From: Psychrobacter fulvigenes
GTDB taxonomy: Bacteria > Pseudomonadota > Gammaproteobacteria > Pseudomonadales > Moraxellaceae
Assembly (NCBI RefSeq): GCF_904846155.1
Contig: NZ_CAJGZP010000001.1
Location: 3,224,001 to 3,288,000 of the forward strand
Length of the DNA: 64,000 nt
Direction: 5' to 3'
Shown here: piece by piece, positions 1 to 64,000 of the stretch
Layout of the letters: each line of letters starts with the position of its first letter
Position numbering within the stretch: position 1 is the first letter of the stretch
Notes under the pieces: generated by a model
Told to the model about the DNA's origin: nothing
Databases searched by the model: none
Seen by the model: only the letters and a program-made list of their open reading frames with translations
Made by a program: the position numbers and the translations under genes

Positions 1-49
1 ACCTTAAGCAAAATGAGCTATCTAATCGTTGTTATGACAGTTATGAGGC
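1..49 (+). repeat. Displaced 49-bp copy of IS630 transposase DNA at the window edge
   Basis: Bases 1-49 are identical to 472-520 and to 23894-23942 inside the IS630 ORFB. At base 50 the sequence jumps back to a point earlier in the same element (equivalent to 23472). The junction would fit a tandem duplication of about 471 bp inside the element, or an assembly error at a contig edge. I see no clear microhomology at the join. Confidence 0.9.
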
Positions 50-630
50 AAAAAACTTTATAGCACAGGTTAAGGCGTCACTGCCTACTGATGTGAGCCT
101 AGATCAAGTGGACATCTGGTTTCAAGATGAAACTCGAATAGGACAACAAGGCTCATTGACCAGAGTTTGGCATTACCGCGGTGGGCGACCTCGACTGATC
201 AAGCAGCAACAGTTTCATTCCGCTTATCTGTTTGGTGCCTTTTGTCCAGCGACAAAGAAGGCTGTCGGCTTAGTACTGCCTTTCGTTAATAAACACACCA
301 TGTTATTGCATATGCAAGAGATTAGTAAAGCCGTTCCAAAAGGACGTCATGCGGTGGTGGTGATGGACGGCGCATTATGGCATCAACCAAGCTTGAATCA
401 GGCTAATGTCACTATGCTTAAACTACCGCCTTATTCACCTGAGCTTAATCCCTCTGAGAGGGTATGGCAGTACCTTAAGCAAAATGAGCTATCTAATCGT
501 TGTTATGACAGTTATGAGGCTATTGTCGATGCCGCATGCTTGGCTTGGAATAATCTACTTAAACAGCCACAAAGGATTCGGTCTTTAACTGCTCGTACCT
601 GGGCGCAACTTTAATTGTTGGGTTTGGTAT
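50..630 (+). mobile_element. IS630-family element, right-hand part only
   Basis: This stretch matches 23472-24052 of the complete copy downstream, with one difference noticed (about base 591, giving Ala instead of Thr). It ends in the terminal repeat GGGTTTGGTAT, followed by TA, the dinucleotide that IS630/Tc1-type elements target. The left end and ORFA are missing. The element sits inside a minus-strand membrane-protein gene whose first 53 codons survive to its right. Confidence 0.88.
51..614 (+). pseudogene. IS630-family transposase ORFB, 5'-truncated copy
   Basis: This is the C-terminal, catalytic part of an IS630-type DDE transposase. The three acidic clusters are visible: WFQDE near the start, VVMDGALWH in the middle and LNPSERVWQYLK near the end. 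The N-terminal DNA-binding half (ORFA in the complete copy at 23000-23485) is absent, because the frame opens at the displaced junction at base 50. Without the helix-turn-helix part it should not transpose by itself, though it could be mobilised by the complete copy. The ORF from a GTG at 93 is open to TAA at 612-614. Confidence 0.85.
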
Positions 631-787
631 TATATTTGCGTAGCGAGACAGGATCTTGCCAAGCCACGATCGTCCATGGAATCGCCACCGTCAAAAACGC
701 CGCCATGCTAATGGCTAGTGTCGCCATTGGAAACTGCCAAAACCAAGGATCGTTATAGAAGCCTTGCCAATATGAGAACACATCCAT
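611..787 (-). pseudogene. N-terminal fragment of a membrane protein cut by IS630 (possibly sterol desaturase family)
   Basis: On the minus strand an ATG at 787, preceded by AGGTG, opens a frame that runs to the IS630 end and stops 19 bases inside it. About 53 native residues remain, followed by five codons from the IS terminal repeat. The peptide starts MDVFSYWQGFYNDPWFWQFP and continues with a hydrophobic helix (ATLAISMAAFLTVAIPWTIV) and then DPVSLRKY. This aromatic N-terminus, single helix and LRKY pattern resemble the start of sterol desaturase / fatty-acid hydroxylase family proteins, but the His-box region that would prove it is missing. The remainder of the gene should lie left of the window. 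That it is a real interrupted gene is well supported; the family is a guess. Confidence 0.55.
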
Positions 788-1025
788 ATGTCACCTATTG
801 TTTGATCGCAAATATAACAGAGTAATAGAACTTTGACCGATTAGCCAGTCATTCACTATCCAGTCACTACCAAACTAGTTAGACCTATCAGTCATTACGT
901 TCAAGTAAACATAGCAAGTTAAGGAATATGGCAGATGCGATTGATTCAAAGTTCAATTATAGTGGCTATTAATTAATAAAAATTAACCAATATAGATATT
1001 TAAACTTTTAAAAAGGAAGTCAGGC

Positions 1026-1709
1026 ATGGATTGGGCAGGTATTTTTATTCACGACACCACTTGGACATTTGCCGTTGAGGTCGCTCTACGCGCAGCGGTT
1101 ATGTTTGGCCTTATTATTATGTTTTTGCGCTTTACGGGTAAGCGCGGCGTGCGTCAGCTGTCTATCTTTGAGCTGACCATTATTTTATCGCTAGGCTCTA
1201 TCGCTGGTGACCCCATGTTCACCGAGGACTTACCGATTATCCAAGCCGTGATTATCATGAGTGTAGTGATTGCCATGTACCGCTTGTCTACTTGGTTTAT
1301 GATGAAGTACCAGCCTTTTGAATATCTATTGGAAGGCAAGCCAATCTATATCGTCGAAAACGGTCTGTTGGTACTAGAAAAAATTAAGCAAGGCAAGATG
1401 TCGCATGATGAGTTTTTCTCTGAGATGCGCAGGCAAGGAGTTGAGCATTTGGGTCAAGTTCGCATTGGTCTACTTGAGACCGATGGTAACTTTAGCTTGG
1501 TATTATACCCTCTAGATGACACTCTTTATGGCCTGCCGCTGTTCCCCAAACCCTACAAAGCCGTCACGCAAGTAGAGCCGAGCTTTCACTACGCCTGTAT
1601 GTATTGCGGCAACGTCGACCGTCTCACGCGCGCTGATGAGCTATGTATGCGCTGTAAAAATAAAAGCAGACGTTGGGCGAAAGCCATTAATAATGAAATC
1701 GTGACTTAA
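1026..1709 (+). CDS. DUF421 / YetF-like inner-membrane protein with C-terminal zinc ribbon
   Basis: This 227-residue protein has three hydrophobic segments in its first 95 residues (about 15-35, 45-62 and 70-90), followed by a soluble domain. The stretch RFTGKRGVRQLSIFELTIIL and the later PIYIVENG are typical of the DUF421 (YetF/YcaP) family, whose cellular role is poorly known. An extra feature is a Cys4 cluster near the C-terminus, CMYCGN and CMRC, which looks like a small zinc ribbon. The start is supported by AAGGA about ten bases upstream. It stands alone between the interrupted membrane-protein gene and a palindromic repeat. Family assignment is firm; function is unknown. Confidence 0.85.
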   Translation: MDWAGIFIHDTTWTFAVEVALRAAVMFGLIIMFLRFTGKRGVRQLSIFELTIILSLGSIAGDPMFTEDLPIIQAVIIMSVVIAMYRLSTWFMMKYQPFEYLLEGKPIYIVENGLLVLEKIKQGKMSHDEFFSEMRRQGVEHLGQVRIGLLETDGNFSLVLYPLDDTLYGLPLFPKPYKAVTQVEPSFHYACMYCGNVDRLTRADELCMRCKNKSRRWAKAINNEIVT

Positions 1710-1732
1710 TTTAAATGAATTTCCAGCATTCC

Positions 1733-1880
1733 TATAGTGAGTCCTAAATAAAAAGAGTACAGCTTTTACAGCGTGCTACTGGTATAAATTTTCTTTGCTT
1801 GCTGTGCGACTTCGTCACTCCAGAGGCTGCAAAAATTCATCCCAGTAGCACTCTATTTATTTCATAGTGGATCGACTATA
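1733..1880 (+). repeat. MITE-like palindromic repeat, copy A (148 bp)
   Basis: The element begins TATAGT and ends ACTATA. Its core (1775-1849) is bounded by near-perfect 18-bp inverted repeats, GCTACTGGTATAAATTTT at the left and the reverse complement of GCTACTGGGATGAATTTT at the right. Three related copies lie at 19977-20125, 33603-33739 and 56679-56815, all intergenic. The shared ends, palindromic form and lack of coding suggest a non-autonomous mobile element. It lies just downstream of the YetF-like gene. Confidence 0.85.
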
Positions 1881-2008
1881 TTATCGAAGCTTATCAAATC
1901 CTTACTGTTAACAAGGCTTTACTAAAAAGGCTCACTATATACAATTGAGTGCTGGCAGTTACCCTTCTTCATAACTCTCAAACACTCGTAACCTATATAT
2001 AGCCTATA

Positions 2009-2848
2009 CTAGGGCGTGTCATCAATTAGCATAGATATTTCAGAATAAGCTATACTTAGATCGTATTTAGGAATTTGAGCTCAATGACTATGACAAGACG
2101 ACATGCCCTACGTGATGACCAATGGGAGAGAATTAAAGACATTCTACCTGGTAAACCAAGTGACGTTGGTGTTACTGCAAAGGATAACCGCTTGTTCGTA
2201 GAAGCGGTTCTGTACCGTTACAAGACCGGCATACCTTGGCGTGACCTACCTGAACGCTTTGGCGACTTCAGAGTGATTCATACTCGTTTTAGTCGCTGGT
2301 CAAAAAAGGCGTATGGGAGCAGGTTTTTAATCAACTCTCTGAACAATCCGATGACGAATATGCCATGCTAGATGCCACGATTGTTAAAGCCCACCAGCAC
2401 AGTGCTGGAAAAAAGGGATCAAGCCATTGGACGCAGCAAAGGTGGACTGACGACTAAAATACATACTCGAACAGATGCGCTAGGCAATCCTACGGCTTTT
2501 ATCTAACAGGTGGGGCAGCTCATGATCTGTGTGGCTCAGATGAATTGCTTGATGTCAGTATTAGCCAAACGTGGCTTGCCGATAAAGCTTACGATGCTGA
2601 TGCCCGCGTTATTGAACCGATTAAAGCAGTGCAAGGTAATGCAGTTATACCATCTAAGTGTCATCGGCTGCAGCCAAGAGACTTCGATAAAGAGCTTTAT
2701 AAAGCGAGGCACCTAATAGAGAACTTCTTTGCCAAGATTAAGCAGTATCGTGCGATTGCCACTCGCTATGATAAGTTAGCCAGTCATTTCCTTAGTGCCA
2801 TTCACTTAGTTTCTTGTGTCGTTTGGCTTAATTGATGACACGCCCTAG
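2009..2848 (+). mobile_element. IS5-family element (IS427-like), decayed transposase, intact ends
   Basis: Perfect inverted ends CTAGGGCGTGTCATCAATTA occur at 2009-2028 and, in reverse complement, at 2829-2848. The outermost CTAG may include target sequence. The 840-bp size, the GGGCGTGTC ends and a two-frame transposase fit the IS427 subgroup of IS5. The transposase frame is broken more than once, so the copy is probably immobile by itself, but its ends are still usable in trans. Confidence 0.88.
2075..2835 (+). pseudogene. IS5-family transposase, multiply frameshifted
   Basis: The first part (from 2075, with an in-frame ATG at 2084) encodes the typical N-terminus [20 protein letters not shown] and [18 protein letters not shown]. 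At an A6 run near 2305 the expected protein continues in another frame, which in this subgroup can be a programmed -1 shift. Two further breaks look like decay: one near 2408 where a conserved GKKGDQAIGRSKGG-like stretch is out of frame, and one near 2500 where one T is missing before LTGGAAHDL. The C-terminal catalytic part, with DKAYDAD, ARHLIENFFAKIKQYRAIAT and VSCVVWLN, is intact in 2545-2835. A functional transposase is unlikely. Confidence 0.85.
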
Positions 2849-3031
2849 AGGTAGTGAAGTTATTTGGATCAATCGTAGTCAATCATAAATAAAAACCCTA
2901 AGAAAAAAGCATCACCACTATAACGTATCGATTTTATTTAGGATTGACGATACCCATCCACTCACCCTTCATCATTAAATATATATTTAAAATAATAACT
3001 AAAAAATAATGCAAGATATAAGGAAAAAATC

Positions 3032-3505
3032 ATGAAAAAATTATTAATGACATCAGTAATCGCTGTCTCCAGTTTATTTACTATCGCTGCTTGCTCTCAG
3101 GGTGGAGGAATGACAAATCCTGCTCCACACCATAATATGAATATGCAACATTACAGCCAAGCACAAATGCCACAAAACATGATATCTAACATGGCAACTG
3201 AGCTTAACTTAACTGCCAGTCAGCAAGCTCAGATACAGGCTATTAGGCAGAATAACCGTGGTACTGGTATACAGAACCACAATGCGATGATGCAAGTACT
3301 GACTCCTGAGCAGCGTCAAAAACTTAGCCAAATACAATCGCAGCGTATGAACCAAGATGGCCGTATGTTGAATCAGGATCATGGTAATCGTATGCATCAA
3401 GGCGGTCATATGATGAATCAAAACAATCGCATGCATAAAGGTGGACAGATGAATATGAATCAAAAGCAAAATATTCAGAACCAAAATAGAAATATGAACC
3501 AATAA
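3032..3505 (+). CDS. Spy/CpxP-like (LTXXQ) lipoprotein with Met/His/Asn/Gln-rich tail
   Basis: The 157-residue product starts with a lipoprotein signal (MKKLLMTSVIAVSSLFTIAAC; lipobox IAAC, modified Cys at 21), so it should be anchored in a membrane facing the periplasm. Two LTXXQ-type motifs are visible, LTASQQAQIQAIRQ near residue 60 and LTPEQRQKLSQIQ near 90; these mark the Spy/CpxP family of periplasmic chaperone or metal-stress proteins. The last 60 residues are repetitive and built almost only from Met, Asn, His, Gln, Gly and Arg (MHQGGHMMNQNNRMHKGG), which could bind Cu or other soft metals. No partner gene is adjacent. A terminator follows at 3539. Family moderately sure; metal binding is an inference. 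Confidence 0.72.
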   Translation: MKKLLMTSVIAVSSLFTIAACSQGGGMTNPAPHHNMNMQHYSQAQMPQNMISNMATELNLTASQQAQIQAIRQNNRGTGIQNHNAMMQVLTPEQRQKLSQIQSQRMNQDGRMLNQDHGNRMHQGGHMMNQNNRMHKGGQMNMNQKQNIQNQNRNMNQ

Positions 3506-3538
3506 CGTCTAAAAACGAAAAACTGTCTAACCTGAATA

Positions 3539-3574
3539 ATAAAAGCGCATCCGTTGACTCTGATGCGCTTTTTC
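3539..3574 (+). terminator. Rho-independent terminator after the LTXXQ lipoprotein
   Basis: AAAAGCGCATC pairs with GATGCGCTTTTT across a 10-base loop, with a T run on the plus strand, 34 bases after the lipoprotein stop codon. Confidence 0.85.
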
Positions 3575-3765
3575 CTATTAAGCTGTGTTGAACATATCTA
3601 GTCTACAGACCTAAACCTTCTTTAGGTGATATAAGCCTCTTTTCTTCTCTCTGAATATGACAACTTCCCAAATGGCGATGCCAACCGTACCCAGACAGCA
3701 TTGAATTATAATTGATGTATAGTAAGGTTTGTTTATACCTCAAATAATAACAACGGATTGCCCTT

Positions 3766-5298
3766 ATGCTGTTAGACATCCTGCTAACCATTCACTTTAT
3801 ATTAATAATACTAATCTCCCTACGCGTGCTTGCCCGCCAAGACTTTACGTCTCCTGCACGCTTAGCATGGCTGGTGGTATTATTTATCTTGCCTTATCTT
3901 GGCGTGCTGGTTTATTGGATGTTTGGCGAGCTGCGTCTGGGTCGCGGCTTCACAGAGCAATCGCAGCAAATTATTGAGGACCTGCATAAGCACAATCCTG
4001 AAGTACTCGGTAATGATAGCGCCCTGATAAAGTCCGTCAAACCTGAGTATCGGGCTGCTTTTGCTTATGCGGCTAATATCACAGGCTTTCATACCACAGT
4101 GGGCAATCATGCTGAGTTGATGGCAGATGCCGATGAGACTCGCAGACGTATGATTGCCGACTTCGATGCGGCGACTGAACAGATTCATGTGCTGTATTAC
4201 ATTTGGCTCGTCGATGGAATGGGTATTGATACAGCTCAAGCTTTGATGCGAGCGGCACGGCGCGGAGTCACTTGTCGGGCGATGGTCGATGGGATGGGTT
4301 CACGTAAGCTAGTGCGCTCCAAGCTATGGCAAGAGATGCAGGACGCGGGCGTAGAGGTCAGTGTGGCGCTACCGATTCGCAACCTCATAAAGGTATTCTT
4401 GTTTAGCCGTATTGATTTGCGTAATCACCGCAAAATCACGGTAATCGATGGCAAGATTGGCTATTCTGGCAGCCGCAATTGCGCCGACCCCGAGTTTCGC
4501 GTAAAGCCAAAGTACGCGCCATGGGTAGATATCATGCTACGTATGCAAGGCCCTGTGGTGGCGCAAAACCAGATGTTATTTGCCAGCGATTGGCTGATCA
4601 AAAACCCTGATACGCCGCTAGACAGCTTTATTTATCATACTGATTCTGATACTGAGCTTTATACAGTGTCTGATAAAAAGACACAAGAAGCTGGGCAGTT
4701 GAAGAATAAACAACCAGAGGATAAACAGATAGAGGATAGAGAGATAAAAGGCTTTGCCGCGCAAGTCTTCGCTGATGGCCCAACCAAGCGTCATGGGACA
4801 ACGCCGCAGTTTTTGGGCGCATTGATTAGCCAAGCTCAGCGCACCTTGATTATCTCGACCCCCTACTTTGTCCCCGATTACTCTTTAGTCAGCATCCTAT
4901 GTGCCACTGCTTATCGCGGTGTAGAGGTGACGATGATTTTCCCCAAGCACAATGATTCTTTCGTCGTCGCCGCCACCAGCCACAGCTTCTATTGGCAATT
5001 ACTTGAAGCAGGGATAAAAATTTATGAGTATAAGCCAGGCTTGCTTCACGCCAAGACCTTGACCGTCGATGGAGAGATTGGTCTCATTGGCTCAACCAAT
5101 TTAGACTTGCGTAGTTTTGATTTAAATTATGAAAACAACGTGGTTTTTAGCGATGAAGCGCTGACTGCCAAAATTGTTGAGCGCCAATACCAGTACATCG
5201 CAGACTCTGAACAAATATTATTTGAACAGGTAAAAAACTGGCCGTTATCCTATCGGATTTGGAATAATATCGTCGCTACTATGGGGCCGATACTGTAG
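3766..5298 (+). CDS. clsA: Cardiolipin synthase (phospholipase D family)
   Basis: This 510-residue membrane enzyme should condense two phosphatidylglycerol molecules to cardiolipin and glycerol. Two N-terminal hydrophobic segments (about 2-22 and 32-52, the second ending in YWMFGELRLGRG) match the family layout. The two HKD active sites are complete: HRKITVID with His221, Lys223 and Asp228, and HAKTLTVD with His428, Lys430 and Asp435, each followed by a G-S-x-N pattern (GSRN, GSTN). Residues about 285-325 form a charged, low-complexity insertion (KTQEAGQLKNKQPEDKQ). The 3' end overlaps the convergent rlmA gene by 20 bp. Length and motifs are typical; confidence is high. Confidence 0.93.
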   Translation: MLLDILLTIHFILIILISLRVLARQDFTSPARLAWLVVLFILPYLGVLVYWMFGELRLGRGFTEQSQQIIEDLHKHNPEVLGNDSALIKSVKPEYRAAFAYAANITGFHTTVGNHAELMADADETRRRMIADFDAATEQIHVLYYIWLVDGMGIDTAQALMRAARRGVTCRAMVDGMGSRKLVRSKLWQEMQDAGVEVSVALPIRNLIKVFLFSRIDLRNHRKITVIDGKIGYSGSRNCADPEFRVKPKYAPWVDIMLRMQGPVVAQNQMLFASDWLIKNPDTPLDSFIYHTDSDTELYTVSDKKTQEAGQLKNKQPEDKQIEDREIKGFAAQVFADGPTKRHGTTPQFLGALISQAQRTLIISTPYFVPDYSLVSILCATAYRGVEVTMIFPKHNDSFVVAATSHSFYWQLLEAGIKIYEYKPGLLHAKTLTVDGEIGLIGSTNLDLRSFDLNYENNVVFSDEALTAKIVERQYQYIADSEQILFEQVKNWPLSYRIWNNIVATMGPIL

Positions 5299-6259
5299 GA
5301 CGCGTTTTTTGCAAAATATAAACCACAAATTTGGCTTCGGTGTCAAAGGCTTGCGTCTTAGCTGTTGCCAGTAATGCTTGACGCTTCTCACTACGCGCAC
5401 GATACGCATAAGGGGTCATGGTCAATAAATCAGCGAGAACATCTGCCGACAGCGATAACGCCGTGTTGATGTAATGTGTTCCTATTAGCGTAAAATACGG
5501 CGCTAGCTCGTGCAAAAACTTATCAGAGTCGTGCTCACGGACACTATCAAATAACGCCTCGCGTATGGTTGTTAAATGCCCGACATCAGGCTTAGCAATG
5601 AGTAAATAACCCTCATCTTGCAGAGCTTTTGCAAAGGCTTCTGGCAATATCGGACTAAAGATACTGCTAATACCTGCCATGCTATGCGGCGCTAGTGGCA
5701 AATTGGCAGCACTGGTCACTAGTGGATAAATAGCGGCCATTTTATTTGGCGTATTGTTTTGTGTGCCTTTTTGCTCATCGCTTTGCTGATACCACAGTCT
5801 ATTTGCCGTTTTACTCACCTTAGCCAGACTGGCAACGGCGGGCTTACTGATATCAGCAGCGACTAAGACATCCATCCCCGTTTGCGCCATCGCCTGCGTG
5901 TAATAGCCCTCGCCGCAGCCAATATCCAGCCAGTTGACGGATGTTTTATTCTGCTCAATTTTTGGTTCAGTAATGAGATTATCTTGCGCCAGCAGCTGTG
6001 CCATTTGCTGACAGATGAATACCTGTAGTGGCTCATAATATCCTGCATTTAAAAACCGTTGACGCGCATCGATAGACGCTTGGCTGTCACCGGGGGCTTT
6101 AGACTTTTTTTGTTGCACTGGCAGTAGATTGACATAGCCCTGACGTGCCACATCAAATGGATGCAAGGTTTGCTTGGGGCTCAGGCTACCGTCACAGCGC
6201 CACGTATCTGCAGCGGGTGTTAATGGTGACTGACAAAGTGGGCAAATAAATAAGGTCAC
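5279..6259 (-). CDS. rlmA: 23S rRNA (guanine-N1)-methyltransferase RlmA
   Basis: The enzyme methylates N1 of a guanine in 23S rRNA (G745 in E. coli) using S-adenosylmethionine. An N-terminal zinc site begins CPLC and is followed by a further Cys and a His. The RlmA signature YVNLLPVQQKKSKAPGDS is clear, and the SAM-binding motif reads WLDIGCGEGYYTQAMA. The frame is open from a TTG at 6280, but I prefer the GTG at 6259 because it puts CPLC five residues from the start, close to the E. coli protein. Residues about 155-185 are a Gln/Asn-rich insert. It faces clsA convergently with a 20-bp overlap. Confidence 0.9.
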   Translation of the reverse strand: MTLFICPLCQSPLTPAADTWRCDGSLSPKQTLHPFDVARQGYVNLLPVQQKKSKAPGDSQASIDARQRFLNAGYYEPLQVFICQQMAQLLAQDNLITEPKIEQNKTSVNWLDIGCGEGYYTQAMAQTGMDVLVAADISKPAVASLAKVSKTANRLWYQQSDEQKGTQNNTPNKMAAIYPLVTSAANLPLAPHSMAGISSIFSPILPEAFAKALQDEGYLLIAKPDVGHLTTIREALFDSVREHDSDKFLHELAPYFTLIGTHYINTALSLSADVLADLLTMTPYAYRARSEKRQALLATAKTQAFDTEAKFVVYILQKTRPTVSAP

Positions 6260-6322
6260 TGGTATCTCGAAATCATACAAATATGGCTAGCATCTTAGCA
6301 AATTTTGCTATGCATAAGTGAC

Positions 6323-6359
6323 AAAAAAGCCATCCCTGATGCTTCAGAAATGGCTTTTC
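6323..6359 (-). terminator. Terminator of the mraY end of the cell-wall cluster
   Basis: AAAAGCCAT pairs with ATGGCTTTT over a 16-base loop. On the minus strand it lies about 25 bases after the mraY stop and ends in a T run, so it should end the rsmH-to-mraY transcript. Confidence 0.8.
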
Positions 6360-6382
6360 ATATACTGTCGAATATTTGCAGC

Positions 6383-7501
6383 TTAACGCAGTTTTAAAGT
6401 CATCAAACCTAATACCACCAGTACAATGGCAATAATCCAAAAACGCACCACCACTTGGGTTTCTTTCCAGCCAATTTCTTCAAAGTGATGATGTAATGGC
6501 GCCATGCGGAACACACGTTTTTTGCGCAGTTTATAGGAGCCGACTTGTAGTATTACTGACACGGCTTCGGCAACGAACAGACCACCCATGATCGCAAAAG
6601 CAATCTCTTGGCGTGACATCACCGCAATCGTACCCAGCATCGCGCCCAGTGCCAATGCCCCTACATCCCCCATGAATACCTGTGCAGGATGAGCGTTGAA
6701 CCATAAAAAGCCCAGACCAGCGCCTATCATCGAGCCACAAACAATAATCACCTCAGAATTATAGGGGATATAAGGAACCGATAAATACTCTGAGAATCGT
6801 ATGTCACCTGATACATAGGCCATCGCTCCCAAGCCTGCAGCAACTAAAACTACTGGCAAGATAGCCAAACCGTCCAAGCCATCCGTTAAGTTGACCGCAT
6901 TAGAAGCGCCATTAATCACAAAATAGGTGAAGACAATAAAAGCAATGCCAAAAGGCACAGCGGAGAATGGAATAATCCAGTTCTTAAAGACGGGCAATAA
7001 TAAATCCTGCATCTCACGGGTCGTACTGATATCCGGCTGCTGAGTGGCAATATAATATAAAGAAACGCCTACGAATAGGGCGCCCATTGACAGCCAAAAG
7101 TACTTTTTGCGGGCGATCAAACCTGTAGGGTTTTTATGTTTGATTTTGAGCCAATCATCAGCCCAGCCAACCGCTCCAAAGATGACCATCACTACCAGCA
7201 AAATCCAAACGTAGGGATTATTCAAGCGCGCCCATAATAAGGTGGACACGCCAATGGAGGTCAAAATCAACACCCCACCCATGGTAGGTGTACCTGTTTT
7301 AATCAGGTGCGACTGTGGTCCATCGTTGCGTATAGCCTGACCATACTTGAGTGTACGCAAATGCCGTATAACACGGCCACCAAACAGCAAGCTGAACCCA
7401 AGCGCGGTGATAACGGCCAATAGCGCCCGCAGTGTCAACGAAGAAACCGCAGTAAACGGCGTATAATACTGGCCAAGCCAGCCAAACAACCAAACTAACA
7501 C
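6383..7501 (-). CDS. mraY: Phospho-N-acetylmuramoyl-pentapeptide-transferase
   Basis: MraY transfers phospho-MurNAc-pentapeptide from UDP to undecaprenyl phosphate, making lipid I at the inner membrane. The 372-residue protein has about ten membrane helices and the family landmarks [18 protein letters not shown], the Asp motif [13 protein letters not shown], a [16 protein letters not shown] segment and the histidine motif [11 protein letters not shown]. Length is normal (about 360). It is the last gene of the minus-strand cluster, three bases downstream of murF, so the two are almost certainly co-translated. Confidence is very high. Confidence 0.97.
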
Positions 7502-7504
7502 CGC

Positions 7505-8956
7505 TTACTCCTTTATTAGCGCATCAATAAGTGTTTCCATTTCCATGGAACGAGAGCCTTTAAACAACACAGTACAAGGCTGAGCTTGCTGCTCCTGCAA
7601 ATATGGCTGCAAGTACTGCAAGAGACTGCTCTTATCATCAAATGCATGTGCACTAATGCCGCCGATTTCGTCCGCGCCAGCCACGCTATATTTGGCATAC
7701 TCACCTACACAGAGCAGCACATTGATACCTGCTGCTGCAATGGTACGACCGAGACTTTGATGCTCACTGATAGCCGCCTCACCAAGCTCAGCGATGTCAC
7801 CGAGCACCATTACTTGCGTACCCGTCTGCGCCGCCAATACTTTGGCAGCTGCACGTACGGAGTGCGGGTTGGCATTATAAGTATCATCGATCAAACGGTG
7901 CATACCTAGCAGCTGACTGTTCAGGCGACCCTTGGCAGGGCGCGAGTTTTCGAGACCGATGACGATATCAGCGATATCGATCTTTAGGGCATGAGCACAG
8001 GCCGCAGCGGCAAGCGCATTATTGACATTATGCTCACCTGCCAATGGTAGATTGATATCCTGAACCTGACCGCCGACATGCAATTTAAACTCACTGCGCT
8101 CAGGCTCAACATCGAGGTGGCTGGCGCTGACATCAGTATTGCCAAAACCAATCACTTGTGAGGTATATTTTTCAGCGATACGGCGTAACTGGTTGGCATA
8201 GTCATCTTTATCAGGAACAATCGCAAATTGCGTATCACTTAAGGCATGATAAATCTCTGCTTTGGTTTGGCAAATACCATCACGGCTACCAAACTCACCC
8301 AAATGCGCTGTACCAATATTTAAAATACAAGCCACATCAGGACGGACAATCTCAGTGGTATAAGCAATCTCACCGATATGATTGGCTCCAAGCTCTAATA
8401 TCGCATAACGATGATGGTCTGATAACTCAAGCAGCATCATCGGTACGCCCAAGTCGTTGTTCAAATTGCCGCGAGTGATTAGCGTTGGTGCAAGGCGACC
8501 AAAGATACTACCTAGCATCTCTTTACAAGTGGTCTTGCCACTAGAGCCAGTAATGGCAATCACGGTCAAGTCTTGATGTTGCTGGCGACGAAAAGCGGCC
8601 AGTTGACCCAATGCCAAACGGGTATCATTGACGATCAGCTGCGGGATTTTATTAGCAATGGAAGTAGTAATCGGACGCGAGACAATAGCAGCAATCGCAC
8701 CTTTTTCTGCAGCGACATCGATATAATCATGTCCATCAAAATTATCGCCACTTAATGCCAAAAAGATATCGCCGGCTTTGATGGTGCGGGTATCGGTGGT
8801 GATACGCTTACTGGTGACGTTAGCGTCTGTCTTCGTTGGCGCTGTTGGTGCAGAGTGCCAGCGGCTCTCAAGCGTCGCTGTTGCCGCGAGCAAATTATCT
8901 GCTTGCCAGACATAAAGCCCTTGCGACTGGCTGCTGTTATCATTATCAGCTGTCAT
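7505..8956 (-). CDS. murF: UDP-N-acetylmuramoyl-tripeptide--D-alanyl-D-alanine ligase
   Basis: MurF adds D-Ala-D-Ala to UDP-MurNAc-tripeptide in the cytoplasm. The 483-residue protein shows the Mur-ligase ATP loop ITGSSGKTTCKEML, the central ELGANHIGEIAY and the C-terminal DTYNANPHSVRAA and VLGDIAELGE segments. A short N-terminal extension (MTADNDNSSQSQGLYVWQAD) precedes the usual fold. It sits between murE (123-bp gap) and mraY (3-bp gap). Length and motifs are normal. Confidence 0.96.
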   Translation of the reverse strand: MTADNDNSSQSQGLYVWQADNLLAATATLESRWHSAPTAPTKTDANVTSKRITTDTRTIKAGDIFLALSGDNFDGHDYIDVAAEKGAIAAIVSRPITTSIANKIPQLIVNDTRLALGQLAAFRRQQHQDLTVIAITGSSGKTTCKEMLGSIFGRLAPTLITRGNLNNDLGVPMMLLELSDHHRYAILELGANHIGEIAYTTEIVRPDVACILNIGTAHLGEFGSRDGICQTKAEIYHALSDTQFAIVPDKDDYANQLRRIAEKYTSQVIGFGNTDVSASHLDVEPERSEFKLHVGGQVQDINLPLAGEHNVNNALAAAACAHALKIDIADIVIGLENSRPAKGRLNSQLLGMHRLIDDTYNANPHSVRAAAKVLAAQTGTQVMVLGDIAELGEAAISEHQSLGRTIAAAGINVLLCVGEYAKYSVAGADEIGGISAHAFDDKSSLLQYLQPYLQEQQAQPCTVLFKGSRSMEMETLIDALIKE

Positions 8957-9079
8957 AGTTTTTACCTTGTATGGTGACTTGCTTATCTTTTGCTTATCGC
9001 ATGTTGTCTGCTGTCATCATCTTTCTATTTATAGAAAATAAAACAGACAAAAAAGTAAATTTTGCACTCAACTTATTAG

Positions 9080-10747
9080 CTAAATACGTCCTGCTTGCTG
9101 CAGTGCTTGCTGCAAGATAATACTGTCGTCAAAATCATGACGCACGCCATGAATCTCTTGATAAGTCTCGTGACCTTTACCCGCGATGACGACGATATCA
9201 TCAGCACTGGCATGACTTACCGCGTATGCAATCGCTGTTTGGCGTGCAGGTTCGATATGGGTGCGTTGATACTGCTCGTCATCCATGCCAACCTGCATGT
9301 CTTGCAGGATGGCATTTGGATCTTCACTGCGTGGATTGTCGGCGGTCAGTATGACTTGATCAGCACCTGCTAGCCCTGCTTGTGCCATTAACGGACGTTT
9401 GCCAGCATCACGATCACCGCCGCAGCCAAATACCGCCCATAGCTGCCCATGACAATGGGTTCTAAGGCTGTCTAATACTTGACTCAAGGCATCAGGCGTA
9501 TGCGCATAGTCAACGATAAAGCAGCCATCATTTGATGGCACCCGCTGCATACGGCCAATAGCGCCTTGTAGTTGTGGCACTAAAGTCGCAATACGCTCAA
9601 GACTTATACCTAAAGCAACTGCCGCCGCAATCGCAGCGAGCAAATTGGCCACATTAAAACGCCCTAATAAAGGGCTGACAATATTTATCTGATTAAGCGA
9701 TTTATTGGCAAATTGATTATCTTCAAGCTGAGTTTCTGCTTGACTGTGCAAGCTGATGTCTACCCCTTCTAAGCTTGGCGTAATAGCAGAGGCAACAAAG
9801 CTGGCATCTTTTGAGGCATACAAACTGTAGGTGAAAACAATCAAACCGCTCGCCTGAGCAGTCTCTAACATTATCTGAGCATGTTCATCATCGATATTGA
9901 TAATGGCGTGAGTCAATGTCGGGAAATGACGCTTATCAAACAGTTTTGCCTTGGCAGCGGCATACTCTGCCATATCAGCATGATAGTCCAAATGATCACG
10001 GCTCAAATTGGTATAAATAGCTACCTTGACTGGCACACCCTGCAAGCGCTGCTGATCCAGACCATGGGAGCTGGCTTCAAGCGCAAGTACTTCAGCACCC
10101 TCAGCGCCCATCTGATACAAGAACTGCTGCACTGCCAGTGCGTCACCCGTGGTATGACTGGCTTGTACGAGCGCACCCAGCTTACCGTTGCCCGCTGTCC
10201 CCATCACTGCACTACTCATGCCTGCCAGCTGGGTTAATTGCGCCACCAGCTGACTGATTGTGGTTTTGCCATTAGTACCAGTAACGGCAACGACCGTCGG
10301 CAGTGCGACAGGCTGCTGAGATTGCAGACAAGCTTGAATCAGCTCACCTAAAAAATCACGGATATCGGGCACATAAATGACAGGACAAGGCAGCGCTGCC
10401 AATTGCTGCTGTGCGCTGGGCTGAGTGTCATCAAGTTGACGATCACTGCTACTAAACAACGCCAGTGGATCAATTTCTGCTAAGATAAATGCCGCTGTTT
10501 TAGCGGCCTGTGACACGTATTCACGGCTTTTTTGACAGTTTTTTGACTGGCTTTGTAACAGTACAAACACATCATTAGTCGCGACTTGGCGACTGTCTAA
10601 ACGTATGTTACTAAAAGCGATATTGGTAATATCACTTGGATTCTCTAAGCCTTTGACCATCTGTGACAACTGTAGACCTAACGCATCACCACGACTGCTC
10701 TCCATGAGCTGTTGCAAAGTAACGGCGTGCTGTGATGATGTGGTCAT
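9080..10747 (-). CDS. murE: UDP-MurNAc-L-Ala-D-Glu:meso-diaminopimelate ligase
   Basis: MurE adds meso-diaminopimelate to UDP-MurNAc-L-Ala-D-Glu. Visible landmarks are the ATP loop VTGTNGKTTISQL, TNLSRDHLDYH, VDYAHTPDAL and the amino-acid specificity motif DNPRSEDP, which marks DAP rather than lysine enzymes. The C-terminus contains IAGKGHETYQEI. At 555 residues it is longer than the usual 490-500, with extra sequence near residues 45-115 and a Gln/Asn-rich loop near 345. It lies 157 bp downstream of ftsI, a gap that contains hairpins, and 123 bp upstream of murF. Confidence 0.96.
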   Translation of the reverse strand: MTTSSQHAVTLQQLMESSRGDALGLQLSQMVKGLENPSDITNIAFSNIRLDSRQVATNDVFVLLQSQSKNCQKSREYVSQAAKTAAFILAEIDPLALFSSSDRQLDDTQPSAQQQLAALPCPVIYVPDIRDFLGELIQACLQSQQPVALPTVVAVTGTNGKTTISQLVAQLTQLAGMSSAVMGTAGNGKLGALVQASHTTGDALAVQQFLYQMGAEGAEVLALEASSHGLDQQRLQGVPVKVAIYTNLSRDHLDYHADMAEYAAAKAKLFDKRHFPTLTHAIINIDDEHAQIMLETAQASGLIVFTYSLYASKDASFVASAITPSLEGVDISLHSQAETQLEDNQFANKSLNQINIVSPLLGRFNVANLLAAIAAAVALGISLERIATLVPQLQGAIGRMQRVPSNDGCFIVDYAHTPDALSQVLDSLRTHCHGQLWAVFGCGGDRDAGKRPLMAQAGLAGADQVILTADNPRSEDPNAILQDMQVGMDDEQYQRTHIEPARQTAIAYAVSHASADDIVVIAGKGHETYQEIHGVRHDFDDSIILQQALQQAGRI

Positions 10748-10857
10748 AAGTAAATCCTAAACGGTGAAAAAATTAAAATTATTATTAGCGTCTGTTAAGT
10801 ATTTATAAATATCGACAACAACCAATACAGCTAAGAAATCAGTCAATACTGATTCAA

Positions 10858-10884
10858 TCAGTGTTTATAAATGATAAACACTGA
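10858..10884 (-). promoter_or_regulatory. Intercistronic hairpin between ftsI and murE
   Basis: A perfect 11-bp inverted repeat, TCAGTGTTTAT and ATAAACACTGA with a 5-base loop, lies 20 bases after the ftsI stop. A second, weaker repeat (AATCAGT / ACTGATT) follows on the murE side. No T run follows on the minus strand, so it is not a simple terminator. An RNA-processing or mRNA-stability role between two cell-wall genes is possible, but this is inference. Confidence 0.6.
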
Positions 10885-10904
10885 CATACCCGTTCTATTG
10901 TTAA

Positions 10905-13013
10905 TTATTCAGTTTGTAGCGGCTTATCTAGGGGCACATTATACAGACGTAAGGCTTCTTTCATAACATTATGAAAGACTGGCGCGACCGTCAAACCTGC
11001 ATAAATCTGACCACGAGGGTCTTCGATGAGCATCACACCCACCAGTCTAGGGTTCGACGCTGGTGCCATACCCGCAAAAACGTTACGATACTGATCAGTA
11101 TAATAGCCACCGTCAGGATTCACTCGGCGTGAAGTACCCGTCTTACCTGCCACGCGATAGCCATCGATAGCCGCAGCTCTGGCTGTACCACCTTGCACTG
11201 TCACCGCCTCAAGCATCTTCACAATCGACATCGCTTGCTCGTGCTCCATAATACGCTTACTGGGTGGCTTCTCACCATCCTTGATAAGCGTTAAGGGATG
11301 CATCACCCCGCCCGAAGCCAATGCTGCATAAGCTTGAGCGACCTGTGCCAACGTCACTTGTAGACCATAACCATAACTCACGGTTGCCCGCCTAGCCGTT
11401 TCTTTTTCTTTTGGCGTCACTACCAATCCACTGCCCTCGCCTGGGAACTGTAGAGGGGTTTTTGCGCCAAAGCCAAACTGCTTTTGCATATTGGTGATCG
11501 CATCGGGCGGTAGCGACAGCGCAATCTTGGTCGAGGCGACGTTACTGGACTTCTGTAGTAGCGTGGCCATATTAATCATGCCTAGATTATTATGGTCACG
11601 AATCGTATAGCCACGGACGCGAATAGAGCCAGGGTTGGTATCAATTAAAGAGTTGGCAGTATATTTACCAGAATCCAAGGCCGCCGCTACTGTAAACGGC
11701 TTCATCACTGAACCAGGCTCAAACACATCAAGTAGCGCACGATTACGCTGGTTTTCACCCGTCATCTCATTGAGGTTGTTTGAGTTAAAGGACGGCCAAG
11801 TCGATAGGGCTAGCACCTCACCAGTCAGTACATCAACGACTATTCCGCTCGACCAGCGCGCTTTTTGTAAGCGACCTGCTTTTTCAAGCTCTTTATATAG
11901 TAAGTACTGCAACCGCGAGTCAATCGTCAACGCGACATCTTGACCAGCAATTTCTGGCTCAAGCTGTTTGATTTCTTTTAGGCTATTTTGCCGAGCATCT
12001 TTTAGCACCAAAACTTTACCGTCATAGCCGGCCAGCACTTTTTCGTACTGACGCTCAATGCCAGCGCGACCTTCATAGCCACCTTCAGGATCATTGGCGT
12101 TTTGCCCCATAAACCCTAACAATTGCGAGTTTGGTTGTGGCTGTGGATAATAACGCTGAAAGAAGTTTCTCTCATAAACGCCAGGGAAATTGAGCGAGCT
12201 GACACCTTGGGCAATTTCTGGCTGCACTTTATTAAGTAGCGGCAGATAGTGTGACCCTGCACCTGATGGTAACGCCGCCTTCACGGCTTCCTCATCCGTC
12301 ACATCGACGCTAGCATCGATACCAGCTGCTTGTTGTAACTTATCCACTGGTATGTTGGCCGCCGCCGCCAGACGAGTCAGATCCATATTCTCCAAGCGCT
12401 CTTTTACCCGCGCTTGTAGTTGTGGCTGATTCGGATTTTCGACTTGTATGCGTCTTAGCTCATAGTACTCACGCGCATAGTCATGCGGGCTGAATGACAC
12501 AGTGGACAGTGGCGCACTGATGGCAAGCGGCAGCTGATTACGATCCGTAATCATGCCGCGATAGGATGCCTGCGTGCGCACACTGGTGATGAGCTCATCC
12601 CCTTTTTCTTGATAAAACTGCGCATTTAGCACTTGTATGTAATAGGCACGGCCTATTAACAAACCTAATATGATCAGCGCAATCGCCCAAATGGTAATAA
12701 AGCGACCTTTATCATCTTCAAACCCACCACGTGATGAGGCACCAGAAGCCTTGGTAAAAATCACTTTCTTGCGATTCTTGACACTGGTATATGCCCCTTG
12801 AGTCTTATTCTTTTTTAGACGGCCGAGCAGCTTGGCACGATTACTTGCAGTGCCTTTTTTCGCTTTGGGATTGGCTTTCGTGTTTGTAGAGGTGGTATCT
12901 GACTTAGCAGTGCTGGCAGGGCGTAAAGGCTTGATAACCTTGCCACTGGCTGACTTTTTGCTGGTATTTTTGGCTGAGCCTTTGCCAGACTTAGTCGGTT
13001 TTTTATCACTCAT
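10905..13013 (-). CDS. ftsI: Septal peptidoglycan transpeptidase FtsI (PBP3)
   Basis: FtsI cross-links peptidoglycan at the division septum. The class B PBP motifs are all present: SxxK at Ser435-Lys438 in EPGSVMKPF, SSN at 489-491, and KTGT at 624-627. One membrane helix lies near 104-127. The 702-residue length exceeds the usual 570-610, largely because of an N-terminal cytoplasmic tail of about 100 residues that is rich in Lys, Ser and Thr and should be disordered. The start overlaps the ftsL stop region by 8 bp, as in many dcw clusters. Confidence 0.96.
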   Translation of the reverse strand: MSDKKPTKSGKGSAKNTSKKSASGKVIKPLRPASTAKSDTTSTNTKANPKAKKGTASNRAKLLGRLKKNKTQGAYTSVKNRKKVIFTKASGASSRGGFEDDKGRFITIWAIALIILGLLIGRAYYIQVLNAQFYQEKGDELITSVRTQASYRGMITDRNQLPLAISAPLSTVSFSPHDYAREYYELRRIQVENPNQPQLQARVKERLENMDLTRLAAAANIPVDKLQQAAGIDASVDVTDEEAVKAALPSGAGSHYLPLLNKVQPEIAQGVSSLNFPGVYERNFFQRYYPQPQPNSQLLGFMGQNANDPEGGYEGRAGIERQYEKVLAGYDGKVLVLKDARQNSLKEIKQLEPEIAGQDVALTIDSRLQYLLYKELEKAGRLQKARWSSGIVVDVLTGEVLALSTWPSFNSNNLNEMTGENQRNRALLDVFEPGSVMKPFTVAAALDSGKYTANSLIDTNPGSIRVRGYTIRDHNNLGMINMATLLQKSSNVASTKIALSLPPDAITNMQKQFGFGAKTPLQFPGEGSGLVVTPKEKETARRATVSYGYGLQVTLAQVAQAYAALASGGVMHPLTLIKDGEKPPSKRIMEHEQAMSIVKMLEAVTVQGGTARAAAIDGYRVAGKTGTSRRVNPDGGYYTDQYRNVFAGMAPASNPRLVGVMLIEDPRGQIYAGLTVAPVFHNVMKEALRLYNVPLDKPLQTE

Positions 13014-13443
13014 TGCCAGCCTCCACTACTTCAGAAGTTGCAGCAGGTGGCATGGCTTCAATTGCCGCGACAGGAGCCGCCGCACCCGGTTGGATAATGA
13101 GCTTGTCTTTTAGCGTCGGTGAATACATGCCCAATTCAGAGACCGCTCGGCTAGCGATTTGCGGGGTGGCACTAAAGGTTTGCTGTTCAATTAACAAACG
13201 TTGGTGTTCTACTTGCAGCTTGCGTTCTTGCTTTTTCATATCTTGCAACGTTCTATAGTCTTGATGGTATTGTTGAACGTCTTTGGCAGTCTGAATACCG
13301 CTCCACACAATGGCGCCTGCTAGCAGCAGCAATACCACCACATAAATGTTCACCACACTAAAGCGGTGCACGAACAACTCGCCGATATCGGTATTGTTTG
13401 ATGAAGCGGCACGACGGTTGGTGGGTTTGTCAGATATTGCCAT
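13006..13443 (-). CDS. ftsL: Cell division protein FtsL
   Basis: This is a 145-residue single-pass membrane protein with one hydrophobic helix at about residues 30-52 (VNIYVVVLLLLAGAIVWSGI), followed by a heptad-rich coiled coil (QDMKKQERKLQVEHQRLLIEQQ). Size, topology and position between rsmH and ftsI identify FtsL, which joins FtsB and FtsQ in the division complex. The C-terminal Ala/Pro-rich tail (about 25 residues) is unusual. It overlaps ftsI by 8 bp, which suggests translational coupling. Confidence 0.9.
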   Translation of the reverse strand: MAISDKPTNRRAASSNNTDIGELFVHRFSVVNIYVVVLLLLAGAIVWSGIQTAKDVQQYHQDYRTLQDMKKQERKLQVEHQRLLIEQQTFSATPQIASRAVSELGMYSPTLKDKLIIQPGAAAPVAAIEAMPPAATSEVVEAGNE

Positions 13444-13644
13444 GACGATCTCAAAAAAGTGAACTTAAATATAAAAGATGGGTGAGGTTACGTTTATGCT
13501 CATCATTACCATCAACAAAGGATAACTCTAATACCTGACTTATCACAAAGACTAAAAATACAGATGAAAACCAACCGATTAGCCTAACAGATAATGTTTA
13601 CAGCTTTTTAACAGTTGCGTAATTATTACAGCGTTTATGACACA

Positions 13645-14796
13645 TCATGACTCTACGACAGGCTGATAGCTGACATCCGTACGCGTCGCTGTGCGTAACC
13701 AAGCGCTGCGCGAACGTGGATTATGGCTGACCTCAGCTTTGCTCGGTGCAATCCGTTTTGGCTTGCTAAAATAGCGTGGGCGCTGTGGCGGCATCGGCAA
13801 ATTCTCGTCTTCTGGATACTGCCCTTTACTATGACGCTGCAAAAACTGCTTGATACGGCGGTCTTCTAATGAGTGAAAGCTAATGACTGCCAGCTGTCCG
13901 CCCGACTTTAAAATCGGAATGCTTTGTGCTAAAAAGTCATCGACATCGCCAAGCTCATTATTGATAAAAATACGCATGGCCTGAAAGCTCTGGGTCGCTG
14001 GATGCTTGCCTTTTTGCCATTTCGGATGCGCTACCTTTATCACTTCTGCCAACTCAAGCGTGGATTCGTAGCTATCCATCTGCTTGATGGCACGGGCAAT
14101 GCGCCGACTATGACGCTCTTCACCAAATTCATAGAGCACATTGGCCAAGGTTTCGTCATCGACTTGTTCAAGCCACTCAGCGACAGACTGGCCGCGGCTG
14201 GTATCCATACGCATGTCGACAGCGCCATCACGCATAAAGCTAAAGCCGCGGCTGCCATCGTCAATTTGCGGTGATGAGATACCCAAATCTGCCATCAAAC
14301 CATCAACCTGATGAATGCCCATAGCGGCTAAGCTATCGGTCAATGTCGCAAAGCTGTCATGAACCACTGTGACGCGATTATCGATACTTGCCAGTTCATG
14401 AGCGACGGCAATGGCGGTTGGGTCTTTATCAAAGACGATCAATTGTGCATCATCGGCTAATTGCGATAATAATAATCTGCTGTGACCACCGCGCCCAAAG
14501 GTGGCGTCGACGTAGATGCCACTTACTTTTAGGCTGTTCTCATCTTCTACATTGTCTTTTTGCTTAGGTAGCGCTTTGACGCCCAGCACCGCTGCGACAG
14601 TCTCCTCTAGCAGCACAGCGTCATGCACAAAGCTCAATTCGTCAGCCCTAGTACCTTCCTGACTCGTTTCCTTAGCAATGGCGTGAGCAGAGGCTTCACC
14701 CATAGAAGAAGAAAGTGTCAACGATTCAGAGGTATCGGCGGCAGAAGAAGAGCTAACGTTAGATTTTGACTTAGATTTCGATAGGGACACAAACAA
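13645..14796 (-). CDS. rsmH: 16S rRNA (cytosine1402-N4)-methyltransferase RsmH
   Basis: RsmH methylates N4 of C1402 in 16S rRNA using SAM. Visible markers are DATFGRGGHSRLLL, LMADLGISSPQIDDGSRGFS, the cluster GAVDMRMD, VISFHSLEDRRIKQF and a C-terminal SAWLRTATR-like end. The recognisable domain begins at FVHDAVLLEETV near residue 56. The 55 residues before it are Ser-rich and probably disordered, and an internal Met32 (MGEASA) is a possible alternative start. It heads the minus-strand cluster; mraZ, which often precedes it in other bacteria, is not present upstream. Confidence 0.94.
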   Translation of the reverse strand: MFVSLSKSKSKSNVSSSSAADTSESLTLSSSMGEASAHAIAKETSQEGTRADELSFVHDAVLLEETVAAVLGVKALPKQKDNVEDENSLKVSGIYVDATFGRGGHSRLLLSQLADDAQLIVFDKDPTAIAVAHELASIDNRVTVVHDSFATLTDSLAAMGIHQVDGLMADLGISSPQIDDGSRGFSFMRDGAVDMRMDTSRGQSVAEWLEQVDDETLANVLYEFGEERHSRRIARAIKQMDSYESTLELAEVIKVAHPKWQKGKHPATQSFQAMRIFINNELGDVDDFLAQSIPILKSGGQLAVISFHSLEDRRIKQFLQRHSKGQYPEDENLPMPPQRPRYFSKPKRIAPSKAEVSHNPRSRSAWLRTATRTDVSYQPVVES

Positions 14797-15086
14797 CTCA
14801 ATAAATGACGACCAACAAGGCCAGTAATAGTAAAAAATCAGATAAAAATAAACAAGTTATGATTTGCCTAGCATTATTATCGCAAGGATACACTGGTAGT
14901 CAAGCGCTAGAAGGGCTTTTCGTTAAAAATATCCCATCTCTCTGTTATACTAGCGATATATTTTACGCTATTTTTCTATATAAACGGCTATTGTTTCATC
15001 TGTATTTTTTATTCAAACCTCTGATTAACATTTATCATTGCTTTTTTCACTGCCCTATTCATTAACGACAACATTCTGAGATTTTT
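14797..15086. promoter_or_regulatory. Divergent rsmH / gltX intergenic region with an extended -10 for gltX
   Basis: This AT-rich 290-bp stretch separates the divergent rsmH and gltX genes. An extended -10, TG-T-TATACT, lies at 14943-14951 and points towards gltX, leaving a leader of about 130 bases. No good -35 is seen. An 86-codon open frame here (14805-15065) lacks coding character and is not called. Confidence 0.5.
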
Positions 15087-16631
15087 ATGATACAAACATC
15101 AACTCAATCTACGACTGCTACTAGCGAAAAACGTCCTGTGCGTACTCGTATCGCCCCGTCACCGACTGGATTTCCGCATGTCGGCACGGCTTATATCGCA
15201 CTGTTTAATTTGGCCTTCGCACAATCGCACGGCGGCGAGTTTATTTTGCGTATCGAAGATACCGATCAATCGCGCTCAACTGAGCAGTCAGAACAAATGA
15301 TTTTGGATGCCCTGCGCTGGGTCGGTCTTGACTGGGCAGAGGGTCCTGATGTTGGTGGCCCTCATGCACCTTATCGTCAGAGTGAACGTAGCGACATTTA
15401 CAAAAAACACGCTGAGCAGCTAGTAGAAAGCGACCATGCGTTTCGCTGTTTTTGTACCAGCGAAGAGCTGGATGCCATGCGTGCTGAGCAAATGGCCAAT
15501 GGCGAAACCCCACGCTATGATGGTCGCTGCGCTCACCTACCTCCAGAAAAAACTGAGCAACTCATCGCTGCAGGCAAGCCACATGTGATTCGGATGCGCG
15601 TGCCAACCGAAGGCATCTGTCTGGTACATGACATGCTTCGCGGCACCGTTGAGATTCCTTGGTCACAAGTCGATATGCAGGTGCTGCTCAAGACTGACGG
15701 TCTGCCAACCTACCATCTGGCCAACGTCGTCGATGACCATTTGATGGAAATCACTCACGTCATGCGCGGTGAAGAGTGGCTCAACTCTGCGCCGAAGCAT
15801 CAACTGCTTTATGAGTATTTTGGTTGGGAGATGCCTGTCCTCTGTCACATGCCACTACTGCGTAATCCAGACAAATCCAAACTGTCGAAACGTAAAAACC
15901 CCACCTCGATCACTTACTATCGTGATGCAGGCGTGCTTCCAGAAGCATTGCTCAACTATCTGGGTCGTATGGGCTACTCAATGCCTGATGAAGCTGAAAA
16001 GTTCACTTTGGATGAGATGATCGCAAGCTTTGACATTCAGCGTGTGTCACTTGGCGGCCCGATCTTTGATATCGAAAAGCTTAACTGGCTCAATTCGGAA
16101 TGGTTGCGCGCCCTCACGCCTGAAGAGCTGAAGAACAAAATCCTTGCTTGGGCCAATGATAGCGACAAGCTCACGGCTATCGCTGCGGCTATCCAGCCTC
16201 GTATTGAGCTACTCTCAGATGCGGTCAATTGGAGCGGTTTTTATTTCCAAAACCTACCTGATATCACTGCTGAGAGCTTTGCTCATAAATCGCTTACTCC
16301 TGAGCAAATCATAGAGATGCTGCAACTGGCGCTATGGCAGCTAGAGACCTTACCTACTTGGTCTGAACAAAACATCTATGCCACGCTAAAAGGTCTTGCT
16401 GCCCATCTTGATATCAAAATGCGTGACTTTATGGCGCCTTTCTTCGTCGCCATTGCTGGTAGCACCTCATCGACACCAGTCATGAACTCTATGTGGATTA
16501 TCGGCGCTGATATGACCCTGATTCGCTTGCGTCATGGCATTGAGGTACTTGGCGGCTTGGGTAAAAAGAAGTTGAAAAAGCTTGAAAAGCAAGCGGCAGA
16601 GTTGCCAGATTTTTTGGCTGATGGTGAATAA
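15087..16631 (+). CDS. gltX: Glutamyl-tRNA synthetase
   Basis: GltX charges tRNA-Glu with glutamate. The 514-residue class I synthetase shows the HIGH-type motif in [20 protein letters not shown], the KMSKS-type motif KLSKRKN, and the Glu-binding segment [16 protein letters not shown]. The anticodon-binding half follows ([26 protein letters not shown]). Interestingly a tRNA-Glu gene lies about 2.4 kb downstream. A terminator-like hairpin follows the stop codon. Length and motifs are normal for bacterial GltX. Confidence 0.96.
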
Positions 16632-16666
16632 GCTTATTAAACAGCTTGCATAAAGATACGATTAAC

Positions 16667-16700
16667 GTGGGTGGCGCAATAGCAAAACCCACATTTTTTT
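16667..16700 (+). terminator. Terminator between convergent gltX and trhA
   Basis: GTGGGT (16667-16672) can pair with ACCCAC (16687-16692), followed by seven Ts on the plus strand. The stem is short and the loop is 14 bases, so strength is uncertain. Confidence 0.5.
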
Positions 16701-16705
16701 ATGGC

Positions 16706-17332
16706 TTAAACCACATAATTTAATACCATTAAATAATGACAAACAGCCCCAGCTAAGACAAATAAATGCCAAATAACATGGTTATAAGGTATTTTTTCGA
16801 TAGCATAAAAAACGATACCCACCGTATAAAACAGCCCACCAGCAGCTAGGTATAGCAAACCATTAAAAGGTACTGCCTCTTTTAGCGCCGAAAAATCTAT
16901 GACAATCAGCCAGCCCATGACGAGATACAGTAAGGTCGAAAAAACCTCAAACCTTCCGGTAAAAAACAGCTTCATGATGGTACCCACTGCCGCGATAGTC
17001 CAAACCGCAATGAGCAAAAACACCCCATTACCATCTAATAGATTTATCACCAATACGGGCGTATAAGTTCCTGCTATTAATAGATAAATACTGACATGAT
17101 CTAAAACTCTGAGTTTTTGTTTTAGACGTTGGTTGGTCACCCAGTGATACATTGCCGACGCTGTGAATAATAAAATAATAGATGAGCCATAAACCAAAAT
17201 GCCAACTTGACTAAATTTTGTCTTATAGCTGTCTTTTAGCAAAAGCAGAACGAGACCGATTGCGCCTAAAAAAGCACCAATGGTATGAGTCAAGGTATTA
17301 AGACGCTCTTCTGACAAAGTTTGTGTATGCAT
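16706..17332 (-). CDS. trhA: Hemolysin III / TrhA family membrane protein
   Basis: This 208-residue protein has seven predicted membrane helices and the PAQR/hemolysin III signatures: ERLNTLTHTIGAFLGAIGL at the N-terminus, TASAMYHW (His of the conserved S-x3-H type motif), DHVSIYLLIAGTYTPV in the middle and YNHVIWHLFVLAGAVCHYL at the end. Family members have been linked to membrane-energetics homeostasis and are not necessarily haemolytic. An IS982-type element sits 10 bp upstream of the ATG, so the native promoter has been moved about 1 kb away. Confidence 0.9.
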   Translation of the reverse strand: MHTQTLSEERLNTLTHTIGAFLGAIGLVLLLLKDSYKTKFSQVGILVYGSSIILLFTASAMYHWVTNQRLKQKLRVLDHVSIYLLIAGTYTPVLVINLLDGNGVFLLIAVWTIAAVGTIMKLFFTGRFEVFSTLLYLVMGWLIVIDFSALKEAVPFNGLLYLAAGGLFYTVGIVFYAIEKIPYNHVIWHLFVLAGAVCHYLMVLNYVV

Positions 17333-17342
17333 AATCTACTTA

Positions 17343-18368
17343 ACCCCAGTTCGGGATAAGGGCTCAAAAAAAAGATAAAAAAAGAAGTCCGAAGTTGCTA
17401 AAGTAAGTTTACCAAGACCACTTAAGCAAAAAGGACTTCTTACATGGACAACCTAACCGAACTATACTGCCATATTGACGACTTTTATCAGCAATTCAAA
17501 CCTGAGTTTGACGCTCATTTAATCGCAACGGGACACCAAAGGTTAAGAGCATGCCAGATAAGTGTAGCAGAGATTATGACCATCTTGGTACTGTTTCATC
17601 AACTGCGGTATCGACAGTTTAAGGCGTTTTACTACCACCATATGCTTGGCATGATGAAACGGGAGTTTCCAAATCTGCCGAGCTACTCGCGATTTATAGA
17701 GCTTGTGCCGCGCAGTATCATGCCACTGTGCAGCTACTTGCAAAGCATGATGGGCGACTGTACGGGTATCAGCTATATTGATTCAACCAAGATAGCAGTT
17801 TGTCATAACAAGCGTATCTACCGTCATAAAGTCTTTAAGGGACTTGCAACCCGAGGCAAAAGCAGCATGGGCTGGTTCTATGGCTTTAAGCTGCACGCCA
17901 TTATCAATCATAAGGGCGAGCTTGTATCTGTTAAAGTCACTGCGGGTAATACGGATGACAGAGTGCCTGTTAAGGATATGGCAACGCCTGTGTTTGGCAA
18001 GGTGTTTGGGGATAGAGGCTATATCAGTAAAGCCCTAAACGAGTGGCTCACAAAACACAGTGATACCACGTTGATAACCAAACTTCGGCGTAATATGAAA
18101 CCCCAATTACTTGAGCCTATGGATGAGGCACTACTCAATCATCGCTCTTTGGTTGAAACGGTGTTTGGAGAGCTTAAAAACTTGTGCCAAATTGAACACT
18201 CACGCCATCGTAGTGTCACGGGGTTTATCACAAACTTGCTGTCAGGTTTAATTGCTTATTGCTGGTTTCCCTATAAACCCACCATCAAAAATATGCCTCA
18301 GCAGGGACAGGTAGCAACATTGTAAATAGTATCAATGAGTTACAATGTGGCTTATCCCGAACTGGGGT
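17343..18368 (+). mobile_element. IS982-family element, complete, with 6-bp target duplication
   Basis: Terminal inverted repeats read ACCCCAGTTCGGGATAAG at 17343-17360 and its reverse complement at 18351-18368. A perfect direct repeat TACTTA flanks it (17337-17342 and 18369-18374), a target duplication of a size seen in this family. The 1026-bp element carries one intact transposase. The perfect ends and target repeat suggest recent insertion. Confidence 0.93.
17444..18325 (+). CDS. IS982-family transposase
   Basis: This intact 293-residue DDE transposase fits the usual 280-300 residues of IS982 transposases. It shows CHIDDFYQQFKPEF at the N-terminus, the first acidic residue in GISYIDSTKIAVC, the second in GDRGYISK, and the third in the block HRSLVETVFGELKNLCQIEHS, followed by RSVTGFITNLLSGLIAYCW. 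It lies centrally between the element's terminal repeats and reads away from trhA. No frame breaks are seen, so the element may be active. Confidence 0.92.
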   Translation: MDNLTELYCHIDDFYQQFKPEFDAHLIATGHQRLRACQISVAEIMTILVLFHQLRYRQFKAFYYHHMLGMMKREFPNLPSYSRFIELVPRSIMPLCSYLQSMMGDCTGISYIDSTKIAVCHNKRIYRHKVFKGLATRGKSSMGWFYGFKLHAIINHKGELVSVKVTAGNTDDRVPVKDMATPVFGKVFGDRGYISKALNEWLTKHSDTTLITKLRRNMKPQLLEPMDEALLNHRSLVETVFGELKNLCQIEHSRHRSVTGFITNLLSGLIAYCWFPYKPTIKNMPQQGQVATL

Positions 18369-18374
18369 TACTTA

Positions 18375-18736
18375 GACCACTGTTATATGATTTAAAATAA
18401 TCGAATCTTAATGCAGTCACGTAGGCTGTACGGAATGCACCTCCCAATAAAAACCACTCTAAACCTTCAAACACTTCTTTGATCAACTCATCATATCACC
18501 TCTCCGACTTGCTAGATACGTGCTCTCATTCACCTACTGACGAAAACCTCAATGACGACAGTTTACTGAGTTTTGCACCCACTCAAGCCTAAGCAAATTG
18601 TCAGAATATCGTTTTGAGCGTAAGCAATTCTTATCCTAAATACCTTTAAGGCACCTTCAAAATACTATAAAAAAGAGTAAATCCTTAACTTCTAGGTACT
18701 TTTCAGCACATTTATGAACTCTTTTTGAAATAGTTG
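18375..18736. other. Intergenic region between the IS982 element and the tRNA promoter
   Basis: About 360 bp hold no gene I can support. The IS-proximal part is presumably the displaced upstream region of trhA. On the minus strand a frame of roughly 40 codons (about 18375-18496, containing EVFEGLEWFLLGGAFRTAYV) looks protein-like but has no convincing start codon, so it is not called. Confidence 0.4.
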
Positions 18737-18765
18737 TTGACAACACTGCCAGTCTTCCCTAAAAT
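18737..18765 (+). promoter_or_regulatory. Consensus sigma-70 promoter for the tRNA pair
   Basis: A perfect -35 TTGACA (18737-18742) and a -10 TAAAAT (18760-18765) are separated by exactly 17 bases, and the tRNA-Ala gene starts 17 bases after the -10. This is the strongest promoter noticed in the window and fits a highly expressed stable-RNA operon. Confidence 0.85.
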
Positions 18766-18782
18766 GTGCTCACTCTTAGCGA

Positions 18783-18858
18783 GGGGCTATAGCTCAGTTG
18801 GTAGAGCACTTGCATGGCATGCAAGGGGTCAACGGTTCGACTCCGTTTAGCTCCACCA
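18783..18858 (+). tRNA. tRNA-Ala (anticodon GGC)
   Basis: The 76-nt sequence folds as a cloverleaf with acceptor arms GGGGCTA / TAGCTCC (one G-U pair), D arm with AGCTCAGTTGGTAGAGC, anticodon loop containing GGC, T arm with GGTTCGACTCC and an encoded CCA end. It shares a promoter with tRNA-Glu 145 bp downstream. Confidence 0.95.
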
Positions 18859-19003
18859 TACTATTTATAACGAAGCTCAGCACTGCTGAAACTTGATATA
18901 AATACTCGCTAGTAGGACGATATCAGCACCTAGGCAAGGCTTTTTATAAGCACTCTGATATTGTGAAGTACCGTTGTAGCCATTTGGTTATGACACTCTA
19001 TGC

Positions 19004-19079
19004 GTCCCCATCGTCTAGAGGCCTAGGACACCGCCCTTTCACGGCGGTAACGGGGGTTCGAATCCCCCTGGGGACGCCA
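19004..19079 (+). tRNA. tRNA-Glu (anticodon TTC)
   Basis: The 76-nt gene has acceptor arm GTCCCCA / TGGGGAC, anticodon stem CCGCC / GGCGG around CTTTCAC with anticodon TTC, T arm GGGGGTTCGAATCCCCC and an encoded CCA end. It is probably co-transcribed with tRNA-Ala; a strong terminator follows at 19153. Confidence 0.96.
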
Positions 19080-19152
19080 CTATTCGGCGTCACTTATTAG
19101 CACTTTTGCTTAGCACCTTTTAAGCATCGGGTTAGACTAATAAGCGCACACT

Positions 19153-19189
19153 AAAAAACCCAGTCATCATACGGTGACTGGGTTTTTTT
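19153..19189 (+). terminator. Terminator of the tRNA operon
   Basis: AAAAAACCCAGTCA pairs with TGACTGGGTTTTTT over a short loop, with a T run on the plus strand, 74 bases after tRNA-Glu. Confidence 0.9.
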
Positions 19190-19324
19190 ATGTCTGTTAT
19201 CTTTTAAATCAAAAGCTGAACAGCTGCTGTTAGCGATTCGTTAGCAGCTTTTAGTTAGCGAAGTGGGCTACGCTGTCGCTAACCCACCTTTATATCTCAA
19301 TACCATTTAAAGTATCTAAAAAGC

Positions 19325-19882
19325 TTACGGCTTATTGATCTTACTCGGATTAATCTTCGATGACCAAGGCAATCCAGAATTCTGCCAACCGTTCTTCAGA
19401 CGAAACCCTTCTCTCTCACCGTCTTCAATCTTATCCCCTTGAAAACCATGATCGATATACTTCACGTTGGTAAATCCTTGGCTTAACAGATAGTCAGCGC
19501 TGGGCTTGCCGCGAGCAGAACCCGAGCGGCACATAGTAACGATGAGATCATCTTTGCCCAAACCTTTAGCCTTGAGTGCTTTTTCAACCTCGCTGGCAAA
19601 GTCTGGATTACTGGGCATGGCAAAGACAGCTTTTTCCTCATTGAACTGAGTGCGATCAACGCTCTTAAACGGGATGTTGATATCTACCGCATCGGTAAAT
19701 CCGACAAACATGATCTCTACAGGGTCTCTGACATCAACGAATAATACCTCGTCAGCATCTTCTTGCACCATGTTCCAAACCGCTTGTGGGGTGACAGATA
19801 GTGCATCTTTAGCAATAGCATGAGAGGTCAGACCAAACATGATGAGTAATGACAATATAATGGCTTTCACTTTTTTCTCCAT
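19325..19882 (-). CDS. Secreted rhodanese-like domain protein
   Basis: I start the gene at the ATG at 19882 because it gives a clean signal peptide (MEKKVKAIILSLLIMFGLTS then HAIA). The frame is open 21 codons further upstream, but that extension would bury the signal. The mature protein is a single rhodanese domain: VLFVDVRDPVEIMFVG near its start and the active-site loop with Cys in TMCRSGSARGKPSADYL. Rhodaneses move sulfur; a periplasmic single-domain form may act in sulfur or cyanide handling, but the substrate cannot be read from sequence. There is no obvious operon partner, and no strong ribosome site precedes either start. Confidence 0.82.
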   Translation of the reverse strand: MEKKVKAIILSLLIMFGLTSHAIAKDALSVTPQAVWNMVQEDADEVLFVDVRDPVEIMFVGFTDAVDINIPFKSVDRTQFNEEKAVFAMPSNPDFASEVEKALKAKGLGKDDLIVTMCRSGSARGKPSADYLLSQGFTNVKYIDHGFQGDKIEDGEREGFRLKNGWQNSGLPWSSKINPSKINKP

Positions 19883-19976
19883 AGAACGCGGCAGTTTATT
19901 CAGCAATGTTAACCATATCTTATGACGATTAAAGCCATGATGCAATGAATACGGCAGTTAGGGTTCGGCCTGGTTA

Positions 19977-20125
19977 TATAGTCGACCCACTACAAAATAA
20001 GTAAAGTACTACTGGGATGAATTTTTTGCAGCCTCTGGAGTGGCGAAGCCGCACAGCAAGCAAAGAAAATTTATACCAGTAGCACGCCGTAAAAGCTGTA
20101 CTCTTTTTATTTAGAATTCACTATA
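19977..20125 (-). repeat. MITE-like palindromic repeat, copy B (149 bp)
   Basis: This is the reverse complement of copy A (1733-1880), with nearly the same arms and core (core 20008-20083). It begins TATAGTCGACCC and ends ACTATA. It lies upstream of the rhodanese gene. In this copy one inner repeat has drifted from GCTACTGG to ACTACTGG. Confidence 0.85.
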
Positions 20126-20649
20126 AAAGTAGTGGTAAAGATGAGCGAAACTACAGTCAAATGAGAAAAATAGCTGTTTATTATGAAATAAAGTTTGGTA
20201 TAAGCGGCAGGAGCCAACCTCAGACACTACCTAAAGCGTGGGCAGACTCATAAAACCCTAGCAAACTACTGATAAATAGTAACCTATCTCATTTATCTTT
20301 ACTTTTTGCCAATTACTCGTTATTTAGACTGTCAACATTATTGCATTCTTTATTTTTACCACGTATCATACTCCGACCAAAAAATCTAAAACCAATGCCA
20401 GCATTTGATCTTATTGAATCAGCTCATATTGAGCTTTCGATATGCCCTAATTGCGATGCTTTTTATTGGCTCCACCTTGCCTCTCTTTATATCACCTTAA
20501 TTTAACGTCATTTAAACGTTGTTCGCCAACTGCAAAACCCCTATTATCATATTCTCATGGTTTAAAGTTATCATGATTTAAAAGCAATAACTTCTACTCT
20601 AGACCAATATTGTTTATATCGAAAAACTCACTTAAAAGGACTTAAGACG
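20126..20649. other. Gene-free 524-bp region upstream of the SLC23 permease
   Basis: This region is AT-rich and non-coding in all frames as far as I can see. I found no convincing riboswitch, tRNA or repeat. It presumably holds the permease promoter; AAAAGGA lies about 10 bases before the permease start. Confidence 0.4.
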
Positions 20650-22029
20650 ATGGCTATCGTTCGTAAATACGGTGAAGAACAGCCTTATTGGCCTGCCGGC
20701 CCGTTCAAAATACGCCTGCCCTTTGTGCATTACCGCTGGGAAATCCCTGAGATGATTCAGGGGCTGTTCATGTTCGTGGTCAGCCTTGGTATGATTCCCT
20801 TGTTAGAGCAGTATCTGGGCATGCCATATGATGCTGCACTGGCGTTTTGTGTGGTCGCAGGGCTGATGTATCTATTGCCATCACTGCTTGGTGTACCACT
20901 GGTACCTGGCTGGATTACGCCCGCTATTCCTGTGGTGCTTTTATATCTGCAAGCGTTTGAACCTGGACCCCAAGCGGTACAAGCCATGTTTGTACTACAA
21001 ATTGAGGTATTCTTAATTTTTATTGTGTTGGGTCTGACTGGGTTTGGTAATCGTCTGGTGAGTTTTATTCCCAACTCTCTAAAAGCCGGTATCATCATTG
21101 GTGCAGGTATCGCCGCCTTGATGGGTGAAATCAAAGTCGGTGGCCGTGTTGAAGCCACGCCAGTCTCCCTGATTATCGGGGCGATTATCTCCGCTTATGT
21201 GCTGTTCTCAGTTTCTTTTAAAGATAAAATTCAGAACAACCGCCTTGCCAAGATGTTCGCCAATCTAGGTATGATCTCAGGTATGTTAATCGCGATGGTC
21301 ATCGGTTGGATCATCGGTGAATATCCTTTGCCCAATATTGAATGGGGCATCACTCAGCCAAACTTTGGTTTGATGACTGACTACCTCATCTTTAACGTCG
21401 GTATGCCTGATATTAGCGTGTTCTTATTGGCCTTTCCTACAGCGATGATCGCTTATGTCATTGCCTTTGGTGATATCTTGGTGGGTAAAGCGCTGAGCGA
21501 ACGGGTCGATAGTATCCGCCCTGACGAAAAAATCGAGACCAATATCACTCGTATCCACGTGGTCACAGGTATCCGTAATGGCGTGCATGCGCTATTTGCA
21601 CCTTGGCCAGGGCTGGCTGGGCCTATTTGGACCGCCGCTCATGCCACGCTTGCGGAGCGCTATGCGCTAGGGCGTAAAGCGATGGATTCTATCTATAGTG
21701 GTGGCGGCACTTTCTGGTGGACAGGTCTGATTGCTATATTTATGCTGCCATTGGTCACGCTGTTTAAGCCTGTGTTGCCTATTGCGCTGTCATTGACGCT
21801 ATTGCTGACGGCTTATATTTGTATTATGGTGGGTATCGAACAGCTCAAAAACTCTGCTGAGCGCGGGGTTGCTGGTATCGTAGCGGTCACTTTAGCCATG
21901 CCAGCAGCACAATCGACCATCTATGCAATTGTCATCGGTATCGTGCTCTACGTTTTGCTCGAACGACCAAGCTCAGAGCAGAGAAAAAAGGCACAAGAAG
22001 CCTCTCTGACCAAAAGCAATCTGGAATAG
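20650..22029 (+). CDS. SLC23/NCS2-like membrane permease, substrate unknown
   Basis: This 459-residue polytopic protein has about 12-14 hydrophobic segments. Its layout and motifs, such as LGVPLVPGWITPAIPVVLLY, PNSLKAGIIIGAGIAALMGE and the acidic helix PTAMIAYVIAFGDILVGKAL, fit the solute carrier 23 / nucleobase-cation symporter-2 superfamily. Members of this family carry uracil, xanthine or ascorbate; the classical purine or uracil permease signatures are not clear enough to name the substrate. AAAAGGA precedes the ATG. It is followed by a LysE-type exporter on the same strand 95 bp later. Confidence 0.68.
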   Translation: MAIVRKYGEEQPYWPAGPFKIRLPFVHYRWEIPEMIQGLFMFVVSLGMIPLLEQYLGMPYDAALAFCVVAGLMYLLPSLLGVPLVPGWITPAIPVVLLYLQAFEPGPQAVQAMFVLQIEVFLIFIVLGLTGFGNRLVSFIPNSLKAGIIIGAGIAALMGEIKVGGRVEATPVSLIIGAIISAYVLFSVSFKDKIQNNRLAKMFANLGMISGMLIAMVIGWIIGEYPLPNIEWGITQPNFGLMTDYLIFNVGMPDISVFLLAFPTAMIAYVIAFGDILVGKALSERVDSIRPDEKIETNITRIHVVTGIRNGVHALFAPWPGLAGPIWTAAHATLAERYALGRKAMDSIYSGGGTFWWTGLIAIFMLPLVTLFKPVLPIALSLTLLLTAYICIMVGIEQLKNSAERGVAGIVAVTLAMPAAQSTIYAIVIGIVLYVLLERPSSEQRKKAQEASLTKSNLE

Positions 22030-22124
22030 ATCACTAAAGACTGTTGCAATTAAGCTGGTACTGGCCGGGCATTTTGTTCCGCTGATACCAGCTTTTGTAG
22101 AACATCACTGACAAGGTGTTATTT

Positions 22125-22778
22125 ATGTTTGGCATCGAAAACTATATAGGGTTTATCATAGACGCTATTTTGCTGAATCTGACGCCCGGCACAGATAGCA
22201 TCTATATCATCACTCGAAGCATCTCTCAGGGACAGCAAGCGGGGCTTTACTCTGTACTTGGTATTACCTCTGGGATCTTAGTGCATACTTTATTGGCAGC
22301 GTTAGGACTGTCAGTATTACTCGCCAACTCACCAACAGCATTTATGATCGTCAAATATCTCGGTGCCAGCTATCTATGCTATCTGGGTTTCAAAATGCTA
22401 ACGAGTAAACAGCAGCCTTTGCTGGCTAATAATTTGGCTGAGAATGAGACGTTAGCGACTGCCAAACTTACGAACCACTGGCAAATATATAAGCAAGGCG
22501 TACTGACCAATGTGTTTAACCCCAAAGTCGCCTTATTTTTCTTAGCCTTCTTTCCGCAGTTTATTGATACCCATTATGCTTATAGCATGCTGTCATTTTT
22601 AGTCTTAGGGCTGTCTTTTGCTACCACGGGCTTTATTTGGTGCTTATGTTTGGCACTATTGGCGGCAAGGTTTAGTGAAAAACTTAGAGCTCATCCAACT
22701 TTTGAGACGGTTTTGAATAGGTTTAGCGGTGTGATATTTATCGGCTTAGGTATTAAACTTTTGACTGAAAAAGGTTAA
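22125..22778 (+). CDS. LysE/RhtB-family amino-acid exporter
   Basis: This protein of about 217 residues has six membrane helices and the family N-terminus DAILLNLTPGTDSIYIITRS, then GQQAGLYSVLGITSGILVHT, KYLGASYLCYLGFKML and GVLTNVFNPKVALFFLAFFP. These are hallmarks of LysE/RhtB exporters of amino acids or homoserine lactones. A GTG at 22116 extends the frame by three codons, but AAGG at 22113-22116 overlaps it and is well spaced for the ATG at 22125, which I use. Substrate is not predictable. Confidence 0.88.
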   Translation: MFGIENYIGFIIDAILLNLTPGTDSIYIITRSISQGQQAGLYSVLGITSGILVHTLLAALGLSVLLANSPTAFMIVKYLGASYLCYLGFKMLTSKQQPLLANNLAENETLATAKLTNHWQIYKQGVLTNVFNPKVALFFLAFFPQFIDTHYAYSMLSFLVLGLSFATTGFIWCLCLALLAARFSEKLRAHPTFETVLNRFSGVIFIGLGIKLLTEKG

Positions 22779-22999
22779 CAGGCTGCAAACTACCAAGTGC
22801 ATTTTTATGTCTCTCTACTCTGGCTGGATATCCCGTGACTTTGATTTAACCTCATACCAATACTGGCTACTGAGTATGAGGACATAGCGATTAGACTTCA
22901 CGTCGTGACCCTACTATACTCGTCGTCAACATAATCTTGAAACATAAGCTTGAAACGCAAGAGTAATACCAAACCCAAAATATATAGTATAATCCACTT

Positions 23000-23485
23000 A
23001 TGACTATACCAATACATAACCTAGAAGACCATGACTTTGGCAAACACTCAAAGACTGAGCGCAATCCCAGAGCCCGACTACGCCTGCTCATCTTATACCA
23101 ATATAGTATAGGCAAAGCCACCAACGATATTGCCAAAGACCTCTGCATACATCCTGAAACTGCCAGATGGACATTGAAGCGATATTATGAACGAGGACTT
23201 GAAAGTCTCTACGATCGTCATCGTCGAGGTCGTCGCAGCAAATTGGCAGAAGCAGACACAGCCGCTTTTAAAGCCATGATAGTCTCTGAACAAGAAAAGC
23301 GCGCTGGCGGTCGTCTAACCGGCAAAGACATTCAGCAATTGGCTAAAGAACACTACAACGCTCACTACACCGTTAACGGTATCTACGAGCTACTCAAGCG
23401 TATTGATATGAGTTGGATAAGTGCTCGTAGTCAGCATCCAAAAGCCGACCCACAAGCTCAAGACGCTTTTAAAAAAACTTTATAG
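23000..23485 (+). CDS. IS630 transposase ORFA (helix-turn-helix half)
   Basis: The 161-residue product carries the DNA-binding half: a helix-turn-helix in RLRLLILYQYSIGKATNDIA and CIHPETARWTLKRYYERGLE, then RHRRGRRSKLAE and an LTGKDIQQLAKEHYN segment. It ends ...DAFKKTL just after the run of seven As at 23471-23477. A -1 slip on that run replaces the last residues and joins the frame to ORFB, giving a full-length DDE transposase of about 345 residues. Such slippage is common in IS630 elements. Confidence 0.9.
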   Translation: MTIPIHNLEDHDFGKHSKTERNPRARLRLLILYQYSIGKATNDIAKDLCIHPETARWTLKRYYERGLESLYDRHRRGRRSKLAEADTAAFKAMIVSEQEKRAGGRLTGKDIQQLAKEHYNAHYTVNGIYELLKRIDMSWISARSQHPKADPQAQDAFKKTL

Positions 23486-24036
23486 CACAGGTTAAGGCGT
23501 CACTGCCTACTGATGTGAGCCTAGATCAAGTGGACATCTGGTTTCAAGATGAAACTCGAATAGGACAACAAGGCTCATTGACCAGAGTTTGGCATTACCG
23601 CGGTGGGCGACCTCGACTGATCAAGCAGCAACAGTTTCATTCCGCTTATCTGTTTGGTGCCTTTTGTCCAGCGACAAAGAAGGCTGTCGGCTTAGTACTG
23701 CCTTTCGTTAATAAACACACCATGTTATTGCATATGCAAGAGATTAGTAAAGCCGTTCCAAAAGGACGTCATGCGGTGGTGGTGATGGACGGCGCATTAT
23801 GGCATCAACCAAGCTTGAATCAGGCTAATGTCACTATGCTTAAACTACCGCCTTATTCACCTGAGCTTAATCCCTCTGAGAGGGTATGGCAGTACCTTAA
23901 GCAAAATGAGCTATCTAATCGTTGTTATGACAGTTATGAGGCTATTGTCGATGCCGCATGCTTGGCTTGGAATAATCTACTTAAACAGCCACAAAGGATT
24001 CGGTCTTTAACTACTCGTACCTGGGCGCAACTTTAA
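23478..24036 (+). CDS. IS630 transposase ORFB (DDE catalytic half)
   Basis: The catalytic half has WFQDE, VVMDGALWH and NPSERVWQYLK as the three acidic positions. The frame is open from the A7 run, with no good ribosome site of its own (the first candidate is a GTG at 23515), so it is probably translated only as an ORFA-ORFB fusion. It reads NFIAQVKASLPTDVSLDQV from the slip site. It differs from the truncated copy at one residue noticed (Thr here, Ala there), showing recent common origin. Confidence 0.88.
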
Positions 24037-24078
24037 TTGTTGGGTTTGGTATAAAAAACAGGGCTGAATAGGTGTGAC

Positions 24079-24429
24079 ATGAGGTTTGTAAAAGTATTTT
24101 CGTTCGTACTCGGCGCTATTGTGCTCATTAGTAGTGTCTATCTTATAAACGCCAGTACTGTCACTCCAGACTCCGTCGCCTGTGACGCCTCGAATGACAA
24201 TGATATTGTACTATACGGTGCTGTCTGGTGTCCTTATTGCGAACAGACCAGACAATTACTCGCCTCGCACAATGTCGACTACTGTGAGTACGATATCGAA
24301 CGCTCTGCTGAAGGTTATAGACAATATGAAAGTCTGGGTGGTGGCGGTGTGCCTCTAATGCTGTTTAATGGTGAAGTGATCCGCGGCTATAATAAACCTG
24401 AAATTGAGTGGCAGATTCAAAATCAGTGA
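24079..24429 (+). CDS. Membrane-anchored or exported glutaredoxin-like protein
   Basis: This 116-residue protein begins with a hydrophobic helix (VFSFVLGAIVLISSVYLINA), a signal or anchor, followed by a glutaredoxin fold with the redox pair Cys51-Pro-Tyr-Cys54 in GAVWCPYCEQTRQLL, the cis-Pro loop GGGGVPLMLFNG and a C-terminal GYNKPEIEWQI. It should catalyse thiol-disulfide exchange outside the cytoplasm. Two extra Cys (35 and 73) are present. The start lies only 26 bp after the end of the IS630 element, so its native promoter has probably been replaced; its transcription may now depend on the IS. Confidence 0.82.
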   Translation: MRFVKVFSFVLGAIVLISSVYLINASTVTPDSVACDASNDNDIVLYGAVWCPYCEQTRQLLASHNVDYCEYDIERSAEGYRQYESLGGGGVPLMLFNGEVIRGYNKPEIEWQIQNQ

Positions 24430-24439
24430 CTGTGCTTGC

Positions 24440-25563
24440 TTAAACCCGTACCAACTCCATCAATGGTTCAAAGGAATAAAGCGTAGAAGTCCTACCAGCG
24501 CCTTCTTCGACCACTTGCAAAATTTTACTTTCTTCTAAAACCTTACTGAATCTAGCTGCCGTAGAGGTAGGAATACCACTTTTACTGGTAAAGCTACTGT
24601 TCCTAAAGACAGGATTAGTAAAAATAAATTCTAGCGCATTTAACGACCATTTTGAGGACAGTAAGTCGCTAAACTCTCTTTTCATAGTCTCATACAGCTG
24701 ACCAATCTGTTCAGCGATTTCTAGATTGTTGGTGGCTTGTTCTTTAACTGCCTCTAAGAAAAATATGCACCAATTATCCCAATTGCCAGTCTCTGAGACT
24801 TCTCGCATCAAATCAATATATCTATCTTTGTTTTCTTCAAAATAACCACTGATATAAAAATGCGGCGCAGAAATCGTCTGTGCTGACCATAATATTAAGG
24901 TAATCAACATTCTACCAATTCTACCGTTACCGTCTTGAAAAGGATGCAAAGCTTCGAACTCTAAATGACTGACGGCCGTTTTTAGCAGTATGGGTGAAGA
25001 GTCGTTATTAATATAGTCAAACAAATCATCCAAGCCACTTTGTAGCTTTTCAGGACTAATCGGTACAAACAAGATACTTTTTTTCGAGCGGTCAGCCAGA
25101 TAGTTTTGCTCACTTTTGAACTGACCGGGCGATTTTTTTGCACCTCTACCCTTTGATAATAGCTGCTGGTGCATGGTTTTTATCAAAGATTTGCTGAGTG
25201 ATAACCATCACTCATTGCCTGCTGTACGTTTTTTAGGGTGCGTTGATAAAGAATAGTTTCAATAATATCACTACGAACCTGCGCCGAATGCCCTTTTCCA
25301 TCACCATAGTCTGCCTCGTACTGCATAATCTCATCTAGGGTACTGATGGTGCCTTCCATACGTGAAGAGATGACCGCTTCTTGATTGCGCAATGGCGCAA
25401 GTAAAATCTCGCTGTTGTGCATGCTTTTGAGCATTTGGTCAAAGCGAGAAATCGCTTCAGTCGCGCCTATCATAGCGTCCATAATGACTTGATAATCGAT
25501 AGATTGAGGGGGAAAGCCGCCATAATGATAATGTACAGCGTGTTCCAAATTGAAATCGGTCAT
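24440..25563 (-). pseudogene. Fic-family protein, split into two frames by a frameshift
   Basis: Two adjacent frames together make a normal Fic protein of about 375 residues. The first (25183-25563, 126 residues) holds the Fic N-terminal domain with the self-inhibitory motif SSRMEG (residues 66-71, Glu70). The second (24440-25186) holds the catalytic core, with HPFQDGNGRIGR beginning at its residue 81, and a C-terminal winged helix (SGIPTSTAARFSKVLEESKIL). Near 25187 one base seems to be missing, so the frame runs to TGA; restoring it gives SLIKTMHQQLL continuously. The second frame can start at TTG 25186, whose bases overlap the TGA. Fic proteins usually transfer AMP to target proteins. It could be a decayed gene, an assembly error or a two-protein form. 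Confidence 0.85.
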
Positions 25564-25574
25564 ATTTACTTGCC

Positions 25575-25747
25575 TTGTCTCTCAAAATGAGCATTCTTTG
25601 ATTCACAAGTTGTATTGTGGCTGGTATTTGAGAGACAAACAAGCTTGTCTCTCATAAATAACGGAAAGTGAGAGGCAAATAGGTTTGTTTCCTAGAGTAA
25701 GAGACTAAATGGACTATTACTTATATTTGGTATCTTTGGAGAGACAA
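25575..25747. promoter_or_regulatory. Five TGAGAGACAA-type boxes between fic and the HD-Hsp90 gene
   Basis: The box TGAGAGACAA or its complement occurs at 25575-25584 (minus), 25629-25638 (plus), 25645-25654 (minus), 25669-25678 (plus, one mismatch) and 25738-25747 (plus, one mismatch). The second and third form a 26-bp palindrome around AAGCTT. The first box sits only 12 bases upstream of the fic ATG. Clustered inverted boxes between divergent genes look like operators, possibly bound by the Fic winged helix. The regulator is not proven. Confidence 0.65.
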
Positions 25748-25876
25748 TGTGGTACTTTCAGTTTAATATAGTTGTTGGAATAAAATTTGCACTAGGTCTT
25801 TACCCTAGAGTATTTTTAAAAACTTATTTGATTGAATCACAATACAAATAAATATGTTTATAAACGGATATTAAGT

Positions 25877-28800
25877 ATGAGCACCCAACTAATTAAACAT
25901 CTCGAAAATAAAGCTGTAGAAGATTCCAATACGTCAATTTTACTTGCACAATGGAGCTTTGACGAGAAATTAGTTAGTAAATCATTAGAGAATATTGCTG
26001 GATATTTTCCACATTTTAGTAGTCACAACTCTTCTCATTCAAAGCAAATACTGATAAACATTGAAAGACTTTTAGGCAAAAACTTAAAACTACTGAGTGC
26101 TACTGATACATGGCTTATTCTCGAATCCGCATATTGGCACGATATAGGTATGCTATTCGATGCTAAAGAAGCGATTGCAGTAACAGAATCAGATGAATTT
26201 AAAGAGTTTGTCGAATCATTGGCGAACGATAAATCTACTGACTTAAATGAGTTCGCATCTAACTATTCAGAAAAAGGTTGGAAAATAGCATTAAGTAACT
26301 ATGAACACCCTCAAATAGGTATTGAGCAGTACCGCCAAATGATAGCTGAATGGTTTAGGAGACATCATCAGGCAAATTCACAAAAAATTGTTAGAGATCC
26401 TTTCAATGAGTTAGGTATTAGCTCTCCACGCACTGAGCTCTTTCCGAATAGAATATATACTTATTTAGGTCAAATTTGTCTTGCACATGGAACAAGCTTT
26501 CAACGTGTTATGACAGAACTACCTTTTAGACAAACAGGTCTAGGTACGGAAAACTGTCATCCGCGCTTTGTAGCTTGTTTATTACGTCTAGGAGATATAT
26601 TTGATATTGATGATAATCGCTTCTGTCCAGTTATGGCAAAACAAGTTTATGACACTCCTTCTTTGAGTCAGGCACATTTTGATAAACATAAATCTATCAG
26701 AGAGTTTCAGTTAGATAATCAAACTGTCAGCATTACTGCTGAGTGCAATAATGAAAGCGCCTATATTGAAACACAGTTATGGTTTGGTTGGATAAAAGAA
26801 GAGCTCCAAGACCAGATGTCTCAATGGAAGAATATAGTTCCTCATAGAAACTTTGGTTTATTACCGACGGTTGAAAAGCTAACGGTTGAAATGACAAACA
26901 CTAAAAAGCTAATCAATGATAAGCCAATGAAATTTAGCATTGATGAGAAAAATGCTATTGAATTATTACAAGGTAAGAATCTGTACGACGATAAAACAAA
27001 TATTTTTCGTGAACTCATTCAAAATGCAGTAGACGCTACTTTATTAAGAGCGTGGATTGAGCATGGTGAAATCAGCGAAACTAAAACGATACAGTCACAC
27101 ATGCATCCTTTTCATGAGACTGTTCAAAAAACTCTTTCAAACTACCCTATCGAAGTTGACTTAGCAAAACTATCCGATTGTGAAGACAGCCAATTCAGTA
27201 TTTGGGAGTTTTCAGTATTAGATAAAGGGCTAGGTATAAGCCTTCAAGATTTACAATACATGCAACAAATAGCAGGTTCAAGTCGTAATATTGAAAAACG
27301 TAGAATTATTAAAACAATGCCTTTGTGGATGAGACCGTCAGGTGAGTTTGGTATTGGTATGCATAGTGCTTTTTTACTAATGGAAGGTTTACCTGATATA
27401 GATAAAAAAATTGTCTTAGAGACTAAAAGTAAGAAGGATAATAAATTATACAAAATTGAACTGACATCTCCATTAACGAAGCAGAGTGGATTCTGTTTCA
27501 TTGAAGAGCTACCAGATGATATGAGTAAGGATTATGGAACTAAATTGACTGTTAAGGTTTCATTATCTAAGCATAGGTATCATTTAAGCAACTTTGGGTT
27601 TGAGGTTCACGATAAATTTGATAGGCTAAAGGGTTCTATTGCAGATTACGTTAATGCACATTATTACATCGAAAAGATATCTAACTCCATAGCTAGACAG
27701 ACACCAGTTCTTGTTAAATTACATAGAAGGTGGAGTGAATTCCATAATAATGATCTTGAGAATGACTTTCGAATATGGGATGAAAAAAGAAATCTATACA
27801 TTAAACTTGAGACTCATTCTGATGGAGTTGCATTGACTGACCTGCAAACCGATACCTATGGTTTATTCCGTGGTCAGAAGGTTGAATCTATGAACGTCTA
27901 CTTTCTTCCTAGTTCGATTGATTACTACGGTTTTAATGCTAAAGAAGCACTTCAAATTGATAGAAATAAGTGGCAAAGACAGTTCATATTAAAGCTTATT
28001 GACGAAGGGTATTTTCGTAGTTTGTTTAAATATATTGTCGATGAGAAGACTGATTTGATTGAGGATAAGTTTTATGATAAAAAAGTGATTAGTGCCTACA
28101 ATAGGATGCTTGGATTTAGAAGTGAAAAGTATAAAGATAATGATTCATGGAGAGATCTTAAATTTTTTAACGATAAAAACACATTATTTGGGAGAAAGGT
28201 AAAAGATAAGAATAGTTTCAACAAACTAATCTCTCTTGAAAAAGTAGTTATTCAATTTGACAAAACACATAGTATCTTTAATGGTAAAGACAAACCTAAG
28301 GCAAAAGAATTATTAACGACTGTAAATGAGAACAATTTTTTTCTAAGAGCATTTATTCAAGAGTGGTACGCTCTTGGTGGTTATCATAAAGTAATAGAAG
28401 GCCATAATAAGCTAAAAATGAAGTTTAATAGATCTAAAAATGATGAGTTTGATAATACCTTATTATTTTATTTAGAAGGGTTATTACATAAATCAAAAAG
28501 AATCTTTCTTGCTCCAGAAAAGTTGGATAGTATTGATAAGCTAAGACCATTCAAAGAGCTAATTTGCTCTAGCGATATTCATAAAAACTATTTTGGAACA
28601 GATGATAAAGAAACTACTGAATCACTATTAATTCCTTTTTTTTCCTTTAAGAATAATGACCTAGTAGTTATCACACTTGAATCATTAGATATGATTATTG
28701 ATGCTGTTTGGATCGAAAAAAAGAAGCAAGATAAGGAGGTTAAGAAGGAATATATTAGTAAGCTTTATCAGGATCTAGCTATTATCTTAGACGAGACAAT

Positions 28801-28891
28801 GCAAAATAGTAACGACTGGAAAGAAGCAAGAGAAAGAAGTAAAGAATTTAGTAGTTTCGATAGTTCTATACTATCTAAGTATGATAAATAA
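25877..28891 (+). CDS. HD phosphohydrolase - Hsp90-like ATPase fusion protein, function unknown
   Basis: I use the ATG at 25877 (1004 residues); a TTG at 25832 gives 15 more. The N-terminus is an HD-type metal phosphohydrolase with a full set of ligand candidates: His54 (NSSHSKQIL), His88-Asp89 (AYWHDIGM), His163-164 (RRHHQ), His204 (CLAHG) and Asp239 (LRLGDIFDI). Next comes a GHKL ATPase with an Hsp90-like pattern: N-box FRELIQNAVDATLLR (Glu379, Asn383, Asp386), DKGLGIS at 449-455 and GEFGIGMHSAFLL from 489. The last 500 residues are Lys/Asn-rich with no domain I recognise. Codons are markedly AT-rich compared with the flanking genes, suggesting transfer. Hydrolase plus chaperone-type ATPase in one chain, beside fic, hints at a stress or defence role, which is an inference. 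Confidence 0.8.
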   Translation: MSTQLIKHLENKAVEDSNTSILLAQWSFDEKLVSKSLENIAGYFPHFSSHNSSHSKQILINIERLLGKNLKLLSATDTWLILESAYWHDIGMLFDAKEAIAVTESDEFKEFVESLANDKSTDLNEFASNYSEKGWKIALSNYEHPQIGIEQYRQMIAEWFRRHHQANSQKIVRDPFNELGISSPRTELFPNRIYTYLGQICLAHGTSFQRVMTELPFRQTGLGTENCHPRFVACLLRLGDIFDIDDNRFCPVMAKQVYDTPSLSQAHFDKHKSIREFQLDNQTVSITAECNNESAYIETQLWFGWIKEELQDQMSQWKNIVPHRNFGLLPTVEKLTVEMTNTKKLINDKPMKFSIDEKNAIELLQGKNLYDDKTNIFRELIQNAVDATLLRAWIEHGEISETKTIQSHMHPFHETVQKTLSNYPIEVDLAKLSDCEDSQFSIWEFSVLDKGLGISLQDLQYMQQIAGSSRNIEKRRIIKTMPLWMRPSGEFGIGMHSAFLLMEGLPDIDKKIVLETKSKKDNKLYKIELTSPLTKQSGFCFIEELPDDMSKDYGTKLTVKVSLSKHRYHLSNFGFEVHDKFDRLKGSIADYVNAHYYIEKISNSIARQTPVLVKLHRRWSEFHNNDLENDFRIWDEKRNLYIKLETHSDGVALTDLQTDTYGLFRGQKVESMNVYFLPSSIDYYGFNAKEALQIDRNKWQRQFILKLIDEGYFRSLFKYIVDEKTDLIEDKFYDKKVISAYNRMLGFRSEKYKDNDSWRDLKFFNDKNTLFGRKVKDKNSFNKLISLEKVVIQFDKTHSIFNGKDKPKAKELLTTVNENNFFLRAFIQEWYALGGYHKVIEGHNKLKMKFNRSKNDEFDNTLLFYLEGLLHKSKRIFLAPEKLDSIDKLRPFKELICSSDIHKNYFGTDDKETTESLLIPFFSFKNNDLVVITLESLDMIIDAVWIEKKKQDKEVKKEYISKLYQDLAIILDETMQNSNDWKEARERSKEFSSFDSSILSKYDK

Positions 28892-29213
28892 ACTTGCATT
28901 TTATAAATGTTGTCTTCAACTGTGAAGTTCACCTAGCTTGTCATGTTTTATCTTGTTATAGGTGCGCCAAGCCGCACCATTATATATAAACTCATCTAAG
29001 CCACGATAAATATCAGCAAGAACACAATCTCACCGCTAGCCCTGATTGCAGCGGATATCCTGGCGGACTAGGCGAGTTGCGGGCGCTTGGTTTTGAGACG
29101 ATATCGAGGCAACAGGAACGGCTCAAACCGTAGCGCCCGCCTCGCCTAGACTGGCAGATAGTAGCAAAAAGCAGGATAAGCTCCTAAAAAACCATTCAAA
29201 AACTACCACCCAC
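28892..29213. other. Non-coding tail of the islet
   Basis: No gene is visible. The AT-rich islet DNA changes near 29000 into GC-richer sequence that contains the large inverted repeat described separately. This may mark the islet boundary. Confidence 0.4.
29068..29149. repeat. Large nested inverted repeat (82 bp)
   Basis: The outer arms are CTAGGCGAG-TTGC-GGGCGCT and AGCGCCC-GC-CTCGCCTAG. Inside them GGTTTTGAG and CTCAAACC pair again, leaving a loop of about 24 bases. Arms are GC-rich in an AT-rich neighbourhood and lack a T tract, so this is not a simple terminator. It could be a structured RNA or a repeat-type element; no other copy was noticed in the window. Confidence 0.65.
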
Positions 29214-29244
29214 AAAAAAGCCCAGTCACCACGACTGGGCTTTC
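29214..29244 (-). terminator. Terminator downstream of acnA
   Basis: AAAGCCCAGTC and GACTGGGCTTT form a perfect stem with a short loop; on the minus strand it lies 30 bases after the acnA stop, ending in a run of Ts. Confidence 0.88.
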
Positions 29245-29273
29245 TCTAATGCTAAACTAACGCTAATCAAGCA

Positions 29274-32081
29274 TTACGCTGCGTCTTTGCTATCCGCTGC
29301 CAGCTGACGCAGTACATAGTGCAATACACCGCCATGACGCACGTATTCGCGCTCTTTTGGCGTCTGCAGACCAACATTCACTTCAAACACTTCCTCTGAA
29401 CCATCAGCACGAGTAGCAGTCACTTTGGCAGTTTTGCTCTCGCCATTATCAAGCCCTGTAATGCTAATGACTTCTGAACCATCAAGCTTGTAAGTATCTG
29501 CGTTTTCACCATCTTTAAAGGTCAATGGCAACACGCCCATACCGACTAGGTTTGAACGGTGAATACGCTCGAACGAAGTTGTCAGTACTGCTTTTACGCC
29601 AAGCAAAATCGTACCTTTCGCTGCCCAGTCACGGCTAGAGCCAGAACCATACTCTGCACCGCCAAGTACTACTAGGGGACGCTTATCTTCTTTATACTTC
29701 ATTGCCGCATCATAGATGGCCATTTCTTCGCCGTCTTGTAGCGTGGCTTTGTCGTCTTTGAAGTAATACGTATAACCACCCTCTTTGCCATCCATCATAG
29801 TATTTTTGATACGGATGTTGGCAAAGGTACCGCGAGTCATGACCGCGTCATTACCACGGCGTGAGCCATAACTGTTAAAGTCGGCTTCCATTACACCGCG
29901 CTCTTGCAAGTACTTGCCAGCAGGCGATTCGGCATCGATGTTACCCGCCGGTGAGATGTGGTCAGTAGTGATTGAATCACCGAATAGACCTAGGATACGC
30001 GCGCCTTCGATATCTAGGATACCTTCTGGCTCCATGGTCATATCATCAAAGAACGGTGGGTTCTTGATATAAGTAGACTCTTCGCTCCACGGATACAACT
30101 GGCTATCTGCTGAGCTAATGGCATTCCACGCTTTACTACCGTCAAACACTTCGCCGTAGTTTTTGCGGAACATTTCAGCATCGATGTTATTGGCAATCAG
30201 CTCATTAATCTCAGCTGACGTTGGCCAGATGTCTTTTAAGAAGACATCATTACCTTCTAAATCTTGACCTAGTGGATGGGTCGTCAAGTCAATATCGACC
30301 GTCCCTGCTAGTGCATAAGCGACAACCAGTGGTGGTGAAGCTAAATAGCTGGCTTTCACATGTGAGTGAATACGACCTTCAAAGTTACGGTTACCTGATA
30401 GTACGGCTGCGGCAACCAAGTCATTGTCTTCGATAGCCTCTTCAATCGCATCTAATAGCGGACCTGAGTTACCGATACAAGTAGTACAACCATAACCAAC
30501 CAGATAGAAACCTACTTTTTCAAGTTCATCCATTAGCTGAGACTTTTCGAGATAATCAGTCACAACTTTTGAGCCTGGTGCAAGAGAGGTTTTGACCCAT
30601 GGCTTAGCTGTCAACCCTTTAGCCGCTGCTTTTTTAGCGACTAGGCCTGCACCAATCATAACGGCAGGGTTTGAAGTATTGGTACAAGAGGTAATCGCTG
30701 CGATCACAACAGAACCATCACGCAGTTTATACTCTTCATCTTCAATTTTGATAGTACATGAGGTGCTACCATCCGCGCAGAACGGATTCGGTTTGGCTGC
30801 TAGCTTTTCAGCTTGCTCTTGCTTACCGCCTTCTTCATCAAAACGCACTTTGGCATCTTCTTCGACTTTACGGCCTTTGGTCATCTCTTTTAGAGTATCG
30901 CCAAATTTTTCGTGCATATCAGATAGGTTGATACGCTGCTGCGGTAGGTTAGGACCAGCAAGCGCAGGTTGCACTGTACTGAGATCTAGATGCAAGTTGC
31001 TTGAGTAAGTCGCTGGCTGAGTATCGGCATCATGCCACATACCTTGTGCCTTGGCGTACTTCTCAACCAATTCGATCTGATTCTCATCACGACCTGATAG
31101 ACGTAGATAATCAATCGCCATTTGGTCAATGGGGAAAATACCACAAGTTGCGCCATATTCTGGTGACATATTGGCAATCGTCGCTCGATCCGCCAGTGGC
31201 ATTTGATGTAAGCCTTCGCCGTAAAATTCGACGAACTTACCAACCACGCCATGCTTACGCAACATCTCAACCACACGTAATACTAAGTCAGTTGCCGTGA
31301 CGCCTTCAGACAGCTCGCCCGTCATCTCAAAGCCGACGACTTGTGGAATGAGCATCGAAGAAGGTTGGCCTAGCATTGCTGCTTCGGCTTCAATACCGCC
31401 CACACCCCAACCAAGCACACCGATACCATTAATCATCGTGGTGTGACTATCAGTACCAAAAACAGTATCTGGATAAGCAGTCAGCTCGCCATCGACTTCT
31501 GCTGCCATGACGACGCGTGCTAAATACTCTAGGTTAACTTGATGCACGATACCAGTAGCGGGTGGTACGACCACGAAGTTTTCAAAGGCATGCTTGCCCC
31601 AATGCAAGAATTCATAACGCTCATTGTTGCGTTTAAATTCAATTTTTTCGTTCAAATCAAGCGAGTCTTCACGCCCGTACACATCGACCTGTACTGAATG
31701 GTCAACGACCAATTCACTTGGGATAAAGGGGTTGATTTGCTCAGCTTTACCGCCAAGCTTAACAACCGCATCACGCATCGCTGCCAAATCGACGACTGAT
31801 GGTACACCGGTAAAATCCTGCAATACCACGCGCGCTGGCATAAAGGCGATTTCTTTTGAAGCCTCTGCTGCTGCATCCCAGTTGGCAACCGCTTCGATAT
31901 GGTTTTTGCCAACAGACTGGCCGCCATCTTCGTTACGTAATAGGTTCTCTAATACGACCTTCATACAAAACGGTAGCGTATTGATGTTGTCATAAGTCTC
32001 AGCAAGTTTGGGCAGACTATAGTAGGCATGCTCCTTGCCGTCGACCGAAATGGTGTCTTTTACATTAAAAATATCACTCAT
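29274..32081 (-). CDS. acnA: Aconitate hydratase A
   Basis: AcnA interconverts citrate and isocitrate in the TCA cycle through a 4Fe-4S cluster. The three cluster cysteines are Cys466 (AAITSCTNTSNP) and Cys532 and Cys535 (GYGCTTCIGNSGPL). Other landmarks are FGTDSHTTMINGIGVLGWGVGG, GNRNFEGRIHSHVKASYLAS and the C-terminal swivel domain with YGSGSSRDWAAKG. At 935 residues it is about 40 longer than E. coli AcnA, mainly through an acidic/Lys-rich insert around residues 395-440 that contains its own extra Cys pair. The gene is monocistronic, with palindromes upstream and a terminator downstream. Confidence 0.96.
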   Translation of the reverse strand: MSDIFNVKDTISVDGKEHAYYSLPKLAETYDNINTLPFCMKVVLENLLRNEDGGQSVGKNHIEAVANWDAAAEASKEIAFMPARVVLQDFTGVPSVVDLAAMRDAVVKLGGKAEQINPFIPSELVVDHSVQVDVYGREDSLDLNEKIEFKRNNERYEFLHWGKHAFENFVVVPPATGIVHQVNLEYLARVVMAAEVDGELTAYPDTVFGTDSHTTMINGIGVLGWGVGGIEAEAAMLGQPSSMLIPQVVGFEMTGELSEGVTATDLVLRVVEMLRKHGVVGKFVEFYGEGLHQMPLADRATIANMSPEYGATCGIFPIDQMAIDYLRLSGRDENQIELVEKYAKAQGMWHDADTQPATYSSNLHLDLSTVQPALAGPNLPQQRINLSDMHEKFGDTLKEMTKGRKVEEDAKVRFDEEGGKQEQAEKLAAKPNPFCADGSTSCTIKIEDEEYKLRDGSVVIAAITSCTNTSNPAVMIGAGLVAKKAAAKGLTAKPWVKTSLAPGSKVVTDYLEKSQLMDELEKVGFYLVGYGCTTCIGNSGPLLDAIEEAIEDNDLVAAAVLSGNRNFEGRIHSHVKASYLASPPLVVAYALAGTVDIDLTTHPLGQDLEGNDVFLKDIWPTSAEINELIANNIDAEMFRKNYGEVFDGSKAWNAISSADSQLYPWSEESTYIKNPPFFDDMTMEPEGILDIEGARILGLFGDSITTDHISPAGNIDAESPAGKYLQERGVMEADFNSYGSRRGNDAVMTRGTFANIRIKNTMMDGKEGGYTYYFKDDKATLQDGEEMAIYDAAMKYKEDKRPLVVLGGAEYGSGSSRDWAAKGTILLGVKAVLTTSFERIHRSNLVGMGVLPLTFKDGENADTYKLDGSEVISITGLDNGESKTAKVTATRADGSEEVFEVNVGLQTPKEREYVRHGGVLHYVLRQLAADSKDAA

Positions 32082-32344
32082 GGGTGGCTTCCTTATCTAT
32101 TGTTATATGGATTTATGGTTTTATTATTGCTTAAAACCGTTATAAAATTTTATGATAGGTGGCTAGTTGGACTAAAAATAACTGAAATAAAAAATGGTTG
32201 AATAAGCAATTTAATGAACTCAACCACTTTTGATTGAATAGTATATGTTTGGTATATAGCGGCTATTTATTTTTAATAGCACTTTCTTACTACTGCGCTA
32301 TATACCTGCTTTATATCTTTTATATCTGTGCCGATGTTCAATAA

Positions 32345-32441
32345 GTTCTAGTAGAACCATAAGCATATCCCTGCTTATGAACATTAGCACCTACTACCAT
32401 AACAAATTACCCTACACTTGTTAACACTAACTGGTTAACAA
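32345..32441. promoter_or_regulatory. Three adjacent palindromes upstream of acnA
   Basis: Within 97 bp lie GTTCTA-g-TAGAAC (32345-32357), CATAAGC-GCTTATG (32358-32379) and TTGTTAAC-GTTAACAA (32418-32441). They lie 264-360 bases before the acnA start and 51 bases or more after the end of the DUF3025 gene. They may be operators or part of a weak terminator; none has a clear T tract. The rest of the 410-bp gap shows nothing else. Confidence 0.5.
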
Positions 32442-32491
32442 ATCGTGGCACAATCGTAACCGAAACATATATTTAGAGGTGTATGAAGCAA

Positions 32492-33499
32492 CTACGCCTG
32501 CCGACGGCGGCCACTCCTAAAAACATAACTGTCGTCATAAAACTCAGGATTGGCATTGGCTGCCCAAAAGTGCGGCACGCCCAATATAGGTAATGGCGCA
32601 AGTTTGCGCGGTGTCACCTCATCCTGTGACAATAGCTCATCCATGTGCGCGGCCACTCTATCATCTAAATATATCATGCGCTCAGACAATGATAAGGCAA
32701 AGAAATCTTGCGAGACGTTGATAACGATACTGTGCGCGCACAGAGGCTTGCGCGGTTGTATGAGTTGCTCTAGCAATGCATGACCAAAAATATAGACCGC
32801 AGCCTGAGACTGCTTACTAACTTGTGTTGGATTGTCCCACTTATCACGTGGCACAACCAAGCTTGCCTGCCAATCAAAATCAATTAACGCCTCACCAATG
32901 CTAGGATCTGCGGTCACTAATATCGCACCGTTTTCGTCAAATACCGTAATAGTGTCGCGTACTCTGCCACGCGTCTCTCCTACGCCCTGTCTTGCAATCT
33001 CGAGCATATGATAGTAATTGAGCAAGGCTTTGGTCTTGGGAAACGTCAACCAGATGCTACCGTTAAATAAGTCGTGCAAGTTATCACGCGTCGGAATGTT
33101 GCCAGTCGTAGCGATAAAACCCTCATAAGCCTCACCCTCTGGCAACGCATTTTGCGAGACAAAGGTAAGCGTATGCGCTCGATTATCATGTGCAGGTTTG
33201 GTGCTCGGCAATGTGTCTTGCAGAGCTGCGCTTTGCTGCTTTAACGCGGTATTTAAAGTATCAGCAATGATGTCAGCTTGTTTGTGGTCATTCGCTGAAG
33301 TGTCTACTCGCTGATTCAAAGCACTCAGTTGCTTTATAATTTCACTCAAATAGTTTAGCTGACTTAAATGACATAGCCACGGTGCTTGCCAATCGATATC
33401 AGCAAAGCTTGAGTCCAGAGCATCTGTTATAGAAGTGGGCATAGTGGGCGTGGCTGAATGTGACGGTTGGCTGTCTTTGAATACGGAAATAGACGTCAT
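32492..33499 (-). CDS. DUF3025-family protein
   Basis: The frame is open from 33616, but the first 39 codons look non-coding, so I start at the ATG at 33499 (MTSISVFKDSQ; 335 residues). The conserved parts are NGSIWLTFPKTKALLNYYHM, the DENGAILVTAD strand and the C-terminal PILGVPHFWAANANPEFYDD followed by VFRSGRRR, which matches DUF3025 proteins. The family is cytoplasmic and has no established function. It reads towards acnA. A palindromic repeat (copy C) lies upstream, between this gene and the divergent YdjM-type gene. Confidence 0.8.
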   Translation of the reverse strand: MTSISVFKDSQPSHSATPTMPTSITDALDSSFADIDWQAPWLCHLSQLNYLSEIIKQLSALNQRVDTSANDHKQADIIADTLNTALKQQSAALQDTLPSTKPAHDNRAHTLTFVSQNALPEGEAYEGFIATTGNIPTRDNLHDLFNGSIWLTFPKTKALLNYYHMLEIARQGVGETRGRVRDTITVFDENGAILVTADPSIGEALIDFDWQASLVVPRDKWDNPTQVSKQSQAAVYIFGHALLEQLIQPRKPLCAHSIVINVSQDFFALSLSERMIYLDDRVAAHMDELLSQDEVTPRKLAPLPILGVPHFWAANANPEFYDDSYVFRSGRRRQA

Positions 33500-33602
33500 A
33501 TAAAGGCTCTCTATTGTGCGGATAGTGATGAGTATGAAAGATAGCATCATGGTATCATAGGCCGCTTTTTTACTGCTTATAAGCGGCAGTGTGCGCTGAT
33601 GA

Positions 33603-33739
33603 TATAGTTGATACACTTTAAAAATGACATAGCGCTACTGGTATAAATTTTACTTGCGTGCTGCGTCCCCAGAGGCTGCGCAAAATTCATCCCAGTAGCA
33701 CGTTTAGACTTATAACAATTTTATTTTAAATTGACTATA
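33603..33739 (-). repeat. MITE-like palindromic repeat, copy C (137 bp), core inverted
   Basis: The arms match copy D (56679-56815) in reverse complement, but the 66-bp core (33634-33699), bounded by GCTACTGGTATAAATTTT-type inverted repeats, lies in the same orientation as in D. So the core is flipped relative to the arms in this copy. It lies between the divergent DUF3025 and YdjM-type genes. Confidence 0.82.
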
Positions 33740-33756
33740 TTTTATGATGAGTTTTT

Positions 33757-34473
33757 ATGGCAAATTTTAACACCCACTTAAACGGTGCATTCATCGTAAG
33801 TGGTACGCTTGGCTTGACGGTTTATAAAGCGGGTTTCATCGATGACGCAGGATTTTTGATGTGCGTGGCGCTTGGCACCATAGGCGGTCTATTACCTGAT
33901 CTTGACTCAGACAACTCTACGCCCATCAAAATTGGCTTCAATGTGGCCTCTTTTGTTTTTGCCTTTGCACTGGTGATGCATTGGCGCAGTGAGCTGAGTT
34001 TATTGGCTTTGATAGCGCTCTGGCTAGCAGGCTACGGTTTTATGCGTTATGTGGTTTTTTATATTTTTACCAATATGACTGTGCATCGCGGTGTCATCCA
34101 CTCTGTGCCTTATATGGCGATACTGGGGCTAGGTCTCACCTGCTTAAGCTATTATGGTTTAGAGTATTCGCTCACTACCAGTTGGTTTTATGGGCTGTTT
34201 TTATTTGGCGGTGCGATGGTACACTTAGCATTGGATGAGCTATATAGCGTTAACTTGTCAGGCATGAGAATGAAGCGCTCATCGGGCACGGCAATGAAGT
34301 TTTATAAGCACAAAGACCGTTGGTGGTATCTGCTACTCTATGTGATACTTGTATTATTGGTTTATTTTGCACCGCCCTTTGAGCCGTTTTGGCAACAGCT
34401 AAGTAACCCTGCCCCATGGGCAAAGCTAAAACTTGGCCTATGGCCAGAAATGATAAAAAACATGCTGTATTGA
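33757..34473 (+). CDS. YdjM-type metal-dependent hydrolase, inner membrane
   Basis: This 238-residue protein has about five membrane segments and the YdjM/LexA-binding family motifs: THLNGAFIVSGTL near the start, GGLLPDLDSDNSTPI, the HxxxxH-type VHRGVIHSVPYM and HLALDELYSVN. The conserved His and Asp residues suggest a membrane-embedded metal site. The family's activity is not well defined. The gene starts 18 bp after palindromic repeat C, which may therefore contribute to its promoter. A YchJ-type gene follows on the same strand 45 bp later. Confidence 0.85.
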   Translation: MANFNTHLNGAFIVSGTLGLTVYKAGFIDDAGFLMCVALGTIGGLLPDLDSDNSTPIKIGFNVASFVFAFALVMHWRSELSLLALIALWLAGYGFMRYVVFYIFTNMTVHRGVIHSVPYMAILGLGLTCLSYYGLEYSLTTSWFYGLFLFGGAMVHLALDELYSVNLSGMRMKRSSGTAMKFYKHKDRWWYLLLYVILVLLVYFAPPFEPFWQQLSNPAPWAKLKLGLWPEMIKNMLY

Positions 34474-34518
34474 AATTTATAAAGCCGCTAAAAATATAAA
34501 TGATAATGCGAGTAAATA

Positions 34519-35100
34519 ATGTCAATTCCTGTACAAATCTGCCCGTGCCAAATCAATCCATCACCAGACTTTACAAGCTCAGCGCTGGCTTATAAAGACT
34601 GCTGCCAGCCCTACCATGATGGTCTACTGAATAAAGAAGCTGATAAAGCTGACTGTAAACATGAATATTCTGCTGAGCGTCTGATGCGCACGCGCTACAG
34701 TGCGTTTGTCTTGGTCATTCCAGAATATATCGTCAAGACTACCCTGCCCGCACAGCAAAGCTTGCTCGATATCAAGGCGATTGAAGCGTGGGCAAAAGAG
34801 ACGGATTGGGCAGGACTCCAAATCGTAGCGCACACGCCAAAGCTGGGTAAGCGTCATGCGCAGGTTGAATTTAAGGCTTATTTTAATAGCCCTGATAGTA
34901 CAGCTGACAACTTGCAAGCGCACCATGAGCTATCGGCTTTTGTAAAAGTAGCGGATAAGACTACTGACAAGAAAAGTGAGCATTATGAGAATTGGTACTT
35001 TCTTGACCCGACGGTAGCGATGAACGTGACGCAGAAACAGCCCTGTATTTGTGGTTCAGGTGAGAAGTTTAAACGCTGTTGTGGGGTTTATTTACCATAA
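34519..35100 (+). CDS. YchJ-family protein with two SEC-C-type zinc motifs
   Basis: This 193-residue protein has an N-terminal Cys cluster (QICPCQ ... YKDCCQPYHDG), a central YchJ domain (LMRTRYSAFVLVIPEYIVKT, WAGLQIV, EFKAYF) and a C-terminal SEC-C motif CICGSGEKFKRCCG. SEC-C motifs bind zinc and often dock proteins to partners such as SecB. The central domain is related to NTF2-like folds; no activity is established. Length is somewhat above the E. coli YchJ (152 residues) owing to a low-complexity insert around 128-145. Confidence 0.9.
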   Translation: MSIPVQICPCQINPSPDFTSSALAYKDCCQPYHDGLLNKEADKADCKHEYSAERLMRTRYSAFVLVIPEYIVKTTLPAQQSLLDIKAIEAWAKETDWAGLQIVAHTPKLGKRHAQVEFKAYFNSPDSTADNLQAHHELSAFVKVADKTTDKKSEHYENWYFLDPTVAMNVTQKQPCICGSGEKFKRCCGVYLP

Positions 35101-35104
35101 CCCA

Positions 35105-36001
35105 TTAAACACTCGCCCCAACTGCTCTCGCTATCGCAATCCCTTCATCGATGGTTAAGAACTTACGCTGGCTTGGACTGTCTTTATAGAGTATTTCACC
35201 GTCTTGAAAGATTAAGCATTCATTGACAGCCAACTGTTGCCACTCCTCGTTTTCAGTCAAAGGTACGGTGACCAAAATCGTCACCTTATCAGTGTCTGTC
35301 GTCACATCACCAAAGTTAATCACTAAATCATCATCCGCCAGTTTTGCTTCACCAAATGGTGCTTGGCGTGTGAGATAAAACAACAAACTACCAGCATAGG
35401 CCAGCTGCCAACGACCATTCGATATTAGGCAATTAAATAACCCATTAGCAGATAAATAACGACATTGGGTGGTCAGAAAGTTAAACAACGTTTGATCGTC
35501 AGGGCGTGATTTAAAAGTGCTTTTCAGCCGATTTACTAAATAGCAAAACGCCATTTCAGAGTCGGTATTACCGACTGGCTGACAATGTGAGGCATTACCA
35601 TTATCTTGCAGGCGCTGACAGCGTTTAATAAACTCGCTATTCATCTGGCCGTTATGCGCAAATACCCACTGCTCGCCCCACACTTCACGGACGAAAGGAT
35701 GGGTATTGGCCAAGCAGTTTTGCCCTTGTGTGGCTTTGCGAATGTGAGCAATGACGTTCATCGCTTTGATCGGATAGCTGTTGACCAAATCAGCGACTGG
35801 CGATAAATGGCTCGGGTGGTTGTCATGAAATAAGCGCAATCCCGTTGAGGCATGTGCCGACTCGCATTCGCTGCGCTCAAAAAACGCAATGCCAAAGCCA
35901 TCTTCATGGCTATCGGTCAGACCACCACGCTTGCGAAAGCCTGCAAAGCTAAAACCAATATCAGTTGGGACATTACAGTTCATTCCTAAAAGTTGACACA
36001 T
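35105..36001 (-). CDS. Class II glutamine amidotransferase (YafJ-like)
   Basis: This 298-residue protein starts MCQLLGMNCNVPTDI, where Cys2 becomes the N-terminal nucleophile after Met removal. Further class II markers are HEDGFGIAFFE, VIAHIRKATQG (Arg-binding loop), FAHNGQMN and GNTDSEMAF. It matches YafJ-type predicted amidotransferases, which lack the synthase domain and whose acceptor is unknown. It converges on the YchJ gene with a 4-base gap. Confidence 0.88.
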   Translation of the reverse strand: MCQLLGMNCNVPTDIGFSFAGFRKRGGLTDSHEDGFGIAFFERSECESAHASTGLRLFHDNHPSHLSPVADLVNSYPIKAMNVIAHIRKATQGQNCLANTHPFVREVWGEQWVFAHNGQMNSEFIKRCQRLQDNGNASHCQPVGNTDSEMAFCYLVNRLKSTFKSRPDDQTLFNFLTTQCRYLSANGLFNCLISNGRWQLAYAGSLLFYLTRQAPFGEAKLADDDLVINFGDVTTDTDKVTILVTVPLTENEEWQQLAVNECLIFQDGEILYKDSPSQRKFLTIDEGIAIARAVGASV

Positions 36002-36074
36002 TTACGCTTTTCCGCCTTTATCACTTTGATTGTTTTAGCTATCTCGATTGTCACTACTGTTACTATTAATGACT

Positions 36075-36383
36075 TTAACTGTCTTGCGTACCACGATTGA
36101 TCTGCGCATCCGCTGTATTAATACCCAGATCTGCATCGCTCATATTATCTAGCAGCGTTTCTGCCGTAGTATCCGTATCGATATTATCTAAGATCCGCTG
36201 TGCTTGCGCCAAATCCTCATCTTGCACCCAAAGTACGATGCCAGAGTTCATACCTGGGATGGCACTTAATGCTTGCAGGGAGACGGTGATGCCATTATTA
36301 CGCAGCAGATTGGCGTGCAGCTCACCTTGGATATTGGTGTCATAGCGTGCCAGTTTGTGCCAGTTGTCGACTTGATTGGTCAT
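36075..36383 (-). CDS. DUF2007-type putative signal-transducing protein
   Basis: This small 102-residue protein has the DUF2007 pattern: LARYDTNIQGELHANLLRNN, then an alternative strand (GITVSLQA), a loop and VLWVQDEDLAQAQRILDNID. The fold is related to a PII-like small domain that may bind peptides or nucleotides; no function is proved. The C-terminal 30 residues are acidic and probably disordered. It sits between thrB and the amidotransferase gene, all on the minus strand. Confidence 0.8.
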   Translation of the reverse strand: MTNQVDNWHKLARYDTNIQGELHANLLRNNGITVSLQALSAIPGMNSGIVLWVQDEDLAQAQRILDNIDTDTTAETLLDNMSDADLGINTADAQINRGTQDS

Positions 36384-36436
36384 GAGATCACCTTTGAGGT
36401 TTTGGTACAGTTTTGATGCAGGAGTAACGAAATAAC

Positions 36437-37630
36437 TTATGCCAACTGATCCAGCTTATATTTTTTGATTACAAACTCGCCATCAGATTTTAGATTATCA
36501 CGTGCTTGCTCAGCTTGCATGGAACTGCTAAACACGCCTACTATCTGATTAGCAGCGTTATCCATATTAGCAGGATTAGTCTCTAGTAGTACAAAAACAG
36601 TGTGTTGTGTTTTTTCGACATGGGACCAATGATAAGCAGCCAGACGTTTCATCAAATCAGGGTTTTTGACCATGATATTGTCGCCAGTGCGACCTTCAGT
36701 GCGGTTGTAATGAATGACGTTCAGACGTAACAGCCAAAAAATCACAGCGGCTTTTGCTAGCATAACAGGTAACGCGCGTTTTTCATTATCAGTCAGCGCT
36801 TTTTTGGACTCGTAACCTTGTAAAAAAGCCGTCATTTTTTCACGGTCAAAGTGAACTCTTTCATCTTGCTCTGCATCGCCCCACGTGGTACAAAAATCAT
36901 TGATAGTAATGGCAATATCCATCACATAATGCTCGACGCTGACTTCGGTAAAGTCCAATAATCCAGTGAGTTTCTCATGCCCTTTGGTCAAATCCCATAA
37001 GGTGTTGTCTGCAAACATATCCAAATGACACAAGCCTTTTGGTAGATCAGCAAGTGATAGATCACTGTAAGACTGCCAGATATCACTCATTAGTTTGGCT
37101 TCATCACCTGGCATGAATTGCATCTCACGATCACGCACTTCTGTCCATGGATACAAAGGCACACCGTATTGCTCGCTTGGCTGCAGTGCTTGCAGGGTCT
37201 CATGCAGCATCGCTAGAGCGGCACCAATATCATGACACATCGCTTGCGTGGTTTGCTGCGGATGCGCGCCTGCCAGACACGGCACGAGCGTGATACCTTT
37301 GTTTTCATAATGGATGACGTAGCGTTTTTCGGTTTTAACAGCTTCTGATTCGTTAGCCTCTGAGTCAATAATAGCCAGTGGCGCGGCTACAGGGAGTTTG
37401 CCATCTAATTGATTGAGAATAACCGCCATCTTTTCGACATCGGCAGGTGGACGCTCCTCATATAAGGTAAACACATAAGAATGCTCGCCCTCTTTATCGT
37501 CAGTTGTCTGAATAAACCAGTTAGAGTTTTTGATACCTTGGGTAATAGGAATAGCGCGGGCGAAAGACACACCAAAACGTTGGCAAAAGCTGGCAAACTG
37601 ATCATCGGTTAACTGGGTATAGACAGACAT
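36437..37630 (-). CDS. thrB: Homoserine kinase (aminoglycoside-phosphotransferase fold) with C-terminal extension
   Basis: This fold family of homoserine kinase phosphorylates homoserine in threonine synthesis. The N-terminus MSVYTQLTDDQFASFCQRFG, the ITQGIKNSNWFIQT segment, FTLYEERP and the catalytic loop GLCHLDMFADNTLWD fit it well, with LLDFTEVSVEHYVMDIAI as the following metal-binding segment. Usual length is about 315-320; here 397. The last 60 residues form a separate small alpha-beta unit (TVFVLLETNP ... IVGVFSSSMQAEQARDNL ... FVIKKYKLDQLA) that resembles DUF7336-type domains; its role is unknown. Confidence 0.88.
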   Translation of the reverse strand: MSVYTQLTDDQFASFCQRFGVSFARAIPITQGIKNSNWFIQTTDDKEGEHSYVFTLYEERPPADVEKMAVILNQLDGKLPVAAPLAIIDSEANESEAVKTEKRYVIHYENKGITLVPCLAGAHPQQTTQAMCHDIGAALAMLHETLQALQPSEQYGVPLYPWTEVRDREMQFMPGDEAKLMSDIWQSYSDLSLADLPKGLCHLDMFADNTLWDLTKGHEKLTGLLDFTEVSVEHYVMDIAITINDFCTTWGDAEQDERVHFDREKMTAFLQGYESKKALTDNEKRALPVMLAKAAVIFWLLRLNVIHYNRTEGRTGDNIMVKNPDLMKRLAAYHWSHVEKTQHTVFVLLETNPANMDNAANQIVGVFSSSMQAEQARDNLKSDGEFVIKKYKLDQLA

Positions 37631-37808
37631 GACATCTCACTTAAAACAAGTAAATAGAGGTGAATTTAGATAGTAATGGTAATAATGACACCACATACAA
37701 GCAAACTTTAACAAAAAGCGTATTAATCTTGCGAAAACCTGCCTGATATGGTGGTGATTTTGCTAGACTAGCGCCTATAAATGAATTGATTATAAGGTGA
37801 AAGCCCCT

Positions 37809-38591
37809 ATGTTAGCAAAGCGTATCATCCCTTGTTTGGACGTGGATAATGGTCGAGTGGTAAAAGGCGTACAGTTTGTCGATATCAAAGACGCTGGCGA
37901 CCCTGTCGAAGTAGCGCAGCGCTACAACGAACAAGGTGCCGATGAGATTACTTTTTTGGACATTACAGCGACTAGTGATGAGCGTGACACCACTTATCAT
38001 ACCGTTGAGCGTATGGCAGAGACCGTGTTTGTCCCATTAACAGTGGGTGGCGGTGTACGTAAATCAGCCGATATTCGTAACCTGCTGAACGCTGGCGCAG
38101 ATAAAGTAGCGATCAACTCAGCGGCGGTCTTTACGCCTGAGTTTGTCGGTGAAGCGGCGCAAAAGTTTGGCAACCAATGTATCGTCGTTGCGATCGATGC
38201 CAAGCGTGTCGCTGATATTGAGATTGATGGCATTGTCATACCGCGCTGGGAGATTTTCACTCACGGTGGACGTAAGCCAACTGGCATCGATGCGGTTGCT
38301 TGGGCCATCAAAATGGCCGAGCTGGGCGCTGGCGAATTATTGGTCACCTCGATGGATGGTGATGGCACCAAAAAAGGCTATGACTTGGCCTTGATGCAAC
38401 AGATTACTAGCCAAGTAAATGTGCCTGTCATCGCCTCTGGTGGGGTGGGAAACTTACAGCATTTGGCTGACGGTGTCCTCAAAGGTGGCGCCGATGCCGT
38501 GCTTGCAGCCAGTATTTTTCATTTTGGTGAGTATACCGTTCAGGAAGCCAAAGAATACATGGCAGCGCAAGGAATACAGATGCGCCTGTGA
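37809..38591 (+). CDS. hisF: Imidazole glycerol phosphate synthase subunit HisF
   Basis: HisF is the cyclase half of the histidine-pathway synthase, using ammonia from HisH. The start is the ATG at 37809, with AAGGTG upstream; a GTG at 37797 is part of that site. Catalytic Asp11 ([15 protein letters not shown]) and Asp130 (VVAIDAKR) are in the exact family positions. Phosphate-binding VTVGGGVR-like and VIASGGVG loops are visible. Length (260) is typical. No other his gene is adjacent. Confidence 0.95.
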
Positions 38592-38726
38592 CACCTTTGT
38601 AAGCTACAAATACATCAAAAAAATGCTATCATAGTCAACTACTTACTTTTAGTTCATTGAGCTATTAAGCATTTAATAATTACTGGCATTTAAATCAATA
38701 AATTTTTCAAAAAACAGGATATCTTT

Positions 38727-39263
38727 ATGTCGAACTTACAACAGCAGCGCAATGACATTACCCATATTGATGGCAATCTACACCAAAACGAAGATGCGCG
38801 CATTGGTATCGTCGTTGGTCGTTTCAATGGTTTTGTCGTCGAGTCATTGGTAGATGGCGCTATCGATGCGCTACTACGTCATGGCGTATTGGGCAGCAAC
38901 ATTACGGTCATTCGTGTGCCTGGTGCGTTTGAGCTACCACTGGTTGCCCAGCGCGCTGCTGAGTCTGATCGCTTTGACGCCATCATTGCTTTGGGCGCTA
39001 TCATCCGTGGTAGCACGCCGCATTTCGACTTCGTCGCAAGCGAGTCAGCAAAAGGCTTAAGCAATGTCGCTACTGACTATAATATCCCTGTTGCGAACGG
39101 CGTCATCACAACTGATAGCATCGAACAAGCGATTGAGCGTTCTGGTACCAAAGCGGGTAATAAAGGCTCTGAAGCTGCCATGGTCGTGCTTGAAATGCTG
39201 GCTGTTTTATCACAGCTAGACATTGATGATGACTACGATAGTGATAATAGCGATGATGCTTAA
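38727..39263 (+). CDS. ribH: 6,7-dimethyl-8-ribityllumazine synthase
   Basis: RibH makes the riboflavin precursor 6,7-dimethyl-8-ribityllumazine from a diaminouracil and a four-carbon phosphate. Visible signatures are [55 protein letters not shown] and [19 protein letters not shown]. The protein is 178 residues, a little over the typical 155-160, through an acidic C-terminal tail. It leads a ribH-nusB-thiL-pgpA set on the plus strand, though a 218-bp gap separates it from nusB. Confidence 0.95.
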
Positions 39264-39481
39264 TCAAAACGTTATTTTATAGATTAGTTAAGCGTTCATT
39301 GGCGCTGTGGTTTCGATAATTTTTTTTAAATAACCACAGCGTCAATATTATTAGTAGTGCTATAAAGCTGGTAGTATTGCTACAAAGCTGAGCTGCAAAA
39401 TCCGACTGTCAAAGCCGTCAGTCGATGACTATTTAACATACTTTATGCTATTTTTAATTAAAAACTAGGTATTGACCCCCT

Positions 39482-40282
39482 ATGACTGACCAACTCAAGC
39501 GCGCCATTAGCGCTGCGAAAACTGCACAAAGTAATACTGCCACTACAGATCAGGCCAGTAACGGTGCGGAACAACAAAACTTCGAGATGAGTGAGTCTTC
39601 TTATAAGACCAGTCACACCGCTGTGCGTAAAGCAAGACGCTTTGCGATGCAAGGCCTATACGAATGGCTTGTTACGGATCATCGTTTTGACAAAGACGGC
39701 AAGCTAGGCTGGAAGGCCAATGCACCACATGATATCGCCGCGCGTACCCGTGCAACCAATGCCATGCATACCGTACACATCGGCTACTATCACGAAATGA
39801 TGCGTGATATCCCAGAGCAGATCGAAGCGCTAGATGCTCTGATCAGCCAACATTTGGATCGCGAAATCGATAAGCTCGATACCGTTGAGCACGCCATCTT
39901 ACTGATTGGTGCTTATGAGCTACAAAACCGTCTTGAGATTCCTTATAAAGTAGTACTTGATGAAGCCATGAAGCTGAATAATCACTTCGGTGCGACAGAC
40001 GCTCATAAGCTGATTAACGCTGTGCTTGACAGAATGGCTGTTGAGCTACGTGATGCGGAAGTACAAGCCGATACTAAGGCCAATCTACGCACCTCACAAA
40101 AAGCAGCGGCCAAGTCAGCAGAAGCCATAAAAGAAAAAGGCCTTGCCAAAGAAGAGACTGCAGCTGCAGACAGTAAGCCAGCGAAGCCACGTATTAGTGC
40201 CAATAAGACTAACGTTAAACGCGACCGCGCCAACAAAGTCGGTGCCGATGCTCCTAACACTGATAGCAAAAGCCAAGACTAA
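39482..40282 (+). CDS. nusB: Transcription antitermination factor NusB with basic tail
   Basis: NusB joins NusE (S10) on BoxA RNA to promote rRNA antitermination. The all-helical NusB domain lies near residues 38-190: [56 protein letters not shown] and [14 protein letters not shown]. Typical length is 140-150; this protein has 266 residues, with a Ser/Thr/Gln-rich lead and about 75 C-terminal residues rich in Ala, Lys and Glu, probably disordered and possibly RNA-binding. A 2-base gap before thiL suggests an operon. Confidence 0.92.
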
Positions 40283-40284
40283 TC

Positions 40285-41361
40285 ATGAATGAATTTGAGC
40301 TGATTGAGCAAGTATTCTTACAATTACAAGCCGAGCATTCTCCAGCTGCTGGTATTGAAAAGAGCATTGGTGATGATGCAGCAGTGATAAACCTGCCTGC
40401 AGGTTCACGCTTGGTCAGCTGTATTGATACCTTGGTTCAAGGTCGACACTTTAGTGCCGATTGGGATGAAGTCCATAAACTGGCATTTTCAATTGGTTAT
40501 AAAGCCGTAGCGGTCAATGTCTCAGACCTTGCCGCGATGGGTGCGACGCCGCACAGTATTCTGTTGGCGTTAGCATTACCTGAACGTCTTGCCCATAAAC
40601 AATGGCTCACAGAATTTTCCAAAGGCATATTTCACACCTGCCAACTGTTTGGCGTGACGCTTATCGGCGGTGATACCACCCGCAATGATACCTTGGTGCT
40701 CAGCATCAGCGCTCAAGGAATATTGGCCGCAGACACCCCAGCAGTCTACCGTTCAGGAGCACAAGTCGGTGACAAAGTCTATGTATCAGGCACATTGGGT
40801 GATGCTAGTTATGCGTTGCAACATCCTGATAATGCTATCGGTAAAGAGCTAGCACACCGCCTACACACGCCGACCCCGCGTATTGCACTAGGTGCAGCGT
40901 TGGCAGAGATTGGCGCAACTGCGATGATAGATATCTCTGATGGTCTCTATCAAGACCTTGGACATATCTGTCAACAAAGCAGCGTTGGTATGCAAATTAG
41001 TCTTGAGCATCTACCTAGCAGCAAAGCACTCGCAAGCGTTGATTTAGCAGAGCGCTTATTATGTCAATTGGCTGGCGGTGATGATTACGAGCTAGCATTT
41101 ACCTTGCCTGCTGATATTGAGCTCCCTATTAATAGCAGCAATACTCCTGTCACCTGTATCGGTGAAGTCATTGCGCCAGCAAGCAACCTAACAAACAGTG
41201 ATTTTGCAAACAGTCCAGTAAGCAATACAGTTACTGCTGCCAATATCTCCAAAACCTTGCTTCCTGAATTATGGTATCAAGGACAGCGAGTAACAGTATC
41301 TCATCCAGCGCCATTTTCCACATGGCCAAATCTTACTGGTTACCAACATTTTGCAGGCTAG
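40285..41361 (+). CDS. thiL: Thiamine-monophosphate kinase
   Basis: ThiL phosphorylates thiamine monophosphate to the active pyrophosphate. Motifs are SIGDDAAVINLPAG (the Mg-ATP binding Asp cluster), DTLVQGRHF, KAVAVNVSDLAAMGA, LIGGDTTRNDT, ISDGLYQDL and LAGGDDYELAF. Length (358) is a little over the typical 325 because of a loop of Asn/Ser-rich sequence near 295-320. It starts 2 bases after nusB, and its stop is 3 bases before pgpA, so the three genes are tightly coupled. Confidence 0.95.
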   Translation: MNEFELIEQVFLQLQAEHSPAAGIEKSIGDDAAVINLPAGSRLVSCIDTLVQGRHFSADWDEVHKLAFSIGYKAVAVNVSDLAAMGATPHSILLALALPERLAHKQWLTEFSKGIFHTCQLFGVTLIGGDTTRNDTLVLSISAQGILAADTPAVYRSGAQVGDKVYVSGTLGDASYALQHPDNAIGKELAHRLHTPTPRIALGAALAEIGATAMIDISDGLYQDLGHICQQSSVGMQISLEHLPSSKALASVDLAERLLCQLAGGDDYELAFTLPADIELPINSSNTPVTCIGEVIAPASNLTNSDFANSPVSNTVTAANISKTLLPELWYQGQRVTVSHPAPFSTWPNLTGYQHFAG

Positions 41362-41364
41362 CCC

Positions 41365-41946
41365 ATGACTGACCATGACTTATCTAAGCCCGATATCCGT
41401 AAAGCTAATGACTGCCCGCCTCTACCAGCAAATGCCAGTATGCTTGATCGTGTGGTGTATTGGCTAGGTATTGGTTTGGGCAGTGGCTTGCCCCGCCGTG
41501 CACCTGGCACTTGGGGCACTGTTGGTGGATTCATCGTCGCCATACCGCTGATGAGCTTAGGTTTTGTACCTTTTTTAATCATCACTCTCTTATCCTGCCT
41601 CATTGGCATCTGGATATGCGGTCGCACTTCCGAGTTGATGCAAACCCATGATGACCCACATATCGTCTGGGATGAGTGGGCGGGTATCTGGATTACCTTG
41701 TTACCATTTTCTTATATGAGTGTGACGACAGACACCTTTTGGCAAGATATTTCACAAAGTTTGTCTATCATTGCGCTTATCCTCGCCTTTATACTGTTCC
41801 GGTTTTTTGACATTATTAAGCCACCACCGATTGGTTGGGTCGACAAGAGAGTCGCAGGCGGTCTGGGTATTATGCTCGATGATATCATCGCTGGAGTTAT
41901 GGCAGCGGCCGTATGGCTTGTCATCATGCTAGGTATACTGCTCTAA
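41365..41946 (+). CDS. pgpA: Phosphatidylglycerophosphatase A
   Basis: PgpA dephosphorylates phosphatidylglycerol phosphate to phosphatidylglycerol in the membrane. The 193-residue protein has the family landmarks GLGSGLPRRAPGTWGTVGG, HDDPHIVWDEWAGIWITLL, FRFFDIIKPPPIGWVDKR and GLGIMLDDIIAGVMAA, and four hydrophobic segments. It ends the nusB-thiL-pgpA run. Its product, phosphatidylglycerol, is also the substrate of the cardiolipin synthase at 3766. Confidence 0.95.
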   Translation: MTDHDLSKPDIRKANDCPPLPANASMLDRVVYWLGIGLGSGLPRRAPGTWGTVGGFIVAIPLMSLGFVPFLIITLLSCLIGIWICGRTSELMQTHDDPHIVWDEWAGIWITLLPFSYMSVTTDTFWQDISQSLSIIALILAFILFRFFDIIKPPPIGWVDKRVAGGLGIMLDDIIAGVMAAAVWLVIMLGILL

Positions 41947-42017
41947 ATAACTGCGTTTTGATCAAGCTATCTTAAGGCGATAATTGTAAGGTCAGTAAAT
42001 ATTCACCTAAAAGAATA

Positions 42018-42045
42018 TGGACTTTCCCGACATTTGCGCTATAAT
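42018..42045 (+). promoter_or_regulatory. Probable promoter of glmU
   Basis: A consensus -10 TATAAT lies at 42040-42045, and a weak -35 TGGACT at 42018-42023 gives a 16-base spacer, 36 bases before the glmU start codon. Confidence 0.6.
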
Positions 42046-42080
42046 AAAATTATATTTGTTACATTTAACATAGGGCTTTT

Positions 42081-43463
42081 ATGACATCTTCCCTTTCTGT
42101 AATTATTCTTGCTGCCGGAAAAGGCACGCGTATGCAGTCTGCTAAGCCAAAAGTCTTACAAACATTAGCAGGCAAACCTTTACTCGGTCACGTGCTAGAC
42201 ACTTGTGACAACTTGACCGTAGCGAAAACCATTGTGGTACATGGCTTCGGCGGTGAGCAAGTACAAACAGCAATGAATAGCCAGTATGCGCATCTACCGA
42301 TTACGTGGGTTGCACAGACTGAACAGCTAGGAACGGGGCATGCCGTCAAAGTCACCCTAGAGCAACTTCCAAAAGACGGGCAAAGTCTTATTTTATACGG
42401 TGATGTGCCATTAGTCAGCCGTCAGACCTTAGCCACGCTACAGACCGCCAATACTGATGGCATGTCAATGCTGACACTAACGGTGGATAATCCGTTTGGA
42501 CTTGGCCGTATCAAACGTGATGCTGCAGGTAATGTCCAAGCAATCGTCGAGCAAAAAGATGCCAGTGCCGATGAGCAGCAAATTCAAGAGATTAATAGTG
42601 GTATTTATTGCGTCGATAATGCCTTATTACATAAATACTTGCCAAAGCTATCAAATGATAATGCACAGCAAGAATACTATCTGACTGATATCGTCAAATT
42701 GGCAGTCGCTGACGGTGTTAGCATTGCTGCCATTGAACCTGAGCATGCCTTTGAGATTGAAGGCGTTAATAACCGCCAACAGCTGGCAAGTTTAGAGCGC
42801 ACTTGGCAAAGTAAGTTAGTCGCCGATTTACAAGAAGCGGGCGTTCAGTTTGCCGACCCTACTCGCGTCGATATTCGTGGTACGTTGACCGCAGGTCAGG
42901 ACGTGTTTATAGATGTCGGTGTGGTATTTGAAGGCGACTGCACCTTAGGTGACAATGTCTATATCGAAGCGGGCTGCGTGATCAAAAATGCCCAGATTGG
43001 CAATGCTTGCCATATTAAACCCTACTGTGTGATTGATCGCGCTGAAGTCGGTGCTGGGGTTGATATTGGTCCTTTTGCGCATTTGCGCCCTGAGACCATA
43101 TTATCTGATAATACCAAAGTAGGTAATTTTGTAGAAATTAAGAAATCAACCATCGGTCATGGCAGCAAGGTCAATCATCTAAGCTATGTTGGCGATTCAA
43201 CCGTAGGCACCAATGTCAATATCGGTGCAGGCGTCATTACCTGTAATTATGACGGGGCAAATAAATCGCAAACAGTTATTAAAGACAATGTGTTTGTCGG
43301 CTCTAACTCTAGCCTAGTTGCACCAGTAACGATCGGTGACGCTGCCACAGTAGCCGCAGGCTCTGTGATTACCAATGACGTTGATAATAATGCGTTGGCT
43401 CTGGGCCGTGCTCGTCAAGTACAAAAAGCAGATTTCCAGCGTCCGACCAAAAACTCAAAATAG
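42081..43463 (+). CDS. glmU: Bifunctional GlcNAc-1-P uridyltransferase / GlcN-1-P acetyltransferase
   Basis: GlmU acetylates glucosamine-1-phosphate and then adds UMP, giving UDP-GlcNAc. The N-terminal pyrophosphorylase half begins SVIILAAGKGTRMQSAKPKV and shows TEQLGTGHAV and ILYGDVPLV. The C-terminal half is a left-handed beta helix with HIKPYCVIDRAEVG, GPFAHLRPE and the acetyltransferase end NYDGANKSQT and GRARQVQKADFQRP. Length 460 is normal. With glmS 149 bp downstream, it supplies precursor to the murein genes at 6383-14796. Confidence 0.97.
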   Translation: MTSSLSVIILAAGKGTRMQSAKPKVLQTLAGKPLLGHVLDTCDNLTVAKTIVVHGFGGEQVQTAMNSQYAHLPITWVAQTEQLGTGHAVKVTLEQLPKDGQSLILYGDVPLVSRQTLATLQTANTDGMSMLTLTVDNPFGLGRIKRDAAGNVQAIVEQKDASADEQQIQEINSGIYCVDNALLHKYLPKLSNDNAQQEYYLTDIVKLAVADGVSIAAIEPEHAFEIEGVNNRQQLASLERTWQSKLVADLQEAGVQFADPTRVDIRGTLTAGQDVFIDVGVVFEGDCTLGDNVYIEAGCVIKNAQIGNACHIKPYCVIDRAEVGAGVDIGPFAHLRPETILSDNTKVGNFVEIKKSTIGHGSKVNHLSYVGDSTVGTNVNIGAGVITCNYDGANKSQTVIKDNVFVGSNSSLVAPVTIGDAATVAAGSVITNDVDNNALALGRARQVQKADFQRPTKNSK

Positions 43464-43612
43464 TCAGATCGTTACCAATAGTGTTTGAATAAATAGAAGC
43501 AGTGCGGCAAATTTTGTGGTGCTGCTTCATCTCATTTTTGTTACTTATTAAACAGACATCGAAGCATTGATACATTAAAAGATACATTAAAAACCAAATT
43601 TAAGGAATAACT

Positions 43613-45466
43613 ATGTGCGGAATTGTAGGCGCAGTTGCTGAGCGTAATATCGCTAATATCTTACTTGAAGGCTTAAAGCGCCTCGAATACCGCGGTTATG
43701 ATTCCGCTGGTTTGACTGTCATTCGTGATGGTGAACTGCGCCGTGAGCGCCAAGTGGGTAAAGTACAAGAATTGGTTGATGCCGTCGCTAACGATCCAGA
43801 AAACTTTAACGGCCATATCGGTATTGCCCATACACGCTGGGCGACCCATGGTGAGCCTGCACAGCGCAACGCTCATCCGCACGTCTCAGGTAAAATCGCC
43901 GTCGTACATAATGGCATTGTCGAAAACTATGCTGAGCTCAAGGAAGATTTGGTCGCAAAAGGCTATGAGTTTACCTCACAGACCGACACTGAAGTAGTCG
44001 CGCATCTGATCCATGATATCTATAAAGACAAGTCTGACCTGCTAGAAGCCGTACGTGCCGTCACTCCATTGTTACATGGTGCATTCGCCCTTGGAATTAT
44101 CCATATTGATAGCCCAGAAGAATTGATTACTGTTCGTTTAGGCTCTCCTTTGGTCATTGGTGTGGGTATTGGTGAGAACTTTATTGCCTCAGATCAGTTG
44201 GCGCTATTGCCAGTGACCAATCGCTTTATGTATCTAGAAGAAGGTGACATTGCCAAGATAACCCGCGATAGTATTCAGGTTTATGCCGACGGTGTCGAGG
44301 TAAATCGCGCTATCAATGAGATTGATGCTGCGCAGTTCAGTGCTGACAAAGGTGAGTTTAAGCATTATATGCTCAAAGAGATTTATGAGCAGCCTGATGC
44401 GGTCGCTCGTACTATCGAGATGGCTATCGATAGCGGCGCAACCTCAAAGTCGCCTAAATTACGTGCTGAATTTTTGCATCGCCATGAAGCCCAGCTTGCA
44501 AGCATTCGTCATATACAAGTCATCGCATGTGGTACCAGCTATCATGCTGGTCTGGTCGCCAAATATTGGTTTGAAAGTCTGACGCGCCTGCCGTGTTCAG
44601 TTGAAATCGCTAATGAATTTCGCTATCGTAATCCCGTTGTCGTTGATAACTCGCTAGTGATTTGTATCTCACAGTCTGGCGAGACGGCTGATACCCTCTC
44701 TGCGCTGCGTGAGATTCAACGAAATAAGCCAACAGGGCTAGTGACATTAGCAATATGTAACGTGCCAACCTCATCCTTAGTGCGCGAAACAGATGTATCT
44801 ATACCAACGCTTGCAGGCCCTGAGATTGGTGTGGCATCTACCAAAGCCTTTACCACTCAGTTAGTCGCACTCATGCTGTTATTACTGAAAGTGGGCGTCG
44901 TACAACAACGTATCGATGATGAGCGTTTGGCATACTTGTTAGAGAACCTACAAAAGCTACCTGGCCAGCTGAATGCCAGTTTAAAACTTGATGCTCCTAT
45001 TAAGGCGATGAGCGAAAGCTTTGAGCACAAGACCAGTTGCTTATTCCTAGGTCGCGGTTTGCAATTTCCAATCGCTCTAGAAGGTGCACTTAAACTTAAA
45101 GAAGTCTCTTACATTCATGCAGAAGGCTACGCAGCAGGCGAGCTTAAGCATGGCCCGTTAGCATTGGTTGACAAGGACATGCCCATCGTCGTTCTTGCAC
45201 CCAAGGACAGCATGTTCGATAAGCTCAAAGCCAATATGCAAGAAGTTCATGCCCGTCATGGTGAGCTGTTCGTATTCGCTAGTGATGCCAGTCAAATGGT
45301 TGAAGAAGATCGCTTGCACATAGTGTATGTCCCTGAGGTCTGCGAAACGCTAGCCCCTATTCTATATAGTGTGCCCATACAGCTATTATCCTATCATGTA
45401 GCAGTCATGCGTGGCACAGACGTTGACCAGCCGCGTAACTTGGCAAAGAGCGTCACGGTCGAATAG
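43613..45466 (+). CDS. glmS: Glutamine--fructose-6-phosphate aminotransferase
   Basis: GlmS makes glucosamine-6-phosphate from fructose-6-phosphate and glutamine. The first residues MCGIVGAV contain the nucleophile Cys, followed by RLEYRGYDSAGL, GIAHTRWATHGEP and HNGIVENYAELK of the glutaminase domain. Two SIS isomerase modules follow (ACGTSYHAGLVAKYW, SQSGETADTLSAL, STKAFTTQL) and the conserved end DQPRNLAKSVTVE. Length 617 is typical. I saw no glmS ribozyme upstream. Confidence 0.97.
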   Translation: MCGIVGAVAERNIANILLEGLKRLEYRGYDSAGLTVIRDGELRRERQVGKVQELVDAVANDPENFNGHIGIAHTRWATHGEPAQRNAHPHVSGKIAVVHNGIVENYAELKEDLVAKGYEFTSQTDTEVVAHLIHDIYKDKSDLLEAVRAVTPLLHGAFALGIIHIDSPEELITVRLGSPLVIGVGIGENFIASDQLALLPVTNRFMYLEEGDIAKITRDSIQVYADGVEVNRAINEIDAAQFSADKGEFKHYMLKEIYEQPDAVARTIEMAIDSGATSKSPKLRAEFLHRHEAQLASIRHIQVIACGTSYHAGLVAKYWFESLTRLPCSVEIANEFRYRNPVVVDNSLVICISQSGETADTLSALREIQRNKPTGLVTLAICNVPTSSLVRETDVSIPTLAGPEIGVASTKAFTTQLVALMLLLLKVGVVQQRIDDERLAYLLENLQKLPGQLNASLKLDAPIKAMSESFEHKTSCLFLGRGLQFPIALEGALKLKEVSYIHAEGYAAGELKHGPLALVDKDMPIVVLAPKDSMFDKLKANMQEVHARHGELFVFASDASQMVEEDRLHIVYVPEVCETLAPILYSVPIQLLSYHVAVMRGTDVDQPRNLAKSVTVE

Positions 45467-45533
45467 GTTTATCGTTCGTGGAAAATGACAATGTGTGCGA
45501 GTAATAAAGCCTCATCATATTGGACATAAAAAC

Positions 45534-45570
45534 AACCCCTGCTATTGTTAAACTAATAGCAGGGGTTTTT
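45534..45570 (+). terminator. Strong terminator after glmS
   Basis: CCCCTGCTATT (45536-45546) pairs perfectly with AATAGCAGGGG (45555-45565), loop of 8, then a run of five Ts. It lies 67 bases after the glmS stop. Confidence 0.92.
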
Positions 45571-45635
45571 ATGTTTAAAAAACTTAACTTAACCATCAAA
45601 CCCGATGCATCGGTAAGCTTAACTTGTGCCTCGAT

Positions 45636-46250
45636 CTACTGCTTCGCCGCTTCAATCTGGATATCTAAGCTGACATCTTTGGTGATGCCAAGTAAAGTAT
45701 ATTTGCTAATCCCCCACTGCGTACGATCTATCGTGGTGGTGAAGTCGCCACCGCAGACTGGCTTTTTCAGCATAATATTAAAGTAACAATTAAATTTGGT
45801 AGCCGTGAGACTGACGGGATGTGTCTCACCATTTAGAGTTAAATTGCCATCAACTTTTGTGACTTGCGAGCCTGATTTTGCATCGCCAAAGTGCCACTTA
45901 GTTGATTGAAAGTAAGCCAATGGGAACTGTTCTACATCAAAGAAGTCCGGGCTTTTTAAGGTCAAATCAAAAGCTTTATTTCCTGTATTGATAGAATTCA
46001 TTGGAATGACTAATGAAACGTCACCTGTCTGTGCTTTTGGATCATACTCTATTTGCCCTGTGATGTTATAAAATCCGCCCGTATTGGTAGAGGTATTAAA
46101 GTGATCAATGGCGAAGCGCACGTTAGCATGGGTGGGGTCAATGTGGTAGGTAGCCGCATGACTGCTCATCATAGCGCACATAGATAATAGCAAGGCGCCC
46201 AGAGACTTACGATAAGAAGGCACTAGTTGCGAAAATGAAAGCTGACTCAT
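45636..46250 (-). CDS. YceI-family periplasmic lipid-binding protein
   Basis: This 204-residue protein has a signal peptide of about 33 residues (RKSLGALLLSMCAMMSSHAA) and then a lipocalin-like YceI domain: TYHIDPTHANVRFAIDHF, VSLVIPMNSINTGN, FDVEQFPLAYFQST and NLTLNGETHPVSLTATKF. YceI-family proteins bind isoprenoid lipids in the periplasm. Its coordinates converge on the glmS terminator. Confidence 0.9.
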   Translation of the reverse strand: MSQLSFSQLVPSYRKSLGALLLSMCAMMSSHAATYHIDPTHANVRFAIDHFNTSTNTGGFYNITGQIEYDPKAQTGDVSLVIPMNSINTGNKAFDLTLKSPDFFDVEQFPLAYFQSTKWHFGDAKSGSQVTKVDGNLTLNGETHPVSLTATKFNCYFNIMLKKPVCGGDFTTTIDRTQWGISKYTLLGITKDVSLDIQIEAAKQ

Positions 46251-46364
46251 GATTATATTCCTTTGTGGGTAATGCTTAATGGCATTTAGCGATCATATTA
46301 CTTGTCATAACATCAGCTTCAAATACACCCGTACTGCTGACTTACTATTTATATCGTCAATCCA

Positions 46365-49300
46365 CTATAGCTCATCAACAGTTGGACTGTCTTCATCTTT
46401 ACCATGCGGGATCAGCCACTTAGCAAACCAAGCCGACAGGTCATCCATGAGAGTATAAACAACTGGAATCACCACCAAGCTTAATAAAGTAGAGGTCACT
46501 AGCCCGCCGAGGACAGCCGCTGCCATCGGCCGGCGGAAGGTAGGATCAGCCTCACCCCAACCAAATATCAATGGCAACATGCCAGCACCCATCGCGATAC
46601 TCGTCATAATGATAGGACGTGCACGCTTGCGGCAGGCATCAATGATTGCCTCAAAACGCTCAAGGCCACGGCGCTGGGCTATCAGTGCATAATCCACCAG
46701 CAAGATAGAGTTTTTGGTGGCGATACCCATCAGCATAATAAAGCCAATCATCGACGGCATCGATAAGCTGCTGCCCGTAATGACCAGTCCCACAAACGCC
46801 CCGCCTATCGATAGCGGCAATGCCATCAGAATCGTGAAGGGCTGCAATAAACGCCCGAATAATAGAATCAGCACGCCTAAGATACAAACGATACCCACCG
46901 ACATGGCGATGACAAAGCCACTAAATAGCTCAGCCATATTCTCTGCCTGACCTTGGTCAATCACCGTAATCGAAGTCGGCAAATTCTGCATGGTCGGGGT
47001 GTTTTTGACTGCCTGTACCAAGTCGCCAAGCTCTCCATCTTCAGGCTGTACAGTGATACTAATCGCCCGCTCGCGATCTAGTCGGCTGATTTGGGCAGGA
47101 CCTGTACCAAAGCTTAGGTCTGCCACCTCACCGACACGTACTCCTTGTCCTGCAGGTCGCGCACTAGGAACATACAAGCCTTCTAACTGACTGACGTTTT
47201 GCTTGGCAATATCAGGCAAGCGCACCACAATCGGAATCTGCCGCGTGTCTAAATTCAGCTTAGATAAGCGCTGCTCATAATCACCCACTGTGGCGATACG
47301 TAAAGTAGCAGCGATGTCTTGGGTGGTGACACCTTTGTCTGCCATGGCTAACCGATCAGGAGTGACTGTCAGTTCTTGCCGCGGTAGGCTACGATCACTG
47401 GTGACTGCGCCAACGCCAGGCAATGCGCGTATGTCTGTCATAATCTGTTGCACAGTCTGCTCTAGCACTTGTGGACTGGTACTGGTCAAGGAGAAGTTAT
47501 ATCCAGTCTCACCGCCAACTGCGAGACCAATGGTAAAGCGCGCGCCCGGTATTTCTGACAATATGGCGCTAATGCGTTTTTCTATGTCCTGCTTGGAGGC
47601 GCGCTCGGCTCTTGGTGTCAGCACAATATCTAAGCTACCGATATTTTTTGCCATATTACCACTACCGCTAGCGTTCGGCCCCATAGCCGCTTGCGCTTGC
47701 CCTACCGTGGTAAAAGTACTCTCAACTTCTGGCATTTCTGAGATTCGCGCATCTGCTAGTGCGACTACGCGCTCGGTATCTTCAAGCTCAACATCAGGTG
47801 TCAGCTCAACCGCGACTCGTGTCTGATTCACATCGTCATCAGGAATAAAGGCAGTCGGTAGCAGCTTCACCAATGCAAGTGATGCTATAAACAACGCCAC
47901 CGTTGCCGCCATCGTCAACCAACGCTTATGCAGCGTCCATGATACGACTTTGAGATACCACGACATAACCTTGCTTTGTTTTTCAACTTGCTTTTTTTCA
48001 GGGCGCAACACATAGGCTGCCATCATGGGCGTAATCAGACGCGCGACCATCAATGAGGCAAATATCGCCAAAGCAGCCGTCCAGCCAAACTGCCGAAAGA
48101 ACTGTCCAACGATACCGCCCATAAAGGCCGTGGGCAAAAACACTGCAATCAAGGTAAAGGTAGTCGCAACAACCGCTAACCCAATCTCTTCCGCTGCCTC
48201 CATTGCCGCCTCGTACGGCGTTTTTCCCATACGCAGATGGCGCATGATGTTTTCGACTTCAACGATGGCATCATCGACCAGTACCCCAATGACTAAAGAC
48301 AAGGCCAATAACGAGATAATATTGAGACTGAAGTCAAACAGATACATCCCCAAAAAGGTAGGAATAATTGATAATGGCAGCGCCACAGCAGTCACAATGG
48401 TCGCGCGAATATTGCGTAAAAATAAGAAAACTACCACGACAGCTAAAATACCGCCTTCAATCAGCATACGCAGTGACGCTTGATAGTCATCGGCGACTGG
48501 CGTGGCTCTATCGTAGGCTTTATTGATAGTGATATTGCCCATATCTGCACTCAGCTGTGCGAGCGCCTCATCGGTACGCACCATTACTTCAACTTCACTG
48601 GCACCGCGCGAGCGGGTGATATCAAAAGCCACAACGGTTTGCCCATCGAGCTTGGCAACAGAGCTTATATCAGCAGGACCATCTGTCACTTCGGCCATAC
48701 GCCCTAGCGCTTGCGTGCCACCAGTCGGTACGGCAATCTGCAATTCATTCAGCTCATCGGCACGCTCAACTGCTCCTAGTACACGGATGGTTTGCGTGGT
48801 CTTGCCGACTTCAGCTTCTCCGCCTGAGCTGTCTTGCTGAATGCCTGCGATCTGCTGCGACAGCTGAATAATAGAAAACTGCAAGCCACTTAAGGCAATG
48901 GGGTCGGCTGCGACAGTAATCTCACGCTCAAGACCACCGATTCGGCTGATTGAGCCAACACCTTGGATATCAGATAAACGCTTGGTAATGGTGTCATCGA
49001 CGAACCATGATAAGTCCTCAACACTCATATTATCAGCCGAGACCGTATAGGTAACGATAGGAAATCCTGAGGTTGAGACCTTGGTAATGATGGGCTCATT
49101 AACCGCTGCTGGCAAGTCTCCACGCACCTCGCCGACGGCTGAGCGCACATCATCAACCGCTTCTTGAATGTCTTTATCCAATATAAATTCAGTCGATATA
49201 GTCGCTACGCCTGTCTGTAGGCTACTGCGAATATGCTTGATACCGTTGATACTGGTGAGCTGGTTTTCAATCTTTTTGGCAACGTCGTTTTCAAGCTGGG

Positions 49301-49475
49301 CAGGTGCTGCACCTGGTAAGGTCACTGTGACCACCACCGCAGGCAAATCAATGTCAGGAAACTGCTGCACCTTCATTTGCAAAAAACCGTACACACCGCC
49401 CATCGTCAACAGCACAAACAGTAAAATCGCGACCAATGGGTTCCTAATCGAATAAGACGACACATTAAAATTCAT
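46365..49475 (-). CDS. RND efflux pump permease (HAE1-type)
   Basis: This 1036-residue inner-membrane proton-drug antiporter has 12 membrane helices, two large periplasmic loops and the proton-relay pair Asp401-Asp402 in GVLVDDAIVEVENIMRH. The N-terminus SSYSIRNPLVAILLFVLLTM and the repeated ARPIIMTSIAMGAGMLPL segment are typical of the AcrB/MexB/MexF superfamily. The 4-base overlap with the adaptor gene upstream (49472-50800) indicates one operon. No outer-membrane TolC-like gene lies next to it, so it may use a shared channel. Substrates are not predictable. Confidence 0.93.
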   Translation of the reverse strand: MNFNVSSYSIRNPLVAILLFVLLTMGGVYGFLQMKVQQFPDIDLPAVVVTVTLPGAAPAQLENDVAKKIENQLTSINGIKHIRSSLQTGVATISTEFILDKDIQEAVDDVRSAVGEVRGDLPAAVNEPIITKVSTSGFPIVTYTVSADNMSVEDLSWFVDDTITKRLSDIQGVGSISRIGGLEREITVAADPIALSGLQFSIIQLSQQIAGIQQDSSGGEAEVGKTTQTIRVLGAVERADELNELQIAVPTGGTQALGRMAEVTDGPADISSVAKLDGQTVVAFDITRSRGASEVEVMVRTDEALAQLSADMGNITINKAYDRATPVADDYQASLRMLIEGGILAVVVVFLFLRNIRATIVTAVALPLSIIPTFLGMYLFDFSLNIISLLALSLVIGVLVDDAIVEVENIMRHLRMGKTPYEAAMEAAEEIGLAVVATTFTLIAVFLPTAFMGGIVGQFFRQFGWTAALAIFASLMVARLITPMMAAYVLRPEKKQVEKQSKVMSWYLKVVSWTLHKRWLTMAATVALFIASLALVKLLPTAFIPDDDVNQTRVAVELTPDVELEDTERVVALADARISEMPEVESTFTTVGQAQAAMGPNASGSGNMAKNIGSLDIVLTPRAERASKQDIEKRISAILSEIPGARFTIGLAVGGETGYNFSLTSTSPQVLEQTVQQIMTDIRALPGVGAVTSDRSLPRQELTVTPDRLAMADKGVTTQDIAATLRIATVGDYEQRLSKLNLDTRQIPIVVRLPDIAKQNVSQLEGLYVPSARPAGQGVRVGEVADLSFGTGPAQISRLDRERAISITVQPEDGELGDLVQAVKNTPTMQNLPTSITVIDQGQAENMAELFSGFVIAMSVGIVCILGVLILLFGRLLQPFTILMALPLSIGGAFVGLVITGSSLSMPSMIGFIMLMGIATKNSILLVDYALIAQRRGLERFEAIIDACRKRARPIIMTSIAMGAGMLPLIFGWGEADPTFRRPMAAAVLGGLVTSTLLSLVVIPVVYTLMDDLSAWFAKWLIPHGKDEDSPTVDEL

Positions 49476-50800
49476 GATTGCGCCTGCGCTGTATTGGTTG
49501 CTGTGTTGACATTTTCATTGAGTCCATCAACAATCCGCACCAAATCGCCATCATTCAAAAAGCTGCCGCCTTGCTTGACCAGTCTACTGTCAGCAGGTAA
49601 TGGCTCAGTAAGCGCCACGCTGTCACCGATGCGCTCTCCCAACGTCACGCGCTGCTGCTGGATACGCCCAAGCGTTTTAGCATTTTGTGTTTTCACGTCT
49701 GTCACTAGCATCAAATAATCATAACCATCATTACTGACGATGGCGCTATTGGGCACCGTTTGCATGCTTGCGCTGCCCAGCATAAACTCGCCCGTTTGAT
49801 ACATGCCAGCACGTACCGCTGGATTGGCAGCTAAGCTCACATAAATAGTGATTTGGCGATTGTTATCTGCGGTTGGCGCGATGCGGCTTACTTGTCCCAT
49901 CACTGATTGATCTCTTGGTAAGCTGACCTGCACTGGCGTACCTATAGTCACGTCACCGATGAGTTTGGGATCGATATCTGCACGCCATTCCAAAACACCG
50001 TTCTTAATAATGGTAAATAGTGGCTCACCGCCCGAAACCATACCGACCTCAACCATCTTGTCACTGATAATCCCACTGACTGGCGCGACAACTTTGGCGT
50101 TTTCAAGATTTAGCTGCTGATTGCTCAAGCGAGCTTTTGACGCTTGTAGCGAGGCTCTAGCACGCAGCTCTGAGGTGCGATAACGATCAGCTTCTTGTTT
50201 GCTGATAGCGTCGATATCGAGTAGCGGCAGTACACGTGCCGCATCAGCACTGGCATTGGCAAGTGTGGCCTCAGCTTCTGCCACGTCTGCTTGTGCTTGT
50301 ACCACTTGCTGCTCCATAGCATCCGTATCAAATACCGCTAGTACTTGACCCGCTTTGACCCGATCGCCCTCTTCAACCAAGATGCGCTCAATGGCAACCC
50401 CATTGACTTTGGCACTGACATTCGCGGTGTCTTTGGCACTGATTGTCCCATCCGCCGTTAGCATGTTGCCGATACTCTCTTGGCTAGGCATGACTGTCTC
50501 AACTGACAATACGGCTTGCTCGCTAGCAGTGCTATCCGTAGCTACATTATTACTCTGTGCACCCGAAGATACTGCTTTTACCTCAGCATCCGTACTTCCA
50601 CCCCAATATCTGCCTAGCAATACACCAATCACCAGCACCGCTGCCAATGCTGGTAAAAACCATACAGGAAACTTTGACGATGGCTGACTAGCAGGCACCT
50701 CTGTCTGACGATAAGGTGGCAGTTCAGACTCAGGTATCGGCTCTGGCGGCATAGGCGGCTGAACCGCTTGCTTATCGTTAGGGTCTTGAAAGTCACTCAT
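49472..50800 (-). CDS. RND efflux periplasmic adaptor (membrane fusion protein)
   Basis: This 442-residue protein has an acidic/Pro-rich cytoplasmic lead, one membrane helix near 45-64 (PVWFLPALAAVLVIGVLLG), a split lipoyl domain (AKVNGVAIERILVEEGDRVKAGQVLAVF and VVAPVSGIISDKMVEVGMVS), a coiled-coil hairpin between them (QVVQAQADVAEAEATL) and a beta-barrel (VSLPRDQSVMGQVSRIAP). Such adaptors couple the RND pump to an outer-membrane channel. It lacks a lipobox, so it is held by its helix. It is the first gene of the pump operon. Confidence 0.92.
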   Translation of the reverse strand: MSDFQDPNDKQAVQPPMPPEPIPESELPPYRQTEVPASQPSSKFPVWFLPALAAVLVIGVLLGRYWGGSTDAEVKAVSSGAQSNNVATDSTASEQAVLSVETVMPSQESIGNMLTADGTISAKDTANVSAKVNGVAIERILVEEGDRVKAGQVLAVFDTDAMEQQVVQAQADVAEAEATLANASADAARVLPLLDIDAISKQEADRYRTSELRARASLQASKARLSNQQLNLENAKVVAPVSGIISDKMVEVGMVSGGEPLFTIIKNGVLEWRADIDPKLIGDVTIGTPVQVSLPRDQSVMGQVSRIAPTADNNRQITIYVSLAANPAVRAGMYQTGEFMLGSASMQTVPNSAIVSNDGYDYLMLVTDVKTQNAKTLGRIQQQRVTLGERIGDSVALTEPLPADSRLVKQGGSFLNDGDLVRIVDGLNENVNTATNTAQAQS

Positions 50801-51118
50801 AGTCAGTCTCTGTAAATACGCGCATTAATAAAAATTTTATTCTTTAAGGGTTGGAAGTGGTTACAACTAGACTGGCAAAAAAACCAATCGATATTATTAT
50901 TCTTTTTAGTATTTTATAGTATCGCAACGAGCGGTCAATCATTAGTTACTCTGAAAAGGTGGCCTGTATCGGTCAAACTATTTGAATGCAAAGGGTTGTG
51001 AATGTAGAAGGTTGTGAGTACCAATGAATCATAGGTAGGTTCTGCTGCCCCTCTAAAATTTGCAGATCATCATTTATCAAGTAGCCATTTATCAGGCCGC
51101 CATTTCCAAGCAGATACC
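50801..51118. other. Intergenic 318 bp between the pump operon and the oxidoreductase pseudogene
   Basis: No gene is visible. Two short imperfect direct repeats occur (AAGGGTTGTGA / AAGGTTGTGA near 50990-51020 and AGTAGCCATTTATC / GGCCGCCATTTCC near 51080). The pump promoter presumably lies in its first 100 bases, reading to the left. Confidence 0.35.
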
Positions 51119-52468
51119 CTATAAACCACGCTCTTCAAATTTGTCTACTAAGGTCAATGCCCCAGTCAACGCCTTTGCACTACACCAGCTTAATACATCC
51201 CCTGGCAGACGAATCGCTTTTCTATTGACGATCCAAAAGTCAGTCAGATCACTATTTTGCTCACTGAGTAATTGCGCGATTAACTTACCATTTAAGTGAG
51301 TTAAAGAGACGCCATGACCTATACAGCCGCAGGTATAAATGATCTTGTCAGAGTTTAGATAGCCAATCTCTGGGGTCATATCTAAGTTAACTGAAGTCGG
51401 ACCGCCCCATTTATAAGCGATTTTGACCTCCTGTAATTGCGGATAAATCCACTTAAGATGATCTTCACAGTGCTGCCACGCTTTTGGATTGCTATCTTTA
51501 TCCATATTCTTGCCATAAGCCGCATCGACGCGCCCGCCTCCCATCGTGATGCGTCCATCTGCTGTCGGCCTAAAATAATGCACCAGTTGCCTATTGTCTT
51601 CAAACGCTTGTCTCTTATGCCAGCCAATAGAGTCCCATTGCTCTTGAGTCAGAGGTTCCGTGACCACTTGATACGTCCAAACAGGAAGTTACTGGTTTTT
51701 TAGGCTGACTCCAGGCACGTTGCGTGAATAGCCATTGGTACCAATGACCAGCTTTTCACTGGTGATACTGCCCTTGGGTGTCGTTACTTTGATGCTTCTG
51801 GATTCTTGGATGTCTGTGGCAGGTGTCGTTTCATAGATATCGACGCCTATCTGCAAACAGATTCTTTTTAATTCTCGCACCTGTTTGCAAGGGTTTAGTA
51901 GACCCGTCTGTGTTTCATACATGCCTGCGAGGAACTTATCGGTTTTAAATTCTTGAGCCAGCGCCTCTTTTTTGCACCATGACATATCGCTATCTAGACC
52001 TAACTTTTGAAACAACTCATAGGTCTTGCTCAGTCTTTTGGCTTGCCTATCAGAATAGGCGACTCGAAACATACCAGTATGCTGATAATCAGATTGAAGG
52101 TCATGCTCTTGCACCAGTTGCTGTACATGATCTACCGCTTTCAGCATATATTGATGCGCTTGGATGGTTTTTTGCTCACCCCATCGCAGCACTGTTGTCT
52201 CAGGCTCGAGACCGAATAGCTTCATACTAAAGCCACCGTTGCGTCCACTAGCACCGTAGCCGATTATCGCCGCTTCGATGACAACGACCGTCGCATTAGG
52301 ATTGATTTTCTTAAACTCATAAGCCGTACTCAGACCACTAAAACCACCACCGATAATACACACATCAGCCGTTATGTCAGTTGTAAGCGCAGGATTAGGA
52401 TCGTACTGACCATAATCTTTTAACCAAAAAGATTTGTCTTCATACATCGTTTGGTCGTTGACGGTCAT
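51119..52468 (-). pseudogene. FAD-dependent oxidoreductase (glycine/D-amino-acid oxidase type) with an in-frame stop
   Basis: The frame from 52468 encodes the N-terminal FAD domain: DVCIIGGGFSGLSTAYEFKK (GxGxxG loop), IGYGASGRNGGFSMKL and EKLVIGTNGYSRNVPGV. At 51689-51691 a TAA interrupts what is otherwise one frame: the seven codons after it (LPVWTYQ) and the following VVTEPLTQEQWDSIGW continue in phase into the C-terminal half, which keeps DLTDFWIV-type ends and GHGVSLTHLNGKLIAQL. The simplest reading is a CAA-to-TAA nonsense mutation of a roughly 450-residue DAO-family enzyme, of the kind that oxidises amines or amino acids such as gamma-glutamylputrescine. Substrate is unknown. Confidence 0.86.
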
Positions 52469-52489
52469 GATCTACTCCTGTTTATCTAA

Positions 52490-52597
52490 ATAAGGGCGTG
52501 CGTTTCGGGCTTGTCATTAATTAAATGATGAGAGTAGAAGTGAGCGGCTTGAGACAGTAGATATGGATAGCTGTCATTCATTTTACATACGCCCTAC
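52490..52597. repeat. Possible short palindromic relic with IS5-like ends
   Basis: TAAGGGCGTG (52491-52500) and TACGCCCTA (near 52588-52596) are inverted and resemble the GGGCGTGTC ends of the IS5-family element at 2009-2848. The interior holds an AT-rich palindrome (TCATTAATTAAATGA). This could be a deletion relic of that element type. Evidence is weak. Confidence 0.3.
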
Positions 52598-52765
52598 AGT
52601 AAAATCTTGTGTTCTGCTAACAATCTGCTAGTATTTATTAATAACGTTATTAAATCCATGACATAATCATGGTAATATCATTATTAAGTCAAGTAGCTTT
52701 GATTCTATACTGATGTTAAGACGCTGAATACCCAGCACTTTAAATCATAAATCAAGGAGTCCATC

Positions 52766-52930
52766 ATGGCTAATAAAGAGAAAGTAAAAGACCTTAAAAA
52801 AGATATCAAAGACACTGAAGCAAAGATTGATAAGCAAAAGAAAAAGCTTAAAGACCTTAAGAAAGAGCTAAAAAAGGCAAAAAAAGAAAAGCCTGAGAAA
52901 AAAACCAAGAGCGAAAAGAAAGATAAATAA
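52766..52930 (+). CDS. 54-residue lysine-rich coiled-coil protein
   Basis: A clear ribosome site (AAGGAG, 7 bases before the ATG) opens a frame beginning MANKEKVKDLKKDIKDTEAK. Almost half of the residues are Lys, with regular Leu/Ile/Val heptads (DLKK, IDKQKKKLKDLKKELKK), so a short, very basic coiled coil is expected, followed by a Lys/Pro/Glu tail. A good terminator follows at 52974. A nucleic-acid-associated role, like small basic chromatin proteins, is possible but unproven. I do not recognise a family. Confidence 0.75.
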   Translation: MANKEKVKDLKKDIKDTEAKIDKQKKKLKDLKKELKKAKKEKPEKKTKSEKKDK

Positions 52931-52973
52931 GATTTTCTTCTGAACCTTTCTTTGAAGATACCTATTTCTAGAC

Positions 52974-53008
52974 AAAAAAGAGGATGGCACTTGCTGTCCT
53001 CTTTTTTA
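52974..53008. terminator. Bidirectional terminator between the Lys-rich gene and recG
   Basis: AAAAGAGGA pairs with TCCTCTTTT over a 12-base loop, with A and T runs on both sides, serving both convergent genes. Confidence 0.88.
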
Positions 53009-53024
53009 TTTACCTCACTCTCTT

Positions 53025-55403
53025 TTAAGCATTGGTATAGCGACTGGCCTCAGGCATCCAGCGATGTATCAGTTGGCTGACATCGGCTTTACGCGTGGGG
53101 TCTGCAATTAAATGCTTCGCCAAACGCTGCGCAATGGCAAACAGCTCTTCATCACGAATGAGATCAGCCAAATAATAGCCCACATTACCCGTTTGCCGTT
53201 TGCCAAGTAATTCACCTGGACCACGCAGCTCTAAGTCTTTTTGGGCAATGACGAAACCATCGGTGCTATCGCGTAATACATTTAAACGCTCAGTGCCAGT
53301 TTCCGACAACGGCTTTTGGTATAACAATACACAATAGCTTTTGGTCGAGCCGCGACCAACGCGCCCACGCAACTGATGTAACTGCGACAGACCCAAGCGT
53401 TCAGCATTTTCGATGACCATTAATGATGCGTTTGGTACATCAACTCCGACTTCTATGACCGTTGTCGCAATCAACAAATCAAGATTACCCGCTTTGAACT
53501 CCAACATGATGGCTTGCTTATCAGCGGACTTCATCTTGCCATGTACCAGCCCAATGCGAATATCCAAACGCTCATTTAAGTCTTCATAAGTGGCCTCAGC
53601 GGCTTGCGCATCGAGTACGCTCGACTCTTCTACTAGCGAACAAACCCAATACGCCTGCCTACCCGCCTCACAATTGATCGCAATGCGTTCTATCACTTCA
53701 TCACGGCGGTTGCGATCAATTGTCACCGTAGTAATTGGCGTCCGTCCTGGTGGCAACTCGTCAATGATAGAGGTATCCATATCGCCGTAAACACTCATCG
53801 CTAGCGTACGCGGAATCGGGGTCGCAGTCATGATCAGCTGATGCGGCGTACTATTGGCCACGCCTTTATTGGTCAAAGCCATGCGCTGCTCAACGCCAAA
53901 CCGATGTTGCTCATCAATGATGACCAGTCCTAACTTGGCAAACTGCACTTGCTCCTGAAACAGCGCATGAGTACCGACGACCACTTGCACCGTATTCTCA
54001 CTCACGGCCTCTAACGCTTCGCGGCGCTGCTTTGCCGTTTGCTTACCTGCCAGCCAGCCCACACCAATACCCAATGGCTCAAACCACTGCTTAAAGTTTA
54101 ATAAATGCTGCTCGGCTAGTATCTCAGTCGGTGCCATAACGGCTACTTGCCAGCCACTATCAAGCGCATAGCCCGCTGCGCCTGCTGCGACTAGAGTCTT
54201 ACCTGTGCCCACATCGCCTTGCACTAGTCTTAGCATTGGGATAGAAGTCGCCATATCAGCCGTAATATCTTTCATCACTCTTTTTTGTGCACCCGTGAGG
54301 TCAAAAGGCAATGCCGAAAATAGCTTATCAGCCAATGGACTTTGGGTGGCACATTTGGGCGCTTTATGCTGATGTAATTGCTGACGGCGATATAACAGAC
54401 TGAGCTGATGCGCGGTCAACTCTTCGATGATAAGACGCTGACAGGCAGCATGCGTACGGGCGCTTAATTGAGTGAGTAGTTTATATTGCTGTCCAGCATC
54501 GGTATAAGTAGGTGGTGTATGCAGTAATACTAAGGCTTCAAATATCGTCAAGTTATAGACATTATTATTGGCCGTTTTCGCAGCGACTGTATTGATATTA
54601 TGGTTTGCCTCACTGCTTGTATTGTATGCAGTGCTACTGGCTTTATTGACACTATGACCAATCGTGTTGTCAGGTACACTACGCGCCAGAGTTGAGAATA
54701 TATCTTCCGAATATTCTGGCTCTGCTACCAATGATGCAGTCGGCTCAAACGGTGCCAATGGCAAGTCCGCTACTACAGCAAAATCCTCTGGCGTAAATAG
54801 TGTCATCGGCAGACCTTGACTGCGGACGGTTTGCAATGCCAATTTAATCAAGGTGCGTAGCTTATTCTGGTGCAAGCCTTTGACGCTCGGATAGATTGGC
54901 TGCAGACCCGTATCAGTCATAACTGTATTATCAGTGATAATTTGATATTCAGGATGATGCATCTGCTTACCGTAACGGCTGACTTTTACCTCGCCAAACA
55001 ACTGTAGCCGTGTACCCAGATTCATGGTCTGCGCAAGACCACGATACACCTTGAAGAAGCGCAATGAGATCGTGCCAGTATCATCATCGACAATCACTGT
55101 CATACCGCTGCGCTTGGTATCGACGTGTACTATCCGCCCAGTGATTAACGCGGCTTGCCCATGACCGACATCGGCTATCGATACCAGTCGGCTACGATCT
55201 TCGTAATCACGTGGCAAATGCAGCAGCAAATCAAATATTCGTTTGATATTTAATTGTGCCAACTGCTCTGCGACTTTTGGTCCGACACCCGCTAGCGCCG
55301 TCACTGGCATATCGAGTGCCGAAACTGGCAGCTCAGAGCGCAAATGATCTGCTAAAGGCGCTGAAAAAGTGGTTGAAGTTTGGTTAACCGATATTGGCAT
55401 CAA
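53025..55403 (-). CDS. recG: ATP-dependent DNA helicase RecG
   Basis: RecG remodels stalled forks and recombination intermediates. The N-terminal OB wedge (PVTALAGVGPKVAEQL, LLLHLPRDYEDRS, YPSVKGLHQNKLRTL) is followed by the helicase core with Walker A QGDVGTGKTLVA (Lys402), IIDEQHRFGVEQR, TATPIPRT, and the C-terminal VIENAERLGLSQLHQLRGRV. At 792 residues it is about 100 longer than E. coli RecG (693), mainly because of an Asn/Thr/Ser-rich insertion at about residues 245-280 between wedge and helicase. The gene ends at a shared terminator. Confidence 0.95.
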   Translation of the reverse strand: MMPISVNQTSTTFSAPLADHLRSELPVSALDMPVTALAGVGPKVAEQLAQLNIKRIFDLLLHLPRDYEDRSRLVSIADVGHGQAALITGRIVHVDTKRSGMTVIVDDDTGTISLRFFKVYRGLAQTMNLGTRLQLFGEVKVSRYGKQMHHPEYQIITDNTVMTDTGLQPIYPSVKGLHQNKLRTLIKLALQTVRSQGLPMTLFTPEDFAVVADLPLAPFEPTASLVAEPEYSEDIFSTLARSVPDNTIGHSVNKASSTAYNTSSEANHNINTVAAKTANNNVYNLTIFEALVLLHTPPTYTDAGQQYKLLTQLSARTHAACQRLIIEELTAHQLSLLYRRQQLHQHKAPKCATQSPLADKLFSALPFDLTGAQKRVMKDITADMATSIPMLRLVQGDVGTGKTLVAAGAAGYALDSGWQVAVMAPTEILAEQHLLNFKQWFEPLGIGVGWLAGKQTAKQRREALEAVSENTVQVVVGTHALFQEQVQFAKLGLVIIDEQHRFGVEQRMALTNKGVANSTPHQLIMTATPIPRTLAMSVYGDMDTSIIDELPPGRTPITTVTIDRNRRDEVIERIAINCEAGRQAYWVCSLVEESSVLDAQAAEATYEDLNERLDIRIGLVHGKMKSADKQAIMLEFKAGNLDLLIATTVIEVGVDVPNASLMVIENAERLGLSQLHQLRGRVGRGSTKSYCVLLYQKPLSETGTERLNVLRDSTDGFVIAQKDLELRGPGELLGKRQTGNVGYYLADLIRDEELFAIAQRLAKHLIADPTRKADVSQLIHRWMPEASRYTNA

Positions 55404-55601
55404 AGATCCTAACGATATTATTTTTAAATTCTGTATGGTTGAATACTTTATAGTTAGTTGTTTTTCTTAAAGCCTAATCATTAAACCATATCCAAACAGT
55501 ATAATAATCAACAAACTATGAAAATAGTGAACTTATATCATTATAACTGACAACACCATTGATTATGCTAAGCTATTTATCAGGTTTTTTTGATTATTCG
55601 A

Positions 55602-55643
55602 CCATGGCACTGATGCTAGCTTCCATGGCACTGATGCTAGCTT
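55602..55643 (+). repeat. Perfect tandem duplication of a 21-bp unit
   Basis: Two identical 21-bp units beginning CCATGGCACTGATGC and ending AGCTT lie head to tail at 55602-55622 and 55623-55643, 25 bases before the patatin-like gene start. It is probably a recent slippage or short duplication in the leader. Confidence 0.92.
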
Positions 55644-55667
55644 ATGGCGATTTTATAAGGTCTTTTT

Positions 55668-56660
55668 ATGTCCGCTTCTGTCTCTGTCTACAAATATCAT
55701 CATAATTTTGCACGACTACGTATTAGCCTGCTAAGCACATTGGGGCTGTGTATTAGCGCTTGTAGCACTCTGACCCCAGCAGCGCCAAAGCCTGTGATAG
55801 AAACACCTAGTGTGGCCTTGGTATTGGGCGGCGGCGGCGCCAAAGGCTTTGCTCATGTTGGTGTCATTAAGACGTTAGAAGAAAATGGCATTAAGCCAAC
55901 TTTGGTCGTTGGCACTAGCGTCGGTAGTTTAGTCGGCAGCCTATACGCCAGTGGTTACAATCCACAGCAGCTTGAACAATTAGCATTGAACACCCCTGAT
56001 AGCGAGTTGACAGACTTTGTCTTCTCCAACCAAGGCTTTATCGAAGGTATCAAACTCAAAAACTTCATTAACGCAAAAGTCGGTGGACGCGCAATAGAAG
56101 ACTTTCCGATGCGCTTTGCAGCGGTCGCGGCAGAGAAGCAGACGTTAAAAAAGGCGGTTTTTACCACTGGTAATGCAGGGCTTGCGGTACAAGCGTCATC
56201 TAGCGTGCCTAATATTTTCATCGCGCCGCGCATTCCTGAAAAAGTGGGCAAAAAATATATTGATGGCGGTGTGGTCAGCCTAGTCCCTGTCGATAGCGCT
56301 CGTGACTTAGGTGCGGATATTGTCATTGCTGTCGACGTGACTGCGCCTTCACCAAGCACAAAGAGCAAGACCAACAATATCTTGCCTGCTATTACCTCAT
56401 TAAGTAGCTTTTGGGCATTGCTTGAAAACAACCTAGCCTCTAACGCCACTCTTGCAGCCACCAACCACAGCTCATCCATGCGTCATGAGCGGGAGCGTGC
56501 TGATATTGTCATTACTCCCGATGTCGCTCACATCAGCTCAATAGACACCAGTCAGAGTAGCATACTTATCTCCGCTGGCTCGCAAGCCACTGCCCCACAA
56601 ATTAACGCTATTAAGCAGCTGATTAAAGAAAAATCTAACAGTAAATACGCCACACTTTGA
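55668..56660 (+). CDS. Patatin-like phospholipase, lipoprotein
   Basis: This 330-residue protein has a lipoprotein signal with lipobox ISAC (Cys32) and one patatin domain: the oxyanion loop GGGGAKG at 54-60, the nucleophile Ser84 in GTSVG and the dyad Asp199 in YIDGG. Such proteins hydrolyse acyl chains of phospholipids; the lipid anchor would place it in the cell envelope. It resembles RssA-type proteins. The leader contains a 21-bp tandem duplication that may alter ribosome access. A palindromic repeat follows the stop. Confidence 0.9.
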   Translation: MSASVSVYKYHHNFARLRISLLSTLGLCISACSTLTPAAPKPVIETPSVALVLGGGGAKGFAHVGVIKTLEENGIKPTLVVGTSVGSLVGSLYASGYNPQQLEQLALNTPDSELTDFVFSNQGFIEGIKLKNFINAKVGGRAIEDFPMRFAAVAAEKQTLKKAVFTTGNAGLAVQASSSVPNIFIAPRIPEKVGKKYIDGGVVSLVPVDSARDLGADIVIAVDVTAPSPSTKSKTNNILPAITSLSSFWALLENNLASNATLAATNHSSSMRHERERADIVITPDVAHISSIDTSQSSILISAGSQATAPQINAIKQLIKEKSNSKYATL

Positions 56661-56678
56661 CAACGTCTATACAGCGTC

Positions 56679-56815
56679 TATAATCAATTGAAAATAAAAC
56701 TGTTATAGATTGAGATGCGCTACTGGTATAAATTTTACTTGCGTGCTGCGTTCCCAGAGGCTGCGCAAAATTCATTCCAGTAGCGCTATGTCATTTCTAA
56801 AGTGTATTAACTATA
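56679..56815 (+). repeat. MITE-like palindromic repeat, copy D (137 bp)
   Basis: The element starts TATAATCAATTG and ends ACTATA, with core 56719-56784 bounded by GCTACTGGTATAAATTTT and its near-complement. Arms correspond to copy C in opposite order, whereas the core has the same orientation as in C. The layout of arms and core matches copies A and B. Confidence 0.84.
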
Positions 56816-56846
56816 CAACCAACTCTCGCACATCCTAAATCGTGCT

Positions 56847-56885
56847 AAAAAAAGCACCACAATCATCAATTGCAGTGCTTTTTTT
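56847..56885. terminator. Bidirectional terminator after copy D
   Basis: AAAAAAAGCAC (56847-56857) pairs with GTGCTTTTTTT (56875-56885) over a loop of 17 bases. Runs of A and T on both sides suit both directions. Confidence 0.75.
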
Positions 56886-57018
56886 ATATTACTTAACTAT
56901 CCAGTATGAGTGTTATACCATTTCCAAAAACGAGAGCAACGCGGAAAACTTGCGCAAGTACTACACCTAGTAGGCTTAGCAAGTTTGACAATGTTAATCG
57001 CATTTTGGGGGGTTGGTA

Positions 57019-57621
57019 TTATTTCACTTTTGCACGGTATTTAACCACTACCGTATCATTTAGACCCACGCCTTCTAGATCCCAACGTACCGCTGTGTAA
57101 TGCTTTAGATCAACTTCTTGCAGCTGGTTGTCCACTCGCGTACGTAATGGCATCCGCGCAAAGGTATTGCCATCGACACTACCATAGGGAAAGTCAGGAG
57201 ACACAGCGCGCAGCAGCTCAACCTGCTCAGGGATGGTCAAAGTGACCGTCATCTTGCGTACTCGATCAGGGTTGGTGTTGGTAAAAAACCCTTGATATTC
57301 TAAGACATTGCCCGATTGCAGGCGCGTCTTATCAGTAACAGGTACTAATAGCTCCTGTCCATTTGCATCAACGCTGATCAAAGAAGCCGTAATTTTGGTA
57401 TTAATGGCTTGTGCGCTTGAGCCATTACTTGCAGCACTATCATTAGGCGATTGCATGGTAGTCGCGTTATCAAGCGCAGGCTCTGGCGTGGGTAGCATCG
57501 CTGTAGCTTGCGTTACCGCCATCGCACCGACAAGCGTACCGGCAACGACGTGAAACAAACGATGACCGGCCCAAGCGGTGAACGGATTGGCTAACTGGTT
57601 GCTTTTTTTCATGGTATTCAT
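57019..57621 (-). CDS. Exported DUF11-like beta-sandwich protein, unknown function
   Basis: The frame is open from 57660, but AGGA precedes the ATG at 57621 (MNTMKKSNQLANPF), which gives a plausible signal-like segment (LFHVVAGTLVGAMAVTQATA). The mature part is Ser/Thr/Asn-rich, then a domain with VLEYQGFFTNTNPDRVRKMT, VTLTIPEQVELLRAV and a final VVVKYRAKVK strand. The 'tNt...v.vtipipe' pattern resembles conserved-repeat DUF11-type beta sandwiches found in surface proteins. The function is not known. 201 residues; single gene. Confidence 0.6.
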   Translation of the reverse strand: MNTMKKSNQLANPFTAWAGHRLFHVVAGTLVGAMAVTQATAMLPTPEPALDNATTMQSPNDSAASNGSSAQAINTKITASLISVDANGQELLVPVTDKTRLQSGNVLEYQGFFTNTNPDRVRKMTVTLTIPEQVELLRAVSPDFPYGSVDGNTFARMPLRTRVDNQLQEVDLKHYTAVRWDLEGVGLNDTVVVKYRAKVK

Positions 57622-57660
57622 TATTCCTAGTTGATATACCGATAAATCGGTGCTGGTCAA

Positions 57661-58048
57661 ATTATGATTTCAAAAACAAGAGGCTTTCTATTAATAGGAG
57701 CTTAAGGCTAACAACTATAGCTGATTCGATTTAAAAGAGGATAAAAGCAACCAAGTGTAGATGTATACGTGATACTTCATAAGGTTGAGGTTGTCACTCT
57801 TTAATAGTTGATTGACTATATCATAACGCTGTTTACCCTTAAGACAATAGCACTTAGCATAGCAAAAAGCCTTTAGTGGTACACTAACCCAGTGTTGAGG
57901 TTGTGTATATAAAAATCTCTGTAAACCCCTATCAATATCGCTAAAATAAAAGATAGCCCATACTGGCGTTTTTTGCTATGGTAAATCCTTAGCGACAGGC
58001 TTTTTTTATCGCCTCCCTTTTACTATTCCGACTACTACTGCTCCTACT
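57661..58048. other. Divergent region upstream of argA
   Basis: About 390 bp without a supportable gene separate the exported beta-sandwich gene from argA. Promoter-like TA-rich stretches are present, but no clear -35/-10 pair. No Arg-repressor box was convincing to me. Confidence 0.35.
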
Positions 58049-59371
58049 ATGACTACTAGCGCCATGCCACAGATCAACCCTGAATACGTCCATTGGTTCC
58101 GTAACTCTGCACCTTACATTAACACTCATCGCGGCAAGACATTCGTGATTATGTTTGGTGGAGAGGCGGTCAATCATCCAAATTTCAGCACCCTTATCCA
58201 TGACTTTGCCTTGTTGCACAGCTTGGGTATCAAGCTGGTGCTGGTACATGGTGCGCGCCCACAGATTGAAAAAAACCTTCAAGAAATAGGCGTCACCTCG
58301 CCGCTACATCAAGACATTCGCGTCACTCCGCGTGAGGCCATGCCCTCTATTTTGCAAGCAGTTGGCGCTATTCGTCTGCAAATCGAAGCTCAGCTATCAA
58401 TGGGCTTGGCCAATTCGCCTATGTACGGCTCACGTATCGATGCTATTTCTGGCAATTTTGTGACGGCACGCCCCTATGGCATCCGTGACGGCGTTGATTA
58501 TCAGATGACTGGTGAAGTGCGCTCAATAGACGTCGATGCTATAAAAAACAACTTGCTCCATGACCATATTGTCATATTAGGCTCCATGGGTTACTCAGCT
58601 ACTGGTGAAGTCTTTAACTTGTTGGGCGAGGATGTTGCCCTTAGTGCAGCAGTAGCACTTGGCGCTGACAAGCTGATTTTATTAGGCGAAGAAGCAGGTA
58701 TTAATGATGGTGACCGCTTATTGCGTGAAATGATTCCAAATGAAGTCGATCGCTTCTTACGTGACCGCGACTTAAACAGTGAGATTAATTACTTTTTGCA
58801 CTGTGCCAGTAATGCTTGCCGTCAAGGCGTTCATCGTACCCACATTATCTCTTATGCCAAAAACGGCGCGCTGTTAGAAGAGCTGTTTACTCGTGATGGT
58901 TCTGGCACCTTGATCAGTCATGATCCTTACGAAGAAATCCGCCATGCAAATATTGATGATGTGGTCGGTCTCACTGAAATACTCGCCCCTCTTGAAGAGC
59001 AGGGAATCTTAGTAGCACGTTCACGAGAACGCCTAGAGCAAGAAATTGACAACTATAGCGTCATTGAACGTGACGGGATGATTTTGGGCTGCGCCGCATT
59101 ATATCCATTAGACGATGACTCCGCAGAAGTCGCTTGTGTCGCCGTACACTCTGAGTACCGTAACGGTAGCCGCGGCAACGACTTGCTTGCCTTTTTAGAG
59201 CAGCAAGCACGGAGTCACGGATTGCATAAACTGTTTGTATTGACCACGCGTACTGCGCACTGGTTTGTCGAGCATGGATTTGTTGAGGTCGATGCCAATG
59301 CCCTACCTGCATCACGCCGAGAGAAATACGATAACAGTCGTAACTCAAAAGTCTTTCAAAAAACTCTTTAG
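58049..59371 (+). CDS. argA: Amino-acid N-acetyltransferase (N-acetylglutamate synthase)
   Basis: ArgA makes N-acetylglutamate, the first step of arginine synthesis. The N-terminal amino-acid kinase domain spans about 20-290 (GKTFVIMFGGEAV, VLVHGARPQIEKNL, ILGSMGYSATGEVFNL, DGDRLLREM) and binds the feedback inhibitor arginine in this family. The C-terminal GNAT domain (about 300-440) shows EVACVAVHSEYRNGSRGNDL, LFVLTTRTAHWFVEHGF and FVEVDANALPASRREKYD. Length 440 is typical of the fused type in gammaproteobacteria. Confidence 0.96.
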   Translation: MTTSAMPQINPEYVHWFRNSAPYINTHRGKTFVIMFGGEAVNHPNFSTLIHDFALLHSLGIKLVLVHGARPQIEKNLQEIGVTSPLHQDIRVTPREAMPSILQAVGAIRLQIEAQLSMGLANSPMYGSRIDAISGNFVTARPYGIRDGVDYQMTGEVRSIDVDAIKNNLLHDHIVILGSMGYSATGEVFNLLGEDVALSAAVALGADKLILLGEEAGINDGDRLLREMIPNEVDRFLRDRDLNSEINYFLHCASNACRQGVHRTHIISYAKNGALLEELFTRDGSGTLISHDPYEEIRHANIDDVVGLTEILAPLEEQGILVARSRERLEQEIDNYSVIERDGMILGCAALYPLDDDSAEVACVAVHSEYRNGSRGNDLLAFLEQQARSHGLHKLFVLTTRTAHWFVEHGFVEVDANALPASRREKYDNSRNSKVFQKTL

Positions 59372-59412
59372 CTGTCACAGCTAGTGGTAGCTATTCACAG
59401 ATACGCTATGTA

Positions 59413-59446
59413 AAAAAAGCCCTCAGTTTTGGACTGAGGGCTTTTT
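59413..59446. terminator. Terminator between convergent argA and FKBP genes
   Basis: AAAAAGCCCTCAG pairs with CTGAGGGCTTTTT with a short loop (TTTTGGA) and T runs on both strands. Confidence 0.9.
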
Positions 59447-59493
59447 CATTGTGTGTCATTAACGCTTAGTACAGCTTTATTTTACTGCCAGTT

Positions 59494-60225
59494 TTATTTT
59501 ACTGATAGCAGCTCAACGGTAAAGATTAGCGTGCTGTTTGGCTCGATACCCGCATTACCTGCTTCGCCATAAGCGATGTCTGCTGGGATATAGAACTCGT
59601 ATTTACCGCCCTCTTTCATCAACTGTAGACCTTCTGTCCAGCCTGCGATGACTTGGTTCAATGGGAACTCGATAGGCTCACCGCGCTCATAAGAGCTGTC
59701 GAATACCGTACCATCAATCAGCTTACCTTCGTAGTTGACTTCAACGATGTCCGTCGCTTTTGGTGATTTACCAGTACCCGCTTCTAACACTTTATACTGT
59801 AAGCCTGTATCAGTGACTTGCACGCCTTCTTTTTTAGCGTTTTCTGCTAAGAATGCTTCGCCTTTAGCTTTATTATCTTCGGCTTTGGTCTGCATATCTT
59901 GTACAAACTTCTCTTCTTGCTCTTGTTGATAGGTCATGAGCACTTCTTCCATCTGTTCTTGGGTCAAAGCAGACTCTTTGCCTTCATAGCCATCGCGGAA
60001 GCCTTGTTCAAAAGTATCAAGATTTAAGTCTTGTACGGCCTCTTTATTACCTTCTGCCATCATAAAGCCTAGGCTATAGCCTACTTTTTCTGTCGCTGAG
60101 CTTTGCTCAGTAACCGAAACGCTTTTTGCAGCGCTTTCTTGATTGCCATTATTGGTACTACAGCCTGTCACTAATAGCATAGCACTGGCTAGCGCACTGA
60201 TGGTTAAAGTGGTGATTTTTTTCAT
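59494..60225 (-). CDS. FKBP-type peptidyl-prolyl isomerase, lipoprotein (FkpA/Mip-like)
   Basis: The 243-residue protein starts with a lipoprotein signal (MKKITTLTISALASAMLLVTGC; Cys22), so it sits in the envelope. A dimerisation helix region (EKVGYSLGFMMAEGNKEAV to ENAKKEG) precedes the FKBP fold: DIVEVNYEGKLIDGTVFDSS, VIAGWTEGLQLMKEGGKYEF, IPADIAYGEAG and STLIFTVELLSV. It assists folding of envelope proteins by proline isomerisation. Layout and length match FkpA, FklB and Mip. Confidence 0.93.
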   Translation of the reverse strand: MKKITTLTISALASAMLLVTGCSTNNGNQESAAKSVSVTEQSSATEKVGYSLGFMMAEGNKEAVQDLNLDTFEQGFRDGYEGKESALTQEQMEEVLMTYQQEQEEKFVQDMQTKAEDNKAKGEAFLAENAKKEGVQVTDTGLQYKVLEAGTGKSPKATDIVEVNYEGKLIDGTVFDSSYERGEPIEFPLNQVIAGWTEGLQLMKEGGKYEFYIPADIAYGEAGNAGIEPNSTLIFTVELLSVK

Positions 60226-60661
60226 AGAATACTCTCAAGTTGAAAAACGAGTGGTAAAAACATTTTCATGGTTTGATTTGGTTGCCATCATAACAAATAC
60301 TGGTTTTAGGAGCCACGATTACGAAAAAATTATCCGTTCAATGTACAGTCTTTGTTAATATTTATCTCTAAAATAACAACTTATCACACAATTATAGCGT
60401 GAGGTTAAGCTTTCTATCTTTAACTACACTATTATATCAGTTAAGCTAAATCGTTATGTGTGGTAAGCAACTGGTAGGTTCTTGAGCATAAACCTTTATT
60501 TCATAAGCAAATTTTATATTTGCACTACCTATAAACCTTTACTTACTACATGAGCGATCTATTGCAATTACAACAACATTATTTTTAAATAGTCATGTGT
60601 ATGCTGTTTTGTGAACACATCATATCTCACCACTGTCACATGATACTTAGAGGAGCATAAG
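60226..60661. other. Divergent region upstream of the FKBP and CmpX-like genes
   Basis: About 436 AT-rich bases separate the divergently read FKBP and channel genes. No coding frame or RNA gene is supported. AGAGGAG lies just before the channel start codon. Confidence 0.4.
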
Positions 60662-62317
60662 ATGAATCCAATGTTTGCATCTTTCAATGGCTACCTTGGT
60701 GGACCTATCGGTTCCATCATTGGAGCCATTTTGATTTTCGTCATCGGTTGGCTGGTCGCGCTTGGTATTGCAGCGCTTGTACGCAATGTATTGGCCAAGG
60801 TCAATCTCAATCAGCGCATGAACTCGTCAACGGGTAAAAGTTACGACCTAGAGGGTATTATTTCTAAAGTTATCTTCTGGTTTATCTTTATTATTGCCAT
60901 TTCAGGCGCGCTGACCCAGTTAAACTTAAACTCTATTTCAGCACCGTTTGCCAATATGGTGAACCAAGTACTGGTATTTATTCCTAACCTCATCGGCGCT
61001 ATCGCTGTTGGTGTCATCGGTTGGGTCATTGCTACTGTCGCACGTACTGCGCTTAACACTGCCTTATCAAAAACCTCAATGGATGAACGCTTAAGCGCAC
61101 AAGCTGGCGTCAAACCTATGAGTAACACGATTGCTGATATGGTTTATTGGTTCATCTTATTGGTTGTATTGACGATGGTTCTAGGTCAATTAGAGCTTGA
61201 TGGTTTATTCGCACCACTAAGCAATATGGTTGATAAAATATTTAGCTTTATCCCTAACATTCTTATTGCTGGTGTGGTCTTTGTGGTGGGTTATATCATC
61301 GCCAAAGTCGTACGCGGCATCGTTACCAACTTAGTTTCTACCTTTGATGTGCAGTCACTTGCTACAAAAGCTGGCGTAAGTGAGCAAAACAGCTTACCTA
61401 ATATCGCAGGTTCTTTAGCATTTTTAGTAGTCATTATTCCAACGACTATCGCTGCATTGAATGCTCTAAAAATTGAAGTCATCGCACGTCCTGCAACCAA
61501 CATGCTCAATAAAATCATGGAAGCACTGCCAAACATCTTTATGGCAGCAGCTATCTTGGTTGTGACTTTCTATGTAGTACGTATGATTGCTAACATCATC
61601 AAAGGCTTGATCGAAAACACTCAGATCAATCAATTGCCTGCCAAAGTTGGCCTACAAGAAACCATGGGCGATAAGAGAGTCTCTGACCTAGTTGGTTATG
61701 CGATTATCTTCTTCGCAATGTTATTTGCCTCTATCGCAGCTGCTGATCTATTAGGTTTTGAACCTATCTCAGCCATCATCACGATGTTCATTGCTTTTGG
61801 TGCCAACATCATTTTAGGCGCGATTATCCTATTCATTGGTTTTTGGCTTGCCAATATCATTGCTGGTGTCGTTGAGCGCTCTGAACAAGGCTCACAGTTC
61901 CTAGCAAACATCGTACGTGTACTGATCATGGGCTTAGTACTTGCCATGGGTCTAAAGGCGATGGGTATTGCTGATTCTATTGTTAACCTAGCATTTGGTC
62001 TAACATTGGGTGCAGTAGCCGTTGCATTCGCTCTATCATTTGGTCTTGGTGGTCAAGAAGCAGCAGCACGCTTCCTACGTAAGATGCAAGATAAGATGGA
62101 TAAAGAACAAACTGAAGCAAAAGCAAAGCCTGCGCTTGAGCCTAGCTCAACGACCAAAGACAAAGTCGCTGATTCAGTTCGTGATAATACACCTGCCGCT
62201 ACCAGCACAACGACTAGCGACTTGCGTACAGACACAGTCGATACCAATAAAATAGGTACTGACGCTGTAGATATTACTCATGTCGAAAATAGTGACGACA
62301 ATAACGGCTTAAACTAA
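60662..62317 (+). CDS. CmpX-like mechanosensitive channel family membrane protein
   Basis: This 551-residue polytopic protein is built of repeated membrane-helix units: the segments FANMVNQVLVFIPNLIGAIA, LSNMVDKIFSFIPNILIAGV and ATNMLNKIMEALPNIFMAAA are related and regularly spaced, as in the conserved-TM-helix (TM_helix) repeats of CmpX. The C-terminal unit ends in LGAVAVAFALSFGLGGQEAA, which resembles the pore and linker sequence of MscS-type channels. The last 70 residues are charged, Thr/Ser-rich and presumably cytoplasmic. A strong ribosome site (AGAGGAG) precedes the start. Regulatory role in membrane tension or fluidity is inferred. Confidence 0.85.
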   Translation: MNPMFASFNGYLGGPIGSIIGAILIFVIGWLVALGIAALVRNVLAKVNLNQRMNSSTGKSYDLEGIISKVIFWFIFIIAISGALTQLNLNSISAPFANMVNQVLVFIPNLIGAIAVGVIGWVIATVARTALNTALSKTSMDERLSAQAGVKPMSNTIADMVYWFILLVVLTMVLGQLELDGLFAPLSNMVDKIFSFIPNILIAGVVFVVGYIIAKVVRGIVTNLVSTFDVQSLATKAGVSEQNSLPNIAGSLAFLVVIIPTTIAALNALKIEVIARPATNMLNKIMEALPNIFMAAAILVVTFYVVRMIANIIKGLIENTQINQLPAKVGLQETMGDKRVSDLVGYAIIFFAMLFASIAAADLLGFEPISAIITMFIAFGANIILGAIILFIGFWLANIIAGVVERSEQGSQFLANIVRVLIMGLVLAMGLKAMGIADSIVNLAFGLTLGAVAVAFALSFGLGGQEAAARFLRKMQDKMDKEQTEAKAKPALEPSSTTKDKVADSVRDNTPAATSTTTSDLRTDTVDTNKIGTDAVDITHVENSDDNNGLN

Positions 62318-62343
62318 GTCTTAATCAGTAAGCTATTCGCAAT

Positions 62344-62373
62344 AAAAAGACAGCCTAGGCTGTCTTTTTTTTT
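62344..62373 (+). terminator. Terminator after the CmpX-like gene
   Basis: AAAAAGACAGCC and GGCTGTCTTTTT pair around TA, followed by nine Ts. Confidence 0.93.
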
Positions 62374-62409
62374 GCGATATATTTCAGACTTCATATCAGA
62401 TATAGCTCT

Positions 62410-63877
62410 TTATTCATCGTCACGAGATGGCACTTTTATATTCATCTGCATACCTTCTAATGTGTGCTGTATTGGCGTCTTAGTAGAGAGCGACCTATGA
62501 GAAACACTCTTTTGAGCAGATGCTTTAGTCTGACGGCTTTGCTGTTGACGCATTCTCTGTAGCTGCTTAGTGAGTTGACGCTCTTTTTGACTCATTGGAG
62601 ACACAGGCTGAATCCACAAATCAATATCCATATAAGTGTCAGCCGCATCAGATACAAACTCTATGCCCAATACGATCACATGATGTAGCTCTGCTAGCGG
62701 TAAGCGTGTGGCGACATCTTGTGCCTGCCACCTTCTGTAAATTAGGCTGAATGGCAGCTTTACTCTGTTGTCCATCAGCGGTCTTGCCATAGAATATCAA
62801 CACATAGTGCCGGCCCAGACTTTCATAAGAGTGCTGATGAACCACATAGCCACTCTCTCTCATCGCATGCGACTGCTTAGGATACATATACAGGGTACGA
62901 ACCAGTTCATGACGTGAAAATAACGACTCGTCTAACAACTGCTGTTGCCACTGAGATCTGAGCCTCGCTGTTTCACTCACTTCTTCTTGTATAGGCTTTG
63001 TGGCTGCCAAATCAACCATCTGCATACTGAGCTGTGACCATAATTTTGCAGCCTGCAGCCTATGTTCATGATACATCTGCGTCGTCGCATTTTTACGCTC
63101 TTGCGCAAGACTCATCGTAACCAGAGCAGAGTTTGGCTCATCCTGAATACCATATTTAATCAATGCATTGTCTACAGTGATAGCCTGTGAAAATAAATCA
63201 GCACTGCCCATAAAGCGTTTGATGAGCTCGTCTTCGGTATCAAATCTGGACATGCCCGTAATAGATGATTGCCTTATTTCTGTTAAGTGATATCTCAAAA
63301 ATCGCCAAATGTCACTGGGAGTCTGAGCAGTCGCAACAAGCATCTGCCAGTCTTGCCAACTAAATACCTGTAGCACCTGTGTGTCATCGTTGATATCCAA
63401 TACCAACTCTTCCATAAAGTAGCCTGCGCCGAAGCTATGTGGCATGGATGTCATCTGCAGTGCTGCGCTTTTTTGCTCATACGCTTTTTCAGCATCGCCT
63501 TTCTCCTCGCTACCGCAAGCAATAGCTAAGGTTTCATCTATCAGCTGGATATCGAGTATGAGCACTTCAGCGGTATCAAAATCGCTTTCTTTATTTCTTT
63601 GCAAACCATGTTTCTGCCAAGCTAATGCAGACTTGAGAGCAGAGACACGCGCTGCTTCGATATCATCACTAGTAGCAGCAGCGGACAAATATATTGTCAG
63701 CTCTAGCAATTGCAGTTTGCCTAATGGCAATATATAAAAGCACTGCTGAGAGGTGTGCGGAATATCTAGCGCAAGCGGTGCGGGTAAGTCGATTTCTGGC
63801 GCATCTACTTGTAAATAATAGCTAAGCTCATTATTAGTAGCTGTCAGATCAGGTGATGTAATACTAGAATCGGGCAC
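62410..63877 (-). pseudogene. Unknown-function gene split by a frameshift
   Basis: The frame from 63877 gives 409 residues (MPDSSITSPDLTATNNELSY ... ) and a second frame from 62790 gives 126 residues ending KVPSRDDE. They overlap over 62648-62790. Protein character passes from VLIFYGKTADGQQSK in the first frame to QDVATRLPLAELHHVIVLGI in the second, so one base has probably been gained or lost in that overlap; the intact product would be about 450 residues. No signal peptide, membrane helix or known motif is visible; the C-terminus is Lys/Arg/Gln-rich. I do not recognise the family. Confidence 0.6.
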
Positions 63878-64000
63878 AATACAAGCCTCTTATTATTAGC
63901 TAGATATCAGTAGGTATTGGTTTTTATTAAAGCATAAACAAAAAGATTTACGCGGGTATAAGTAGCCACATATGTACCTATGTAGATACTTGTAAGCGCG

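Follow-up and report, generated by a model that had tools for sequence, protein, structure and literature searches.

The names HD-CE and iHD-CE reportedly stem from Nicastro and colleagues (2023, NAR), who are said to have predicted nucleotide hydrolysis for HD-CE and to have put forward HSP90 modules as analogues of STAND, with nucleotide-targeting effectors coupled to them. STAND receptors of the Avs type are laid out as an effector, an ATP switch and a variable sensor. The Psychrobacter fulvigenes protein analysed here would share that layout, with an Hsp90-type GHKL module as the switch where STAND proteins have a P-loop NTPase. It resembles the HD-CE systems with HSP90-type modules in that HD-CE stands beside an Hsp90-like ATPase in one chain, with a proposed nucleotide-targeting effector and an Hsp90 module proposed to take the STAND role. 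The protein is a new member of a kind already predicted. The evidence added here consists of segment exchange and a genomic site shared with defence genes, both of which Nicastro and colleagues may already describe; in the literature searched, we found no paper on an HD plus Hsp90 defence protein.

VcSduA, a tested Shedu defence enzyme, carries a GHKL domain thought to control the effector in the same chain; according to the excerpted report, this effector is a C-terminal PD-(D/E)xK nuclease, whereas the protein described here has an N-terminal HD hydrolase (PMC12137116). For Clover CloA, nucleotide hydrolysis by an HD enzyme in phage defence has been tested; for the protein described here, it is predicted. 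The excerpted report presents CloA as a dNTPase octamer with an N-terminal HD domain, a C-terminal helical bundle and a separate NTase regulator, and that excerpt describes no GHKL part (PMC12265719).

Domain organization of the protein

The gene occupies 25877..28891 on the forward strand of the window (the whole 64,000-nucleotide stretch of DNA that was analysed). Its frame contains no internal stop and encodes 1004 aa, the single chain read by the first-pass annotation. An alternative TTG start 45 nt upstream of 25877 would yield 1019 aa; nearly all of 30 aligned relatives share an MS- start, which favours the 1004-aa version. A search that scored 7991 candidates returned 833 homologues at E≤0.001; PADLOC models gave no family, and sequence search no PDB relative, at E≤10. 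The position of the gene had been called lone, and DNA homology to the nearest relative (L017) is indeed confined to 25876-28928. Whatever moved or stayed put was therefore just the gene. A terminator-like hairpin lies 3' of it (28961..28978, forward strand); a pattern scan found four sites of this kind in the region, where 1.6 would be expected.

The HD-CE phosphohydrolase domain (residues 44-311; 26006..26809, forward strand) matches Pfam PF24391 over profile positions 1-262 of 263 (E 5.8e-51, 174.1 bits against a curated cut-off of 27). When 99 sequences were aligned (86 taken from 120 listed homologues, picked mostly by length, plus 13 loci), H50, H88, D89, H164, H204 and D240 were invariant and H54 nearly so. 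The metal site as proposed in the first-pass annotation holds for H88-D89, H164, H204 and, nearly, H54; its Asp239 is in fact Gly, and the fifth residue is D240. Loss of the HD and N-box residues across the family would have counted against that annotation, and the residues are kept in the 99 sequences. The HD-CE part is likely a nucleotide hydrolase. Exopolyphosphatase and cyclic-nucleotide phosphodiesterases also turn up in the fold comparison, so the substrate could instead be a signal or polyphosphate.

An ATPase domain of the Hsp90/GHKL N-type follows at about residues 346-560 (26912..27556, forward strand), recognized by an NCBIfam Hsp90 model, by hhalign to HtpG and by fold match. Family NF010683 covers residues 351-568 (E 3.4e-8) but scores 32.4 bits where its cut-off is 455, and we therefore call the protein Hsp90-like, not an Hsp90; a HATPase_c_3 match (E 0.0023) is likewise below cut-off. 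The alignment by hhalign to one HtpG (E 2.6e-9) stops at the N-domain. Consistent with the GHKL pattern noted before, the ATP-site residues E379, N383, D386, D449, G453, G489, G492 and G494 are all invariant in the 99 sequences.

The C-terminal 500 residues or so had been described as holding no recognisable domain, and sequence libraries indeed find none. The predicted fold of about residues 561-754 (27557..28138, forward strand) nevertheless matches an Hsp90 middle domain, and this match, which runs through residue 754, is accompanied by an L-x-x-[SDN]-R motif at R696 (codon 27962..27964, forward strand). R696 is a candidate arginine finger of the Hsp90 type, probably equivalent to yeast R380, and is conserved in 25 of 25 aligned copies and in at least 90% of the 99. 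The remaining part, about residues 755-1004 (28139..28888, forward strand), is hypervariable, with very low identity between relatives, and is our proposed sensor. Compared as a fold on their own, residues 740-1004 gave no clear match, a result that does not establish a new fold, and no Hsp90 C-terminal domain was recognised there. The protein resembles HtpG, TRAP1 and Hsp90 in the predicted fold of its N and middle parts, in its ATP-site residues and in the arginine motif; it differs from them in its N-terminal HD enzyme, its fast-changing middle part and, tentatively, the lack of a recognised Hsp90 C-terminal domain.

Proposed mechanism

How could these parts work together? We propose, with a probability of about two in three, that the gene encodes a single-gene immune receptor with an HD-CE effector, an Hsp90-type ATP clamp and a variable sensor in one chain. 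The variable C-terminal half (the Hsp90-like middle domain and about 250 further residues) would recognize an invader molecule. The Hsp90-type N and middle module, probably a dimer, would bind ATP, with R696 holding one clamp state. Recognition would shift the clamp state and unleash the N-terminal HD-CE phosphohydrolase, which would then break down NTPs, dNTPs or a signalling nucleotide, so that phage growth stops at a cost to the cell. That a clamp might gate the hydrolase had been suggested before and is plausible; the predicted Hsp90 N and middle fold and the conserved arginine strengthen the suggestion.

A genomic site shared with defence genes

Twelve of the 14 close Psychrobacter copies are found at one place adjoining what we take to be an amidase gene, with a presumed purL on the other side in 11. 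The window copy, located between fic and acnA, and L017, at another place, are not at this site. In Acinetobacter, all eight loci have the same thiolase (fadA-type) gene close by. Of seven loci inspected, six have it directly adjacent; two ORFs separate it from the gene at L046.

What occupies the Psychrobacter site in other genomes? purL was present in 59 of 60 sampled genomes, nine of which carry the gene at the site. From the 50 left we took 20, a non-random choice from the listing; 18 of them lack the gene and two carry it elsewhere (G089 and the window's own genome). Twenty proteins of about 41 interval ORFs, mostly the larger ones and from 12 intervals, were scanned. Eight of these 12 intervals contained a PADLOC match at 1e-8 or better (ThsB twice, RmrA with RmrT, PDC-S33, PDC-S71 with a helicase, PDC-S32, AriA with AriB, and LmuA with LmuB), and three further intervals contain RmrA/RmrT by homology. 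Defence genes are thus present in 11 of the 20 sampled intervals. Five hold only unmatched or weakly matched genes (L122, L123, L131, L137 and L132, the last with a TIR match at 3.6e-6), and four hold no gene beyond the flank genes and one 93-aa ORF. At the protein level, 12 of the 20 matched at 1e-8, including the pairs AriA/AriB, LmuA/LmuB and RmrA/RmrT. In a control scan of 47 window ORFs at the same threshold, 12 families appeared, with one member each except SoFic (two); several of them are general helicase-type models, so single PADLOC matches are weak evidence.

The patchy spread of the gene, its alternation with defence genes at one site and its variable C-terminal half thus support the defence role suggested by the first-pass annotation, and phages would be the target. 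The same anatomy could instead act against plasmids, other mobile elements or rival cells: the evidence is purely genomic and a Panacea-antitoxin-type gene is also found at the shared site. We consider this unlikely, as the best-matched systems there (ThsB, PARIS, Lamassu and RmrAT) stem from an anti-phage library.

The window's own genome has a PARIS-like AriA/AriB pair (L128:371-2409) at the purL site, the home of most close relatives. ThsB-type TIR genes at L118:990-2364 and L127:305-1670 are each directly followed by a second gene, at L118 a SLATT membrane protein; no ThsA was noticed in view at either locus.

In the window, the gene is flanked by a divergent SoFic-like fic (24440..25563, reverse strand) and by a core gene that we take to be acnA, encoding aconitase (29274..32081, reverse strand). 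Two window ORFs match PADLOC SoFic (best E 1.4e-78) and are presumably the two overlapping frames of fic, which looks broken or frameshifted in this copy. The Fic neighbour pointed out earlier does match SoFic but is split, and no Fic was recognised at 24 other loci when three neighbours on each side were inspected by eye on their first 75 residues; we rejected Fic as a conserved partner. Among the 40 largest neighbour clusters, none except the gene's own contains a window gene. Varied genes adjoin acnA at the corresponding site in seven other genomes. In the upstream region that the gene shares with fic, repeats and inverted repeats of TTGTCTCTCA / TGAGAGACAA lie towards fic (25574-25747) and are operator-like. 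The stretch also looks rich in mobile elements, with a transposase-like ORF at 17444-18325 and an ORF pair at 99% identity (93-611 and 23515-24033), transposase-like by eye.

A constant HD domain and a changing C-terminal half

HD identity reaches at least 95% in 262 of the 4851 pairs of the 99 sequences; for those pairs the medians of the other parts are 74% (GHKL), 19% (middle) and 20% (C). The corresponding values for P0053 and P0082, identical in HD (100%), are 50%, 13% and 13%. Since many of the 99 sequences are metagenome proteins, the count was redone on the DNA of 14 genome copies (three interrupted, one cut by the contig end), with acnA, matched at the DNA level in all 13 genomes that were searched for it, as a core-gene yardstick. 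Over the 91 DNA pairs, the median identity was 82.1% for HD, 82.4% for acnA, 59.7% for GHKL and 43.3% for the middle and C parts together (M+C); identities of around 40% amount to alignment background. A gap of more than 15 points separates the first third of the gene from the remainder in 86 of the 91 pairs, against none of 91 for acnA. Because HD is on a par with the core gene, the HD enzyme probably acts on something universal, most simply nucleotides. The C-terminal half, for its part, appears to change as a recognition surface would.

Low conservation by itself is no proof of exchange. Among 45 pairs of the 10 unbroken copies, the median pS was 0.73 in HD, 0.74 in GHKL and 0.70 in M+C, while amino-acid-changing differences stood at 0.08, 0.33 and 0.58. 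As pS is near saturation in all three parts, the contrast could in most pairs stem from constraint alone. Change points were found in 281 of 291 protein pairs with residues 1-330 (HD) at least 95% identical, mostly at residues 320-420 and 540-580 (none in the other 10 pairs), and part of this pattern may likewise reflect constraint, not crossover.

Exchange of the C-terminal half is evident solely in particular pairs. (i) L020 and L024 are 87.7% identical in HD and 84.8% in acnA, and share a tract of ~2.3 kb with two differences, which begins inside the gene near alignment nucleotide 887 and ends at about the gene's end, covering the GHKL-to-end part only; (ii) L021 and L029 fall from 92.6% DNA identity in HD to 57% and 41% in the later parts, with a pS of 0.33 in HD, 0.75 in GHKL and 0.67 in the rest; and (iii) L018 and L019 are reversed, with a pS of 0.60, 0.19 and 0.32. 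These cases bear on a reading in which the C-terminal half is not a sensor and varies because phage-encoded inhibitors bind it or because constraint is weak. Low conservation alone and the saturated synonymous sites of most pairs fit that reading, as do the interrupted copies: L020, L022 and L023 (three of 13 fetched Psychrobacter relatives) and L046 are visibly interrupted, and L027 ends within the gene at a contig edge. Weak constraint, however, would not produce the opposite pS patterns or the near-identical L020/L024 tract, and we regard this reading as slightly more improbable than a target other than phages.

Returning to the immune receptor, we tentatively suggest, at a little under even odds, that the Hsp90-type clamp is a bacterial counterpart of NLR/STAND receptors. 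Recombination would keep the HD effector and swap the clamp/sensor cassette, one chromosomal site would yield a repertoire of receptors that share a single killing arm, and client-holding would have turned to holding and recognising invader proteins. If the receptor model is right, it would tie the Hsp90 fold to bacterial immune recognition and supply natural matched sets, in which almost the same effector is joined to unrelated sensors. What an Hsp90-type immune module senses, and how its clamp switches an enzyme, would then be directly testable.

We also looked for stand-alone C-terminal modules next to the gene, of the kind seen at contact-toxin loci, and rejected them: none occurred in the window or in 43 fetched loci (among them several places represented twice), and second C-type matches were confined to L022 and L056, where a single interrupted gene accounts for both matches.

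Distribution of the gene and of HD-CE

The gene is present in 16 of 105 Psychrobacter genomes, two copies being distant (24-27% identity), and matches once in its own genome; it is thus not the single-copy core gene of all Psychrobacter that would have spoken against the original interpretation. Least probable of all is a role in stress, in which the HD enzyme would assist an Hsp90-like chaperone or the protein would regulate (p)ppGpp, cyclic nucleotides or polyphosphate. Such a role would suit the predicted Hsp90 N and middle fold and the exopolyphosphatase and phosphodiesterase fold neighbours but not the 89 genomes of the genus without a match or a C-terminal half that is exchanged, not conserved, in some pairs. 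Carriage by plasmids or phages was also considered and rejected, as matches came from only 5 plasmid records out of 72,556 and a single phage record out of 50,697, all below 60% identity.

Across the phylum, HD-CE scored above its cut-off in 17 of the 398 genomes that were sampled; among 14 control genomes, it did so in none. Nine HD-CE proteins from this survey were scanned, and five have HD-CE with a GHKL match (L096 below the Pfam cut-off, L094 as a 446-aa frame). Other partners are WD40 repeats (L098:9524-12616) and, in a further likeness to STAND receptors, TPR with a sub-cut-off nSTAND match (L101:7140-10979; E 2.3e-6). L100:7332-10718 and L102:7297-11079 combine iHD-CE with a 'wHTH-HSP90_Na-assoc' domain; ahead of iHD-CE, their N-terminal part is Mrr-like by eye. 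Thus, HD-CE occurs with several partner domains and is a portable effector.

Two shorter HD-CE proteins adjoin a C5-methyltransferase and an ORC-CDC6-like ATPase. A PADLOC scan covered 80 ORFs in the neighbourhood of distant HD-CE loci (70 chosen from a list of 177, plus 10 from L103/L104) and gave 151 families; the 25 of them that were listed have two members each and are mostly C5-methyltransferase models, which fits L103/L104. At L104:533-9658, an operon-like run comprises the C5-methyltransferase, a protein of 629 aa that shows a GHKL-like N-box to the eye and has no convincing Pfam match, a stand-alone HD-CE, the ORC-CDC6-like ATPase and, by eye, a Vsr-like ORF; this run is possibly a multi-gene defence system.
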